43,680 nucleotides of DNA from Promethearchaeota archaeon (GTDB lineage Archaea; Asgardarchaeota; Lokiarchaeia; Sigyniarchaeales; SOKP01): the NCBI GenBank assembly GCA_020344955.1, contig CP070831.1, positions 2,131,726 through 2,175,405 on the forward strand. Reading direction: 5' to 3'. The notes beneath the pieces are model-generated. The model did not search any database. It was not told where the DNA came from and worked only from the letters and a program-made list of their open reading frames with translations. Position numbers and translations under genes: made by a program. This document shows positions 1 to 43,680 of this stretch, piece after piece (position 1 is the first letter of the stretch; each line of letters opens with the position of its first letter).

Positions 1-60
1 ATAATAGCTGGAATATATAAAGGAGTAAAGGGTACATCATATAAAAAGAAAAAAGCATAA
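1..60 (+). CDS. 3' end of an unidentified protein (partial)
   Basis: Frame 1 is open from the window edge to a TAA at 58-60 and encodes 19 residues ending in a lysine-rich tail (YKKKKA). A basic tail after a short mixed stretch is common at the C terminus of small archaeal proteins, but nothing identifies the family. It converges on the minus-strand small gene and RNA element that follow. It could be chance, since only 60 bases are visible. Confidence 0.4.
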   Translation: MIAGIYKGVKGTSYKKKKA

Positions 61-84
61 ATTTTTTTAAATTCCTTTTTTTTT

Positions 85-152
85 AAATCTCCAAGTTCTT
101 GCGGAACTCTAAATCAAATTCTATCATTTTATAACTTGATTAATTGAGATTT
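85..152 (-). ncRNA. Three-way-junction RNA element 1 (candidate SECIS-like 3' element)
   Basis: The minus-strand RNA starts six bases after the stop of the small gene at 158-295. Pairing by eye: an outer 7-bp stem (85-91 with 146-152), a hairpin with an 8-bp stem (113-120 with 133-140) and a 12-base loop, and a hairpin with a 5-bp stem (94-98 with 104-108) and loop CGCAA. One pair in the 8-bp stem is G-U only when the minus strand is the RNA; on the plus strand it would be A-C. This supports the strand. The same architecture recurs at 455-521 with compensatory changes. It does not obviously match the textbook archaeal or eukaryotic SECIS core. Confidence 0.6.
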
Positions 153-157
153 TTAGA

Positions 158-295
158 TTATTCTTTTTGAGCTTCTTGTTCTCTTAGTTTTCTTAGTTGT
201 TGTGCTCTTCGATACCACATGTTAAGCATTCCTCAGCTTGTACTATAGCAATCATCATCATACTCTAGATCCAGATAATCTTCTTGGTCCTCCAT
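158..295 (-). CDS. Candidate 45-residue micro-selenoprotein with in-frame TGA (copy 1)
   Basis: From ATG at 293-295 to TAA at 158-160 there are 45 codons, interrupted only by one TGA (233-235, residue 21). A GGTGAT motif about nine bases upstream is a good ribosome binding site. The N-terminal half is strongly acidic (many Asp, Glu and Tyr), then comes Cys16, then S-T-S before the TGA codon, then a short hydrophobic run (GMLNMW) and a basic, Gln-rich tail. Copy 2 at 507-680 has the same plan, with its TGA at an alignable place, and both are followed by the same folded RNA. I infer that TGA is read as selenocysteine. The alternative is a 20-residue peptide or a decayed gene. Function is unknown. 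Confidence 0.5.
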
Positions 296-454
296 TAGTT
301 ATAAATCACCTATTTACTAAGTTGTTCAAAATAAATAAAAGATAAAAGAGTGTTGTTTATAAAAAATAAAAACTCCCTAAAGAACATAAATTTTTTATAA
401 AAAAATATGGAATATTTTTAAGTTCCAATAAAAAAAGACAATTCCTATGATTTT

Positions 455-521
455 AATCTCGAATTCTTCGCGGAATTCATTAAAGTAGATTCTAGCTTTT
501 TATAATCTACTCCTTAAGATT
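455..521 (-). ncRNA. Three-way-junction RNA element 2 (candidate SECIS-like 3' element)
   Basis: This is the homologue of the element at 85-152. Outer 6-bp stem 455-460 with 516-521 (one G-U pair only on the minus strand), hairpin 485-491 with 504-510 around a 12-base loop, and a 6-bp hairpin 461-466 with 473-478 around CGCGAA. The 12-base loops of the two copies are nearly the same (AUAAAA at the 5' side, UAG at the 3' side), while the closing stem changes from AUCAA/UUGAU to GUAGA/UCUAC. That is covariation. Here the fold overlaps the last codons and the TAG stop of the small gene. Confidence 0.6.
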
Positions 522-680
522 TTTGATTTTAATTTTTGCTTGTTTTCTGTTTTGCCGTCGTTTTTTAATACCTCTTATGCATGCTATAACACTATCGACA
601 ATACTTCATCCAGTACAGTTAGATTCAGCATAATCAAAATCATCAAATTCATTGTCTAATTTACTTTTCCACTCTGACAT
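507..680 (-). CDS. Candidate 57-residue micro-selenoprotein with in-frame TGA (copy 2)
   Basis: From ATG at 678-680 to TAG at 507-509 there are 57 codons with one internal TGA (606-608, residue 25). The TGA is preceded by C-T-G, so a selenocysteine reading gives a C-x-x-U motif, the classic redox motif of selenoproteins. The order is acidic N terminus (FDDFDYAE), C-T-G-U, hydrophobic SIVDSVIACI, then a very basic tail (KKRRQNRK). Copy 1 shows the same order. There is no clear ribosome binding site. The stop codon lies inside the folded element 455-521. It could be a pseudogene, but a second copy with one TGA at the same place argues against random decay. Confidence 0.5.
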
Positions 681-821
681 CGTTTCATCAATACTAAGAG
701 TTTTTTACATAAAGAAACAAATGAGATAATAAATATGTTTTTATTATAGATCTAAAGCAAGTTTACCATAAATTTTTAAAAACAAAACCTAACTTTTATT
801 TAAATCTTAAATTTCAGAAAA

Positions 822-1523
822 GTGATAGATTTGATTTTTCAAACAGAATATTGGGTTATAATCCAAGGTTTTTTTAATTGGGTTGCAGAGTCAGCAGCTA
901 TAATGATGGTTTTAAGTGGTGCAATGGCTATAACATGGTTGGGATATGAAAGAAAGCGGAGAGGATCATTTACTAAAAGAAAGGCAGAGAAAAAAGAAGA
1001 AGAATTCGATGTATCTAAATTTTTAAGGGGTTTGTCATATTTAGGTTTAATCCTCGGAATTTTTGTGATATGGAGTGGAGTAATGGGATTAATATTAAAT
1101 ATCCCCCCAAGTTTTCGATATGAAGCGGTTACCGGAGATTATGCAAATCATTTCACTTGTATCTTCTTAATAATTATCGGGATTGTTCAATTTATGAAAC
1201 CTATTGCTGATCTTTCATTGTCTAGTATTTTAGGACTAGTTGTTGCGGCTGTTGTAACATTTATTATAGCAATCATAGTCCCAGATGGCGTTGTTCAATT
1301 AATTGCGGGAGTTATAAACCCAAAATGGTTGTTGGTTATTATTTTTATCATAATAGCCATAGTTGTCGCGCTCACAGCAAAGTTTTATATTGGTACACTA
1401 CAAAAAATATCAAAATTTCTCAGCTGGCCTCCAATTGCCTTTATTATCATGATTTTTTGCTTTGTACAAGGATTCTGTCTATGGATTGGTGGTTTCAGTA
1501 TCTTTGGACTTAATCTAATATAG
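822..1523 (+). CDS. Six-helix membrane protein, unknown function
   Basis: The 233-residue protein has about six hydrophobic segments (near residues 20-43, 70-93, 108-125, 130-160, 166-190 and 202-228), with a Lys/Arg/Glu-rich cytoplasmic loop at about 44-65. I do not recognise the family. It starts at GTG (822). No Shine-Dalgarno motif is visible, and an AT-rich TATA-like stretch near 793-805 lies so close that the transcript may be leaderless or nearly so. It stands alone and ends at a T-run. Confidence 0.75.
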   Translation: MIDLIFQTEYWVIIQGFFNWVAESAAIMMVLSGAMAITWLGYERKRRGSFTKRKAEKKEEEFDVSKFLRGLSYLGLILGIFVIWSGVMGLILNIPPSFRYEAVTGDYANHFTCIFLIIIGIVQFMKPIADLSLSSILGLVVAAVVTFIIAIIVPDGVVQLIAGVINPKWLLVIIFIIIAIVVALTAKFYIGTLQKISKFLSWPPIAFIIMIFCFVQGFCLWIGGFSIFGLNLI

Positions 1524-1533
1524 TCTTAAATAA

Positions 1534-1542
1534 TTTTTTTTT
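1534..1542 (+). terminator. T-run terminator after the membrane protein
   Basis: Nine T residues lie about ten bases after the stop at 1523, followed by more T-rich sequence and no hairpin. That is the usual form of an archaeal intrinsic terminator. Confidence 0.45.
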
Positions 1543-1646
1543 ATTTTCTTTCTTGAATCCAGAATGAGCTAGATTTCATAAATATTTAAAAATTTTAATA
1601 AATGTTAAATTTTTATTTAGTATAGCAACGAGGATTATGAGATAAA

Positions 1647-1925
1647 ATGGCGGGAATAAAAGAGTTAAAAGAAGAACTCACTGAAATGCGAAACAGTATG
1701 GAAAAGTTAACAGGGGAGTTGCATGAAACTAATTTGGCTATTAAAGAATCCTTGAAGTTAACCTCTGAGACCATTAAAGAAGCTAGTGAGAAATTTTCAA
1801 GAGCTTTGGAGGATACTATGGCAAGGATGTCGGATTTAACTATTCAGATGAATATTCGAGACACTATTTTAAAGAGTCTAGGAATTGAAGGAATGATTCC
1901 TGATTTTCTAAAGAAAAAGAAATAA
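1647..1925 (+). CDS. Small helical coiled-coil protein
   Basis: The 92-residue protein is almost wholly alpha-helical by composition, with heptad-like spacing of Leu, Ile and Met from residue 4 to about 75 and many Glu and Lys. It ends in a short hydrophobic segment (GIEGMIPDFL) and a KKKK tail. It has no cysteine and no signal peptide. It looks like a cytoplasmic oligomerising or membrane-associating amphipathic helix protein. The family is not recognised. The ATG start is the first in frame. It converges with the next small minus-strand gene, three bases away. Confidence 0.65.
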   Translation: MAGIKELKEELTEMRNSMEKLTGELHETNLAIKESLKLTSETIKEASEKFSRALEDTMARMSDLTIQMNIRDTILKSLGIEGMIPDFLKKKK

Positions 1926-1928
1926 GTG

Positions 1929-2123
1929 TTAAATATTTTGTTTACTCTCCCATCTTTGGATAACAAAATAAAGAATTACAAGAGAAACAATATAAATTAT
2001 TGTAATTAACAACCATAGTGTGAATTCATTCAGATTATTTTCTACTATTCCCATTATTGCTTTATATATGAAGAAAATACTAAACAAAGAAAGTAGTTGA
2101 AACGTAGATTTTATTTTATCCAT
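1929..2123 (-). CDS. Small two-helix membrane protein
   Basis: The 64-residue protein has two hydrophobic helices (about 6-26 and 33-55), a polar turn (VENNLNEF) and a basic tail (QRWESKQNI). It matches no family I know. Length and composition are typical of real small archaeal membrane proteins, but without homologues it remains hypothetical. Its start is about 97 bases from the divergent zinc-finger gene. Confidence 0.5.
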   Translation of the reverse strand: MDKIKSTFQLLSLFSIFFIYKAIMGIVENNLNEFTLWLLITIIYIVSLVILYFVIQRWESKQNI

Positions 2124-2220
2124 GATTCATTGCATAGTTTTATTTACTCAATAAAATAATAGAATACTTAAAATTAAAAGTATAATAAAGTATAATAAAA
2201 AAACTGATTATTGAAGAAAA

Positions 2221-2424
2221 ATGTCAGAAAGAACACCTCCTATTTGTTATAGCTGTGGCAATAGCTGTGAAAAACATATGGAAAATACTCATTATTGTAT
2301 ATGTGACATTGCTGTATGCCATGATTGCATTAATTCTGTTAAAAAAAATGATACAACTTGGATTTGCCCTCATTGTAAAGAAGAAAATGATATTGAAGAG
2401 AGCAAATTATTTAGATTAACTTAA
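2221..2424 (+). CDS. Mini RING-like zinc-finger protein
   Basis: The 67-residue protein is almost entirely one cysteine-rich module. Ligands in order: C9-x2-C12, then C27-x-C29, C34-x2-C37, and C50-x2-C53 in the sequence W-I-C-P-H-C. Four pairs in this order, closed by a W-x-C-P-x-C pair, fit a cross-brace RING-type fold of the C4C4 kind; H19, H25 and H35 are alternative ligands. Asgard archaea are known to encode ubiquitin, E1, E2 and small RING-type proteins, so an E3-like or adaptor role is possible, but no ubiquitin, E1 or E2 gene is in this window. A plain zinc ribbon pair is the main alternative. A second Cys-rich gene lies 0.7 kb downstream. Confidence 0.65.
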   Translation: MSERTPPICYSCGNSCEKHMENTHYCICDIAVCHDCINSVKKNDTTWICPHCKEENDIEESKLFRLT

Positions 2425-2610
2425 TAGATCATTTTATTCCGAGTTTTCAGTTTCAATCCTTTATTATGGCCTATGATGAAAAATCTCATAATGATTCCCA
2501 AATGAATAAATCTAGGAAGACTGAGGCTAGTTAAGTTTTAAAAACTCAAAAAGATAATAAGCTTTCTTAGCATTACCTATGTAAGATAATTAATTTTATG
2601 ATGAATTTCT

Positions 2611-3102
2611 ATGTCAAGTAATATTATATCAAAAGTTGTGGAATTGGATAATTGTAATAAAGATAAACTTATAAAAGCGATTTATACACCAGAGTTTTGG
2701 TTAATAGTAAATCCCTCTAAAACAATGCAAGCCGAATTCATAGCCCCAAATGTGTTATATACAAAAATAACGGATGAAATTATCAATATCAAAATTGAAA
2801 TGGAGGGAGAATTGGTATTACAGGATAGAGGAGAACAAGAAGAAGGGAAAGGTCAATTAATTGACATGAATGTTCGAAATAACAAGGATGTGAGAGATTT
2901 AGAAGGACGAATGCGTATAAAGACAATTTCCTCAAATAAATCTAAACTAGGGGTTTTTATAAATAACTTTACGTTAAGTAGTGATTTTCTTGGTTTAATC
3001 GGAAGAGCCGCAGCAGAACTCGCGTTGAGAACAAAGATTACAGAGATGTTAAGGAATTTAGAAAAATGGTTGAGATCTAATTCATTAGACGATTTAATAT
3101 AA
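2611..3102 (+). CDS. START/SRPBCC-like protein
   Basis: The 163-residue protein looks like a helix-grip (SRPBCC) ligand-binding domain. It has an N-terminal strand and short helices ending in P-E-F-W, a run of alternating beta strands (about 40-125), and a long C-terminal amphipathic helix (about 128-158, rich in Leu, Ala and Glu). This layout suits cyclase/START-type pockets or archaeal homologues of unknown ligand. There are no catalytic residues I can name. It lies between two zinc-finger genes on the same strand, 36 bases before the next gene, so the two may be co-transcribed. The assignment rests on pattern only. Confidence 0.55.
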   Translation: MSSNIISKVVELDNCNKDKLIKAIYTPEFWLIVNPSKTMQAEFIAPNVLYTKITDEIINIKIEMEGELVLQDRGEQEEGKGQLIDMNVRNNKDVRDLEGRMRIKTISSNKSKLGVFINNFTLSSDFLGLIGRAAAELALRTKITEMLRNLEKWLRSNSLDDLI

Positions 3103-3138
3103 TACCGATATACTAGAGATTAATTAATATAAATACTA

Positions 3139-3747
3139 ATGAAGTCAAACATACCAAGAAAAATTGTAATAAAAGATTCAAAATTACGAAAAGTAAGGAA
3201 AAATCTAAGAGAGATTCTTAAATTAGCATATTTTACGGAATTCGAAAAGTGGTCAAATTTAGATGATATTTACCGGGAAAAACATCTCAATGGAAAAATC
3301 ACCCTTTCTCAAGAGAAAAGATGGTTTTTTCTATCCCAACAGCATGATAAGCTTAGAGCTATATACGATAAATCAATTTTGGAGTGCAATTTAGGTGCAG
3401 CTTGCCTTTCGCATCGAGAGCTGATGCAAAAGGGAGAGATTGATCCTTCCGATAGATCTACTGATCTTGATATGGTATGGGTGCCTTACTTCAAAGCATG
3501 GTTTTGCTTACGATGCTATGAAGAATATTTTAAAATTAAGGCATGTGAAAATTGCTGCAAAACAGATGAAAAGACAGCGGAGATATCAGAATGTTCATTT
3601 TGTAGTAAATATATCTGCGAAATTTGCTTAAATTATTGTTTAGAATGCGGAGATGATTATTGTGACATTTGTTATAAGGAACATTTGATTCGAGGGCGTT
3701 GTTGTTTTACACTCAAAGAGGATACAACTCAAATAAAATTCCTTTAG
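3139..3747 (+). CDS. Cysteine-rich zinc-binding protein with RING/B-box-like C terminus
   Basis: The 202-residue protein has a basic helical N terminus (about 1-75), then a first zinc module (C83, C89, C123, C126 around the aromatic segment V-W-V-P-Y-F-K-A-W-F). The C-terminal array is C136-x2-C139, C152-x2-C155, C160-x2-C163, C167-x2-C170, C175-x2-C178, H182, C188 and C189. The regular C-x2-C pairs at four- to twelve-residue spacing fit interleaved cross-brace zinc fingers (RING, B-box or TRIAD-like). The first part recalls zinc proteins that are frequent in Lokiarchaeal genomes. Nucleic-acid or ubiquitin-type protein binding are both open. Confidence 0.6.
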   Translation: MKSNIPRKIVIKDSKLRKVRKNLREILKLAYFTEFEKWSNLDDIYREKHLNGKITLSQEKRWFFLSQQHDKLRAIYDKSILECNLGAACLSHRELMQKGEIDPSDRSTDLDMVWVPYFKAWFCLRCYEEYFKIKACENCCKTDEKTAEISECSFCSKYICEICLNYCLECGDDYCDICYKEHLIRGRCCFTLKEDTTQIKFL

Positions 3748-3853
3748 TGATTATTTCTTTTCCTAATAAGAAACCTTTTTTTCACTTGTTCTTTTTATTT
3801 ATTAATTTATAAGGTTTAAATCCTTATTTTTAGTAAGAGTATTAGCTTTATAA

Positions 3854-3864
3854 CTATATAAATA
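3854..3864 (+). promoter_or_regulatory. TATA-box-like promoter of the longin-like gene
   Basis: CTATATAAATA lies about 80 bases upstream of the ATG at 3945. It would place transcription start near 3890 with a leader of about 55 bases. The call rests on motif and position only. Confidence 0.4.
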
Positions 3865-3944
3865 AAAATCAAATTTAACTCTTGGAAGGTATTATTCAAG
3901 GCTTCTAATTAGCGGGTAGGTGTATTGGGATTAATATATGGATC

Positions 3945-4775
3945 ATGGAATCAGATAGTGGTATTACTCTTGTCTATAAGCCATACATGGATTTTCCCGT
4001 AAATGAGGATTTAGTTTCAGGTCTCCTTACAGCGCTAAATCAATTTACTATTGTAGAGTTCAAACAGGGAATAGATTCTATTGAAATGGGCGGGCTTAGA
4101 TGGGTTTATATTATGGATAAAGATACAAATCTTTTATTTATTGGTGCAGATACTCGAGAAGTGAATGGAGATATATTAAGATCTCGCCTTGATGTGATAA
4201 GACAAACTTTTATCTCTCAATATGCTCACGAAAAAAATAAATGGGGGAGCAAATGGGCCGGAAATGTTGAAATCTATAAACCATTTGAAAATATAATTGA
4301 TGAATATTATACTCAATGGAAACAAGCAGAACATATTACTACCGTTGCGGAATTTTTTGACATTATAGGAATCTTTCAACAAATATTAAATTTAGTTATT
4401 AACGTAATAGAAGGACATTTACCCGAAAATAGAAAGCAAATTATTTACGATAATATTGAAGAGATGTTCAAACAATATTCAGATCTAGAAATTGTTAAAG
4501 AAAATCCTGAACTTAGTAAGATAACTTTTGTGAGAGACGTTGGATTTAATATAATTGGGATTGATCCCATGAATAGCGATATGTTTCTCGTTGAAAGACA
4601 AATTATAAATTTGATTAGACGAATTGTTGAAATACTTAAATTAGAAGAAGGGTATTTTACAAGTTTAAAATATTTTATAGAAGAAAATATTTTTGATTAT
4701 TTGTTATCAAACTTTAGTCTCTTAAATGATTTGAATTTGTTCACGTTTTTATTACAACTTTTTTTAATAAAATGA
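3945..4775 (+). CDS. Longin-like domain protein with helical C-terminal half
   Basis: The 276-residue protein starts with a domain of about 125 residues ordered like a longin or roadblock fold: a strand (GITLVYKPY), a helix (VSGLLTALNQF), a three-stranded sheet (IDSIEMGGLRWVYI, then LLFIGADTR) and a long helix (DVIRQTFISQYA). The rest is helical and ends in a hydrophobic stretch (about 255-275, LFTFLLQLFLI) that may anchor it to membrane or partner. Longin and roadblock proteins bind small GTPases and are strongly expanded in Asgard archaea. The fold is inferred from the pattern. The ATG used follows a TATA-like box; an overlapping upstream ATG is out of frame. Confidence 0.5.
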   Translation: MESDSGITLVYKPYMDFPVNEDLVSGLLTALNQFTIVEFKQGIDSIEMGGLRWVYIMDKDTNLLFIGADTREVNGDILRSRLDVIRQTFISQYAHEKNKWGSKWAGNVEIYKPFENIIDEYYTQWKQAEHITTVAEFFDIIGIFQQILNLVINVIEGHLPENRKQIIYDNIEEMFKQYSDLEIVKENPELSKITFVRDVGFNIIGIDPMNSDMFLVERQIINLIRRIVEILKLEEGYFTSLKYFIEENIFDYLLSNFSLLNDLNLFTFLLQLFLIK

Positions 4776-4948
4776 TTAAAGATTAATTCATTTGTTATTT
4801 TAATGATTTAATAACAACATTTTGGTGCTGTCAGCACGAATTTTAATGGATTTCTGTTATAAGTAAAATTAACTCATTTTAAATAGATTTATTAAAAGCT
4901 GATTATTTAATCTATTAATTGAATTTGATTAATTGATTTCCTAAAATA

Positions 4949-6247
4949 ATGGAACCCATACTTCTTATAATAATTTTTATCTTATTTATACTAATTATTT
5001 TGAGTTATTCGAAATCTAATCTTGATTTTGTTGCTATTTCTTTAATCTGTGGTTTTATCGCTGCTGCTATTACTGGATTAGTAAGAGGTTTAGGAATTGA
5101 AACTTTTGTTGGTTTTATTGAATGGGAAGCCATTATTATAATCTTAAGTATGAGTTTGATAACCAAAATAGCTCAAGATTCTAATATTTTAGAGTTTGTA
5201 GCAGTTAAACTATTTAAAGTATCAAGAGGAGAACAGAGAATTTTTTTTTGGCTTCTTTGTATTATTACTACCCTTTTAGCTGCAATAATAAGTGACGTTG
5301 TTGTTGTTTTGATTTTGGCCCCTATTGTAATAAGACTCTGTCATTTTCTCAAGATTAGAGCAGGAACATATCTCTTGGGAATGACTATTTGCATCAATAT
5401 AGGCTCAATCATCACTCCATTCTCAAGTGGTGAAAATATTATAATTTCAACAGCTTTTAACCTTGATACTCTTTATTTCATTCAATATTATTGGATTTTT
5501 TCATTCTTTTTACTATTTATGACAATTTTTCTAATTGACAGATATGTTTTGCGAAAAGAACCTAAAATTGAAGACCTTCAGAAGAAATTTGTAATTGATT
5601 TAATAGACACAGATATTATGGTAAAGAATAAAAGAATGTTTTATTTCAATAGCATTGCTATAATTACAACTATTATTTTATTTGCAACTCTTCCACTATT
5701 GTTTTTGACCGCGGGAATTTCTGCTTTAATTTTAGTGCTAGTGAATAGAAATTATACAAAAAAGCCAATGAGTGAACTTTTAAAAGATATTGAATGGGAA
5801 ATAATTTTTTTCTTTATAAGTTTATATATAGTAATAGGGTGTCTTTTAGAAGCTGGTTTTGAAGAATTAATTTCTTTAATTCCCTTTGGAAGTTTAGACC
5901 CATTTCTTGTATCTTTTATTATATTAATTGTAATTAGCTTTATATCAGGAGTAGTAGCTAATACACCTACTGCATTAATCTTTATACCAATCGTGGGCAC
6001 TTTAATTGATGCGGGTATCTCTTCATCAGTTCCTTTACTCTTTTCATTCATAATCGGTATTAACTTAGGTGGGAATTTTATACCTCAAGGAGCGGCTTGT
6101 GATATGATGACTTTAAAAATAGCACGAGATTCGGGTGTAGAAAATATGAGTTATAAACGTCTTTTCAAAATGGGGGCTATTTTTGCTTTAGTTCATTTAG
6201 GAATTTCAATTATATTTCTGCTGATTTTAGTTCCTATTTTTGGTTAA
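4949..6247 (+). CDS. ArsB/NhaD/SLC13-type ion or anion transporter
   Basis: The 432-residue membrane protein has about ten to eleven helices in two homologous halves. The half-1 signature is around S-D-V-V-V-V-L-I-L-A-P then G-S-I-I-T-P-F-S-S-G-E-N, the re-entrant hairpin that carries the transported ion in the ion-transporter superfamily. Half 2 has V-V-A-N-T-P-T-A-L-I-F then G-G-N-F-I-P-Q-G-A. The half-2 element N-T-P-T-A and the two G-x-x-x-P motifs are typical of ArsB, NhaD and dicarboxylate carriers. The substrate (arsenite, sodium/proton or a dicarboxylate) cannot be told from sequence alone. No arsenate reductase or ArsR gene is nearby. It converges on gdhA, with 45 bases between stops. 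Confidence 0.8.
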   Translation: MEPILLIIIFILFILIILSYSKSNLDFVAISLICGFIAAAITGLVRGLGIETFVGFIEWEAIIIILSMSLITKIAQDSNILEFVAVKLFKVSRGEQRIFFWLLCIITTLLAAIISDVVVVLILAPIVIRLCHFLKIRAGTYLLGMTICINIGSIITPFSSGENIIISTAFNLDTLYFIQYYWIFSFFLLFMTIFLIDRYVLRKEPKIEDLQKKFVIDLIDTDIMVKNKRMFYFNSIAIITTIILFATLPLLFLTAGISALILVLVNRNYTKKPMSELLKDIEWEIIFFFISLYIVIGCLLEAGFEELISLIPFGSLDPFLVSFIILIVISFISGVVANTPTALIFIPIVGTLIDAGISSSVPLLFSFIIGINLGGNFIPQGAACDMMTLKIARDSGVENMSYKRLFKMGAIFALVHLGISIIFLLILVPIFG

Positions 6248-6292
6248 CAATAATAAAAAATTATAAAAAAAGAAAAATTAAGTATTATTTAA

Positions 6293-7555
6293 TTATAACC
6301 AACCTCTTAAACGCATAGCTTCAATAACACGTTCAAGAGATATCATATACGCACCCATTCGATTATGAGTACTGAATTTATTAGATTGTTCTATTGTTGA
6401 ACGATATGCTCTGGTCATAACTCTATCTAATGCCTCGAAAACCTCTTTTTCTGTCCAGAAGTACCGATAATATCCTTGAACCATTTCAAAATAAGAAACA
6501 GTAACTCCACCTGCATTACATAGAAAATCTGGAATCATAAGTACTCCTTTCTCGAATAGAATTTGATCTGCATCAGGTGTAGTTGGTCCATTAGCAAGTT
6601 CTGCAATTATTTTTGTATTAATTTTATCTGCATTTTTTCTTGTTATTACATTCTCAAGAGCAGCAGGTACTAAGATATCACATTCTAATTCTAATAAATC
6701 TTCATTAGAAATTTCATTAGTTCCTTTTAACCCTACTACTGAACGTGTTTTTTCTTTAAATTCAGCTGCAGTGTAAGGATCTATTCCGTCTTTATTATAA
6801 ATACCTCCCCTAGAATCAGAAACCGCGATTATATTACACCCAAAGTCATCTTTAAGTAGTTTTGCTGCCCATGAACCAGCATTTCCATATCCTTGAACTA
6901 CTACTGTTGCCCCCTTTAAATCTAAACCAATATCTTTTGCTGCTTCACGTATGGTATAAACTCCACCTTTAGCTGTAGCTATCGATCTACCAGCACTACC
7001 ACCTAAAGATAGAGGTTTACCAGTTATAACGGATGGTGCATGCCTACGGACTATTTTCTCATATTCATCCATCATCCAGGCCATTATTTGTGGATTTGTA
7101 TAAACATCTGGAGCAGGAACATCAATAGTAGGCCCAATGAAATCCGCAAGTTGTCTAATATAACTTCTAGCAAGAGTTTCAAGTTCTCGATTGCTCATTC
7201 CTTTAGGATTACAAATAATTCCTCCTTTAGCACCTCCTAAGGGAATGTCAACGCAGGCTGTTTTCCATGTCATCCAAGCACTTAAAGCTTTAACGAGAGA
7301 GGCGCTTTCTTCAGGATGCCATCTAATACCACCTTTCATTGGTCCCCTTGCTGAATTGTACTGCGATCTAAAACCTTTAAAAGTTTTTATTGTCCCATCG
7401 TCCATTTTCATTATAATTTTAATCTCAACGAATCTTTCTGGCTCACTTAAGGCAGTATAGATATCTACACCATAATTAGCTAACTTACAGGCTTCAGAAA
7501 GTTGTTTTTGAGAAATCTTGAATGGATCTAAAATTTCGCTCATCTTAAGTTTCAC
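6293..7555 (-). CDS. gdhA: Glutamate dehydrogenase (hexameric type)
   Basis: This enzyme reversibly aminates 2-oxoglutarate to glutamate. The 420-residue length is usual for the archaeal and bacterial hexameric enzyme. Visible signatures are K-G-G-I-R-W-H-P-E (Lys74), the Lys98 region (W-M-T-W-K-T) and G-G-A-K-G-G with catalytic Lys110. The C-terminal half has a Rossmann segment ([10 protein letters not shown]) near residue 220 and the conserved P-D-F-L-C-N-A-G-G. Cofactor choice cannot be read reliably. The GTG at 7555 gives MKLKMSEIL; the ATG four codons in (7543) is an equally good start. It lies downstream of and co-oriented with nfnAB, 166 bases away, linking it to NADPH and ferredoxin redox chemistry. 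Confidence 0.96.
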
Positions 7556-7721
7556 TTGTTTGTTTGAGTCTAAATCGAATTTTATCCAATTTTTAGATAA
7601 TAAAATTGAACAATAATTAATTAAATAAAGTAATAGAAATTAAAGTTTGCTTAAGAAGTATTCCCAGAACTTTCCCACGTTGGAATTCCAATATATTATT
7701 AAGCTAAGGTATTTTAACCGT

Positions 7722-9110
7722 CTATAGAAATTTTGATCTTAAATATTCATTCATAGCTTTAGCTGCTGTACGACCAGCACCCATAGCAGAAATAACAGTA
7801 GCAGAGCCAGTTACAATGTCACCACCGGCATATATCCCCTCTAGATTTGTTTTTCCATCTTCATCTGCTTGAATATAACCCCATTTATTAGTTTTTAATT
7901 CAGGGATCGATTTTGTTAAAATTGGATTCGCATTTGCACCAATAGCTAAAATAACTGTATCACAATTTATTAAATATCCTGAGTCTTCAATAGGAATTGG
8001 TCTTGGTCTCCCTGAAGCATCTAGATCTCCTAATTTCATTTTAATTACTTCGATTTTTTCAAGATTACCATCATTATCTCCTAAAAACCTCACTGGATTT
8101 GATAAAAATTGAAATTCTATTCCTTCCTCTACTGCATGATGATATTCTTCTTTTCTTGCAGGCATTTCAGTTTCGGTTCGTCGATAGACAATAATAACTT
8201 TCTCAGCACCAAGTCGTAATGCAACTCGAGCAGAATCTAATGCAGTATTACCCCCTCCAATAACCGTTATAATTTTCCCTATTTTTATAGGAGTATCATA
8301 TTCAGGAAATTTATAAGCTTTCATTAAATTTGCTCTTGTTAAAAACTCATTTGCCGTCAGAACGCCATTAAGATTCATTCCGGGAATATTCCTCATTGAG
8401 GGCAATCCTGCTCCTACACCAATAAAGAAAGCTTTGTAACCCATTTTTCTCAATTCATCAATCAATAAAGTCTTCCCAATGATCCTGTTATATTCGACTT
8501 TAACTCCTAGCATTTTTAAAGTCTCAATTTCATCCTCAACAATCTCTTTTGGGAGTCTGAATTCTGGTATCCCATATACTAAAACACCGCCCCCTTTATG
8601 AAAAGCTTCAAAAATTGTTACATCAAATCCAAATCTAGCTAGATCAGCTGCACAAGTAAGTCCTGATGGACCTGATCCAATTATAGCAACTTTTATGTTA
8701 TTTGGAGCCTCACAATCAGGGCATTCCTTCAATTGATTCCTTCTTTCCCAATCTGCAACATATCTCTCCAGTGCTCCAATAGCTACTGGCTCCCATCTTT
8801 TGCTTAAGACACAAGTTTCTTCACATTGGATTTCTTGTGGGCACACTCTTCCGCATATTGCAGGTAAAATATTATAATCTTTAATACTACGGACTGCTTC
8901 TAATAAATTATCTTCCTTAATTAATCTGATAAAATTTGGGATATCAATATTAACAGGACAGCCATTAACACATTTAGGGTCACCACATTGTAAACATCTT
9001 TCTGCTTCTATTTTCGCCATTTCTTCTGTAAAACCTAAAGCAACTTCTGAAAAATTGTGAATTCTTACGTTAGGATCCTGTTCCCTCATTTTCTGTCTTG
9101 GTATTTTCAA
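7722..9110 (-). CDS. nfnB: NfnAB large subunit / GltA-type glutamate synthase small-chain-like flavoprotein
   Basis: The 462-residue flavoprotein of the GltD/SudA/NfnB group has two N-terminal 4Fe-4S motifs (C39, C42, C47, C51 and C86, C90, C96, C100), an FAD-binding G-S-G-P-S-G at 145-150, and a second dinucleotide motif (G-G-G-N-T-A) for NADPH. It pairs with the gene 14 bases upstream, which encodes the NfnA-type subunit. Together they match NfnAB, which couples NADH and reduced ferredoxin to NADP+ reduction by flavin-based electron bifurcation. The start is TTG with GAGGGG six bases upstream. A glutamate synthase role is the alternative, but no large GltB glutaminase/FMN subunit is present here. 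Confidence 0.85.
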   Translation of the reverse strand: MKIPRQKMREQDPNVRIHNFSEVALGFTEEMAKIEAERCLQCGDPKCVNGCPVNIDIPNFIRLIKEDNLLEAVRSIKDYNILPAICGRVCPQEIQCEETCVLSKRWEPVAIGALERYVADWERRNQLKECPDCEAPNNIKVAIIGSGPSGLTCAADLARFGFDVTIFEAFHKGGGVLVYGIPEFRLPKEIVEDEIETLKMLGVKVEYNRIIGKTLLIDELRKMGYKAFFIGVGAGLPSMRNIPGMNLNGVLTANEFLTRANLMKAYKFPEYDTPIKIGKIITVIGGGNTALDSARVALRLGAEKVIIVYRRTETEMPARKEEYHHAVEEGIEFQFLSNPVRFLGDNDGNLEKIEVIKMKLGDLDASGRPRPIPIEDSGYLINCDTVILAIGANANPILTKSIPELKTNKWGYIQADEDGKTNLEGIYAGGDIVTGSATVISAMGAGRTAAKAMNEYLRSKFL

Positions 9111-9124
9111 TTTTAACCCCTCAT

Positions 9125-9994
9125 TTATCCAATTTTTGAATTTTTACATTCTTTTTTGTAGAGATCATAGGATTGTTCCTCAAATTCGGCAAATCTTTTT
9201 TCGCGATTTAATAAAATATCAAAATCTACAATATGTCCATCAACATCAGGACCCTCAACACAAGCAAAATGAATTTCACCATTTTTTGCTGGAAATCTAC
9301 ATCCTCCACACATTCCTGTACCATCTATCATTATAGTATTTAAAGATACAAATGTTTTTACTTTTGGTAGACCTTCAATACCACTCGTTAATTCAGCAAC
9401 GTTTTTCATCATTATCATAGGACCGATTGCAATTACTAAGCTAATCTTCTCTTTATTAATTATCTCTCTTAGAGGTTTTGTAACGAAACCTTTAACTCCT
9501 TCGCTTCCATCATTAGTAGTAATAATAACTTTTTCACTAACCTCCGCCATTTTTTCTCTCCAAAATATAAGATCTTTAGTCCGAGCCCCTAATATTGATA
9601 TAATCCTATTACCTGCTTGTTTTAACTCTTTTGCTTGAGGATAACAAGGAGCAATTCCTACACCACCGCCAATTATAATTATTGGATGTTCATATTTCTC
9701 GATGTGTATTTTATTTCCTAAAGGACCTACTACATCTAAAATCTCATCTCCTTCATTTTGGTGAGAAAGCAATAAAGTTGATTTTCCAACTACCTGAATT
9801 ACAAGCGTAATGACTCCCTCTTCTCGATTATAATCAGCAATAGTAAGAGGAATTCTCTCACCTTGCTCATTAATTCTGATTAAGACGAAATTCCCAGCAT
9901 ATGCTTTTTTAGCAATTAATGGTGCAGATATGTCCATTTCAAATAATGTACCGCTTTCTCCAAGCTGCACTTTTCTTAAAACCTTATATGGCAC
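9125..9994 (-). CDS. nfnA: NfnAB small subunit / sulfide dehydrogenase SudB-like ferredoxin-NADP reductase
   Basis: The 289-residue protein has an FAD/NAD-binding ferredoxin-reductase fold. The N-terminal beta barrel is about 1-98 and the NAD(H)-binding part begins at I-I-I-I-G-G-G-V-G-I-A (about 105-115). The C-terminal 2Fe-2S site is D224-x4-C229-x2-C232 plus C245, matching the one-Asp, three-Cys cluster described for Nfn. It precedes nfnB on the same strand and is probably co-transcribed from the 9995-10367 interval. With GdhA downstream, the pair likely balances NADPH and ferredoxin for nitrogen assimilation or amino-acid fermentation. Confidence 0.85.
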   Translation of the reverse strand: MPYKVLRKVQLGESGTLFEMDISAPLIAKKAYAGNFVLIRINEQGERIPLTIADYNREEGVITLVIQVVGKSTLLLSHQNEGDEILDVVGPLGNKIHIEKYEHPIIIIGGGVGIAPCYPQAKELKQAGNRIISILGARTKDLIFWREKMAEVSEKVIITTNDGSEGVKGFVTKPLREIINKEKISLVIAIGPMIMMKNVAELTSGIEGLPKVKTFVSLNTIMIDGTGMCGGCRFPAKNGEIHFACVEGPDVDGHIVDFDILLNREKRFAEFEEQSYDLYKKECKNSKIG

Positions 9995-10367
9995 TTCAAA
10001 TCATCCTAACTATGAAAATTATTAGCAAATAAATTTAAACTTAATACTTTTTCTCTAATTGAAGGTATACTTTAATTTAAAAAAATATTTTCTTATCTAT
10101 TATGTTTACGGGAATTTGTTCCCCCATTTTGTTCATAATTTAAATTACCTACATGAATCAAATAAATTTATTATCTTATAGTAATACTTGGCTTTATCCC
10201 CATTTAAGATAAGGTGTTAATAAAAAAAAAAGTAATTGGTTAATTGAAAAAGTTAATTTCCTAAAAAGATTATTTAATATAAAGAGTAAATAAATTTCAA
10301 ATTATTAAATATAATTTTATCAAGTTTTTGAATCAAGAATTAGAATCTTTTCAAAATTTAGTTAATC
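9995..10367. other. Divergent promoter region between nfnA and guaA (373 bases, no gene)
   Basis: No credible coding frame was found. It should hold both promoters. A small palindrome (GGGAA-4-TTCCC, 10110-10123) stands out in very AT-rich DNA and could be a regulator site for the nfn side. TATA-like stretches near 10273-10282 could serve guaA. Both are weak, eye-level calls. Confidence 0.4.
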
Positions 10368-11927
10368 ATGGAAATTGTAATTATTTTAGATTTTGGTGGT
10401 CAATATGCCCATTTAATTACACGCCGGATCCGAGATTTGGGTGTATATTCCGAAATTCGGCCCTTTGATGTGGACATTGAAATTTTGAAAGAAATCAATC
10501 CTAAAGCAATTATTCTTTCAGGTGGTCCTGGAAGCGTTTATGAAGATGCTAGTCCACAATTAAATCAGGAATTCTTTCAATTTACCACTAAAAGCAAAAT
10601 TCCAGTTTTAGGGATTTGTTATGGACATCACTTAATTATGCATCTATTAGGAGGAAAAACTGAGCCTAAAGAAAATAAAGAATATGGAAAAACTGAACTC
10701 ATTATTGTCGAACAAAATATACTTTTTGATTCATTAGAGAAAAAACAAGTGGTTTGGATGTCTCATGGAGATCAAATTACCAAGATTGCCAATGGATTTA
10801 AAGTATATGCAAAAACGGAGACTTGCCCTGTAGCTGCTTATGGAAATCAAGAAAAGTTGTTATATGGTGTCCAATTCCATCCAGAAGTCTCAAATACTCC
10901 AAATGGAATTCAAATTTTAGAGAATTTCATATTTAAAATAGCCAAATGTAAAAAAGAATGGAAATTGGAAGGATGGATTATAAATTCTATTGAAGAAATT
11001 AGAAATCAAATTGGTCCTAATAATAAAGTTATTTTAGGATTAAGTGGTGGTGTAGATTCTTCTGTAACAGCTGCTCTCTTACATAAAGCAATTGGTAATC
11101 GACTACATTGTATATTTGTAAATAATGGAGTATTAAGAAAGAATGAGGAAATTGAAGTCCAAGAAACATTTAGAGAGAATTTAAAATTTGAAAATTTCCA
11201 TTATGTAGATGCTGAAGATCTTTTTCTACAAAGACTTGCTAATGTTGAAGACCCTGAAGAAAAACGTCGTATAATTGGTCATACATTCATAGAGGTTTTT
11301 GAAAGTAAAACTATTGAATTAGATCAAGCACATCCTGATATAAAATATCTTGCACAAGGTACAATTTATCCTGATCGCGTTGAAACAAGTGCTACGAGTA
11401 AATCATCAGCAAAGATTAAGTCTCATCATAATCTCACTTTACCAGATAATATGAATTTAAAGATTATAGAACCTTTGAGAGATTTATACAAAGATGAAGT
11501 AAGGAATATTGGATTAAAATTAGGTTTGCCAGAATATATTATAAATCGTCATCCTTTTCCAGGACCAGGACTAGCTGTAAGAATACTTGGGGCAATTGAT
11601 AAAAAAAAATTGACTATCTTAAGAAATGCAGATGCTATTTTAATAGAAGAGATTCTAAATGCGGGAATTTATGAACAAATATGGCAAGCATTCTGTGTTT
11701 TTCTTCCCTTAAAAACAGTCGGAATAATGGGAGATCATCGCACATATGAATATATATGTTCAATAAGAATTGTTGAATCGATTGATGCAATGACAGCTAA
11801 TTTTTCTAAATTAGATTGGAACCTTCTGGAACGAATTAGTACGAGAATTGCTAATGAAGTTAAAGGAATAAATCGTGTCGTTTACGATATTTCAAATAAA
11901 CCTCCTAGTACAATTGAATATGAATAA
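10368..11927 (+). CDS. guaA: GMP synthase, glutamine-hydrolysing, single-chain
   Basis: This enzyme converts XMP, ATP and glutamine to GMP. The N-terminal class I amidotransferase domain (about 1-195) has nucleophile C84 in G-I-C-Y-G-H-H and the catalytic pair H171 and E173 (F-H-P-E-V). The ATP pyrophosphatase domain has the PP-loop S-G-G-V-D-S-S at 226-232, and the C-terminal dimerisation domain carries H-P-F-P-G-P-G and ends K-P-P-S-T-I-E-Y-E. The length of 519 is right for the one-chain form. Many Euryarchaeota instead split the two domains into separate genes, so the fused form is notable here. It stands alone, followed by a T-run terminator. Confidence 0.96.
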   Translation: MEIVIILDFGGQYAHLITRRIRDLGVYSEIRPFDVDIEILKEINPKAIILSGGPGSVYEDASPQLNQEFFQFTTKSKIPVLGICYGHHLIMHLLGGKTEPKENKEYGKTELIIVEQNILFDSLEKKQVVWMSHGDQITKIANGFKVYAKTETCPVAAYGNQEKLLYGVQFHPEVSNTPNGIQILENFIFKIAKCKKEWKLEGWIINSIEEIRNQIGPNNKVILGLSGGVDSSVTAALLHKAIGNRLHCIFVNNGVLRKNEEIEVQETFRENLKFENFHYVDAEDLFLQRLANVEDPEEKRRIIGHTFIEVFESKTIELDQAHPDIKYLAQGTIYPDRVETSATSKSSAKIKSHHNLTLPDNMNLKIIEPLRDLYKDEVRNIGLKLGLPEYIINRHPFPGPGLAVRILGAIDKKKLTILRNADAILIEEILNAGIYEQIWQAFCVFLPLKTVGIMGDHRTYEYICSIRIVESIDAMTANFSKLDWNLLERISTRIANEVKGINRVVYDISNKPPSTIEYE

Positions 11928-11947
11928 AAAACGATAAAAGATACCTC

Positions 11948-11955
11948 TTTTTTTT
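11948..11955 (+). terminator. T-run terminator after guaA
   Basis: Eight T residues lie 20 bases after the guaA stop, with no stable hairpin before them. This matches archaeal T-run termination. Confidence 0.45.
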
Positions 11956-12033
11956 CCACTATAACAGATAAGTAGCCAAAATTATCTAAGATGGTAAAGG
12001 TTTTTAAAATATTCTAATTTCTAACGTCATATT

Positions 12034-13824
12034 ATGACTGAAAATGAAATAGCATGGGATCTTACAGAAATTTTTTCTGGTCATGATGATCCAAAAATCA
12101 CTGAAAATATGGATAATCTTTCTAAGGAGACCGAGGAATTCATAAAAGACTATAAAGGAAAAATTAATTCACCTGATTTTACTCCCCAAAAATTATTAGA
12201 ATTATTTCAAAAACAAGAAAAATTTTTAGCTAATAGTGATGAAATAGATCTTTATTCAAATCGATTATACGTTGCTAACATGACAATTCCAGAGAGTGAG
12301 ACATTAAAAAATCGAGTTGAAGATTTTAACACAAAGATTGCAAAAGATTTAGCATTTCTAGAGTTAGAAGTTGCTAAATATGTATATGATAATGCAAAAA
12401 TAATAGATGATCCAATTCTTTCTAACTACAAGCATAGATTAGAAATAATTAAGAGAGCTTATCCCCATTATCTATCAGAAGTGGAAGAACAATTAATCCT
12501 AGAAAAAGATCAATATGGAATTAGAGCGTGGAGTAATCTACAAGCAAAATGGTTGAATACTAGAAAAATAGTGGTAAATGTTGAAGGTATAGACAAAGAA
12601 TTATCATATGGAGAAGCTAACGCTTTACTAAATCACCCAGATAGAGAAACACGAATCTCCGCAAATAAATCTATTTACGGGTTGTTAGGAGAAGAAGAAT
12701 ATGTGTTCTCATCAGCTCTACGAAGTGTTTGTGGAGATTGGTTAAATAATTCAAAAAGACGAAAATATGCTAGTCCTATGCATGATAGTCTCATAGTAAA
12801 TGATACTACTCAAGAGATTATTGACAATTTAATGATAGCCATTGAAGAAGGAGTAGGAGTATATCGTAAATATATGAATCTAAAAGCTAAGATTCTTGGG
12901 TTTCCAAAACTAAATTGTGCTGATGTCCGTGCTCCACTTACTTTAACGCCTCATAAAACATATACATGGGATGGTGCAAAGAAGTTAGTCATGAAAGCTT
13001 ATGAAAGATTTGATAATGAATTTGCTGAAATTGTAAATGATATGTTCAATCGAAATCATATCGATGCGAGTCCTAGAAAAGGTAAAAGAAATGGAGCAAA
13101 TTGTGCTGCATGGTTTAACAACAAGTCTGCATTTATTCTAATGACATATACTGGTGAACTAAATGAAATATTTACGCTTATTCATGAACTTGGACATGCT
13201 ATCCATGACTATTTAGCAATTGATAAACAATCTTTTTTTAATTTTCATCCTGGTTATACAGTTGCAGAAGTGGCGTCTACATTTGGAGAATTACTCTTAA
13301 CAGATCTCCTTCTTGAAACTTCAGAATCGAATGAAGAAAAAATGGGAATTTTGGCACATGTATTAGATGATGCTGGAGAAGCTGCTTTCCAAGTAAGTGC
13401 CAGAGTTTGGTTTGAACAAGATTTATATAAAGCTGTTGATCGAGGTGAAAATTTGGATGGAAAAACAATTTCAAAATATTGGTGTGCAGGAAGAGACAAG
13501 ATATATGGAGATTCTGTTGAATGGTTTGAAGAAATGGATTGGGAATGGACTATGAAACCACATTATTATATTCCTAATTTCCGATTCTATAATTACCCCT
13601 ACGTATATGCCCAATTGTTTGTATATGCTTTATATCAAACATATAAAAAAGAGGGAAAAGATTTTGTTCCAAAGTTTAAGAAATTACTCGCTGCAGGAGG
13701 TAGTGTCTCACCTGAGGAACTTGGTAAAATTGTAGGACTAGATATAACCAAAAAAGATTTTTGGAAATTAGGAATTAAACAATATGAAGATTTTGTAAAT
13801 ACATTAGAAAATCTAATGAGTTAA
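12034..13824 (+). CDS. pepF: Oligoendopeptidase F-like zinc peptidase (M3B)
   Basis: This is a cytosolic zinc metallopeptidase that cleaves oligopeptides. Its 596 residues are usual for the PepF group of family M3. The zinc site is H384-E385-L-G-H388 within I-H-E-L-G-H-A-I-H, followed about 25 residues later by the third ligand region, V-A-E-V-A-S-T-F-G-E. The C-terminal part has the conserved aromatic block that ends in Y-N-Y-P-Y-V-Y-A. No signal peptide is present, so it acts inside the cell, consistent with peptide use as an amino-acid source next to GdhA and GlnA. It stands alone, 107 bases after guaA. Confidence 0.93.
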   Translation: MTENEIAWDLTEIFSGHDDPKITENMDNLSKETEEFIKDYKGKINSPDFTPQKLLELFQKQEKFLANSDEIDLYSNRLYVANMTIPESETLKNRVEDFNTKIAKDLAFLELEVAKYVYDNAKIIDDPILSNYKHRLEIIKRAYPHYLSEVEEQLILEKDQYGIRAWSNLQAKWLNTRKIVVNVEGIDKELSYGEANALLNHPDRETRISANKSIYGLLGEEEYVFSSALRSVCGDWLNNSKRRKYASPMHDSLIVNDTTQEIIDNLMIAIEEGVGVYRKYMNLKAKILGFPKLNCADVRAPLTLTPHKTYTWDGAKKLVMKAYERFDNEFAEIVNDMFNRNHIDASPRKGKRNGANCAAWFNNKSAFILMTYTGELNEIFTLIHELGHAIHDYLAIDKQSFFNFHPGYTVAEVASTFGELLLTDLLLETSESNEEKMGILAHVLDDAGEAAFQVSARVWFEQDLYKAVDRGENLDGKTISKYWCAGRDKIYGDSVEWFEEMDWEWTMKPHYYIPNFRFYNYPYVYAQLFVYALYQTYKKEGKDFVPKFKKLLAAGGSVSPEELGKIVGLDITKKDFWKLGIKQYEDFVNTLENLMS

Positions 13825-14184
13825 CAAATTCGAGAGAAATTATATTAAAAAATATTGAATTTTTTTATCTTCTTTTTATTAATAGAGGAGGTAGAGTCGA
13901 AAAATTAGTTATTTTTAAGTGGAGCTCTTGCCATGGATCTATACAAAACCCATGGCAAGAGTAGGGAATAATTATGGCTGTTTTTTGTTTTTCGCTGAGA
14001 TTGGGTTGTTTGAGTTTCTGGTGGTGGTATTTTTCTTTTCTTAATTTATCTAAGGTGTAGGAGTTGATCCTTCATCATTATAACTTATTTTAAATGCTTT
14101 TCAATATCTTTGAAGGTCAATCCATCCACCTAATCTGCAGAACTTGTTTTATTTGTTAACTCTTTTAAAACACCTCCTGATTTT
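13825..14184. other. 360-base interval with no convincing gene
   Basis: It lies between the converging pepF and 14185-14478 genes. It contains a striking perfect 12-bp inverted repeat (listed separately), a stretch that is GC-richer than its surroundings (about 13970-14050), and on the minus strand an AGGAGG motif (near 14168-14173). The AGGAGG is followed by a reading frame broken by TAG and then TAA (residues such as V-D-G-L-T-F-K-D-I-E-K-H-L-K), possibly a decayed small gene. Confidence 0.4.
13925..13961. repeat. Perfect 12-bp inverted repeat with 13-base loop
   Basis: CTCTTGCCATGG (13925-13936) and its exact complement (13950-13961) surround 13 bases. Each arm is half G+C in DNA that is otherwise near 70% A+T. 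It could be a transcript-end hairpin between the two converging genes, a protein-binding site or a trace of a small mobile element. Only the palindrome itself is seen. Confidence 0.75.
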
Positions 14185-14478
14185 TTATTCATAGATTATA
14201 GGATAATCTTTTTCAATCATTTCTTCTTGAATTTTAAATCTTCTCGATGTTTCACAGTTCCAACTATATGAGATTTGTACTTCCTTTTCTGTAATATTTA
14301 AATCAGAGAAGTCTTTGATAATAGGTTTATCAGATTCACTTTTAATTAAAGGAATATTACAATTCCACCTATAATCCTTTTTTTTATCATAATATATTGT
14401 CCCAAAATAAGTGGAGTTACAGCAACTAATTTTCCTGCCATATGAAAATTCATCTCCACATTTAAGACATTTTATCAT
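14185..14478 (-). CDS. Small zinc-ribbon-like protein, unknown function
   Basis: The 97-residue protein opens with C-L-K-C (residues 4-7) and then C-C (19-20), enough for one small zinc knuckle or ribbon. C40 and C75 are further candidates. The rest is charged, with a Glu/Lys-rich C-terminal helix. The family is not recognised. It follows the 14510-14809 gene on the same strand after 31 bases, so they probably form a pair. ATG is the first start in the frame. Confidence 0.5.
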   Translation of the reverse strand: MIKCLKCGDEFSYGRKISCCNSTYFGTIYYDKKKDYRWNCNIPLIKSESDKPIIKDFSDLNITEKEVQISYSWNCETSRRFKIQEEMIEKDYPIIYE

Positions 14479-14509
14479 TTAATTTTTACCTCTATTTGAA
14501 ATTATTCTA

Positions 14510-14809
14510 CTAAACCGCCTCATATCGGCGTGGCTTCCTATCATAATGTATTTTCAATTTCTCTGGCATACTTTGTTTAATTCTTTTTATTACTTTTGTT
14601 AATCCATTGGGACTTTCATAACCCATCGCCATAGACCATTCTGCTCCTGAAGAAGTTCCAATTTCTTTTAGTTTGTCTAAGCACATTTGTTCATATGTTT
14701 TCATTTCTTTTTCCATCATCTTTAATCTTTCTTGAAACCGTACTCTAAATTGTTTTAAAGACATGCTGAAGGGATCTAATATATTCTGTGGGAAACCTTT
14801 CCCATTCAT
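14510..14809 (-). CDS. Small basic helical protein, unknown function
   Basis: The 99-residue protein is basic and mostly helical. Residues 16-48 form an amphipathic helix rich in Arg, Lys, Glu and Met, then comes a Gly/Ser stretch (GTSSGAEWSMAMG) and a second basic helix (LTKVIKRIKQSM). It has no cysteine, signal peptide or known motif. It is first in a likely two-gene unit with 14185-14478. The AT-rich interval 14810-15085 upstream contains TATA-like stretches and no further gene. Confidence 0.5.
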   Translation of the reverse strand: MNGKGFPQNILDPFSMSLKQFRVRFQERLKMMEKEMKTYEQMCLDKLKEIGTSSGAEWSMAMGYESPNGLTKVIKRIKQSMPEKLKIHYDRKPRRYEAV

Positions 14810-15085
14810 ATTTTATATTTATATAAAATTATAGACATTTATAAATTTATCGGTTAAATTCTAAACATGTTAATAAACTCTGACTTATATATCTGAACTA
14901 TTGCATAATATCCATTTTCTTTTCTGAACATTATTATAATATTGCATCAAATCTATTCCTTAGGAATAAACATTATCATAAAAGAAATTTAGATAACTGA
15001 ACAAATAAATAATGAATTCACAACATCCAATTAATACAAAAAAGTAAAAGAGTGTAAAGATATGATTCTTATGGTTTAAAAAAAA

Positions 15086-15580
15086 TTATTTTTTTCTTTC
15101 TTTTTTTATTAACTCTGGAAATGAGCTATTTTCTTTTATGATATTCAATACAATGTGAGTATTAGTTCTCTCTACATAAGGAGAAGTATGGATTTCTTTT
15201 ATCATATTACTCAGATCAGCTCTGTTCCTGAATTTTGCTAAGATTAGAGCATCATATTCTCCAGTTATATCGTAAACTGCAAAAATGTTTGGATTTTTAG
15301 CAATATCTTTTTCAACTTCCAACATTTTTCCTTTGGATATGGTTAATTCGATAAGAGCGATTATATCATATCCCATTTTTTCATAATTAATTTTGTCACC
15401 ATAATCTATGATAATTTCTTGTTCTTCTAATTTTTCAACATGATTTTTAATCGTTACAGGGGATTTATTGCCCAAATCTTTCGCAAGTTGCCGAAGAGAT
15501 ATTCTTCCATCTATACTCAATTTCTTTAGGATCTCAACATCAACTTCAGAAATACCAAAAGGATTAGATTTTTCTGTCAT
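15086..15580 (-). CDS. Lrp/AsnC family transcription regulator
   Basis: The 164-residue protein has an N-terminal helix-turn-helix (about 12-55: V-E-I-L-K-K-L-S-I-D-G-R, then L-R-Q-L-A-K-D-L-G) and a C-terminal RAM effector domain (about 70-150, with the loop D-I-T-G-E-Y-D-A-L-I-L-A that commonly shapes the amino-acid pocket). It is divergent from glnA across 296 bases, so it most likely controls glutamine synthetase and itself in response to an amino acid such as glutamine or glutamate; that target is inferred from position. It ends about 30 bases from a T-rich stretch. Confidence 0.92.
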   Translation of the reverse strand: MTEKSNPFGISEVDVEILKKLSIDGRISLRQLAKDLGNKSPVTIKNHVEKLEEQEIIIDYGDKINYEKMGYDIIALIELTISKGKMLEVEKDIAKNPNIFAVYDITGEYDALILAKFRNRADLSNMIKEIHTSPYVERTNTHIVLNIIKENSSFPELIKKERKK

Positions 15581-15825
15581 AATACTAACAGGGTTTAATA
15601 TTATTATTAATTATGCAGATGTTCATATATTGGGGGAAAAGATAGTCGAATGACCATTTTTTTACACGACAATAATTATTGAATATATCATTTGATCATT
15701 AATATAATTATTTAATGGACATATATAAACTTTTTCTTCCATTTTTGTTAACATATGAACTAGAAAAAGTTAAGATTTTTATATATATGATCATAATTAT
15801 AATTATAGAATTAAAATTAGGGATT

Positions 15826-15837
15826 ACTTATATATGA
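15826..15837 (+). promoter_or_regulatory. TATA-like box of glnA
   Basis: ACTTATATATGA lies about 40 bases before the glnA ATG, giving a short leader. A second run of TATATATA near 15779-15788 and AT-rich near-palindromes around it are candidate sites for the divergent Lrp-type regulator. Confidence 0.4.
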
Positions 15838-15876
15838 ATTATAAAAATTATAGAAAGATTTATAGTAGGATTTAAT

Positions 15877-17226
15877 ATGATTGAAAAAAACAACCCTATG
15901 AGAAAGGATTTATGTAATACAGTAATAGAAAAGATAAAAGAAGAAGACATTAAGTTTATTTATCTCCAATTTACTGATATTCATGGAATTATTAAATCTT
16001 TTGAGATAAATTCAAAACGGATTGAAGAGGTTTTTGAGGAGGGACAAAATTTTGATGGAAGTTCAATAACTGGGTATGGGGCAATTGAAGAGAGTGACAA
16101 AGTTGCACTTCCAGATCCAAGTACATTTTATCTATTACCATGGAGAAAGGAAAATAAGGTAGCACGAGTAATTTGTGATATTTACCAACCTGATGGACAA
16201 CGATATGAAGGGGATCCCAGGTATATTTTGCAACGCGCAGTAAAAAAAGCGAATGAGTATGGTTATACATATTATTGTGCCCCAGAAATGGAATTTTTCG
16301 TCCTTACTCCAGATACGAAGCAAGAATTTAAACCTTCGGATTTAAGAGGATACTTCGATTATGACCCTTATGATATTAGTGAGATGATAAGATTTAGAAT
16401 TGCCGAATATTGTGATGCTATGGGAATTAATGTAGAATGCATCCATCATGAAGTAGCTTTTGGTCAACATGAGATAGATTTCCACTATGATCAAGCTGTA
16501 AATACCGCTGATAATACAATCACAATAAAAACTATAGTTAAAACTGTTGCTGCTTACCACAACCTTGTAGGCACGTTTATGGCCAAACCATTTCATGGAA
16601 TAAATGGTTCGGGGATGCATGTGCATCAATCTCTCTGGAAAAATGGAAATAATATGTTTTATGATGAAAATGATAGAGATAACATTTCATTTTTAATGAA
16701 AAAATGGATTGCAGGGCAATTGAAACATGCACGTGCTATGTGTGCTGTTTTAAGTAGCTGGCCAAATTCTTACAAGAGACTTGTACCAGGTTATGAAGCT
16801 CCAGTTTATCTTGCATGGGGTTTCAGAAATAGATCGCCCCTTATCAGAGTACCTGATTTTCATGAACGATCTAATGCTGCGAGATGTGAAATTAGGTGTC
16901 CAGATCCATCTGGAAATCCATATTTACAGTTTAGTGTATTGATAGCGACAGGATTGGAGGGAATATTATCAGATAATATTGAAATTACGGAACCTACAGA
17001 TAGAAACGTCTATCATCTTTCATCTAAAGAGATGGAAAAAGAAGGAATAATTTCTTTACCAGGAAGTCTACATGAAGCATTAATAGAATTTAAAAATTCT
17101 GAACTAATGAAAGAAGTCTTTGGGGAAACTTTATTCAAAAACTATTATTATGCAAAACTCGAAGAAAATGATGCCTATAGAGTAGTAGTTTCCGAATGGG
17201 AAAGAAATCGCTATATAAGATTATAA
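15877..17226 (+). CDS. glnA: Glutamine synthetase type I
   Basis: ATP-dependent ligation of ammonia to glutamate, forming a dodecamer in this family. The 449 residues carry the beta-grasp N terminus (Y-L-Q-F-T-D-I-H-G), D-G-S-S-I near 57, the metal-binding C-A-P-E-M-E-F-F near 130, the ATP/glutamate motif K-P-F-H-G-I-N-G-S-G-M-H-V-H, and near the C terminus E-I-R-C-P-D-P-S-G-N-P-Y. Length suits the GSI-alpha form, which lacks the adenylylation loop. It is the sole glnA here, and the Lrp-type gene upstream is the obvious regulator. Confidence 0.96.
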   Translation: MIEKNNPMRKDLCNTVIEKIKEEDIKFIYLQFTDIHGIIKSFEINSKRIEEVFEEGQNFDGSSITGYGAIEESDKVALPDPSTFYLLPWRKENKVARVICDIYQPDGQRYEGDPRYILQRAVKKANEYGYTYYCAPEMEFFVLTPDTKQEFKPSDLRGYFDYDPYDISEMIRFRIAEYCDAMGINVECIHHEVAFGQHEIDFHYDQAVNTADNTITIKTIVKTVAAYHNLVGTFMAKPFHGINGSGMHVHQSLWKNGNNMFYDENDRDNISFLMKKWIAGQLKHARAMCAVLSSWPNSYKRLVPGYEAPVYLAWGFRNRSPLIRVPDFHERSNAARCEIRCPDPSGNPYLQFSVLIATGLEGILSDNIEITEPTDRNVYHLSSKEMEKEGIISLPGSLHEALIEFKNSELMKEVFGETLFKNYYYAKLEENDAYRVVVSEWERNRYIRL

Positions 17227-17239
17227 GCACTACATAATA

Positions 17240-17491
17240 TTAAAATAAGTTTGGGTAATCTTTTTCAATTTTTTCCATAGTATCAATAAGCAGACTGTAC
17301 AATATAATACTATCATACGCGCAGGTATTTTCTATTATATAATCCAAGATAGCATTAGCAATTCCCTTATCTTTTATAGTAGGAGCTCCCATTTTTGAAT
17401 TAAATAAAATTTCAAATTCTTCTTTTAACCATTGTAGTTCATTTTTCAAACTTTCCTCTAAAATTTCATGATAACTAATACTAACTTTCAT
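17240..17491 (-). CDS. Small acidic helical protein, unknown function
   Basis: The 83-residue protein appears to be alpha-helical throughout, with leucine-rich amphipathic stretches (about 8-28 and 62-80) and the loop M-G-A-P-T-I-K-D-K-G. It has no signal, membrane segment or metal-binding motif. It converges on glnA, with 13 bases between the stops. I do not recognise it. Confidence 0.5.
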   Translation of the reverse strand: MKVSISYHEILEESLKNELQWLKEEFEILFNSKMGAPTIKDKGIANAILDYIIENTCAYDSIILYSLLIDTMEKIEKDYPNLF

Positions 17492-17766
17492 AAAAACACC
17501 TCAACCCTTTAAATATTATATAAATTTTCTTTTTCCTTAAGGTAAATGAATTGAAATGGCTATAAATATTTTTTATAGACCATTTTTTATATAAACTCAA
17601 CTTTGAATAATAACCCCTAGATGAAAATACGTGTATAATTATTATATTTAGTAGAATATTAAAAATCCCAAGATTTTGTAAATAATTTTTTATAAAAGAT
17701 TTTTAAAAAATTATACTTTATTAACTGTTATCTCTAAATTTAAAACAAAATTTGAGGTAATTATAG

Positions 17767-18297
17767 ATGGCGGAAACTAAAGATTTTCTTTTTTTATTTC
17801 CTATAATCACTGCTGCTGTGTTGTTATTATCACTTTTATTCCCGATAATGTCGGTAAGTATATATTATTCTGTTATACCGTTTTCTATAGCTGGAGACTT
17901 ATCACCATTTGGAGCAGGAATTATGGAACAACTTGAACCCTATCTCTTAATAGAACCTGACTTATCAGGACTTCAGATGGGTTTACTCTTCATTAGAATT
18001 GCTTTCATTGTGTTTTTCATTCTTGGCGCATTATTATTGATAATTTCGGGAATTCGAGTTAAAACTGGAAATAGAGAATTGAAAAAAGCTCGAAAAAAAT
18101 GGTTAAGAAATGGAATTTTTTATATTATTGGAAATATACTTTTGTATGTGTTTTTTTTATATGGTATTCCATTTAGCTTGGAACAACTTGGTATTACTAT
18201 TAATTTAGGCGTTATAATGGGAATTGGAATGATTTTAACATACGTTGCTGGAGGAATATTAATTCTGGCATATATCCTCGCAAAGATATCAGAATAA
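17767..18297 (+). CDS. Four-helix membrane protein, unknown function
   Basis: The 176-residue protein has about four membrane helices: near 10-32, 70-92, 112-132 and 147-172. The first loop carries L-E-P-Y-L-L-I-E-P-D-L-S and the second a basic stretch (R-E-L-K-K-A-R-K-K-W) facing the cytoplasm. No known family. A GAGGT motif lies 8 bases before ATG. It converges with the ABC exporter pair; function not evident. Confidence 0.7.
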   Translation: MAETKDFLFLFPIITAAVLLLSLLFPIMSVSIYYSVIPFSIAGDLSPFGAGIMEQLEPYLLIEPDLSGLQMGLLFIRIAFIVFFILGALLLIISGIRVKTGNRELKKARKKWLRNGIFYIIGNILLYVFFLYGIPFSLEQLGITINLGVIMGIGMILTYVAGGILILAYILAKISE

Positions 18298-18312
18298 TCA
18301 ATTTTTAAAATA

Positions 18313-18324
18313 TTTTTTTTTTTT
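18313..18324 (+). terminator. Shared T-run at the end of the membrane-protein gene
   Basis: Twelve T residues start 15 bases after the stop at 18297 and reach into the last codon of the converging ABC gene. A transcript of the plus strand would end here. Confidence 0.5.
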
Positions 18325-20143
18325 ATTCTTTCTCTTTTACAATTTCCTTCATTTTTTCTATGTATTCAAGGCTTTGATGCCGAAAATACGTGTTGTAGAG
18401 CTCTGCATAAATACCTTCTTTAGTCATCAACTCCTCATGATTGCCTTCTTCTACTATCTGTCCATGATCTAGTACAATAATCCTATCTACATGACGTACT
18501 GTCCAGAGTCGATGAGCAATTATAATTGAGGTACGTCCTTCAATTGTTTTTTGTAGGGCATCCTGAATTCGCGTTTCAGTAAAAGGATCAACTGAAGCAG
18601 TTGCTTCATCTAAAATGAGAATAGCGGGGTTTTCTAATAGAACACGAGCAAAAACTACTAATTGTCGTTGTCCCATTGAGATTAAGCTTCCTCTTTCACC
18701 AGTATTAGTTCGTAATCCTTTTGAAAGATCTTTTACCCAATCAGAACCACTAGTTGAATCTAAAGCATCATATACATCTTTTTTTGTAGCATCTTTATTA
18801 CCATATTTTATATTATTTTCAACAGTATCTGCCCAGAGGAAGGGTGTTTGAGGTATTATTCCCACCTGTTTCCTGTATTCCGTAAGGTCATAATTTCGGA
18901 TACTAATCCCATCTATTAAGATATCTCCTTCTTGAAATTCATAAAATCTCGCCAAAAGTTTTGCTAAACTTGATTTTCCAGCACCAGTATGACCAACGAT
19001 TGCGACGGATTCTCCAGAGTTTATTTTTAGATTAAATTTCTCAAAAACATCCTTTGACTCTTCATATTTAAATGAAATATTTTTAAATTCAATTTCACCT
19101 TTAAGCTGTAATGGTTTTAAATTATCATTTTGAACAACTAAAGGTAATGTATCTATAAGAGCGAATATTCTTTCTGATGCTGCCATACCTGTTTGAAATG
19201 TTGGCCAAAAAGATGCTAAAGTTAACAGGGGAAAGAATAAATAAGTTAGGCCTTGTATAAACAAACTCATTTCTCCTACACTAATAAGATTTCCCAAAAT
19301 ACTATTTCCACCATAAAACACTAGTAAGGTTACAACAATTCCTTGTATTACCCCCAATGAAGGAAATATGGCATTAAGTACAAAAGCTCTCCGCATATTT
19401 ACTCTATAAGAGTTAAGATTGACTTCATTAAAGTTATAATACAATTTTTCTTCTTGTCGAAATGTCTTAGCAATTTGTATGCCAGAAAAACTTTCTTTAA
19501 CATATGCATTGACAGATGCTAAGGCTCTTTGACCTAATAGTGTTTTTGTACGGGCTAGTTTTCTATAAGATAATGCTATTACAAAAAATAGAGGGAAAGT
19601 GATAATGGTGATAAGTGTTAATATTGGATTGATGAAGGACATAATAATTAGTAGAAACATGATAACTAACACTGAAGAGATAAGTTGAAGCGTTAAATCA
19701 ACTGTTTGTCCGAAATCCCTACTGTCGGTATTGGTCCTCGATACTATTTTTCCGATAGGATTTCGATCAAAAAAGGAAAGATCGTGGTTTAAAACAGCCT
19801 GTCCAGCATCTCGTCTTAGATCTAAAACAACATTTCCGATAACGTGGACAGAATATCTTACTGTGAAATAATTGAACACCCAAGAAAATAGATTTAATAT
19901 AAGGATAAGACTTATTAACAGAAAAAGGTAAGAAATATTTCTAATTGTTTCTAAATTATTTATTGCTATACTCACAAGAACAGGTACAATGGCATATGTA
20001 AGTGAGGAAATTGTTAAAAAAAGAATGACAATAATCATTGAACGTTTATATGGGCTGAAATAATGAAAGATCCGCTTTAATAAAACCTTATCCTTGTAAA
20101 CTCTATCATATTCCTCCGCTTCTAAGCCTACATACATTCCCAT
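18323..20143 (-). CDS. ABC exporter half-transporter, catalytic-site partner
   Basis: The 606-residue protein has a six-helix exporter domain (about 35-320) fused to an ABC ATPase. Walker A is G384-H-T-G-A-G-K390-S; Walker B ends L-D512-E513 with the catalytic glutamate intact; the H-loop His is H544. The signature motif is altered to I-S-M-G-Q (488-492) instead of L-S-G-G-Q. Its partner has a standard signature but lacks the Walker B glutamate, which is the pattern of heterodimeric exporters (TM287/288, BmrCD type) with one degenerate ATP site. The genes abut: the partner stops at 20144 and this ATG is 20141-20143, with GGAGG just upstream inside the partner gene. Substrate (drug, lipid or peptide) is unknown. 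Confidence 0.92.
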   Translation of the reverse strand: MGMYVGLEAEEYDRVYKDKVLLKRIFHYFSPYKRSMIIVILFLTISSLTYAIVPVLVSIAINNLETIRNISYLFLLISLILILNLFSWVFNYFTVRYSVHVIGNVVLDLRRDAGQAVLNHDLSFFDRNPIGKIVSRTNTDSRDFGQTVDLTLQLISSVLVIMFLLIIMSFINPILTLITIITFPLFFVIALSYRKLARTKTLLGQRALASVNAYVKESFSGIQIAKTFRQEEKLYYNFNEVNLNSYRVNMRRAFVLNAIFPSLGVIQGIVVTLLVFYGGNSILGNLISVGEMSLFIQGLTYLFFPLLTLASFWPTFQTGMAASERIFALIDTLPLVVQNDNLKPLQLKGEIEFKNISFKYEESKDVFEKFNLKINSGESVAIVGHTGAGKSSLAKLLARFYEFQEGDILIDGISIRNYDLTEYRKQVGIIPQTPFLWADTVENNIKYGNKDATKKDVYDALDSTSGSDWVKDLSKGLRTNTGERGSLISMGQRQLVVFARVLLENPAILILDEATASVDPFTETRIQDALQKTIEGRTSIIIAHRLWTVRHVDRIIVLDHGQIVEEGNHEELMTKEGIYAELYNTYFRHQSLEYIEKMKEIVKEKE

Positions 20144-21982
20144 TTAGGATCCTCCTTCCTGTTTTATTAATTTATCAATATCAATATCAAATTTTTTAAC
20201 GAATATTTTTTGATATTCATCTGATGATTTCAAGAGCTCTTCATGAGTTCCCATAGCAGATATTTCTCCTTTTTTCAAAACAATTATTAGATCCGCCCAT
20301 CGAATTTGAGAAAGTCGATGAGTTATGAGTATTGTAGTTCTGTTTCTAAGAATATTTCGAATTGCTCTTTGTATTTTATCTTCAGTATTAGAATCTATTG
20401 CTGAAGTTGAATCATCTAAGATAAGAATTTTTGGATCGGAGAGAAAAGCACGTGCAATTGCTATCCTTTGCCGTTCACCTCCACTGAGTTGAACACCTCT
20501 TTCACCTACCTCTGATTCGTATTGATTTGGGAATTTTTTAATAAAATCATTAGCTTGAGCTTCATTAGCAACTTGAATAATCTCGTTTAGTGATGAAGTC
20601 CTCCCAAACGATATATTATTAAATATTGTATCAGAAAATAAGAAAACATCTTGTTCTATAAACGATATTTGGTTCCTTAATGATTCTAAAGCATAACTTC
20701 GTATATCTATATTATCAATTAGAATTTTACCTTTATTCACATCATATAATCGGGAAATCAATTTAGTTAGGGTAGATTTTCCAGATCCTGTAGTTCCCAC
20801 AATTGCAAGAGTCTGACCTGCACGAACAGTAAATGTGATATTTTTTAATATAGGTTTTTTACTTTCAGGATAAGTAAATGATACATTCTCGAACTTTATA
20901 TCCCCATCTATTATTTTTCTTATACCTCTGATATTTTCATCAATTTCTGTTTCTTTATTCATTAATTCAAGTAGTCTTTCAGAGCTTGCAACAGCTAACC
21001 TAACAATTGCAAACACAAAAATAGAAATAAATGTAGGAAAACGTAATTGTACTATTAATCCATAATATGCAATGATTTCACCTATACTCATTAAATTAAA
21101 GAAGTTTAAAATAATTGCATGAGCAAAGCCAAGTGTGATTATTATGCTTAAAATTAAGAGTGGGAGGTATTTAGCTTGAGTGTTACCCTGTTCTATGTAA
21201 GCATCCCTGTACAATTTGGCTTTTGAAAAATATTTTTCTATTTCTTTAACTTCTTGCACAGTAGCCTTAACTACTTCAATTCCAGTAAGAGTTTCATTTA
21301 ATGTAGCATTCATCATTCCAAAGGATCCTCTCAATCTACTTGTGATTGGACCTAATTTTCGAACATATGATTTCAAGAGGAATATAAAAAGTACGGAAAA
21401 TATTAATGGTGCAAATATCAATTGGGGTGGATAGAAAATCAGTATATAAATGAGAGGTACAATTAAAGCTGTAAATGATTCAAAAATTAATGAGAGAGCT
21501 GGACTTATTAGAAAATTAAGCATTCGAACATCATCGGTCACTCTCGCCATAAGATCTCCAATTTTCTGTTGCTCATGGAATGACTGACTTTTTCCCAAGA
21601 GGTTTGTATAAAATTCTTTCCTGCAATCTCTCTCCATTCTCTGAGCTATAACTTCCCGCAACATATAATTTGTTAATCTCATTATAGGTGTTCCCACACT
21701 TATAAGCAAGATAAGTATAGTGTAAAAGAATAATGTAGAGTAATTTCCAATTAAAAAATCTGATATTGCATTCCCGATAATAACCATTATAATGGAAGAT
21801 AGATTTGATGCTATAATTGTTGTAAATAAGACAATAAAAAAAAGCGTCTTGTTTGACCTGAAAAAAATGTGTTTTAATATCCATCTTCGAGGTCCTTTTT
21901 GCCGAGCTTTTTCAAAATGATCTTTCCCTGGAGAAAATTCCAGATATCTTGAAGTTATTTGAGGAGATTTTCTTACATTCAT
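20144..21982 (-). CDS. ABC exporter half-transporter, degenerate-site partner
   Basis: The 612-residue protein has six helices (about 45-335) and an ABC ATPase. Walker A is G396-T-T-G-S-G-K402-S; the signature is standard L-S-G-G-E (499-503); Walker B is L-D523-D524, with Asp where the catalytic Glu should be; the H-loop His is H555. Together with the downstream protein this makes one weak site (its Walker A/B with the partner's S-M-G-Q) and one active site (its signature with the partner's Glu). It is first in a two-gene unit translated in tandem. The basic N terminus is cytoplasmic; no peptidase or fused domain is present. Confidence 0.92.
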   Translation of the reverse strand: MNVRKSPQITSRYLEFSPGKDHFEKARQKGPRRWILKHIFFRSNKTLFFIVLFTTIIASNLSSIIMVIIGNAISDFLIGNYSTLFFYTILILLISVGTPIMRLTNYMLREVIAQRMERDCRKEFYTNLLGKSQSFHEQQKIGDLMARVTDDVRMLNFLISPALSLIFESFTALIVPLIYILIFYPPQLIFAPLIFSVLFIFLLKSYVRKLGPITSRLRGSFGMMNATLNETLTGIEVVKATVQEVKEIEKYFSKAKLYRDAYIEQGNTQAKYLPLLILSIIITLGFAHAIILNFFNLMSIGEIIAYYGLIVQLRFPTFISIFVFAIVRLAVASSERLLELMNKETEIDENIRGIRKIIDGDIKFENVSFTYPESKKPILKNITFTVRAGQTLAIVGTTGSGKSTLTKLISRLYDVNKGKILIDNIDIRSYALESLRNQISFIEQDVFLFSDTIFNNISFGRTSSLNEIIQVANEAQANDFIKKFPNQYESEVGERGVQLSGGERQRIAIARAFLSDPKILILDDSTSAIDSNTEDKIQRAIRNILRNRTTILITHRLSQIRWADLIIVLKKGEISAMGTHEELLKSSDEYQKIFVKKFDIDIDKLIKQEGGS

Positions 21983-22174
21983 TAATACTTGTAAATATTG
22001 ATAAAATTGTTTGATTTATTTTGAATTTATTGTATTCTTAATAGAATTAATTAATTCTTATTATTTTTTATAAAAAGTTGTTAAAAATTATAAAATAGAA
22101 GATCTGGAGATTTTCAGAAAGAAATAGTGAAATAATGCGTTTAGATCTTTTCTAGGATATCTGTGACATTCTAA

Positions 22175-22189
22175 TTTATATATAAATTT
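22175..22189 (+). promoter_or_regulatory. TATA-box-like promoter of the surface-protein gene
   Basis: TTTATATATAAATTT lies about 45 bases before the ATG at 22232, the spacing expected for an archaeal promoter with a short leader. GGTG lies just before the start codon, closer than usual. Confidence 0.55.
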
Positions 22190-22231
22190 TTTTATTGTTT
22201 TTATAATGGATGAGGATTTATAATTGGTGCT

Positions 22232-25200
22232 ATGAATAAGAAAAATAAAGTTCTATTATTATTGTTTGTCTTAATTATTAATGGAATTATTTTAATGTCT
22301 TCGAATTTATATAATGAATATGAGAAAAGTGAGAATTATAAAGAAATCGATGGTTTGGGCGATTTCCCTTTTATAGAATTGAAAACTTCAGAATATTCAT
22401 CTAGACGTCAGGGTTATGGTGAAAACATTAATATTACTCTCCACCAATCTTTTTTAAATACCACTATAATTAGCTTCAAAGATTTAAATAAAGATAATAC
22501 GTTTTCTGAACCATGTCCTACTATAAGCAATTTTAATAGTTCATTTATAAACATTCTGATTGAAGATATTAGAGCAAATAACATTTCATTAATAGTACAA
22601 AATAATGTAGATAATGGCGAAATTGATTGTAATACACCTAGATTAACATCTTTTAGTGTAAATAGTAATTGCTATATTACCAATGCTTCTATAAATATCA
22701 AGAGGACTACTAGCCCAACAGGGAATATTTATTTGTATCGATCTTCTTGGAATTCTTCTTTGGGTAGAAATGAACCAACGGGTACACCTACAACAGTGGG
22801 TATGATCTCACCAACTAGTAATGGATGGCTAGATATAGATTTAGTCGACACTTTTCTAAATAATTCAATAACAGATAACAATACATGGTTTTTTGGTGTA
22901 GTTAGAACTTCAGCTGGTGGTACAATCCAATGGCGATATACTGATGATACAATAACTAATAATAATTCATACGCATATTATTCAAATGGAGGTTGGACTT
23001 ATGAAGCAAGAGATTATTTATTAGAGATAGGGTTAGCCCCTATAAATGCTACGCCTTTCCCACAAGATATTGGTTTAAAAATAAACAATACTCCAGTTAT
23101 TAATTTTGGTATGGCTTCAGGAAATTGGATATCTACAGAGGAATTGCAAAGTAGTAGTGGGTTCTTGAATTTTACTTTAACTTCAGATTGGGATTCTCTA
23201 TCTCTAAATATAACCAAAGTCCAAATTAATTATACTAAGACTGATTTGCAAGCATCTTCCTCATTTAATACTTTTAAAGGGGATAGTGAAATAACTTGGA
23301 ATGTTAGTAGAAGTAATGGATTAAATTTTTTTGATAGAAGAATTAACAATTATAAAACTATTAATTTTACCATTCCTATCAAGTGGAATAATATAAATGT
23401 ATTTAATAACAGTTTAAATAAAACAAATGACATTTTGATAAGAAATCTCAATAATAGATATAAGGATGTTCAAATATTCAATGCTGGAAATGGAAGTTTC
23501 TGGTTCTTGATAGCAAAATCTGCAAATTTACTAAAATCAATTGATGTTTATGAAAATTTAAATCCTACAGATACAGTAAATTATTCAAGCATAGTCCATT
23601 TCAATGCTACTTTTTTTACCAAAATTGCTCAAAATGATGGTGTTATCAATTTAAGTGTTTATAGTCCTGTTGCGATAAATGATTTTATAAATTTCACTAT
23701 GCTTATTTCTTCATTTGGTCCTGCTTCTGAAATTTCACTAGGAGAATGGGATGTTTCCAACAATATAACTCAACACGGGCTTTTTCGTGTACAAATTTTT
23801 TGGAATAATGATACTGATGCAGGATTTCTTGAAAAAAATATTACAATTTTTGGTGATACAGATATTACTCTAATTAAACCAATACAATATGAATCTTTTA
23901 ATTCTGATCAAATCTTTAATATCACTGTTTATTTCCACGATAATGGTGTGAATAAATCAGTTGATGGGACGCTTTGGTATAACATCAACGGTGAGATTTG
24001 GCAGTATACAACAAAAAATAATGGTACTTCAGGGTATTATAATATTACAATAGATTGCAGTAAATTATTTCCTTATGGTCCTCAAATTGTATCAATATCA
24101 TTAAATCAAACTTTCTATCATAACAGTTCTCTTGATTATAATTTTAGTGTAATAGGTCTGTCAGAATTAAAATTAATATCTCCTGTTCAAAAATCTTTTT
24201 TCACTCCTGATCAGATTTTTAATATTACTGTTTATTATAATGATACTACCAATGATCAGCCAATTAATGGGACTATGTGGTATAGTATCAATGGGGGAAT
24301 GTGGCAATCAATTTCTAATAACAATGGTACTACCGGTTATTATAATATTACTATAGATTGCAGTACTTTCTCTCCTTATGGCCCTCAAAGCGTCTCGATC
24401 TCATTAAATCAAACCTATTATCAAAATCAAACCCTTATTTATCAATTCTCGATAGGAGGTTTTTCAGAATTAATACTGATAAAGCCTTCCCAAAATGCAA
24501 CCTTCTATGCAAATCAAACTTTTGATGTTATTGTTTATTATAATGATACTACCAATGATCAGCCAATTAATGGGACTATGTGGTATAGTATCAATGGAGG
24601 ACCATGGCAATCAACTTCCAATAATAATGGTACTGCTGGTTATTATAATATTACAATAGATTGCAGTACTTTCTCTCCTTATGGACCTCAAAGCCTTACG
24701 ATCTCATTAAATCAAACATATTATCAGAATAAAACACTGGATTATCAATTTTCAGTGATAGGCTTTTCAGAATTACTACTAATAAAACCAAGTCAAAATA
24801 CTCTTTTTAATTCTGACCAAATCTTTAACATTACAGTTTATTATAATGATACATTAAATAATCAGCCAATTAATGGAACTATGTGGTATAGTATCAATAA
24901 AGGACCATGGCACTCAACTACCAATAACAATGGTACTACCGGTTATTATAATATTACTATAGATTGCAGTACTTTCTCTCCTTATGGCCCTCAAAGCATC
25001 TTGATCTCAGGAAATCATACTTACTATCAAAATCAAACTCTGGATTTCAATTTTATAATCTATGGAATATCTGGATTGAAATTAATAACCCCTTCTCAAA
25101 ACCAATTATTCAACACAGATCAGTCCTGCCATATTGTTGTATATTTTAATGATACGATTAAAAATCAGCCAATTAATGGGACTATGTGGTATAGTATCAA

Positions 25201-27523
25201 TGGAGGAATATGGCAATCTACTACCAATAATAACGGTACAGCGGGTTATTATAATATTACATTAGATTGTAGTACTTTCTCTCCTTATGGCCCTCAAAGT
25301 GTCTTAATCTCGCTTAATCAAACTTATTATAATAATAACACGCTTAATTATGCATTTAGAGTATTAGGTTTAACAGATTTAAGCATAACTAATCTTAATC
25401 AATTTATAAACTCGATTTCGGATGAATATTTCAATATAACTGTTTATTTTTATGATTTCAATAACGGAATAGGAATTGTAGGAGCAAATATTAGTTATAA
25501 TATCAATGGAACAGTATACAATTATATTTATGAGATTGGGAATGGTTATTATAATATTACTATTAATAATTGGCAAGTTTGCAATGATATTGGTTTCGGT
25601 TTAATTGATATTACTATAGATGCAAATCAACCCTTATATTATAATCAAACCCTAGTTTTTCATTATTATCTTTATAATGCAACTTCACAGTTAATAGATT
25701 TAGATACTTTACATGTAGTAAGAAGTCAAAATGCTACTTTTACAGTTTTTTACTTAGGCAAGGATTTATCTCCAATACAAGGAGCTCAACTGCAAATCAT
25801 GTCAATTAATCCGGACTTTTCTTACACATGGAGTGATAATGGAGATGGGAGTTATAGTTTAGAATTGGAAACTATAAATGTTTTAGGATTGGGAAGTAAT
25901 CCTTACATTATAATTTTCAATTTATCTTACAGTTTTAATCAGACACAGATTTATTCTGTTAACCTATATATTTGGAATAGAACTAGCTTTCTTGTTAATG
26001 GTTTAACTCAGTTAAATTACTCTTACTACCATAATATGGAGCCTTGGTTGATTTATTACGGCGAAGATGTTACATTTAATATTTCCTATTTCGATATAGA
26101 TTATAAAAATAAGCTGATACTTGGTGGATGGGGTAATTTTACGTTATTTAATTCAACAAAGAGTTGGAATTCTGTTTTGTTATACACAGATCTAAATGGA
26201 TATTATCAATTTACTTTAGATACTAATAAGCTATTCACAGGTATTTATTATGTAAAAGTACAATTAAATTCAACATACTTTAATTCCACTATAGGCGTTT
26301 TCCAATTCGAAATTATCCCGTGTAATGTTTCATATAATATCATAGCATTAAATCAGTATGGAGGAACTATTAATTTAAATTCAACTATTTATGAAGCTTA
26401 TTTTGGTGATAATATTTCAATTTACTTGAATTTTGTAAATTATTTTTCAAATGATCCAATAATTGGAGGATTTGGAATTTTATCATTTAATTTTCAAAAT
26501 TATTATTATTTTGACATTGATAGGGATGGCATTTATCTATGGGAAATTAATACAAGCCAATTAATCATTGGAAGATATTCCTTCACTATTAATTTCATAA
26601 ATAAAAATTACCAGAATTTCTCTTTTGAAATAGTTTTTGATATTAACAAGTTTAATATTAATATAAACATCATTGAGCAACCAGTTGAGGTTGCACCTGG
26701 TGATTCTTTTAATATTTCATTTAACATAACTAACAATTTCATTGGTAATCCCATCAATAATTTGAATATATCAATTTTAGTTGATTTTGGAGTTTATTCA
26801 TGGAGTAGCTACAATATAACTTCTTTTAATGGAAAAATCATTTTTAAGATTAATGTCCCTCTAAATGCTACAAGACTAAATATTACAATTCTATTTCTTG
26901 GAGATAATGCATTTAATGCTAATGAAGTAAGTTTTTCTATCGATTTGAACATAGAAAATAATGGTAATGGTAGTTTAACTAACCATTCTATATTTATAGT
27001 ATTATTGATAAGTCTAATTATAGGAACAATAATTGGTACAGGATTATTTGTTATATATAAAAAGAAAAGAATTAGTTCTCCAAAAAGTATTGCTGGAGAA
27101 GACCTCAAAACATTATCCCCTATTGAAGCAGAAGAAGAGTTTAAAGATTCTATTCAGGAGGAACTAATTATAAGAAAATCTATTGAAACCACCAAAGAAA
27201 TTGATAAAATTCTTAAAAAGGGAGTTCTGGTCAAAAACAAATTCATGATTCTAAACCTAGATAATTTGAAAGATAAAATCGAGTCAAAAATGCAACCATC
27301 TATTGATAAAAAAGATGTTATTAGTGAACTAGTAGAAAGTAAAGTAGCTTTAGAACAGATAGATGATGTTTTTCTCATAGATCAAATTGAACTTGAAACA
27401 CTTAAAGGTTCTATAAGGAAATTAAATAAAGAAGGATTAGACTTACTAAAAAAAGGGGAGATAAAGGATTCCTTAGAAAAGTTCAAAAAGATAAGAGAAT
27501 TATTAAGGGAATATTTTGAATAA
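22232..27523 (+). CDS. Giant cell-surface glycoprotein with five 101-residue repeats and cytoplasmic coiled-coil tail
   Basis: The 1763-residue protein has an N-terminal signal/anchor helix (K-N-K-V-L-L-L-L-F-V-L-I). A very long Asn/Thr/Ser/Tyr-rich exterior follows, packed with N-x-S/T glycosylation sites. The region before the repeats is beta-rich and includes a domain with W, N and S runs. Five tandem units follow (residues 545-1049, listed as a repeat), a sixth degenerate unit, and further Ig-like beta segments. Near residue 1587-1608 is a membrane helix (F-I-V-L-L-I-S-L-I-I-G), then K-K-K-R and about 150 charged residues of coiled-coil inside the cell. It resembles archaeal S-layer or adhesion proteins, but the large cytoplasmic tail is unusual for an S-layer lattice protein and suggests a link to internal partners. 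It has no recognised enzymatic domain. Confidence 0.75.
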   Translation: MNKKNKVLLLLFVLIINGIILMSSNLYNEYEKSENYKEIDGLGDFPFIELKTSEYSSRRQGYGENINITLHQSFLNTTIISFKDLNKDNTFSEPCPTISNFNSSFINILIEDIRANNISLIVQNNVDNGEIDCNTPRLTSFSVNSNCYITNASINIKRTTSPTGNIYLYRSSWNSSLGRNEPTGTPTTVGMISPTSNGWLDIDLVDTFLNNSITDNNTWFFGVVRTSAGGTIQWRYTDDTITNNNSYAYYSNGGWTYEARDYLLEIGLAPINATPFPQDIGLKINNTPVINFGMASGNWISTEELQSSSGFLNFTLTSDWDSLSLNITKVQINYTKTDLQASSSFNTFKGDSEITWNVSRSNGLNFFDRRINNYKTINFTIPIKWNNINVFNNSLNKTNDILIRNLNNRYKDVQIFNAGNGSFWFLIAKSANLLKSIDVYENLNPTDTVNYSSIVHFNATFFTKIAQNDGVINLSVYSPVAINDFINFTMLISSFGPASEISLGEWDVSNNITQHGLFRVQIFWNNDTDAGFLEKNITIFGDTDITLIKPIQYESFNSDQIFNITVYFHDNGVNKSVDGTLWYNINGEIWQYTTKNNGTSGYYNITIDCSKLFPYGPQIVSISLNQTFYHNSSLDYNFSVIGLSELKLISPVQKSFFTPDQIFNITVYYNDTTNDQPINGTMWYSINGGMWQSISNNNGTTGYYNITIDCSTFSPYGPQSVSISLNQTYYQNQTLIYQFSIGGFSELILIKPSQNATFYANQTFDVIVYYNDTTNDQPINGTMWYSINGGPWQSTSNNNGTAGYYNITIDCSTFSPYGPQSLTISLNQTYYQNKTLDYQFSVIGFSELLLIKPSQNTLFNSDQIFNITVYYNDTLNNQPINGTMWYSINKGPWHSTTNNNGTTGYYNITIDCSTFSPYGPQSILISGNHTYYQNQTLDFNFIIYGISGLKLITPSQNQLFNTDQSCHIVVYFNDTIKNQPINGTMWYSINGGIWQSTTNNNGTAGYYNITLDCSTFSPYGPQSVLISLNQTYYNNNTLNYAFRVLGLTDLSITNLNQFINSISDEYFNITVYFYDFNNGIGIVGANISYNINGTVYNYIYEIGNGYYNITINNWQVCNDIGFGLIDITIDANQPLYYNQTLVFHYYLYNATSQLIDLDTLHVVRSQNATFTVFYLGKDLSPIQGAQLQIMSINPDFSYTWSDNGDGSYSLELETINVLGLGSNPYIIIFNLSYSFNQTQIYSVNLYIWNRTSFLVNGLTQLNYSYYHNMEPWLIYYGEDVTFNISYFDIDYKNKLILGGWGNFTLFNSTKSWNSVLLYTDLNGYYQFTLDTNKLFTGIYYVKVQLNSTYFNSTIGVFQFEIIPCNVSYNIIALNQYGGTINLNSTIYEAYFGDNISIYLNFVNYFSNDPIIGGFGILSFNFQNYYYFDIDRDGIYLWEINTSQLIIGRYSFTINFINKNYQNFSFEIVFDINKFNININIIEQPVEVAPGDSFNISFNITNNFIGNPINNLNISILVDFGVYSWSSYNITSFNGKIIFKINVPLNATRLNITILFLGDNAFNANEVSFSIDLNIENNGNGSLTNHSIFIVLLISLIIGTIIGTGLFVIYKKKRISSPKSIAGEDLKTLSPIEAEEEFKDSIQEELIIRKSIETTKEIDKILKKGVLVKNKFMILNLDNLKDKIESKMQPSIDKKDVISELVESKVALEQIDDVFLIDQIELETLKGSIRKLNKEGLDLLKKGEIKDSLEKFKKIRELLREYFE
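23864..25378 (+). repeat. Five tandem 303-base repeats (101 residues each)
   Basis: Units begin at 23864, 24167, 24470, 24773 and 25076, each exactly 303 bases and in frame. Conserved positions include F-N-I-T-V-Y, Q-P-I-N-G-T-M-W-Y-S-I-N, N-N-N-G-T-x-G-Y-Y-N-I-T and S-P-Y-G-P-Q. Units 2-5 are nearly identical over tens of bases around Q-P-I-N-G-T-M-W-Y, so they were copied or homogenised recently; unit 1 is more diverged. A sixth, degenerate unit follows. Each unit probably folds as one Ig-like beta sandwich with several glycans. Confidence 0.9.
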
Positions 27524-27566
27524 GTTACTTGTGTTATTCTTAAAAAACTAAGAAGGATAATTAATT

Positions 27567-28070
27567 ATTGAGATTATAGAAGTTACTATTAGAAAAGCAA
27601 TACCAGAGGACGCAGAAGAAATATCAAAAATTTGGACTGTAATTTGTGCTGAGAAAATATTTTCCGCTGTTAGTCATCCTTTTACACGGGAACAGGAAAA
27701 AGACTATATAATTTCTCTATCTGATCGAGAGGGAATTTTTGTGGCTGAAAAAGAAGGTAAAATAATTGGCTTTCAGTCATTAGATAAATGGGCGAGATAT
27801 TCTGATTCATTCGATCATGTTGGTGTAATTGGTACATTTATTCTTCCACAATGGCGAAAAAAGAAGATAGGAACGAAATTGGCAGAATATTCATTTAATT
27901 TTGCGCGGAATAATAATTATGAAAAGATTGTTATCTATGTTCGAGCTACTAACACTGGAGCTATAGATTTCTATAAGAAGTTAGGATTTATACAAAAAGG
28001 TATATTATCTCGTCAGGTTAAAATTAATACTCAATATGAAGATGAAATTTTCATGGAATTGTTTCTATAA
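27567..28070 (+). CDS. GNAT family N-acetyltransferase with apparent ATT start
   Basis: A complete GNAT fold is read in one frame. It begins I-E-I-I-E-V-T-I-R-K-A and continues through an acceptor half, the acetyl-CoA segment (Q-W-R-K-K-K-I-G-T-K-L, standing for Q/R-x-x-G-x-G/A), and ends with G-A-I-D-F-Y-K-K-L-G-F, the usual last GNAT elements. No ATG, GTG or TTG exists between the in-frame stop at 27558-27560 and the conserved start of the fold; the first usual start codon (GTG 27741) would delete the first 58 residues and break the domain. ATT at 27567, nine bases after AAGGA, is the best start, giving 167 residues. The acceptor (protein or small molecule) is unknown. Confidence 0.75.
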   Translation: MEIIEVTIRKAIPEDAEEISKIWTVICAEKIFSAVSHPFTREQEKDYIISLSDREGIFVAEKEGKIIGFQSLDKWARYSDSFDHVGVIGTFILPQWRKKKIGTKLAEYSFNFARNNNYEKIVIYVRATNTGAIDFYKKLGFIQKGILSRQVKINTQYEDEIFMELFL

Positions 28071-28189
28071 TTTTGTTATAACAATTTGAACACAAATATT
28101 GAGAATTATATTAACAGATTAATAATTTCGACAAATTTCTATGAAATATTAAAGATCAATTTAAATATTATAAGTTTTATAAACTAATT

Positions 28190-28330
28190 GTGTCTGATAA
28201 AGAAATTTCGTATGATGTAAGGTTGGAAGAAGAATTTGAGAAATTAAAGCTTAAAATCTGGTTGTTAGAAGAGTTACAACTCATACCTAAAGAATATCAT
28301 TCACTAATAATCAAGAATACAACAATTTAA
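28190..28330 (+). CDS. Possible 46-residue acidic protein
   Basis: The GTG-started frame encodes a helical, Glu/Leu/Lys-rich peptide (V-R-L-E-E-E-F-E-K-L-K, then W-L-L-E-E-L), which looks protein-like rather than random. There is no clear ribosome binding site and no known family. It lies between GNAT and the RAM-domain gene in an interval with no other candidate. Confidence 0.3.
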   Translation: MSDKEISYDVRLEEEFEKLKLKIWLLEELQLIPKEYHSLIIKNTTI

Positions 28331-28367
28331 TAAGAAGTAAGTTATTCCCTATTTCTTCTCTATGCTC

Positions 28368-28652
28368 TTAACCGTTGTAATTCTTTTTTGTACTAATTAG
28401 TGTTGTAGTAGCCTCGATCCATTGAGATAAATCTAAGTCTGTTCTACAATAAGATAAGATTTCGTCTAAATCCTCAAGGTTGTTAAATTTACACTCAACC
28501 AATAAATCCCATCCACCATATATTGGGGTAACATATGTAATTTGCCAATTTTCACTTTGATTCTGAGATTTCAAACCTTTTAATTTTTCTGTGACTTTCC
28601 ATTGAGTACCGATGATTTTCAACCGAATTAAAATGTATCCACGATAATAAAT
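28368..28652 (-). CDS. Stand-alone RAM (Lrp/AsnC effector) domain protein with apparent ATT start
   Basis: About 94 residues, with the RAM core Y-G-G-W-D-L-L-V-E-C, a helix (L-E-D-L-D-E-I-L-S-Y-C) and a final strand (W-I-E-A-T-T-T-L-I-S). No helix-turn-helix is present, so it may act as an amino-acid sensor partner of a full Lrp protein. The usual start would be TTG 28620-28622, but a duplicate remnant near 30137-30207 shows that the codons upstream (I-Y-Y-R-G-Y-I-x-I-R) changed mostly silently, so they are translated. Upstream of them is an in-frame TGA, leaving ATT 28650-28652 as the start, eight bases after GGTG. It sits next to the carB cluster. Confidence 0.65.
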   Translation of the reverse strand: MYYRGYILIRLKIIGTQWKVTEKLKGLKSQNQSENWQITYVTPIYGGWDLLVECKFNNLEDLDEILSYCRTDLDLSQWIEATTTLISTKKNYNG

Positions 28653-28785
28653 TCATTTAACACCTAAAATTTTCCTTTAGATATTGAACAAATAATAAAT
28701 TGTGTCATAGTTAAAAGACTTTTCAAGATTTCTATTAACTATTGAATTTAAGGTGTTCATCCTTATGTTTTTAAACAAATATAAA

Positions 28786-28796
28786 CTTTATATACA
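28786..28796 (+). promoter_or_regulatory. TATA-like box for the 28859 membrane-protein gene
   Basis: CTTTATATACA lies about 63 bases before the ATG at 28859. The matching segment before copy B's gene has drifted to a weaker AT-rich form. Confidence 0.4.
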
Positions 28797-28858
28797 TTCA
28801 AAGATCTATTAACAAATATTATTAATATTTCTATTAATGTTATAAAAAGGTAGAAAAA

Positions 28859-29374
28859 ATGAAACACAGTTTAATTAGAGCTTTTCTATTTAGTTTAATT
28901 GTATTTCTAGCTTTAAATTTTCTTTTCTATATCATTGGATATTCTGTTGAAGATTTATTGTATTTACCACTTAGTCGTATTGCAGAACATCCAACTCATA
29001 TTATTTATCTGATAACTTACCCTGTTAATTGGTTTCCATGGGAACTTATAGAGGATTTTATAAGCGCTTCTTCCTTAGGATTTAAAATATATACTTTAGG
29101 AGGTTTTATTTCTTTTTTGATAGCTGCATTAATTGCAGGACTCATGGGAGGGAGTATAGGGAATGCTTTTATAGGATGGCTTATAACTTCTGGTTGTTTT
29201 ATTCTATTGATGATTTTAATGATCAGTATTGATCCTTTTAATTTAGGTTTTATTTGTACTATGTGTACTTTGGATGAAGGCATAGTGAGTATATTAATCA
29301 CAGGTATTGTTAACACTTTGATATTCGGAGCTTTAGTATTTGTAATTGCATTAATAAAAGGTAGATCAGATTAA
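28859..29374 (+). CDS. Four-helix membrane protein, duplicate A
   Basis: The 171-residue protein has helices near 8-28, 75-98, 102-123 and 148-167, with a conserved segment W-F-P-W-E (about 56-60) in the first outside loop and two Cys in C-T-M-C before the last helix. It is the paralogue of 30433-30954. Shared residues include R-A-F-x-F-S, F-P-W-E, G-G-S-I-x-N-A-F-x-G-W and the Cys pair, with total identity near 40% by eye. Function unknown. It is duplicated with carB's 3' end by chance of position, not obviously by function. Confidence 0.75.
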   Translation: MKHSLIRAFLFSLIVFLALNFLFYIIGYSVEDLLYLPLSRIAEHPTHIIYLITYPVNWFPWELIEDFISASSLGFKIYTLGGFISFLIAALIAGLMGGSIGNAFIGWLITSGCFILLMILMISIDPFNLGFICTMCTLDEGIVSILITGIVNTLIFGALVFVIALIKGRSD

Positions 29375-29401
29375 ATAGAACATTCCTTATTATAGCTTGT
29401 T

Positions 29402-30088
29402 CTACCAATATAGTTCTTTTAATGTTTGATGATATTCATTAAGAGATTTTATTTCACGCTCTTTTCTACGAATTTTTTCAATAGCTTCTATTAATACTTC
29501 AGTAAGTTGAAGGTTAATGATCACCGGAAGATTGTAATCTACTGCCATTCTTCGGATTTTATATTCATCTTCCATAATAGTCTTAAATTTTTCCTCTACA
29601 GTCGTAGGGAGGGGGATATTAATTACTAGGTCAATTGCACCATTTTGTAGACATCCCATAATGTTTGGTTCCATACCGTATTCATGTATTTTATAGAGTT
29701 TAACCGCATAAATTCCACTATTCTTTAAGGCAGCTGCGGTGTCTTCTGTGGCAAATATTGTAAATCCTAAATCTTTTAGCTTTTGAGCTAAGGGGATAAC
29801 TCTTTGTTTTAATTTTTTTCCACCTACAGATATTAAAACATTACCGCCATGGACTGGAATATGTATTTCAGCAGCTTCAAGTGATTTTATCAATGCATCG
29901 GAAAAATCTTCTCCAATACATGCTACTTCTCCAGTAGATGCCATCTCTACACCTAACACAGGGTCAGCTTTATCAAGGCGCATGAAAGAAAATATTGGAG
30001 CTTTTATAGATACATACTTCCCATAAGGTAATTTCATTATTCCTTGAGGAATTTTAGCGCCCATGAAGTCTTCAGCAGCAAGTCTCAT
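29402..30088 (-). CDS. Free-standing CarB C-terminal paralogue (part of ATP-grasp 2 plus MGS domain)
   Basis: The 228-residue frame equals the last 228 residues of CarB, with about 41 differences by my count (about 82% identical). It includes the end of the second ATP-grasp domain and the methylglyoxal-synthase-like allosteric domain (G-G-N-V-L-I-S-V-G-G, then N-I-P-L-P-T-T). The ATG at 30088 has GAGGT eight bases upstream; the same motif and ATG also exist inside carB at 31660. It kept an open frame and conservative changes, so it may be made and could bind effectors or CarB. The full CarB active sites are absent. It arose from the tandem duplication. Confidence 0.75.
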   Translation of the reverse strand: MRLAAEDFMGAKIPQGIMKLPYGKYVSIKAPIFSFMRLDKADPVLGVEMASTGEVACIGEDFSDALIKSLEAAEIHIPVHGGNVLISVGGKKLKQRVIPLAQKLKDLGFTIFATEDTAAALKNSGIYAVKLYKIHEYGMEPNIMGCLQNGAIDLVINIPLPTTVEEKFKTIMEDEYKIRRMAVDYNLPVIINLQLTEVLIEAIEKIRRKEREIKSLNEYHQTLKELYW

Positions 30089-30093
30089 TAAGT

Positions 30094-30207
30094 TTATACC
30101 TCTGGTTTTTGAAATCTCAGGTTACACTCAATTACAAATTTTTCTGCGACCTCCCATTGAGTACCAATAATTTTAAGTCGAATTGGAATGTATCCACGAT
30201 AATAGAT
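30094..30207 (-). pseudogene. Chimeric junction remnant: RAM-gene start joined to carB
   Basis: Reading the minus strand from ATC at 30205-30207 gives the RAM start (I-Y-Y-R-G-Y-I-P-I-R-L-K-I-I-G-T-Q-W) and then, in the same frame, V-I-E-C-N-L-R from CarB, ending at TAA 30094-30096. Compared with carB, 22 bases (31689-31710 in carB) are missing here, which shifted the frame. Before that loss, the join would have been an in-frame fusion of about 24 RAM residues to the CarB C terminus. It is now a relic. Confidence 0.7.
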
Positions 30208-31732
30208 CGACGTTACACCAATTTCATATATATTACTTGAAAACTAAGATCTTTTCAATATTTATAATAGATTAAAATTAATTTTTTAGAATTTTTCAGG
30301 ATTTCTATCAATGAGATGTATATTGAAAATCGACAATCTTTGTATTAAATTATAAAATTTAAAAGCTTTAACAAATCTATCTACAATTATTAACCAATTT
30401 TTATTTCTTGACAAAAAAGAGTTGTTTAAAAAATGAAAAAGAGTCTTGGGAGAGCTTTCATTTTTAGTTTTATCGCTTTTGCATTAGTAGGTTTATTATT
30501 TCTAATCATCGCATATTCAATAGGGGATTCTATCGATGTGTTATTTACTATGTTTAGCCAGCATCCAGGTTTGATAATAGAATATATACTAAGACCACTT
30601 CGGTATTTTCCATGGGAAATTTTTAATGAATTTTTTACTACGCTCTATGTATCAACAAAAACATGGTACATAGGAATGTTTGTAGCATTAATCATAGCTT
30701 CTCTCGTCGCGGGAATTACAGGGGGAAGTATAAAGAACGCTTTTCTTGGATGGGCTTTAATGATGATCTTTAGCATTATACTATATATTATACCTTTTAG
30801 TTTCGATTATTTGACTTTAAATCATACTTGTGGTTCATGTACTTATTTAGAAGGAGTTATTAAGGTTGTATTTATAGGTATTATACATATATTAATATTT
30901 GGCTGTATTACAATATTTACTGCGCTAATAATTGGGAGACGTAAAAAATACTGATAGTTTTATTCTAAATTTAATCTACCAATATATTTTTTTTAATGTT
31001 TTATGATATTCATTAAGCGACTTAATCTCAACTTCCTTTCTTCTGACATTTTCTATTGCGTCTACGAGTGCCTCAGCAAGCTGCAAATTAATAATTACAG
31101 GAATGTTGTAATCAACTGCCATTCTTCTTATTTTATATTCATCTTCCATTATGGTTCTAAATTTTTCTTCAATTGTAGTAGGAAGGGGAATATTAATCAC
31201 TAAATCAATTGCTCCATTTTGCAGACATCCCATTATATTTGGTTCTAAACCATACTCATGAATCTTATAGAGTTTCACTGCATAAATTCCATTATTTTTT
31301 AATGCTAATGAAGTATCTTTAGTAGCAAAAATTGTAAATCCTAGATTTTTTAATTTCTTCGCTAAAGGAATCATACGTTTTTTCAATTCCTCTCCACCTA
31401 CTGATATTAAAACATTTCCGCCATGAATTGGTATGTTCATTTCTGTCGCTTCAAGAGATTTAATTAAAGCATCGGGAAAATCATCTCCAATACAGGCTAC
31501 TTCTCCCGTAGAAGCCATTTCAACAGAGAGCAAGGGATCAGCTTTATCAAGTCTCATAAATGAGAACATTGGAGCTTTTATGGAAACATAATTTCCATAG
31601 GGGAGTTCCATAAGATATTTAGGAATTTCTTTCCCCATAAAAACCTCAGCAGCTAATCTCATTAGGTTAATACCTCGGGTTTTTGAAACATAAGGCATAG
31701 ATCGACTCGATCTAAGATTACATTCTATTACA
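30137..31732. repeat. Tandem duplication, copy B (about 1.6 kb)
   Basis: It matches copy A (28582-30136) in the same order. The carB part is intact here and continues into the whole gene, whereas the RAM gene is only a remnant; in copy A the reverse holds. This is the expected outcome of one tandem duplication with the join at 30136/30137. Confidence 0.85.
30433..30954 (+). CDS. Four-helix membrane protein, duplicate B
   Basis: The 173-residue paralogue of 28859-29374 has the same four helices, F-P-W-E segment and Cys pair (C-G-S-C), but differs at more than half its residues. The flanking carB duplicate kept about 82% identity, so the membrane proteins diverged faster. It ends 22 bases from carB in converging orientation. 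Confidence 0.75.
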   Translation: MKKSLGRAFIFSFIAFALVGLLFLIIAYSIGDSIDVLFTMFSQHPGLIIEYILRPLRYFPWEIFNEFFTTLYVSTKTWYIGMFVALIIASLVAGITGGSIKNAFLGWALMMIFSIILYIIPFSFDYLTLNHTCGSCTYLEGVIKVVFIGIIHILIFGCITIFTALIIGRRKKY

Positions 31733-34287
31733 TATACTTCATCGTTTTTTATTAGATATTGAACATTAAAAGGACCTCTTATTCTTAAAGCTAAGGCAAT
31801 TTCTTTCGTATTTTTTTCTATTATTTTAATAATTTCATCAGAAATTGTTTGAGGAGGTATTGACATTGTAGCGTCTCCAGAATGAACACCAGCATTTTCA
31901 ATGTGTTCCACAATAGCTCCAATAAATACTTTTTTTCCATCACTGACACCATCAGCTTCAATTTCTCTTGCTCCTGTGAAGAATTTGGTAATAACCACAG
32001 GATATTCTTGAGAAACTGCTACAGCGAGATCAAGAGTATCTCTTAAAGTTTTTTCGTCGTAAGACACTCTCATTGCAGCACCACTTAGAACATAAGAAGG
32101 TCTAACTAATACAGGGTAACCAACATCTTTAGCAAATTTTAAAGCTTCATCTTTGCTTGTTAGCATACTCCATTGTGGTTGTTTTATAGCAAGTTGATCT
32201 AATAAGCTACTAAACTTTGAACGATCTTCTGCCATGTCAATACGACTTCCATGTGTTCCAAGAATGTTAAGACCTGCTTTTCTGAAGATTTCAGAATATT
32301 TAGAAAATTTTGTAGCAAGATTTTGAGCAATTTGTCCACCTACTGAAACAATTACTCCTTCTGCTTTTTCAAGTTCACAGATATCTAGTACTCTTTCACC
32401 AGATAATTCCTCAAAATATAATTTATCCGAAGTATCATAATCAGTGGAAACCGTTTCGGGATTATAATTAATCATTATTGCTTGATCTATACCTAAATTT
32501 TTTAATCCCCATAAACAATTAACTGAACCCCAATCAAATTCAACTGATGCTCCGATGCGATAGGTTCCTGAGCCTAAAACGATAACTTTTCTAAGATTTT
32601 CCTTATATTCTTTCTCAAAATCAATATCATGTTCAGAAGCACTATAAGTTAGATATAAATAATTTGTAATTGCTGGCCATTCAGCAGCTAAAGTATCAAT
32701 TCTTTTGACAAACGGGTGGATTTCCAACCTCCTCCTCATTTGTCTTATAAAAATTGTATCGACGCCTATTAAAATTGCGATTTGCCCATCAGAGAAACCA
32801 TATCGTTTAGCTCTTTCCAGCCAATATTTTTTTTCATAATCATCTGTTTCTAATAGATCAAGGTCTTTAAGTTGTTGTTCGATATCGATAATATTTTTTA
32901 ATTTATATAAGAACCACTTATCTACTCGAGATAACCGATAGATTTCCTCAATTGCAATATCTTTTTTAATAGCTTCAGCAAGTCTAAAGACTCTCAAATC
33001 AGTAGGATTTCTTAAAGCATATTTTAATTCATTTATATCCTTAATAGGTTCTAAATTATTTGCTACAAGTCCTTTCATTCCTATGTCAAGCATCCTAATA
33101 GCTTTTTGAAGAACTTCCTCAAATGTTCGACCAATTGCCATTACCTCACCAACACTTTTCATCTGAGAGCCGATTTTGCGATCAACTTTTTGGAATTTTG
33201 TTAAATCCCATCTAGGAATTTTAAGTACTAAATAATCTAATGCAGGCTCGAAACATGCTGTAGTTATCCCTGTAATCTTATTTTTTAGTTCTGGTAATGT
33301 GTAACCTATTGCTAATTTTGCTGCTATATATGCTAGAGGATATCCAGTCGCTTTAGATGCGAGTGCTGAAGATCTTGAGAGTCGGGCATTTACTTCAATT
33401 GCCCTAAATTCTTTTGAAAATGGATCTAAACCATATTGAATATTACATTCTCCAATAATTCCAAGATTTCTAATAACTCTGATAGAAGCTGAACGGAGCA
33501 TTTGGTATTCCTCATTTGTGAGAGTTTGGCTAGGACTTATCACGATTGACTCACCTGTATGGAGTCCTACAGGATCGAAGTTTTCCATATTACAATTAAT
33601 AAAACAGTTATCTTCGGAATCTCTTACAACTTCATATTCGATCTCCTTCCAACCCCATATACTTTCCTCTATTAATATCTGATTTATACGAGATTGTGCT
33701 AAACCTTTTTTAGCCATTCGTTCAAATTCCTTCATATTCTTTACAATACCTGATCCACGACCTCCCAATGTATAAGCTACTCGAATCATACAAGGAAATC
33801 CAATCTTATTTACGGCATTTATCGCTTCAGTATATGAATTTACAGCTTGGCTTTTACATACTTTAACAGCTGATTTTTCCATTGCTTTTACAAATAAATC
33901 TCGATCTTCTGTTGCTTCAATAGATTCAATTGGGGTTCCCAATACTCTAACATTATATTTTTTCAAAATTCCTAATTCATTTAGTTCAACACCTACATTT
34001 AGAGCAGTTTGACCTCCAAATGCTAATAAAATTCCATCAGGTCGCTCTTTTTTAATAACTCGTTCTACATAATCAATATTTAGAGGTAATAAATACAATG
34101 TATCGGATAATTGTGGATCAGTTTGAATTGTGGCAATATTAGGATTAATTACGATTGTTTCTATACCCTCTTCTTTCAAAGCTTTTAAAACTTGTGAACC
34201 ACTATAATCAAATTCTCCAGCTTGTCCAATACGAATACCTCCGGAACCTAAAACCAATGCCTTTTTGATTGATTTATCTAAAGGAAT
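30976..34287 (-). CDS. carB: Carbamoyl-phosphate synthase large subunit, apparent ATT start
   Basis: It makes carbamoyl phosphate from bicarbonate, ammonia (from CarA) and two ATP. Two ATP-grasp halves, each opening with a nucleotide-binding start (L-G-S-G-G-I-R-I-G-Q-A and V-L-G-S-G-T-Y-R-I-G-A), flank an oligomerisation region (about 400-550), and an MGS-like allosteric domain ends the protein. The first usual start codon, TTG at 34255-34257, would cut off I-P-L-D-K-S-I-K-K-A, whereas most CarB proteins begin M-P-x-x-x-x-I-K-K-V-L-V-x-G-S-G. ATT at 34285-34287 gives this start exactly, two bases after carA's stop with GGGGG ten bases upstream. Full length about 1103 residues. Confidence 0.95.
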   Translation of the reverse strand: MPLDKSIKKALVLGSGGIRIGQAGEFDYSGSQVLKALKEEGIETIVINPNIATIQTDPQLSDTLYLLPLNIDYVERVIKKERPDGILLAFGGQTALNVGVELNELGILKKYNVRVLGTPIESIEATEDRDLFVKAMEKSAVKVCKSQAVNSYTEAINAVNKIGFPCMIRVAYTLGGRGSGIVKNMKEFERMAKKGLAQSRINQILIEESIWGWKEIEYEVVRDSEDNCFINCNMENFDPVGLHTGESIVISPSQTLTNEEYQMLRSASIRVIRNLGIIGECNIQYGLDPFSKEFRAIEVNARLSRSSALASKATGYPLAYIAAKLAIGYTLPELKNKITGITTACFEPALDYLVLKIPRWDLTKFQKVDRKIGSQMKSVGEVMAIGRTFEEVLQKAIRMLDIGMKGLVANNLEPIKDINELKYALRNPTDLRVFRLAEAIKKDIAIEEIYRLSRVDKWFLYKLKNIIDIEQQLKDLDLLETDDYEKKYWLERAKRYGFSDGQIAILIGVDTIFIRQMRRRLEIHPFVKRIDTLAAEWPAITNYLYLTYSASEHDIDFEKEYKENLRKVIVLGSGTYRIGASVEFDWGSVNCLWGLKNLGIDQAIMINYNPETVSTDYDTSDKLYFEELSGERVLDICELEKAEGVIVSVGGQIAQNLATKFSKYSEIFRKAGLNILGTHGSRIDMAEDRSKFSSLLDQLAIKQPQWSMLTSKDEALKFAKDVGYPVLVRPSYVLSGAAMRVSYDEKTLRDTLDLAVAVSQEYPVVITKFFTGAREIEADGVSDGKKVFIGAIVEHIENAGVHSGDATMSIPPQTISDEIIKIIEKNTKEIALALRIRGPFNVQYLIKNDEVYVIECNLRSSRSMPYVSKTRGINLMRLAAEVFMGKEIPKYLMELPYGNYVSIKAPMFSFMRLDKADPLLSVEMASTGEVACIGDDFPDALIKSLEATEMNIPIHGGNVLISVGGEELKKRMIPLAKKLKNLGFTIFATKDTSLALKNNGIYAVKLYKIHEYGLEPNIMGCLQNGAIDLVINIPLPTTIEEKFRTIMEDEYKIRRMAVDYNIPVIINLQLAEALVDAIENVRRKEVEIKSLNEYHKTLKKIYW

Positions 34288-34289
34288 TT

Positions 34290-35426
34290 TTATTTAACCC
34301 CCATAATATCTACAAATTTATCAAACAAGTATAATGAATCCCATGGTCCAGGACAAGCCTCAGGATGAAATTGAACTGCAAAAATGGGTTTTGTTTTATG
34401 AATTATTCCTTCATTGGAAATATCATCAATATTTCTTAGATTTTCCCTAAATCCCCCCTTTTCAAAGTCTTTCACACAGAAACCATGATTCTGCGAAGTG
34501 ATATAACACTTCTTTGTTTCTGGATCAATAACCGTTTTATTCCCACCACGATGCCCATATTTTAATTTATATGAAGATCCTCCCGCTGCTAATCCAATTA
34601 TTTGATTTCCTAAGCAAATTCCCATTGTAGGTATGTTATTGTTCAATAAATTCTTACATACCTCAATCGCTTCTGTATATATTGCGGGATCACCGGGACC
34701 ATTAGAAATAAATACACCATCCGGTTCAAAAGACATAATTTGTTCATATGTATAATTATATGGAACTATTAAAACTTCAAGTTGCCGTCCTACAAGATTC
34801 CGTACAATGTTAAGTTTTACACCCATATCAAGGAGAACGACTTTTCCAATTGGATTTAATGGTTTGTGTGTGATGATTTTTTTAATGGACACTTCGCTTG
34901 AAAGATGTCGAAGGTTAGGATCCTGGGCATTAGCAACAATTTGTTTTAAATTTTTAATATCAGGTTTCTCTCCAGAATCATAGACAGCTAAAGCTCCTAC
35001 TTGGACACCTTCCTCACGTAAGATTTTTGTAACTGCTCTTGTATCAATCCATTCAATTCCAGGAACATTTTGCTCTTTTAAAAATTCATCAAGTGTTTTT
35101 ACACTTTGATAATGACTCGGAGCTTTGCAGCACTCATTCACTACAAAACCAGCTACTTTTATAGAATCTGATTCAAAATACTTAGTAATATTATATTCAT
35201 CCTTCTCCCATGGAGGAACTCCATAATTACCTACCAGAGGGTGAGTCATAACTACAATTTGACCCCAATAAGACGGATCTGTCAAAGTTTCTAGATAACC
35301 TGCACCAGTCATTGTATTAAAAACTAATTCTCCAGTTGTAATTTTTGTCGCTCCAAAACCTATCCCTTGAAAATAACGACCGTCTTGAAGCATTAAAATT
35401 GCTGGTTTTTCTTCCTTGTAGATCAT
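34290..35426 (-). CDS. carA: Carbamoyl-phosphate synthase small (glutaminase) subunit
   Basis: The 378-residue protein hydrolyses glutamine and passes ammonia to CarB, for arginine and pyrimidine synthesis. The N-terminal CarA-specific domain is about 1-150; the class I amidotransferase domain has C271 in M-G-I-C-L-G-N-Q, then H354 and E356 in F-H-P-E. It is translated just before carB (carB's apparent start lies two bases after the stop), so the subunits are coupled. The promoter should be in 35427-35586. Confidence 0.96.
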   Translation of the reverse strand: MIYKEEKPAILMLQDGRYFQGIGFGATKITTGELVFNTMTGAGYLETLTDPSYWGQIVVMTHPLVGNYGVPPWEKDEYNITKYFESDSIKVAGFVVNECCKAPSHYQSVKTLDEFLKEQNVPGIEWIDTRAVTKILREEGVQVGALAVYDSGEKPDIKNLKQIVANAQDPNLRHLSSEVSIKKIITHKPLNPIGKVVLLDMGVKLNIVRNLVGRQLEVLIVPYNYTYEQIMSFEPDGVFISNGPGDPAIYTEAIEVCKNLLNNNIPTMGICLGNQIIGLAAGGSSYKLKYGHRGGNKTVIDPETKKCYITSQNHGFCVKDFEKGGFRENLRNIDDISNEGIIHKTKPIFAVQFHPEACPGPWDSLYLFDKFVDIMGVK

Positions 35427-35586
35427 TGCTTCTGATATGAGGTTCTTGTTTTAAATTTTTAAAAGAAGATAGCTAATTCTCTATTTTAAGATTAATTATT
35501 AATGAGTTGAATAAAAACTATCAACTTTAAGATTTTTTAGAGTATTCAGTTAAATTGTTCCTAATGTTATTAAGGATTCCATATTT

Positions 35587-36642
35587 TTATCGAATAGAAG
35601 ATAAAGGTTGTTTACTAAAAGAAGCGTAAAATTTTTCATATGTTGTTCTGATAGAATCTAGAATGGATTCGAAATTTATACTTTCAAAGTTCTGCAACCA
35701 TGAATATTTCTGAAGGTCCTCTGAATCCTTTTCTTTCGGTTTTTCTAAAATAATTGCCTTTTTTTCTAATAATAATGAAGGATCTAAAATTTTATTTGAG
35801 TTATTTTCAAGATTTTTTAGGTTTTGCAACATACATTCAAGTAAATCCTCATAAAATAAGAGTGGAATATACTTGATTCTTTTTGATTTTAATTCACCAA
35901 TAATTTTTGATCGATCATCATTTCCAGTAAATCCCTTTTCAGAAAGGTCATAAACTTCGATATCGATAAGTTCAGGAAGATATTGAGTTTCTTCTTTTTT
36001 TTTAAATTTAGTATAATAGGAGATATCCTTTCTCTTATAGAGATTAACATTTAATTGCTCACCTCTTACTTCTATTATAATTTTATTTTGCTCAAGTCTT
36101 TTTTTGCAAGTTTCTGCTATATATTTACAGTAATCTATAGCTGATTTCGCTAAGTCATCCTCTTCAACATGAGTTTTTACAATAGTATACAAATAAGCTT
36201 TTAAAAAATCAGAGAAATCTTTTTCAACATATGAAATATTTCCATATAAGAGTCTAGATGATCTCCACCACTTTTTCACACGTTCAGATGTAAGAGGGAG
36301 AAATAATTTCTCACGAGCTCGTATTTCTGTGAAATATAAAAGTTTCTCAATACCTATTTGGAGAAATGGAGTTGGATTGATGATTGCTATAAATTCTTCT
36401 GAAATTAAATCTGATATTGGTTCTCTGGGCCGAATTAAAATTGATTTTTCTCCATTAAACACGCGATCAACTCTCATAGGTAAAGGCATAATAGGATTGA
36501 TCTTAATTGATTTTATCAGGGATTCTAGATGAGGTTTTGAAGGACTTAAATACTCCGGGGGAAATACATCAATATAAAAGAAGAATGGAGCGGCATCAAA
36601 TTTGTATGTTTTAAATTTATTTATTGGTTTGATTTCAATCAC
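35587..36642 (-). CDS. Unrecognised 351-residue protein
   Basis: A soluble, charged protein with mixed alpha/beta character. Its N-terminal part carries proline-rich loops (F-P-P-E-Y-L-S-P-S-K-P and P-I-M-P-L-P-M-R), the middle has a W-W-R-S-S-R segment and long helices, and the C-terminal third is coiled-coil-like (L-L-E-C-M-L-Q-N-L-K-N-L). It has no signal, no membrane helix and no catalytic motif I can name. The start is GTG at 36642. It stands between carA and the NMO-like gene, co-oriented with both. I cannot assign a function. Confidence 0.65.
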   Translation of the reverse strand: MIEIKPINKFKTYKFDAAPFFFYIDVFPPEYLSPSKPHLESLIKSIKINPIMPLPMRVDRVFNGEKSILIRPREPISDLISEEFIAIINPTPFLQIGIEKLLYFTEIRAREKLFLPLTSERVKKWWRSSRLLYGNISYVEKDFSDFLKAYLYTIVKTHVEEDDLAKSAIDYCKYIAETCKKRLEQNKIIIEVRGEQLNVNLYKRKDISYYTKFKKKEETQYLPELIDIEVYDLSEKGFTGNDDRSKIIGELKSKRIKYIPLLFYEDLLECMLQNLKNLENNSNKILDPSLLLEKKAIILEKPKEKDSEDLQKYSWLQNFESINFESILDSIRTTYEKFYASFSKQPLSSIR

Positions 36643-36831
36643 TAAATTTGATGTTTTTTTGAAACAATCTGAATTGAATATTTACTAATAATATTTTCAA
36701 ATATCTTAAATTATTGGTCAAGGAATTATATTCAACCTTATATCTAATTTGAATTATCATATTAGGAAAAGATTGTTTAAAAATTGTGTAAAATTATTAA
36801 AAAAAGGAAATAAAGAAAATCTTATTATGAT

Positions 36832-37893
36832 TTATTTGATTAGATTATAAGCATTTTTCAAGCGTTTTTCTGCGTTTTGAACAATATCTTCTATAATATT
36901 CTTTATATTTTCAATACTATTTATTAATCCGATACTCTGTCCCAATAAGACTGCTCCGGAATTAGTATCTCCTGTATATGCTGCTTCATATGCTTTTCCT
37001 TCAGCAATTATATCTTCTTGGCTCATAGCAGCTTCTTCAGCCATTTTTGCTTCTTTATCTGCTACAAGACCATGATGTAATGAATATTCATTTCTCCAAA
37101 GTCTAATTGGTCCTAGTGCTCCAGTCACTAATACAGTATCTTGTGCTTTAGATGGAGGAACAACATTTTTGTATGTCTCATGAAATTCACTTTCTTTTGA
37201 AGCAATGAATCTTGAACCCATTGCAATAGCCCCTGCACCCATTGATAATGCTGCTGCAAGTCCCTCTCCTGTTGCAAACCCACCACAAGCAATTACTGGC
37301 ATTTCAGGATGTTTTTCCATAACTTGTTGTAGTAAAACTAATGTGCTTACTTTTTCATATGATTGATGACCTCCTCCTTCACCTCCGGTGACTACTAAGC
37401 CATCAACGTTTGAAGCAACACACTTATCCGCTAGCCATAATGCTGGTGCTACATGAAAATGTTTAATATTTGAACCACTTTCTTTTAATTTCTGGAATGA
37501 TTTTGATTGAGGTAATGTTTTTGAGGATCCTGCGCTTGTAATAGCATAGACACATTGTTCTTTCAATCTTTGATTTTCCATTATAAACTGCGGAATATCT
37601 TTAACAAATTGTTGAGCATAGGTTTCTCTTCTGGAAGTCCTTACATTAAATCCAAAAGGTTTATCAGTATGTTCTATTACTTTAAGCATATTTTCCTTCA
37701 TTATATCTACTGGATTTCTTCCACTCATATAATCACTTACTAGAGCACTATGACTTAATACACCTAATCCTCCTGCTTCAGATACTGCAATCGTTAATTC
37801 AGTTGTGTAAAATGGACCCATTGGAGCTGCAACAATGGGATGTTTAATTCCAAGCATTTTGGTAATATTTGTTTCTAAACCCATATTTATCAT
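36832..37893 (-). CDS. Nitronate monooxygenase / 2-nitropropane dioxygenase-like FMN enzyme
   Basis: The 353-residue TIM barrel has the FMN-binding G-G-E-G-G-G-H (about 168-174) and the phosphate-binding stretch A-C-G-G-F-A-T-G-E-G then G-A-G-A-I-A-M-G-S-R-F. The N terminus (H-P-I-V-A-A-P-M-G) is typical. In anaerobes, members of this family include the enoyl-ACP reductase FabK and uncharacterised flavin oxidoreductases, so oxidation of nitroalkanes is not certain. It is divergent from abfD (153 bases between them), which suggests a role in the same acyl-CoA metabolism. Confidence 0.85.
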   Translation of the reverse strand: MINMGLETNITKMLGIKHPIVAAPMGPFYTTELTIAVSEAGGLGVLSHSALVSDYMSGRNPVDIMKENMLKVIEHTDKPFGFNVRTSRRETYAQQFVKDIPQFIMENQRLKEQCVYAITSAGSSKTLPQSKSFQKLKESGSNIKHFHVAPALWLADKCVASNVDGLVVTGGEGGGHQSYEKVSTLVLLQQVMEKHPEMPVIACGGFATGEGLAAALSMGAGAIAMGSRFIASKESEFHETYKNVVPPSKAQDTVLVTGALGPIRLWRNEYSLHHGLVADKEAKMAEEAAMSQEDIIAEGKAYEAAYTGDTNSGAVLLGQSIGLINSIENIKNIIEDIVQNAEKRLKNAYNLIK

Positions 37894-38046
37894 TCTCTTG
37901 GTATTTAGTAATTTTATTATATAATTGTATTCTAGTATACTTTAATTTAGAATTATTTATTAAATATACATATTTCATTTATTTGAAAAATTATAACTTA
38001 AAAAAAAATTAATCCAAAAAAAAACAATCAAAAAAGGTGATAAGAA

Positions 38047-39600
38047 ATGGTAAGGACAAAAGAACAGTACATGAAAGATTTAGGTAGAATGAAGCCAAAT
38101 CTATTTTATGATGGAAAAGAAATAGATAGATTAGATACTCTTCAGATGGATTGTTTAAATACGATAGGAACAACCTTTGATGCGTTTGACGATCCTGAAT
38201 ATAAAGATTTAGTTCGAGTTAAGTCTCATCTTACTGGTGAAATTATTAATAGATTTACACATATTCATCATAGCACTGACGATCTTCATAAAAAACAAGA
38301 CATGACACGTAAATTGTGTCAAAAAGTAGGTGGATGTATTCAAAGATGCATGGGTTGTGATGCTGCAAATGCAATATATAATGTTTCATATGAAGCTGAC
38401 AAATTAAATAATGGAGAATCTCATTACCATGATAATTTTAAAAAGTGGTTATTAAGATTTCAACAGAAAGATTTAGTGGCAGCTGGGGCTCAAACCGATG
38501 TAAAAGGTGATCGAATTAAACGACCTGCTGATCAAGCAGATCCTGATATGTATGTCCATGTTGTAGAAAAGAAGAAGGATGGAATTATAGTTAGTGGCTG
38601 TAAGTTACACATTTCAGAAGCCTCTGTTTCTGACGAACTACTAGTTATCCCAACAAGAGCATTAAGACATGAAGATAAAGATTATGCAGTTGCGTTTGCA
38701 GTACCAGGAGATTATGAAGGTGTTACTCAAGTGGTTACCATTCACAATCTTCGAAAGAGAGAATACTTTCCACGTGGTTTTCAACCAGGAGCCACAGATT
38801 CATATATAATTTTTGATGATGTGTTTGTTCCCTGGGAAAGAGTCTTTTTATGCGGTGAACATCAGCATGGGGGTGCCCTTGCTTTACTATTTGGTCTCTT
38901 TCACCGGCATAGTTACTCAGGATGCAAACCTGCAATTGGAGATATAATGACGGGGACAGCAGCTTTAGCTGCGGAGTATAACAATATAGCTAAAGCAACA
39001 CATGTTAGGCATAAATTAGCAGAATTAATCCTAGTTACAGAACTTGGCTATGCTGCGGGATATACCGCTTCTGACTTAGGAAAAACAGAAGTTTATATGC
39101 CTGGAGTAGGTTTTATCCCTTATGGGCCAGGAAGCTATATTCCAAACTCAATTTATTGCAATGTTGGAAGGTGTTTAACTGGAGAAAATGTATTTCGCGA
39201 AGCTGAGATAATAACTGATATTTGTGGTGGTATTCCAGCAACGTTCCCTCATGAACGAGATTTTGTTAATCCTAAATTGAAAGACAAGCTCTATAAATAC
39301 ATTACTAGAAACCCGAGGATATCGCCTGAAAATGCCGCACAGTTCTGGCGCTTTGTTGGTGATATGATTTGCTCTGCAACAGGAGGAATCCATCTCTTTG
39401 GAAGCTATCACGGAGGAGGAAGCCCAGTTATGGAGGAAATTGCTATTACAACTCAATATGACATTGAAGCTCGAAAAAAGATGGTTAAAAAAATAGCTGG
39501 AATTGATGATAAATTAAATGAGAGCAGATTAAAATTCAATGAGAAAAATAATGCAAAATTGATAGCACATGGTTTAGATAAAACTGTATCTAAAGAGTAA
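38047..39600 (+). CDS. abfD: 4-Hydroxybutyryl-CoA dehydratase / vinylacetyl-CoA isomerase
   Basis: It dehydrates 4-hydroxybutyryl-CoA to crotonyl-CoA using FAD and a 4Fe-4S cluster. The 517 residues fit the family. The cluster ligands match the known C99/C103/H292/C299 pattern, here as C97, C101, H286 and C293 (the last two in H-R-H-S-Y-S-G-C). C104 is extra. A strong GGTGATAAG ribosome binding site precedes ATG. Known roles are the 3-hydroxypropionate/4-hydroxybutyrate and dicarboxylate/4-hydroxybutyrate carbon cycles and aminobutyrate fermentation; here, with no other cycle gene in sight, fermentation or butyrate-type metabolism is as likely. Confidence 0.94.
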   Translation: MVRTKEQYMKDLGRMKPNLFYDGKEIDRLDTLQMDCLNTIGTTFDAFDDPEYKDLVRVKSHLTGEIINRFTHIHHSTDDLHKKQDMTRKLCQKVGGCIQRCMGCDAANAIYNVSYEADKLNNGESHYHDNFKKWLLRFQQKDLVAAGAQTDVKGDRIKRPADQADPDMYVHVVEKKKDGIIVSGCKLHISEASVSDELLVIPTRALRHEDKDYAVAFAVPGDYEGVTQVVTIHNLRKREYFPRGFQPGATDSYIIFDDVFVPWERVFLCGEHQHGGALALLFGLFHRHSYSGCKPAIGDIMTGTAALAAEYNNIAKATHVRHKLAELILVTELGYAAGYTASDLGKTEVYMPGVGFIPYGPGSYIPNSIYCNVGRCLTGENVFREAEIITDICGGIPATFPHERDFVNPKLKDKLYKYITRNPRISPENAAQFWRFVGDMICSATGGIHLFGSYHGGGSPVMEEIAITTQYDIEARKKMVKKIAGIDDKLNESRLKFNEKNNAKLIAHGLDKTVSKE

Positions 39601-39616
39601 TTTTATAAATAAAATT

Positions 39617-40174
39617 TTATTTAATTTTAGGCTTGAAAACAATAGCAGGTTTAGTTCTCTGAGAATAAGTGAAGTTATCAGCATTTCTAATATTTCCATA
39701 TTTCGAAATTAAATCATTTAATCTGCCTGCATCCAATGCTCTTGTACGACAAGTTTCGATACATGCCGGTAACTTGCCTTCTAAATGCCTATCTAAGCAA
39801 AAATTACATTTTCGCATTTTTGCTCCCTTCTCAGGTCCAAATTGAGGAGCATCATAAGGGCATGCTTTAAAACACTTCGAGTCACATTCTTCATTACCTA
39901 AACATTTACCACTATCAACAACAACAATTCCATCTTCTTCTCTTTTAGTGATTGCATTAACTGGACAGACTGGTATGCAAACAGGATCCTCACAATGAAA
40001 GCAAGGATTAATAAGATAACTTACAAATACATTAGGAAATTTTCCTTTTTCATTATAAATAATTCTCATCCATTTTTCTGGACTCGCTGGAATGTCATTC
40101 CAATCTTTACATGCTACAGCACACGCAGAACATCCAATACATCGAGTTTGATCAAAGTAAAAGCCAATTTGCAT
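39617..40174 (-). CDS. DmsB-like iron-sulfur electron-transfer subunit
   Basis: The 185-residue ferredoxin-like protein has four cysteine clusters: C12-x2-C15-x2-C18-x3-C22, then C-F-H-C-x4-C-x3-C-P, then C-L-G-N-E-E-C-x3-C-x3-C-P, and last C-N-F-C-x11-C-x3-C. These suit four 4Fe-4S clusters of the DmsB/HybA type, carrying electrons to or from the catalytic subunit encoded directly upstream. GGAGG lies upstream of the ATG, at the end of the partner gene; the two are one transcript. No membrane anchor (DmsC/NrfD) follows, so it is probably a soluble complex. Confidence 0.9.
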   Translation of the reverse strand: MQIGFYFDQTRCIGCSACAVACKDWNDIPASPEKWMRIIYNEKGKFPNVFVSYLINPCFHCEDPVCIPVCPVNAITKREEDGIVVVDSGKCLGNEECDSKCFKACPYDAPQFGPEKGAKMRKCNFCLDRHLEGKLPACIETCRTRALDAGRLNDLISKYGNIRNADNFTYSQRTKPAIVFKPKIK

Positions 40175-40175
40175 G

Positions 40176-42416
40176 CTAGGTCCCTCCTTTAAATTTTTTA
40201 AATTCTACTAAACATGAGTTCAAAGCAGAAGCACCACCAGGAGAATAGGCATCTTTTGTTAAGGTATTAACACATCCACCTCGATCGATTCCTGTTTCAT
40301 CTGGATTGTACCACGCTCCTTCATAAATACTAATTACTCCTGGAATTATTCTTTCTGTTAACCATGCTTTAATTGTGAGTTTTCCTCTATCATTGAATAC
40401 TAGAATTTCATCTCCATCTTTTACTCCTCTTGCCTCTGCATCAATAGGATTAATCCATGCGACATGAGGTTCAACTTCTTTAAGCCATTTAACTAAATAT
40501 AATTCTGAATGGACCCTATTCTTAGGATGCGGTGATATTAATTGTATTGGATACTTTTGATTTAAGTGATCAAATCGTCCTTCCCATCTTTCCATATATT
40601 TGGGAATTGAAGGATTTTCAGGATCATTCAAATTAGCAATCCTTTGAGAAAATATCTCGATCTTACCAGAAGGAGTTTTAAATGGTTTATTTTCAATATC
40701 GTTAATCTGATCTTTAAATGCAACATAAGGTTCTTCGAGTTTTAGACGATGTATCCCCTCCTGTCTAAATTTTTCTATATCTCGTATATTCTTTCTGGTG
40801 TCTTCTCGTAATTTTATTAAAAATCTTAAAGCTTTTTTCTCATCTGGGTATTTTTCAAAATCTTCCAATCCGAGTTTATCTGCTAATTCTTCAGCAATTC
40901 TTAAATCAGATTTACATTCTCCAATTGGTTCAATAGCTTTGTTTGCATGTAAAAAGTATGGACCAGAAGGCCAAGGTCTTATTAAATCACTTTTTTCAGC
41001 TATAGTAGTTACAGGAAGAATTATATCAGCATATTTTGCTGTTGGTGTAAGCCATAAATCAGCTATTACCATATATTCCAACTTTTTTAAAGCTACTGCA
41101 GATTTGTTAGCATTTCCTAATTGGTTTAAAAAGTTATTATTTACAAACCATGCAAATTTCACATCAAAGGGATATCCACCCTCTTTACCTCTCAATATTG
41201 CATCAAATATTTTATTTGTGTGGCATCTTGCTTGAAATCTAAGTTGTAAATCTAAAGAACCTCGAACTGATTTCAACCCTGTTTCAACCGGATTTCTATA
41301 AGGAGGAGGTATCCTAGAAGCAAAAAACATATGACCATAAGGAATTCCCATTAATCCACCAGCAGCACTTCCTCCGTGTTTGCCTACATTTCCGGTCATC
41401 GCTGTTAAAGTCATAGCACATCTATTATATAGTTCCCCTACAGCACTTCGCGCAGGACCTTGACAATCCATCAAAGCAGCGGGTTTTGTTAGTGCATACT
41501 CACGAGCAAGGTTAAAAATTGTATCAGCTGGTACAGAAGTAATTTTTTCTGCCCATTTTGGGGTTTTAGGTATTCCATCTTCTTTACCTATAACATACTC
41601 TTTAAATTTCTCAAATCCAACAGTGTATTTATCTAAAAATTCTTGATCATAAAGATTTTCATCGATCATAACATAAGCCATGGCAACCATCATAGCAGTA
41701 TCCGTACCAGGAATAATTGGGATCCATTTATCTGCTAAAACTACTGCAGAATCACTATACCTCGGGTCAATACATACGATTTTTATTCCCTTCTCTTTAG
41801 CTTTAATCAAGTTAAATATTGTGTCTGTGCCGGAGATCATTCTTGCAGGATCCCACCCCCACATAATAATCAGCTTAGAATTTAATAAATCTGTACGACT
41901 ATGTCCAACAAAAGGAGAAGTATATTGAGTTTGTGTTGCATAAACTGCCCCTTCAGAAGATACATTTCCATAATGAGTTGAATATCCTCCAAAATGAGTT
42001 AAAAGCCTCATCATCGCAAACATCCCATCATGATAAGCCCCTTGATAACCACCCCCCATAACTAGGAATATACTTGAATTTCCATACTTTTCTTTAACTT
42101 CTTTAAGTTTTTCAACAACTTCAGTTAATGCTTCTTCCCATGAAATACGTTTGAATTTACCAGATCCTTTTGGACCATCTCTCTTTAAAGGATATTTTAA
42201 ACGTTCTGGATGATATACATATTGTCTTAACGCTCTACATCTTAAACAAGTTCTAAGTTGTTCATCTTTTTCTTCATAATCATCTCCTTCCACTCTTATA
42301 ATCTTACCTCCTTTAATATGGAGTCTAAGAGGGCACCTTCCTCCACAATCAAACGTAGAAGTGGTGCGGATAATCTCAATTTCTTCTTCATGTGCATTGT
42401 TTTCTTGATTTTCCAT
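40176..42416 (-). CDS. Molybdopterin/tungstopterin oxidoreductase, DmsA-like catalytic subunit
   Basis: The 746-residue protein of the DMSO reductase family has an N-terminal Fe-S domain, bis-MGD domains (W-G-W-D-P-A, G-A-W-Y-N-P near the end) and a likely metal ligand Ser in G-N-V-S-S-E-G. It has no Tat signal, so it is cytoplasmic. Its N terminus resembles DmsA (T-C-L-R-C-R, Y-P-L-K-R), but the first of the usual four Cys is replaced (Ser20 or near) while C24, C28, C57 and a new C60 remain. The substrate is not evident: S- or N-oxides, formate, aldehydes and acetylene hydratase-like reactions are all possible. It forms one unit with the DmsB-like gene. Confidence 0.9.
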   Translation of the reverse strand: MENQENNAHEEEIEIIRTTSTFDCGGRCPLRLHIKGGKIIRVEGDDYEEKDEQLRTCLRCRALRQYVYHPERLKYPLKRDGPKGSGKFKRISWEEALTEVVEKLKEVKEKYGNSSIFLVMGGGYQGAYHDGMFAMMRLLTHFGGYSTHYGNVSSEGAVYATQTQYTSPFVGHSRTDLLNSKLIIMWGWDPARMISGTDTIFNLIKAKEKGIKIVCIDPRYSDSAVVLADKWIPIIPGTDTAMMVAMAYVMIDENLYDQEFLDKYTVGFEKFKEYVIGKEDGIPKTPKWAEKITSVPADTIFNLAREYALTKPAALMDCQGPARSAVGELYNRCAMTLTAMTGNVGKHGGSAAGGLMGIPYGHMFFASRIPPPYRNPVETGLKSVRGSLDLQLRFQARCHTNKIFDAILRGKEGGYPFDVKFAWFVNNNFLNQLGNANKSAVALKKLEYMVIADLWLTPTAKYADIILPVTTIAEKSDLIRPWPSGPYFLHANKAIEPIGECKSDLRIAEELADKLGLEDFEKYPDEKKALRFLIKLREDTRKNIRDIEKFRQEGIHRLKLEEPYVAFKDQINDIENKPFKTPSGKIEIFSQRIANLNDPENPSIPKYMERWEGRFDHLNQKYPIQLISPHPKNRVHSELYLVKWLKEVEPHVAWINPIDAEARGVKDGDEILVFNDRGKLTIKAWLTERIIPGVISIYEGAWYNPDETGIDRGGCVNTLTKDAYSPGGASALNSCLVEFKKFKGGT

Positions 42417-42538
42417 TAAATCATCTCCAAAAAAAATGATTTTTATTTTTTATAATGAACTACTATCTATATTTACAATATAATACTCAGTATGAGCTTA
42501 AACTATATATTTATTTTTTTCTTTGCATTCTAAAAAGT

Positions 42539-43483
42539 TTATTGGCTAAAAATTTCTTCTGGGGTTGTAGCACCTTCCCTTTTATCTGGTAAATCTTTCA
42601 TTAACTCAGATTCGATTCTTTCAGCTAATTGTTGAGGTGTGAATGGCTGCCAATTATTAGAAATTTTCTTTACAGTTCGCCAACCACGATAAATCCACAC
42701 TTTATCACCAATAGCTCTAAAAACTTCTCCATTGATTTTATTAGCTGCATCAGATGCTAAATAAACCACCAAAGGTGCGAAATGTGAAGGATGAAAAATA
42801 TCAAAACCTCCTTTAGTCTTAGTATTCATCCACTCAGCTAATCTAGGAGTTAAATCAGTTGTCATACGGGTTCGAGCACTTGGTACAACACAGTTAACAG
42901 TTGCATACTTCGATAATTCTTGAGCTACTATAACTGTGAATGTTGCTATTCCTGATTTAGCAGCACCATAATTTGATTGACCTATATTTCCATATAATCC
43001 TGAATCTGAAGCCGTATTAATTATCCTCCCAAAATTTCCTAGAGTTGGATCTTCCTTCCCCATTTTTCGAAAATAAGTTGCAGCATGCCTGGTTAAATTG
43101 AATGTCCCTTTTAAATGAACTGCTATTACTGTGTCGAATTCTTCTTCTGTCATATTGAAGATCATTCTATCCCTTAAAACACCTGCATTATTCACAACAA
43201 TATCTAACTTCCCAAATTCTGAAACAGCTTGATCAATCATTCTTTTAGTACTATTAAAATCAACAACAGACTCATAATTTGCTATAGCTTTTATTCCATA
43301 GTTTTCGCATTCTTTAACAACAGTTTCAGCAATTTTAAAATCTTGTTCCCTATCATTTACACCACCACCTATATCATTAATTATTAAATTACAGCCCTCT
43401 TTTGCCATAGCAATTGCTTCTTCACGACCTAACCCGCGTCCAGCACCTGTTATTATAGCAGTTTTCCCATTTAGCATTCCCAT
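42539..43483 (-). CDS. Short-chain dehydrogenase, 3-hydroxyacyl-CoA dehydrogenase type
   Basis: The 314-residue NAD(P)-dependent SDR has G-A-G-R-G-L-G (13-19), N-N-A-G, a catalytic Ser near 160 and Y-G-A-A-K. The long insert after the first helix (D-I-G-G-G-V-N-D-R-E) and the C-terminal extension with W-x-P-F-T-P-Q-Q-L-A resemble the hydroxyacyl-CoA dehydrogenase part of peroxisomal MFE-2 (HSD17B4). A role in (R)-3-hydroxyacyl-CoA oxidation fits the neighbouring AbfD. It is the upstream neighbour of the molybdopterin pair, with 122 bases between. Confidence 0.85.
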   Translation of the reverse strand: MGMLNGKTAIITGAGRGLGREEAIAMAKEGCNLIINDIGGGVNDREQDFKIAETVVKECENYGIKAIANYESVVDFNSTKRMIDQAVSEFGKLDIVVNNAGVLRDRMIFNMTEEEFDTVIAVHLKGTFNLTRHAATYFRKMGKEDPTLGNFGRIINTASDSGLYGNIGQSNYGAAKSGIATFTVIVAQELSKYATVNCVVPSARTRMTTDLTPRLAEWMNTKTKGGFDIFHPSHFAPLVVYLASDAANKINGEVFRAIGDKVWIYRGWRTVKKISNNWQPFTPQQLAERIESELMKDLPDKREGATTPEEIFSQ

Positions 43484-43513
43484 AATTTTAGCTCATTATT
43501 ATTTATATAATAA

Positions 43514-43680
43514 TCAATCAATTAGCAATTGTTCTAATTTTGATAATACAAAATTTCGAAAATCTTTTCTAGAAAAATCGACATCCCCAAATTGGACAAT
43601 TTCACTAGGATAATCTTGATAAGTGGAATTTTGCTCTAGTACTCTCATGTGGCGCTCAACAATAGCAGCACCCAAAATTA
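43514..43680 (-). CDS. 3' end of an unidentified protein (partial)
   Basis: An open frame runs from the window edge to TGA 43514-43516, giving about 55 codons (ending F-V-L-S-K-L-E-Q-L-L-I-D). Composition looks protein-like, and it is co-oriented with the SDR gene, 30 bases upstream of it. The visible part does not identify the family; it might belong to the same acyl-CoA operon. Confidence 0.6.
   Translation of the reverse strand, partial: ILGAAIVERHMRVLEQNSTYQDYPSEIVQFGDVDFSRKDFRNFVLSKLEQLLID

Follow-up and report, generated by a model that had tools for sequence, protein, structure and literature searches.

Two minus-strand frames of 57 and 45 codons, representing families referred to here as A and B, were analysed in a window of 43,680 nucleotides from a Lokiarchaeon (bases 2131726-2175405 of the 3.34 Mb source genome, a single contig). 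They very probably encode two tiny selenoproteins, each with a single in-frame UGA that is translated as selenocysteine (Sec) with the help of an RNA element on the 3' side. Decoding would be carried out by the archaeal Sec machinery and directed in cis by this element, which begins at the stop codon or immediately downstream of it. Both families show the gene-level hallmark of selenoproteins, i.e., a conserved in-frame UGA with coding sequence on both sides. An earlier note, made from the letters of the window, had put the two frames forward as candidate novel selenoproteins, and this proposal is supported by the conserved TGA-containing frames, Sec/Cys exchange, the presence of Sec machinery and the lack of homology to known families.

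Genes, neighbourhood and 3' RNA elements

The family A gene (copy 2 of the earlier note) is located at window positions 507..680 on the minus strand, with ATG at 680 and the stop codon TAG at 509-507, and encodes a protein of 57 amino acids, starting with MSEWK and ending with NLKE. Its UGA codon 25 (606..608, minus strand) is read as Sec within N-C-T-G-U-S, based on the homologues and on frame-specific selection downstream. The family B gene (copy 1; 158..295, minus strand, ATG at 295, stop codon TAA at 160-158) encodes 45 amino acids, from MEDQE to AQKE, and its UGA codon 21 (233..235, minus strand) is read as Sec within C-Y-S-T-S-U-G, based on the homologues, one of which (G017/L092) has Cys at this site. 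Re-reading of both frames confirmed their lengths, the ATG starts, the single in-frame TGA of each at residues 25 and 21, the acidic N-terminal halves and the basic tails. Two further details of the earlier description were retained in part. The sequence described as a hydrophobic stretch after the TGA is present, but an amphipathic helix fits it better; the C-x-x-U motif is found in copy 2 (CTGU), but it is not universal, B having C-x4-U and some A proteins other spacings.

Across much of the taxonomic family, the gene order leading to A and B comprises a transporter (CitMHS), three unknown genes and a membrane protein, while B is followed by a convergent nucleotide-sugar dehydrogenase and then by a rhomboid and a response regulator. 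Since this gap holds no further genes on the strand of A and B, the two likely form their own transcription unit(s). A parallel between the rhomboid-B pairing and eukaryotic SelS/SelK-Derlin was considered and dropped, since the nucleotide-sugar dehydrogenase lies between them in most genomes. The source genome has a second A/B locus (L051; G000:C1:189.9-191.5 kb) with a partly masked A copy and two more B genes, and the same locus holds the rhomboid-response regulator-methyltransferase-radical SAM block that follows B in relatives. At the start of the window, only the last 19 rhomboid codons (2-58, plus strand) are visible before a masked stretch, and it seems that the rhomboid block was split by recombination between B copies. 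Near the conserved block, two small cysteine-rich proteins are encoded (window 2221-2424 and 3139-3747), for one of which a RING-like zinc finger gave a weak match that does not reach the curated cut-off (E 4e-4). Further along the window, a tandem duplication (28859-34257) surrounds the carbamoyl phosphate synthase large subunit gene, where a 228-codon copy of its C-terminal part (29402-30088) lies beside the full gene (30976-34257) and related small membrane proteins adjoin each copy (28859-29374 and 30433-30954).

Both frames are followed by RNA of a common architecture, in agreement with the earlier note, and this RNA is a putative SECIS. It would form a three-way junction composed of a closing stem (S1), a long stem with an A-rich apical loop ending UAG (S2) and a hairpin abutting the closing stem (S3). 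In A, the element (about 455..521, minus strand) overlaps the stop codon and comprises S1 (AAUCUU 521-516 with GAGAUU 460-455), S2 (513-504 with 491-482) and S3 (GAAUUC-CGCGAA-GAAUUC, 478-461). The 5' strand of S1 lies within the last codons of the ORF, which accounts for the C-terminal N-L-K-E/D motif being conserved in A and absent from A proteins that stop earlier. In B, the element (about 86..151, minus strand) is located outside the interval 158-680 originally reported, with S1 at 151-146 (AAUCUC) and 91-86 (GAGAUU), S2 at 141-133 and 120-112, and S3 (AGUUC-CGCAA-GAACU) at 108-94.

The core of S1 (UCUC/GAGA) is near-invariant within the family, so covariation there argues neither for nor against this stem; between the element families (FlpD, selD and A/B), however, S1 changes compensatorily. 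Covariation was found for S2, an 11 bp helix with compensatory changes in 10 of its 11 pairs, which scored 0.409, compared with 0.186 for shuffled data (0/500 as high) and at most 0.141 for slid versions. Its loop of 11-12 nt starts A-rich, has A at two invariant positions and almost always terminates in UAG. The S3 hairpin of 5-6 bp, with a loop that is usually CGCAA or similar, is mostly 0-1 base away from S1, and its pairs vary (CG/UA, UA/CG, GC/AU/UA); the mean stem length was 5.7 bp versus 3.4 bp in shuffled sequences, the register being that of the longest stem in both cases. Single-sequence folds were excluded as evidence after the 3' region of copy 2 with its flanks folded no better than its shuffles (z -0.39), and an Rfam scan of the window gave no match.

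Relation of the element to known SECIS and to the genes

The AUGA_GA quartet is the core of Asgard eSECIS-like structures (types I and II), in which it lies at the base of an upper stem of 7-15 bp (PMC11227280). The genes with such elements, i.e., selD, hdrA/frhD (FlpD), frhA and prxL (Huang et al. 2024, PMC11227280), have genome and machinery in common with A and B, and their elements, like those of A and B, lie on the 3' side, overlapping or after the stop codon, and have an A-rich apical loop; the upper stem of an eSECIS-like structure is also present in the A/B element. In contrast to the A/B elements under a strict search, they carry AUGA_GA. The closest likeness was found with the FlpD element of the source genome (S1 CCGAU/AUCGG, AUGA, S2, loop AUAAAUCUUAG, UGA, S3 CCCUUGCAAGGG), which has the S1-S2-S3 layout in common with A/B, where the loop reads AUAAAAUGUUAG. 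Both selD elements can be drawn in this way too, with GAUG/CAUC as S1, the quartet in S2 and a short S3, and in the known SECIS of the selD pair and of flpD (L004, L005 and L133) S3 can be drawn abutting the closing stem. The published SECIS model has no S3 hairpin, and a three-way arrangement might be a general feature. A covariance model of the A/B RNA (R1) run on the source genome did not match the selD and FlpD elements, and the euryarchaeal eaSECIS GAA_A bulge was seen at 6 of 60 A/B genes, with 8.0 expected from shuffles.

It could be that the A/B element simply belongs to the known class of Asgard SECIS, with a hidden canonical eSECIS-like quartet that our strict search missed. We regard this as unlikely, while giving it appreciable weight, because the three-way layout and the near-identical S2 loop are those of the FlpD SECIS, which has AUGA_GA, because AUGA precedes S3 in some A genes, and because noncanonical pairs take many forms and the search applied here was strict, whereas the published one was loose and allowed indels. 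Against a hidden quartet, the same strict search (AUGA/GUGA..GA) that recovered all four known SECIS of the source genome gave matches at only 6 of 60 A/B genes, where chance would give 1.2, and these matches lie at places that are not homologous; the expected quartet position is taken by standard pairs that covary (columns 15-17 pairing with 47-49). The folded 3' RNA of the earlier note stands, but as a putative SECIS it does not have the published eukaryote-like form. The shared layout and loop, the missing AUGA_GA, the failed GAA_A model and the standard pairs point to a SECIS of the Asgard layout without the quartet. We lean towards the view that the A/B elements form a distinct SECIS subclass, in which ordinary base pairs replace the quartet, regarded as the core of eukaryotic as well as Asgard SECIS; the quartet would then be dispensable for archaeal Sec insertion, and recognition may proceed via the A-rich loop with its terminal UAG and via the three-way junction that S3 helps to form, both shared with the FlpD SECIS.

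The link between the element and the genes was analysed with a covariance model derived solely from the RNA. In the source genome, the model found five copies (E 1e-12 or better), all at A/B genes, and none at other genes, the next match having an E-value of 0.9. Across the family, 75 copies were found in 65 genomes, and 72 of them begin between -32 and +16 bases relative to the end of an A/B match. The remaining three concern an A gene with a part masked by N, an A gene truncated at a contig end, and genome G032, where the first protein profile gave no match and the RNA was found first; the DNA upstream of it encodes an ORF with CTGU (starting with MENKI and ending with NLNS). This very divergent A/B-type gene, also found by the second profile, which included G032, is a blind confirmation of the gene-RNA pairing. 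The element is absent from 18 genomes of the family, and A and B are absent from the same 18.

A natural experiment on what this SECIS is was provided by a Cys variant, of the kind that the earlier note had suggested looking for at the TGA site. Sec/Cys exchange was found in one homologue of B and in none of A: the B gene of G017 (L092, isolate 9R3_44) encodes C-Y-Y-T-S-C-S-L-I-N-M-W, with Cys in place of Sec, and no element is recognisable near it, the best unfiltered score in the surrounding kilobase being 10 bits, compared with 46-88 bits at other A/B genes. The neighbouring A gene carries TGA and has kept its element (80.5 bits). Among the B genes, only the Cys-containing one does not have the 3' RNA, and the element is present for all TGA-containing genes, which is as expected if the element serves only UGA decoding. 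In G141 (L070, G141:C31:7706-8087), A and B are located 19 bases apart and a single element follows B, so one SECIS apparently serves two selenoprotein genes and would be able to act on two UGAs at once. From the co-occurrence and the Cys variant we infer that the A/B element is a SECIS.

That the element closes each gene on the 3' side and fits neither the eSECIS nor the eaSECIS model would also suit a terminator, a processing site or an sRNA unrelated to UGA decoding, the real SECIS being elsewhere. We consider this very unlikely, given that the element is missing at the one Cys gene and present for all TGA genes, that the 18 genomes without A/B do not have it, that the A-B pair of G141 has a single copy, and that the layout and loop match those of the FlpD SECIS. 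Moreover, canonical SECIS matches within 400 nt were found for 9 of 60 genes, only slightly above the 4.3 expected by chance.

Conservation of the frames and the selenocysteine machinery

Family A was found in 46 genomes with the second profile (45 with the first), all within one Lokiarchaeial taxonomic family. Family B comprises 29 genes distributed over 27 genomes, with the source genome contributing three, and it was independently recovered in 20 loci of GTDB genomes, the relatives being Lokiarchaeota/Lokiarchaeia MAGs. Searches for A or B beyond their own taxonomic family gave noise-level matches only, without TGA at the site. In all 46 A genomes, TGA occupies the CTGU (or equivalent) codon and other stops occur only at the frame end; within B, there are 28 genes with TGA and one with Cys. 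Amongst the distinct extracted genes of both families, TGA was present in 60 of 61 and Cys in the remaining one. These numbers bear out the view of the earlier note that decay does not readily explain the TGA at the same place, and they also go well beyond chance. The random stops or frameshifts that would have spoken for decay were not seen in the homologues, which have a single TGA at the same codon and differ in length by whole codons.

As per-codon-position change counts were too saturated to decide the matter, pN/pS by frame was used in their place. After the TGA, pN/pS in frame was 0.47 for A (codon bootstrap 0.34-0.63) and 0.40 for B (0.27-0.55), in comparison with 0.94-1.11 for the two other frames of the same DNA, i.e., purifying selection after the TGA is frame-specific in both families. 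In A, Asp is found four residues after U in 34 of 34 distinct genes, and hydrophobic residues recur at +2, +3, +6, +7, +10 and +13 from U; the C-terminal tail sequences of A and B drift.

The source genome encodes SepSecS (E 8e-145) with an adjoining tRNA-Sec (UCA anticodon), and a second tRNA-Sec copy adjoins a SepSecS fragment. Two tandem selD genes carry one TGA each, and hdrA and flpD also have an in-frame TGA. Sec users were defined by Huang et al. 2024 (PMC11227280) as having at least three components and one known selenoprotein; here, SelD, SepSecS and tRNA-Sec are accompanied by TGA-containing selD, hdrA and flpD. Of the machinery named in the earlier note, SepSecS, tRNA-Sec and SelD (two genes) are in place. 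The presence of SepSecS in genomes with A/B agrees with Sec use but is weak evidence, because nearly the whole family has it. Both tRNA-Sec loci (L002 and L003; G000:C1:777922-778292 and 1143837-1145400) show an apparent extra stretch between the acceptor and the D arm, were missed by ARAGORN and fall under the Rfam cut-off. They account for two of three sub-threshold Rfam tRNA-Sec matches in the genome; the third was rejected as a tRNA-Gly.

Readthrough and Sec insertion are indistinguishable in DNA, and UGA might instead specify a standard amino acid, through near-cognate reading or reassignment, with the 3' RNA acting as another kind of readthrough signal; this is highly improbable in view of SepSecS, tRNA-Sec (UCA) and the TGA-containing selD, hdrA and flpD, of Cys as the only alternative residue at the site and a Cys shortly before U in every extracted gene, and of the layout and apical loop common to the 3' RNA and the FlpD SECIS. 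Equally implausible, for all the tiny size of the genes and the drift of their tails, is that the UGAs are true stops yielding acidic peptides of 20 and 24 residues, the downstream frames being leftovers of decayed genes: the frame-specific selection after UGA, the constant Asp, the Cys homologue without a stop at the site and the 0 decayed frames among about 75 genes all contradict it.

Predicted proteins and significance

The two frames had been regarded as independent of each other, and this was not borne out. A profile-profile comparison of A with B (E 4e-5, probability 70%) aligned U on U, and the families are probably distant paralogues. Neither A nor B matched Pfam or NCBIfam entries up to E 1 or any PDB entry, and in these databases no homology was found to SelD, FrhA, HdrA, FrhD, Prx-like, AhpF-N or DsbA-like proteins.

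In every extracted A protein, U is preceded by a Cys, mostly at a distance of two residues and in a few cases further off, while all extracted B proteins have C-x4-U. For A, AlphaFold predicted with modest confidence a helix-turn-helix in which C-x-x-U occupies the turn and the beginning of helix 2, and for B a single helix beginning two residues before the conserved Cys; given the pTM of 0.36-0.41, only secondary structure was used from these models. The predicted protein plan thus consists of an acidic N-terminal tail, a Cys, a Sec a few residues further on and a long basic amphipathic helix starting near Sec. The constancy of the Cys-Sec pair suggests a redox peptide in which both residues form a selenenylsulfide. 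Such peptides might be small redox carriers or reductants that dock via the helix on a partner or on each other, and the acidic tail that is conserved in B (DYLDLEFDDDCY) points to a docking site. This redox reading, drawn from the motif, is tentative and less likely than not to hold in detail.

Among known selenoproteins, the VhuU-type hydrogenase micro-selenoprotein of methanococci is a tiny, split-off end of a NiFe hydrogenase subunit. It is an archaeal selenoprotein similar in size to A and B, but it has a metal-site motif, whereas A and B have no hydrogenase match and carry C-x2-U or C-x4-U. SelW, SelT, SelM, SelH and bacterial thioredoxin-like proteins are C-x-x-U redox selenoproteins, and they resemble A and B in having a Cys a few residues before Sec and Sec at a helix start. 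They are, however, thioredoxin-like, whereas A and B are about 50 aa long, all-helical in the models and without such a domain.

In the literature, seven Asgard selenoprotein families are listed, namely SelD, FrhA, HdrA, FrhD, Prx-like, AhpF-N-like and DsbA-like (PMC11227280; PMC13188914, a review from 2026). All seven were recognised by their homology to known families, which was the search principle of the 2024 survey, covering more than 400 Asgard genomes (PMC11227280). No description of A or B was found in the literature up to May 2026, a comparison that did not extend to the 2016 Lokiarchaeota paper. A and B are therefore very probably two new selenoprotein families, which are probably paralogous. 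They add families that are out of reach of homology-based searches, and the Asgard selenoproteome appears to be under-counted for proteins of about 50 aa. If the quartet is truly absent from their elements, this would bear on SECIS recognition in archaea without SBP2 and on the origin of the eukaryotic system.
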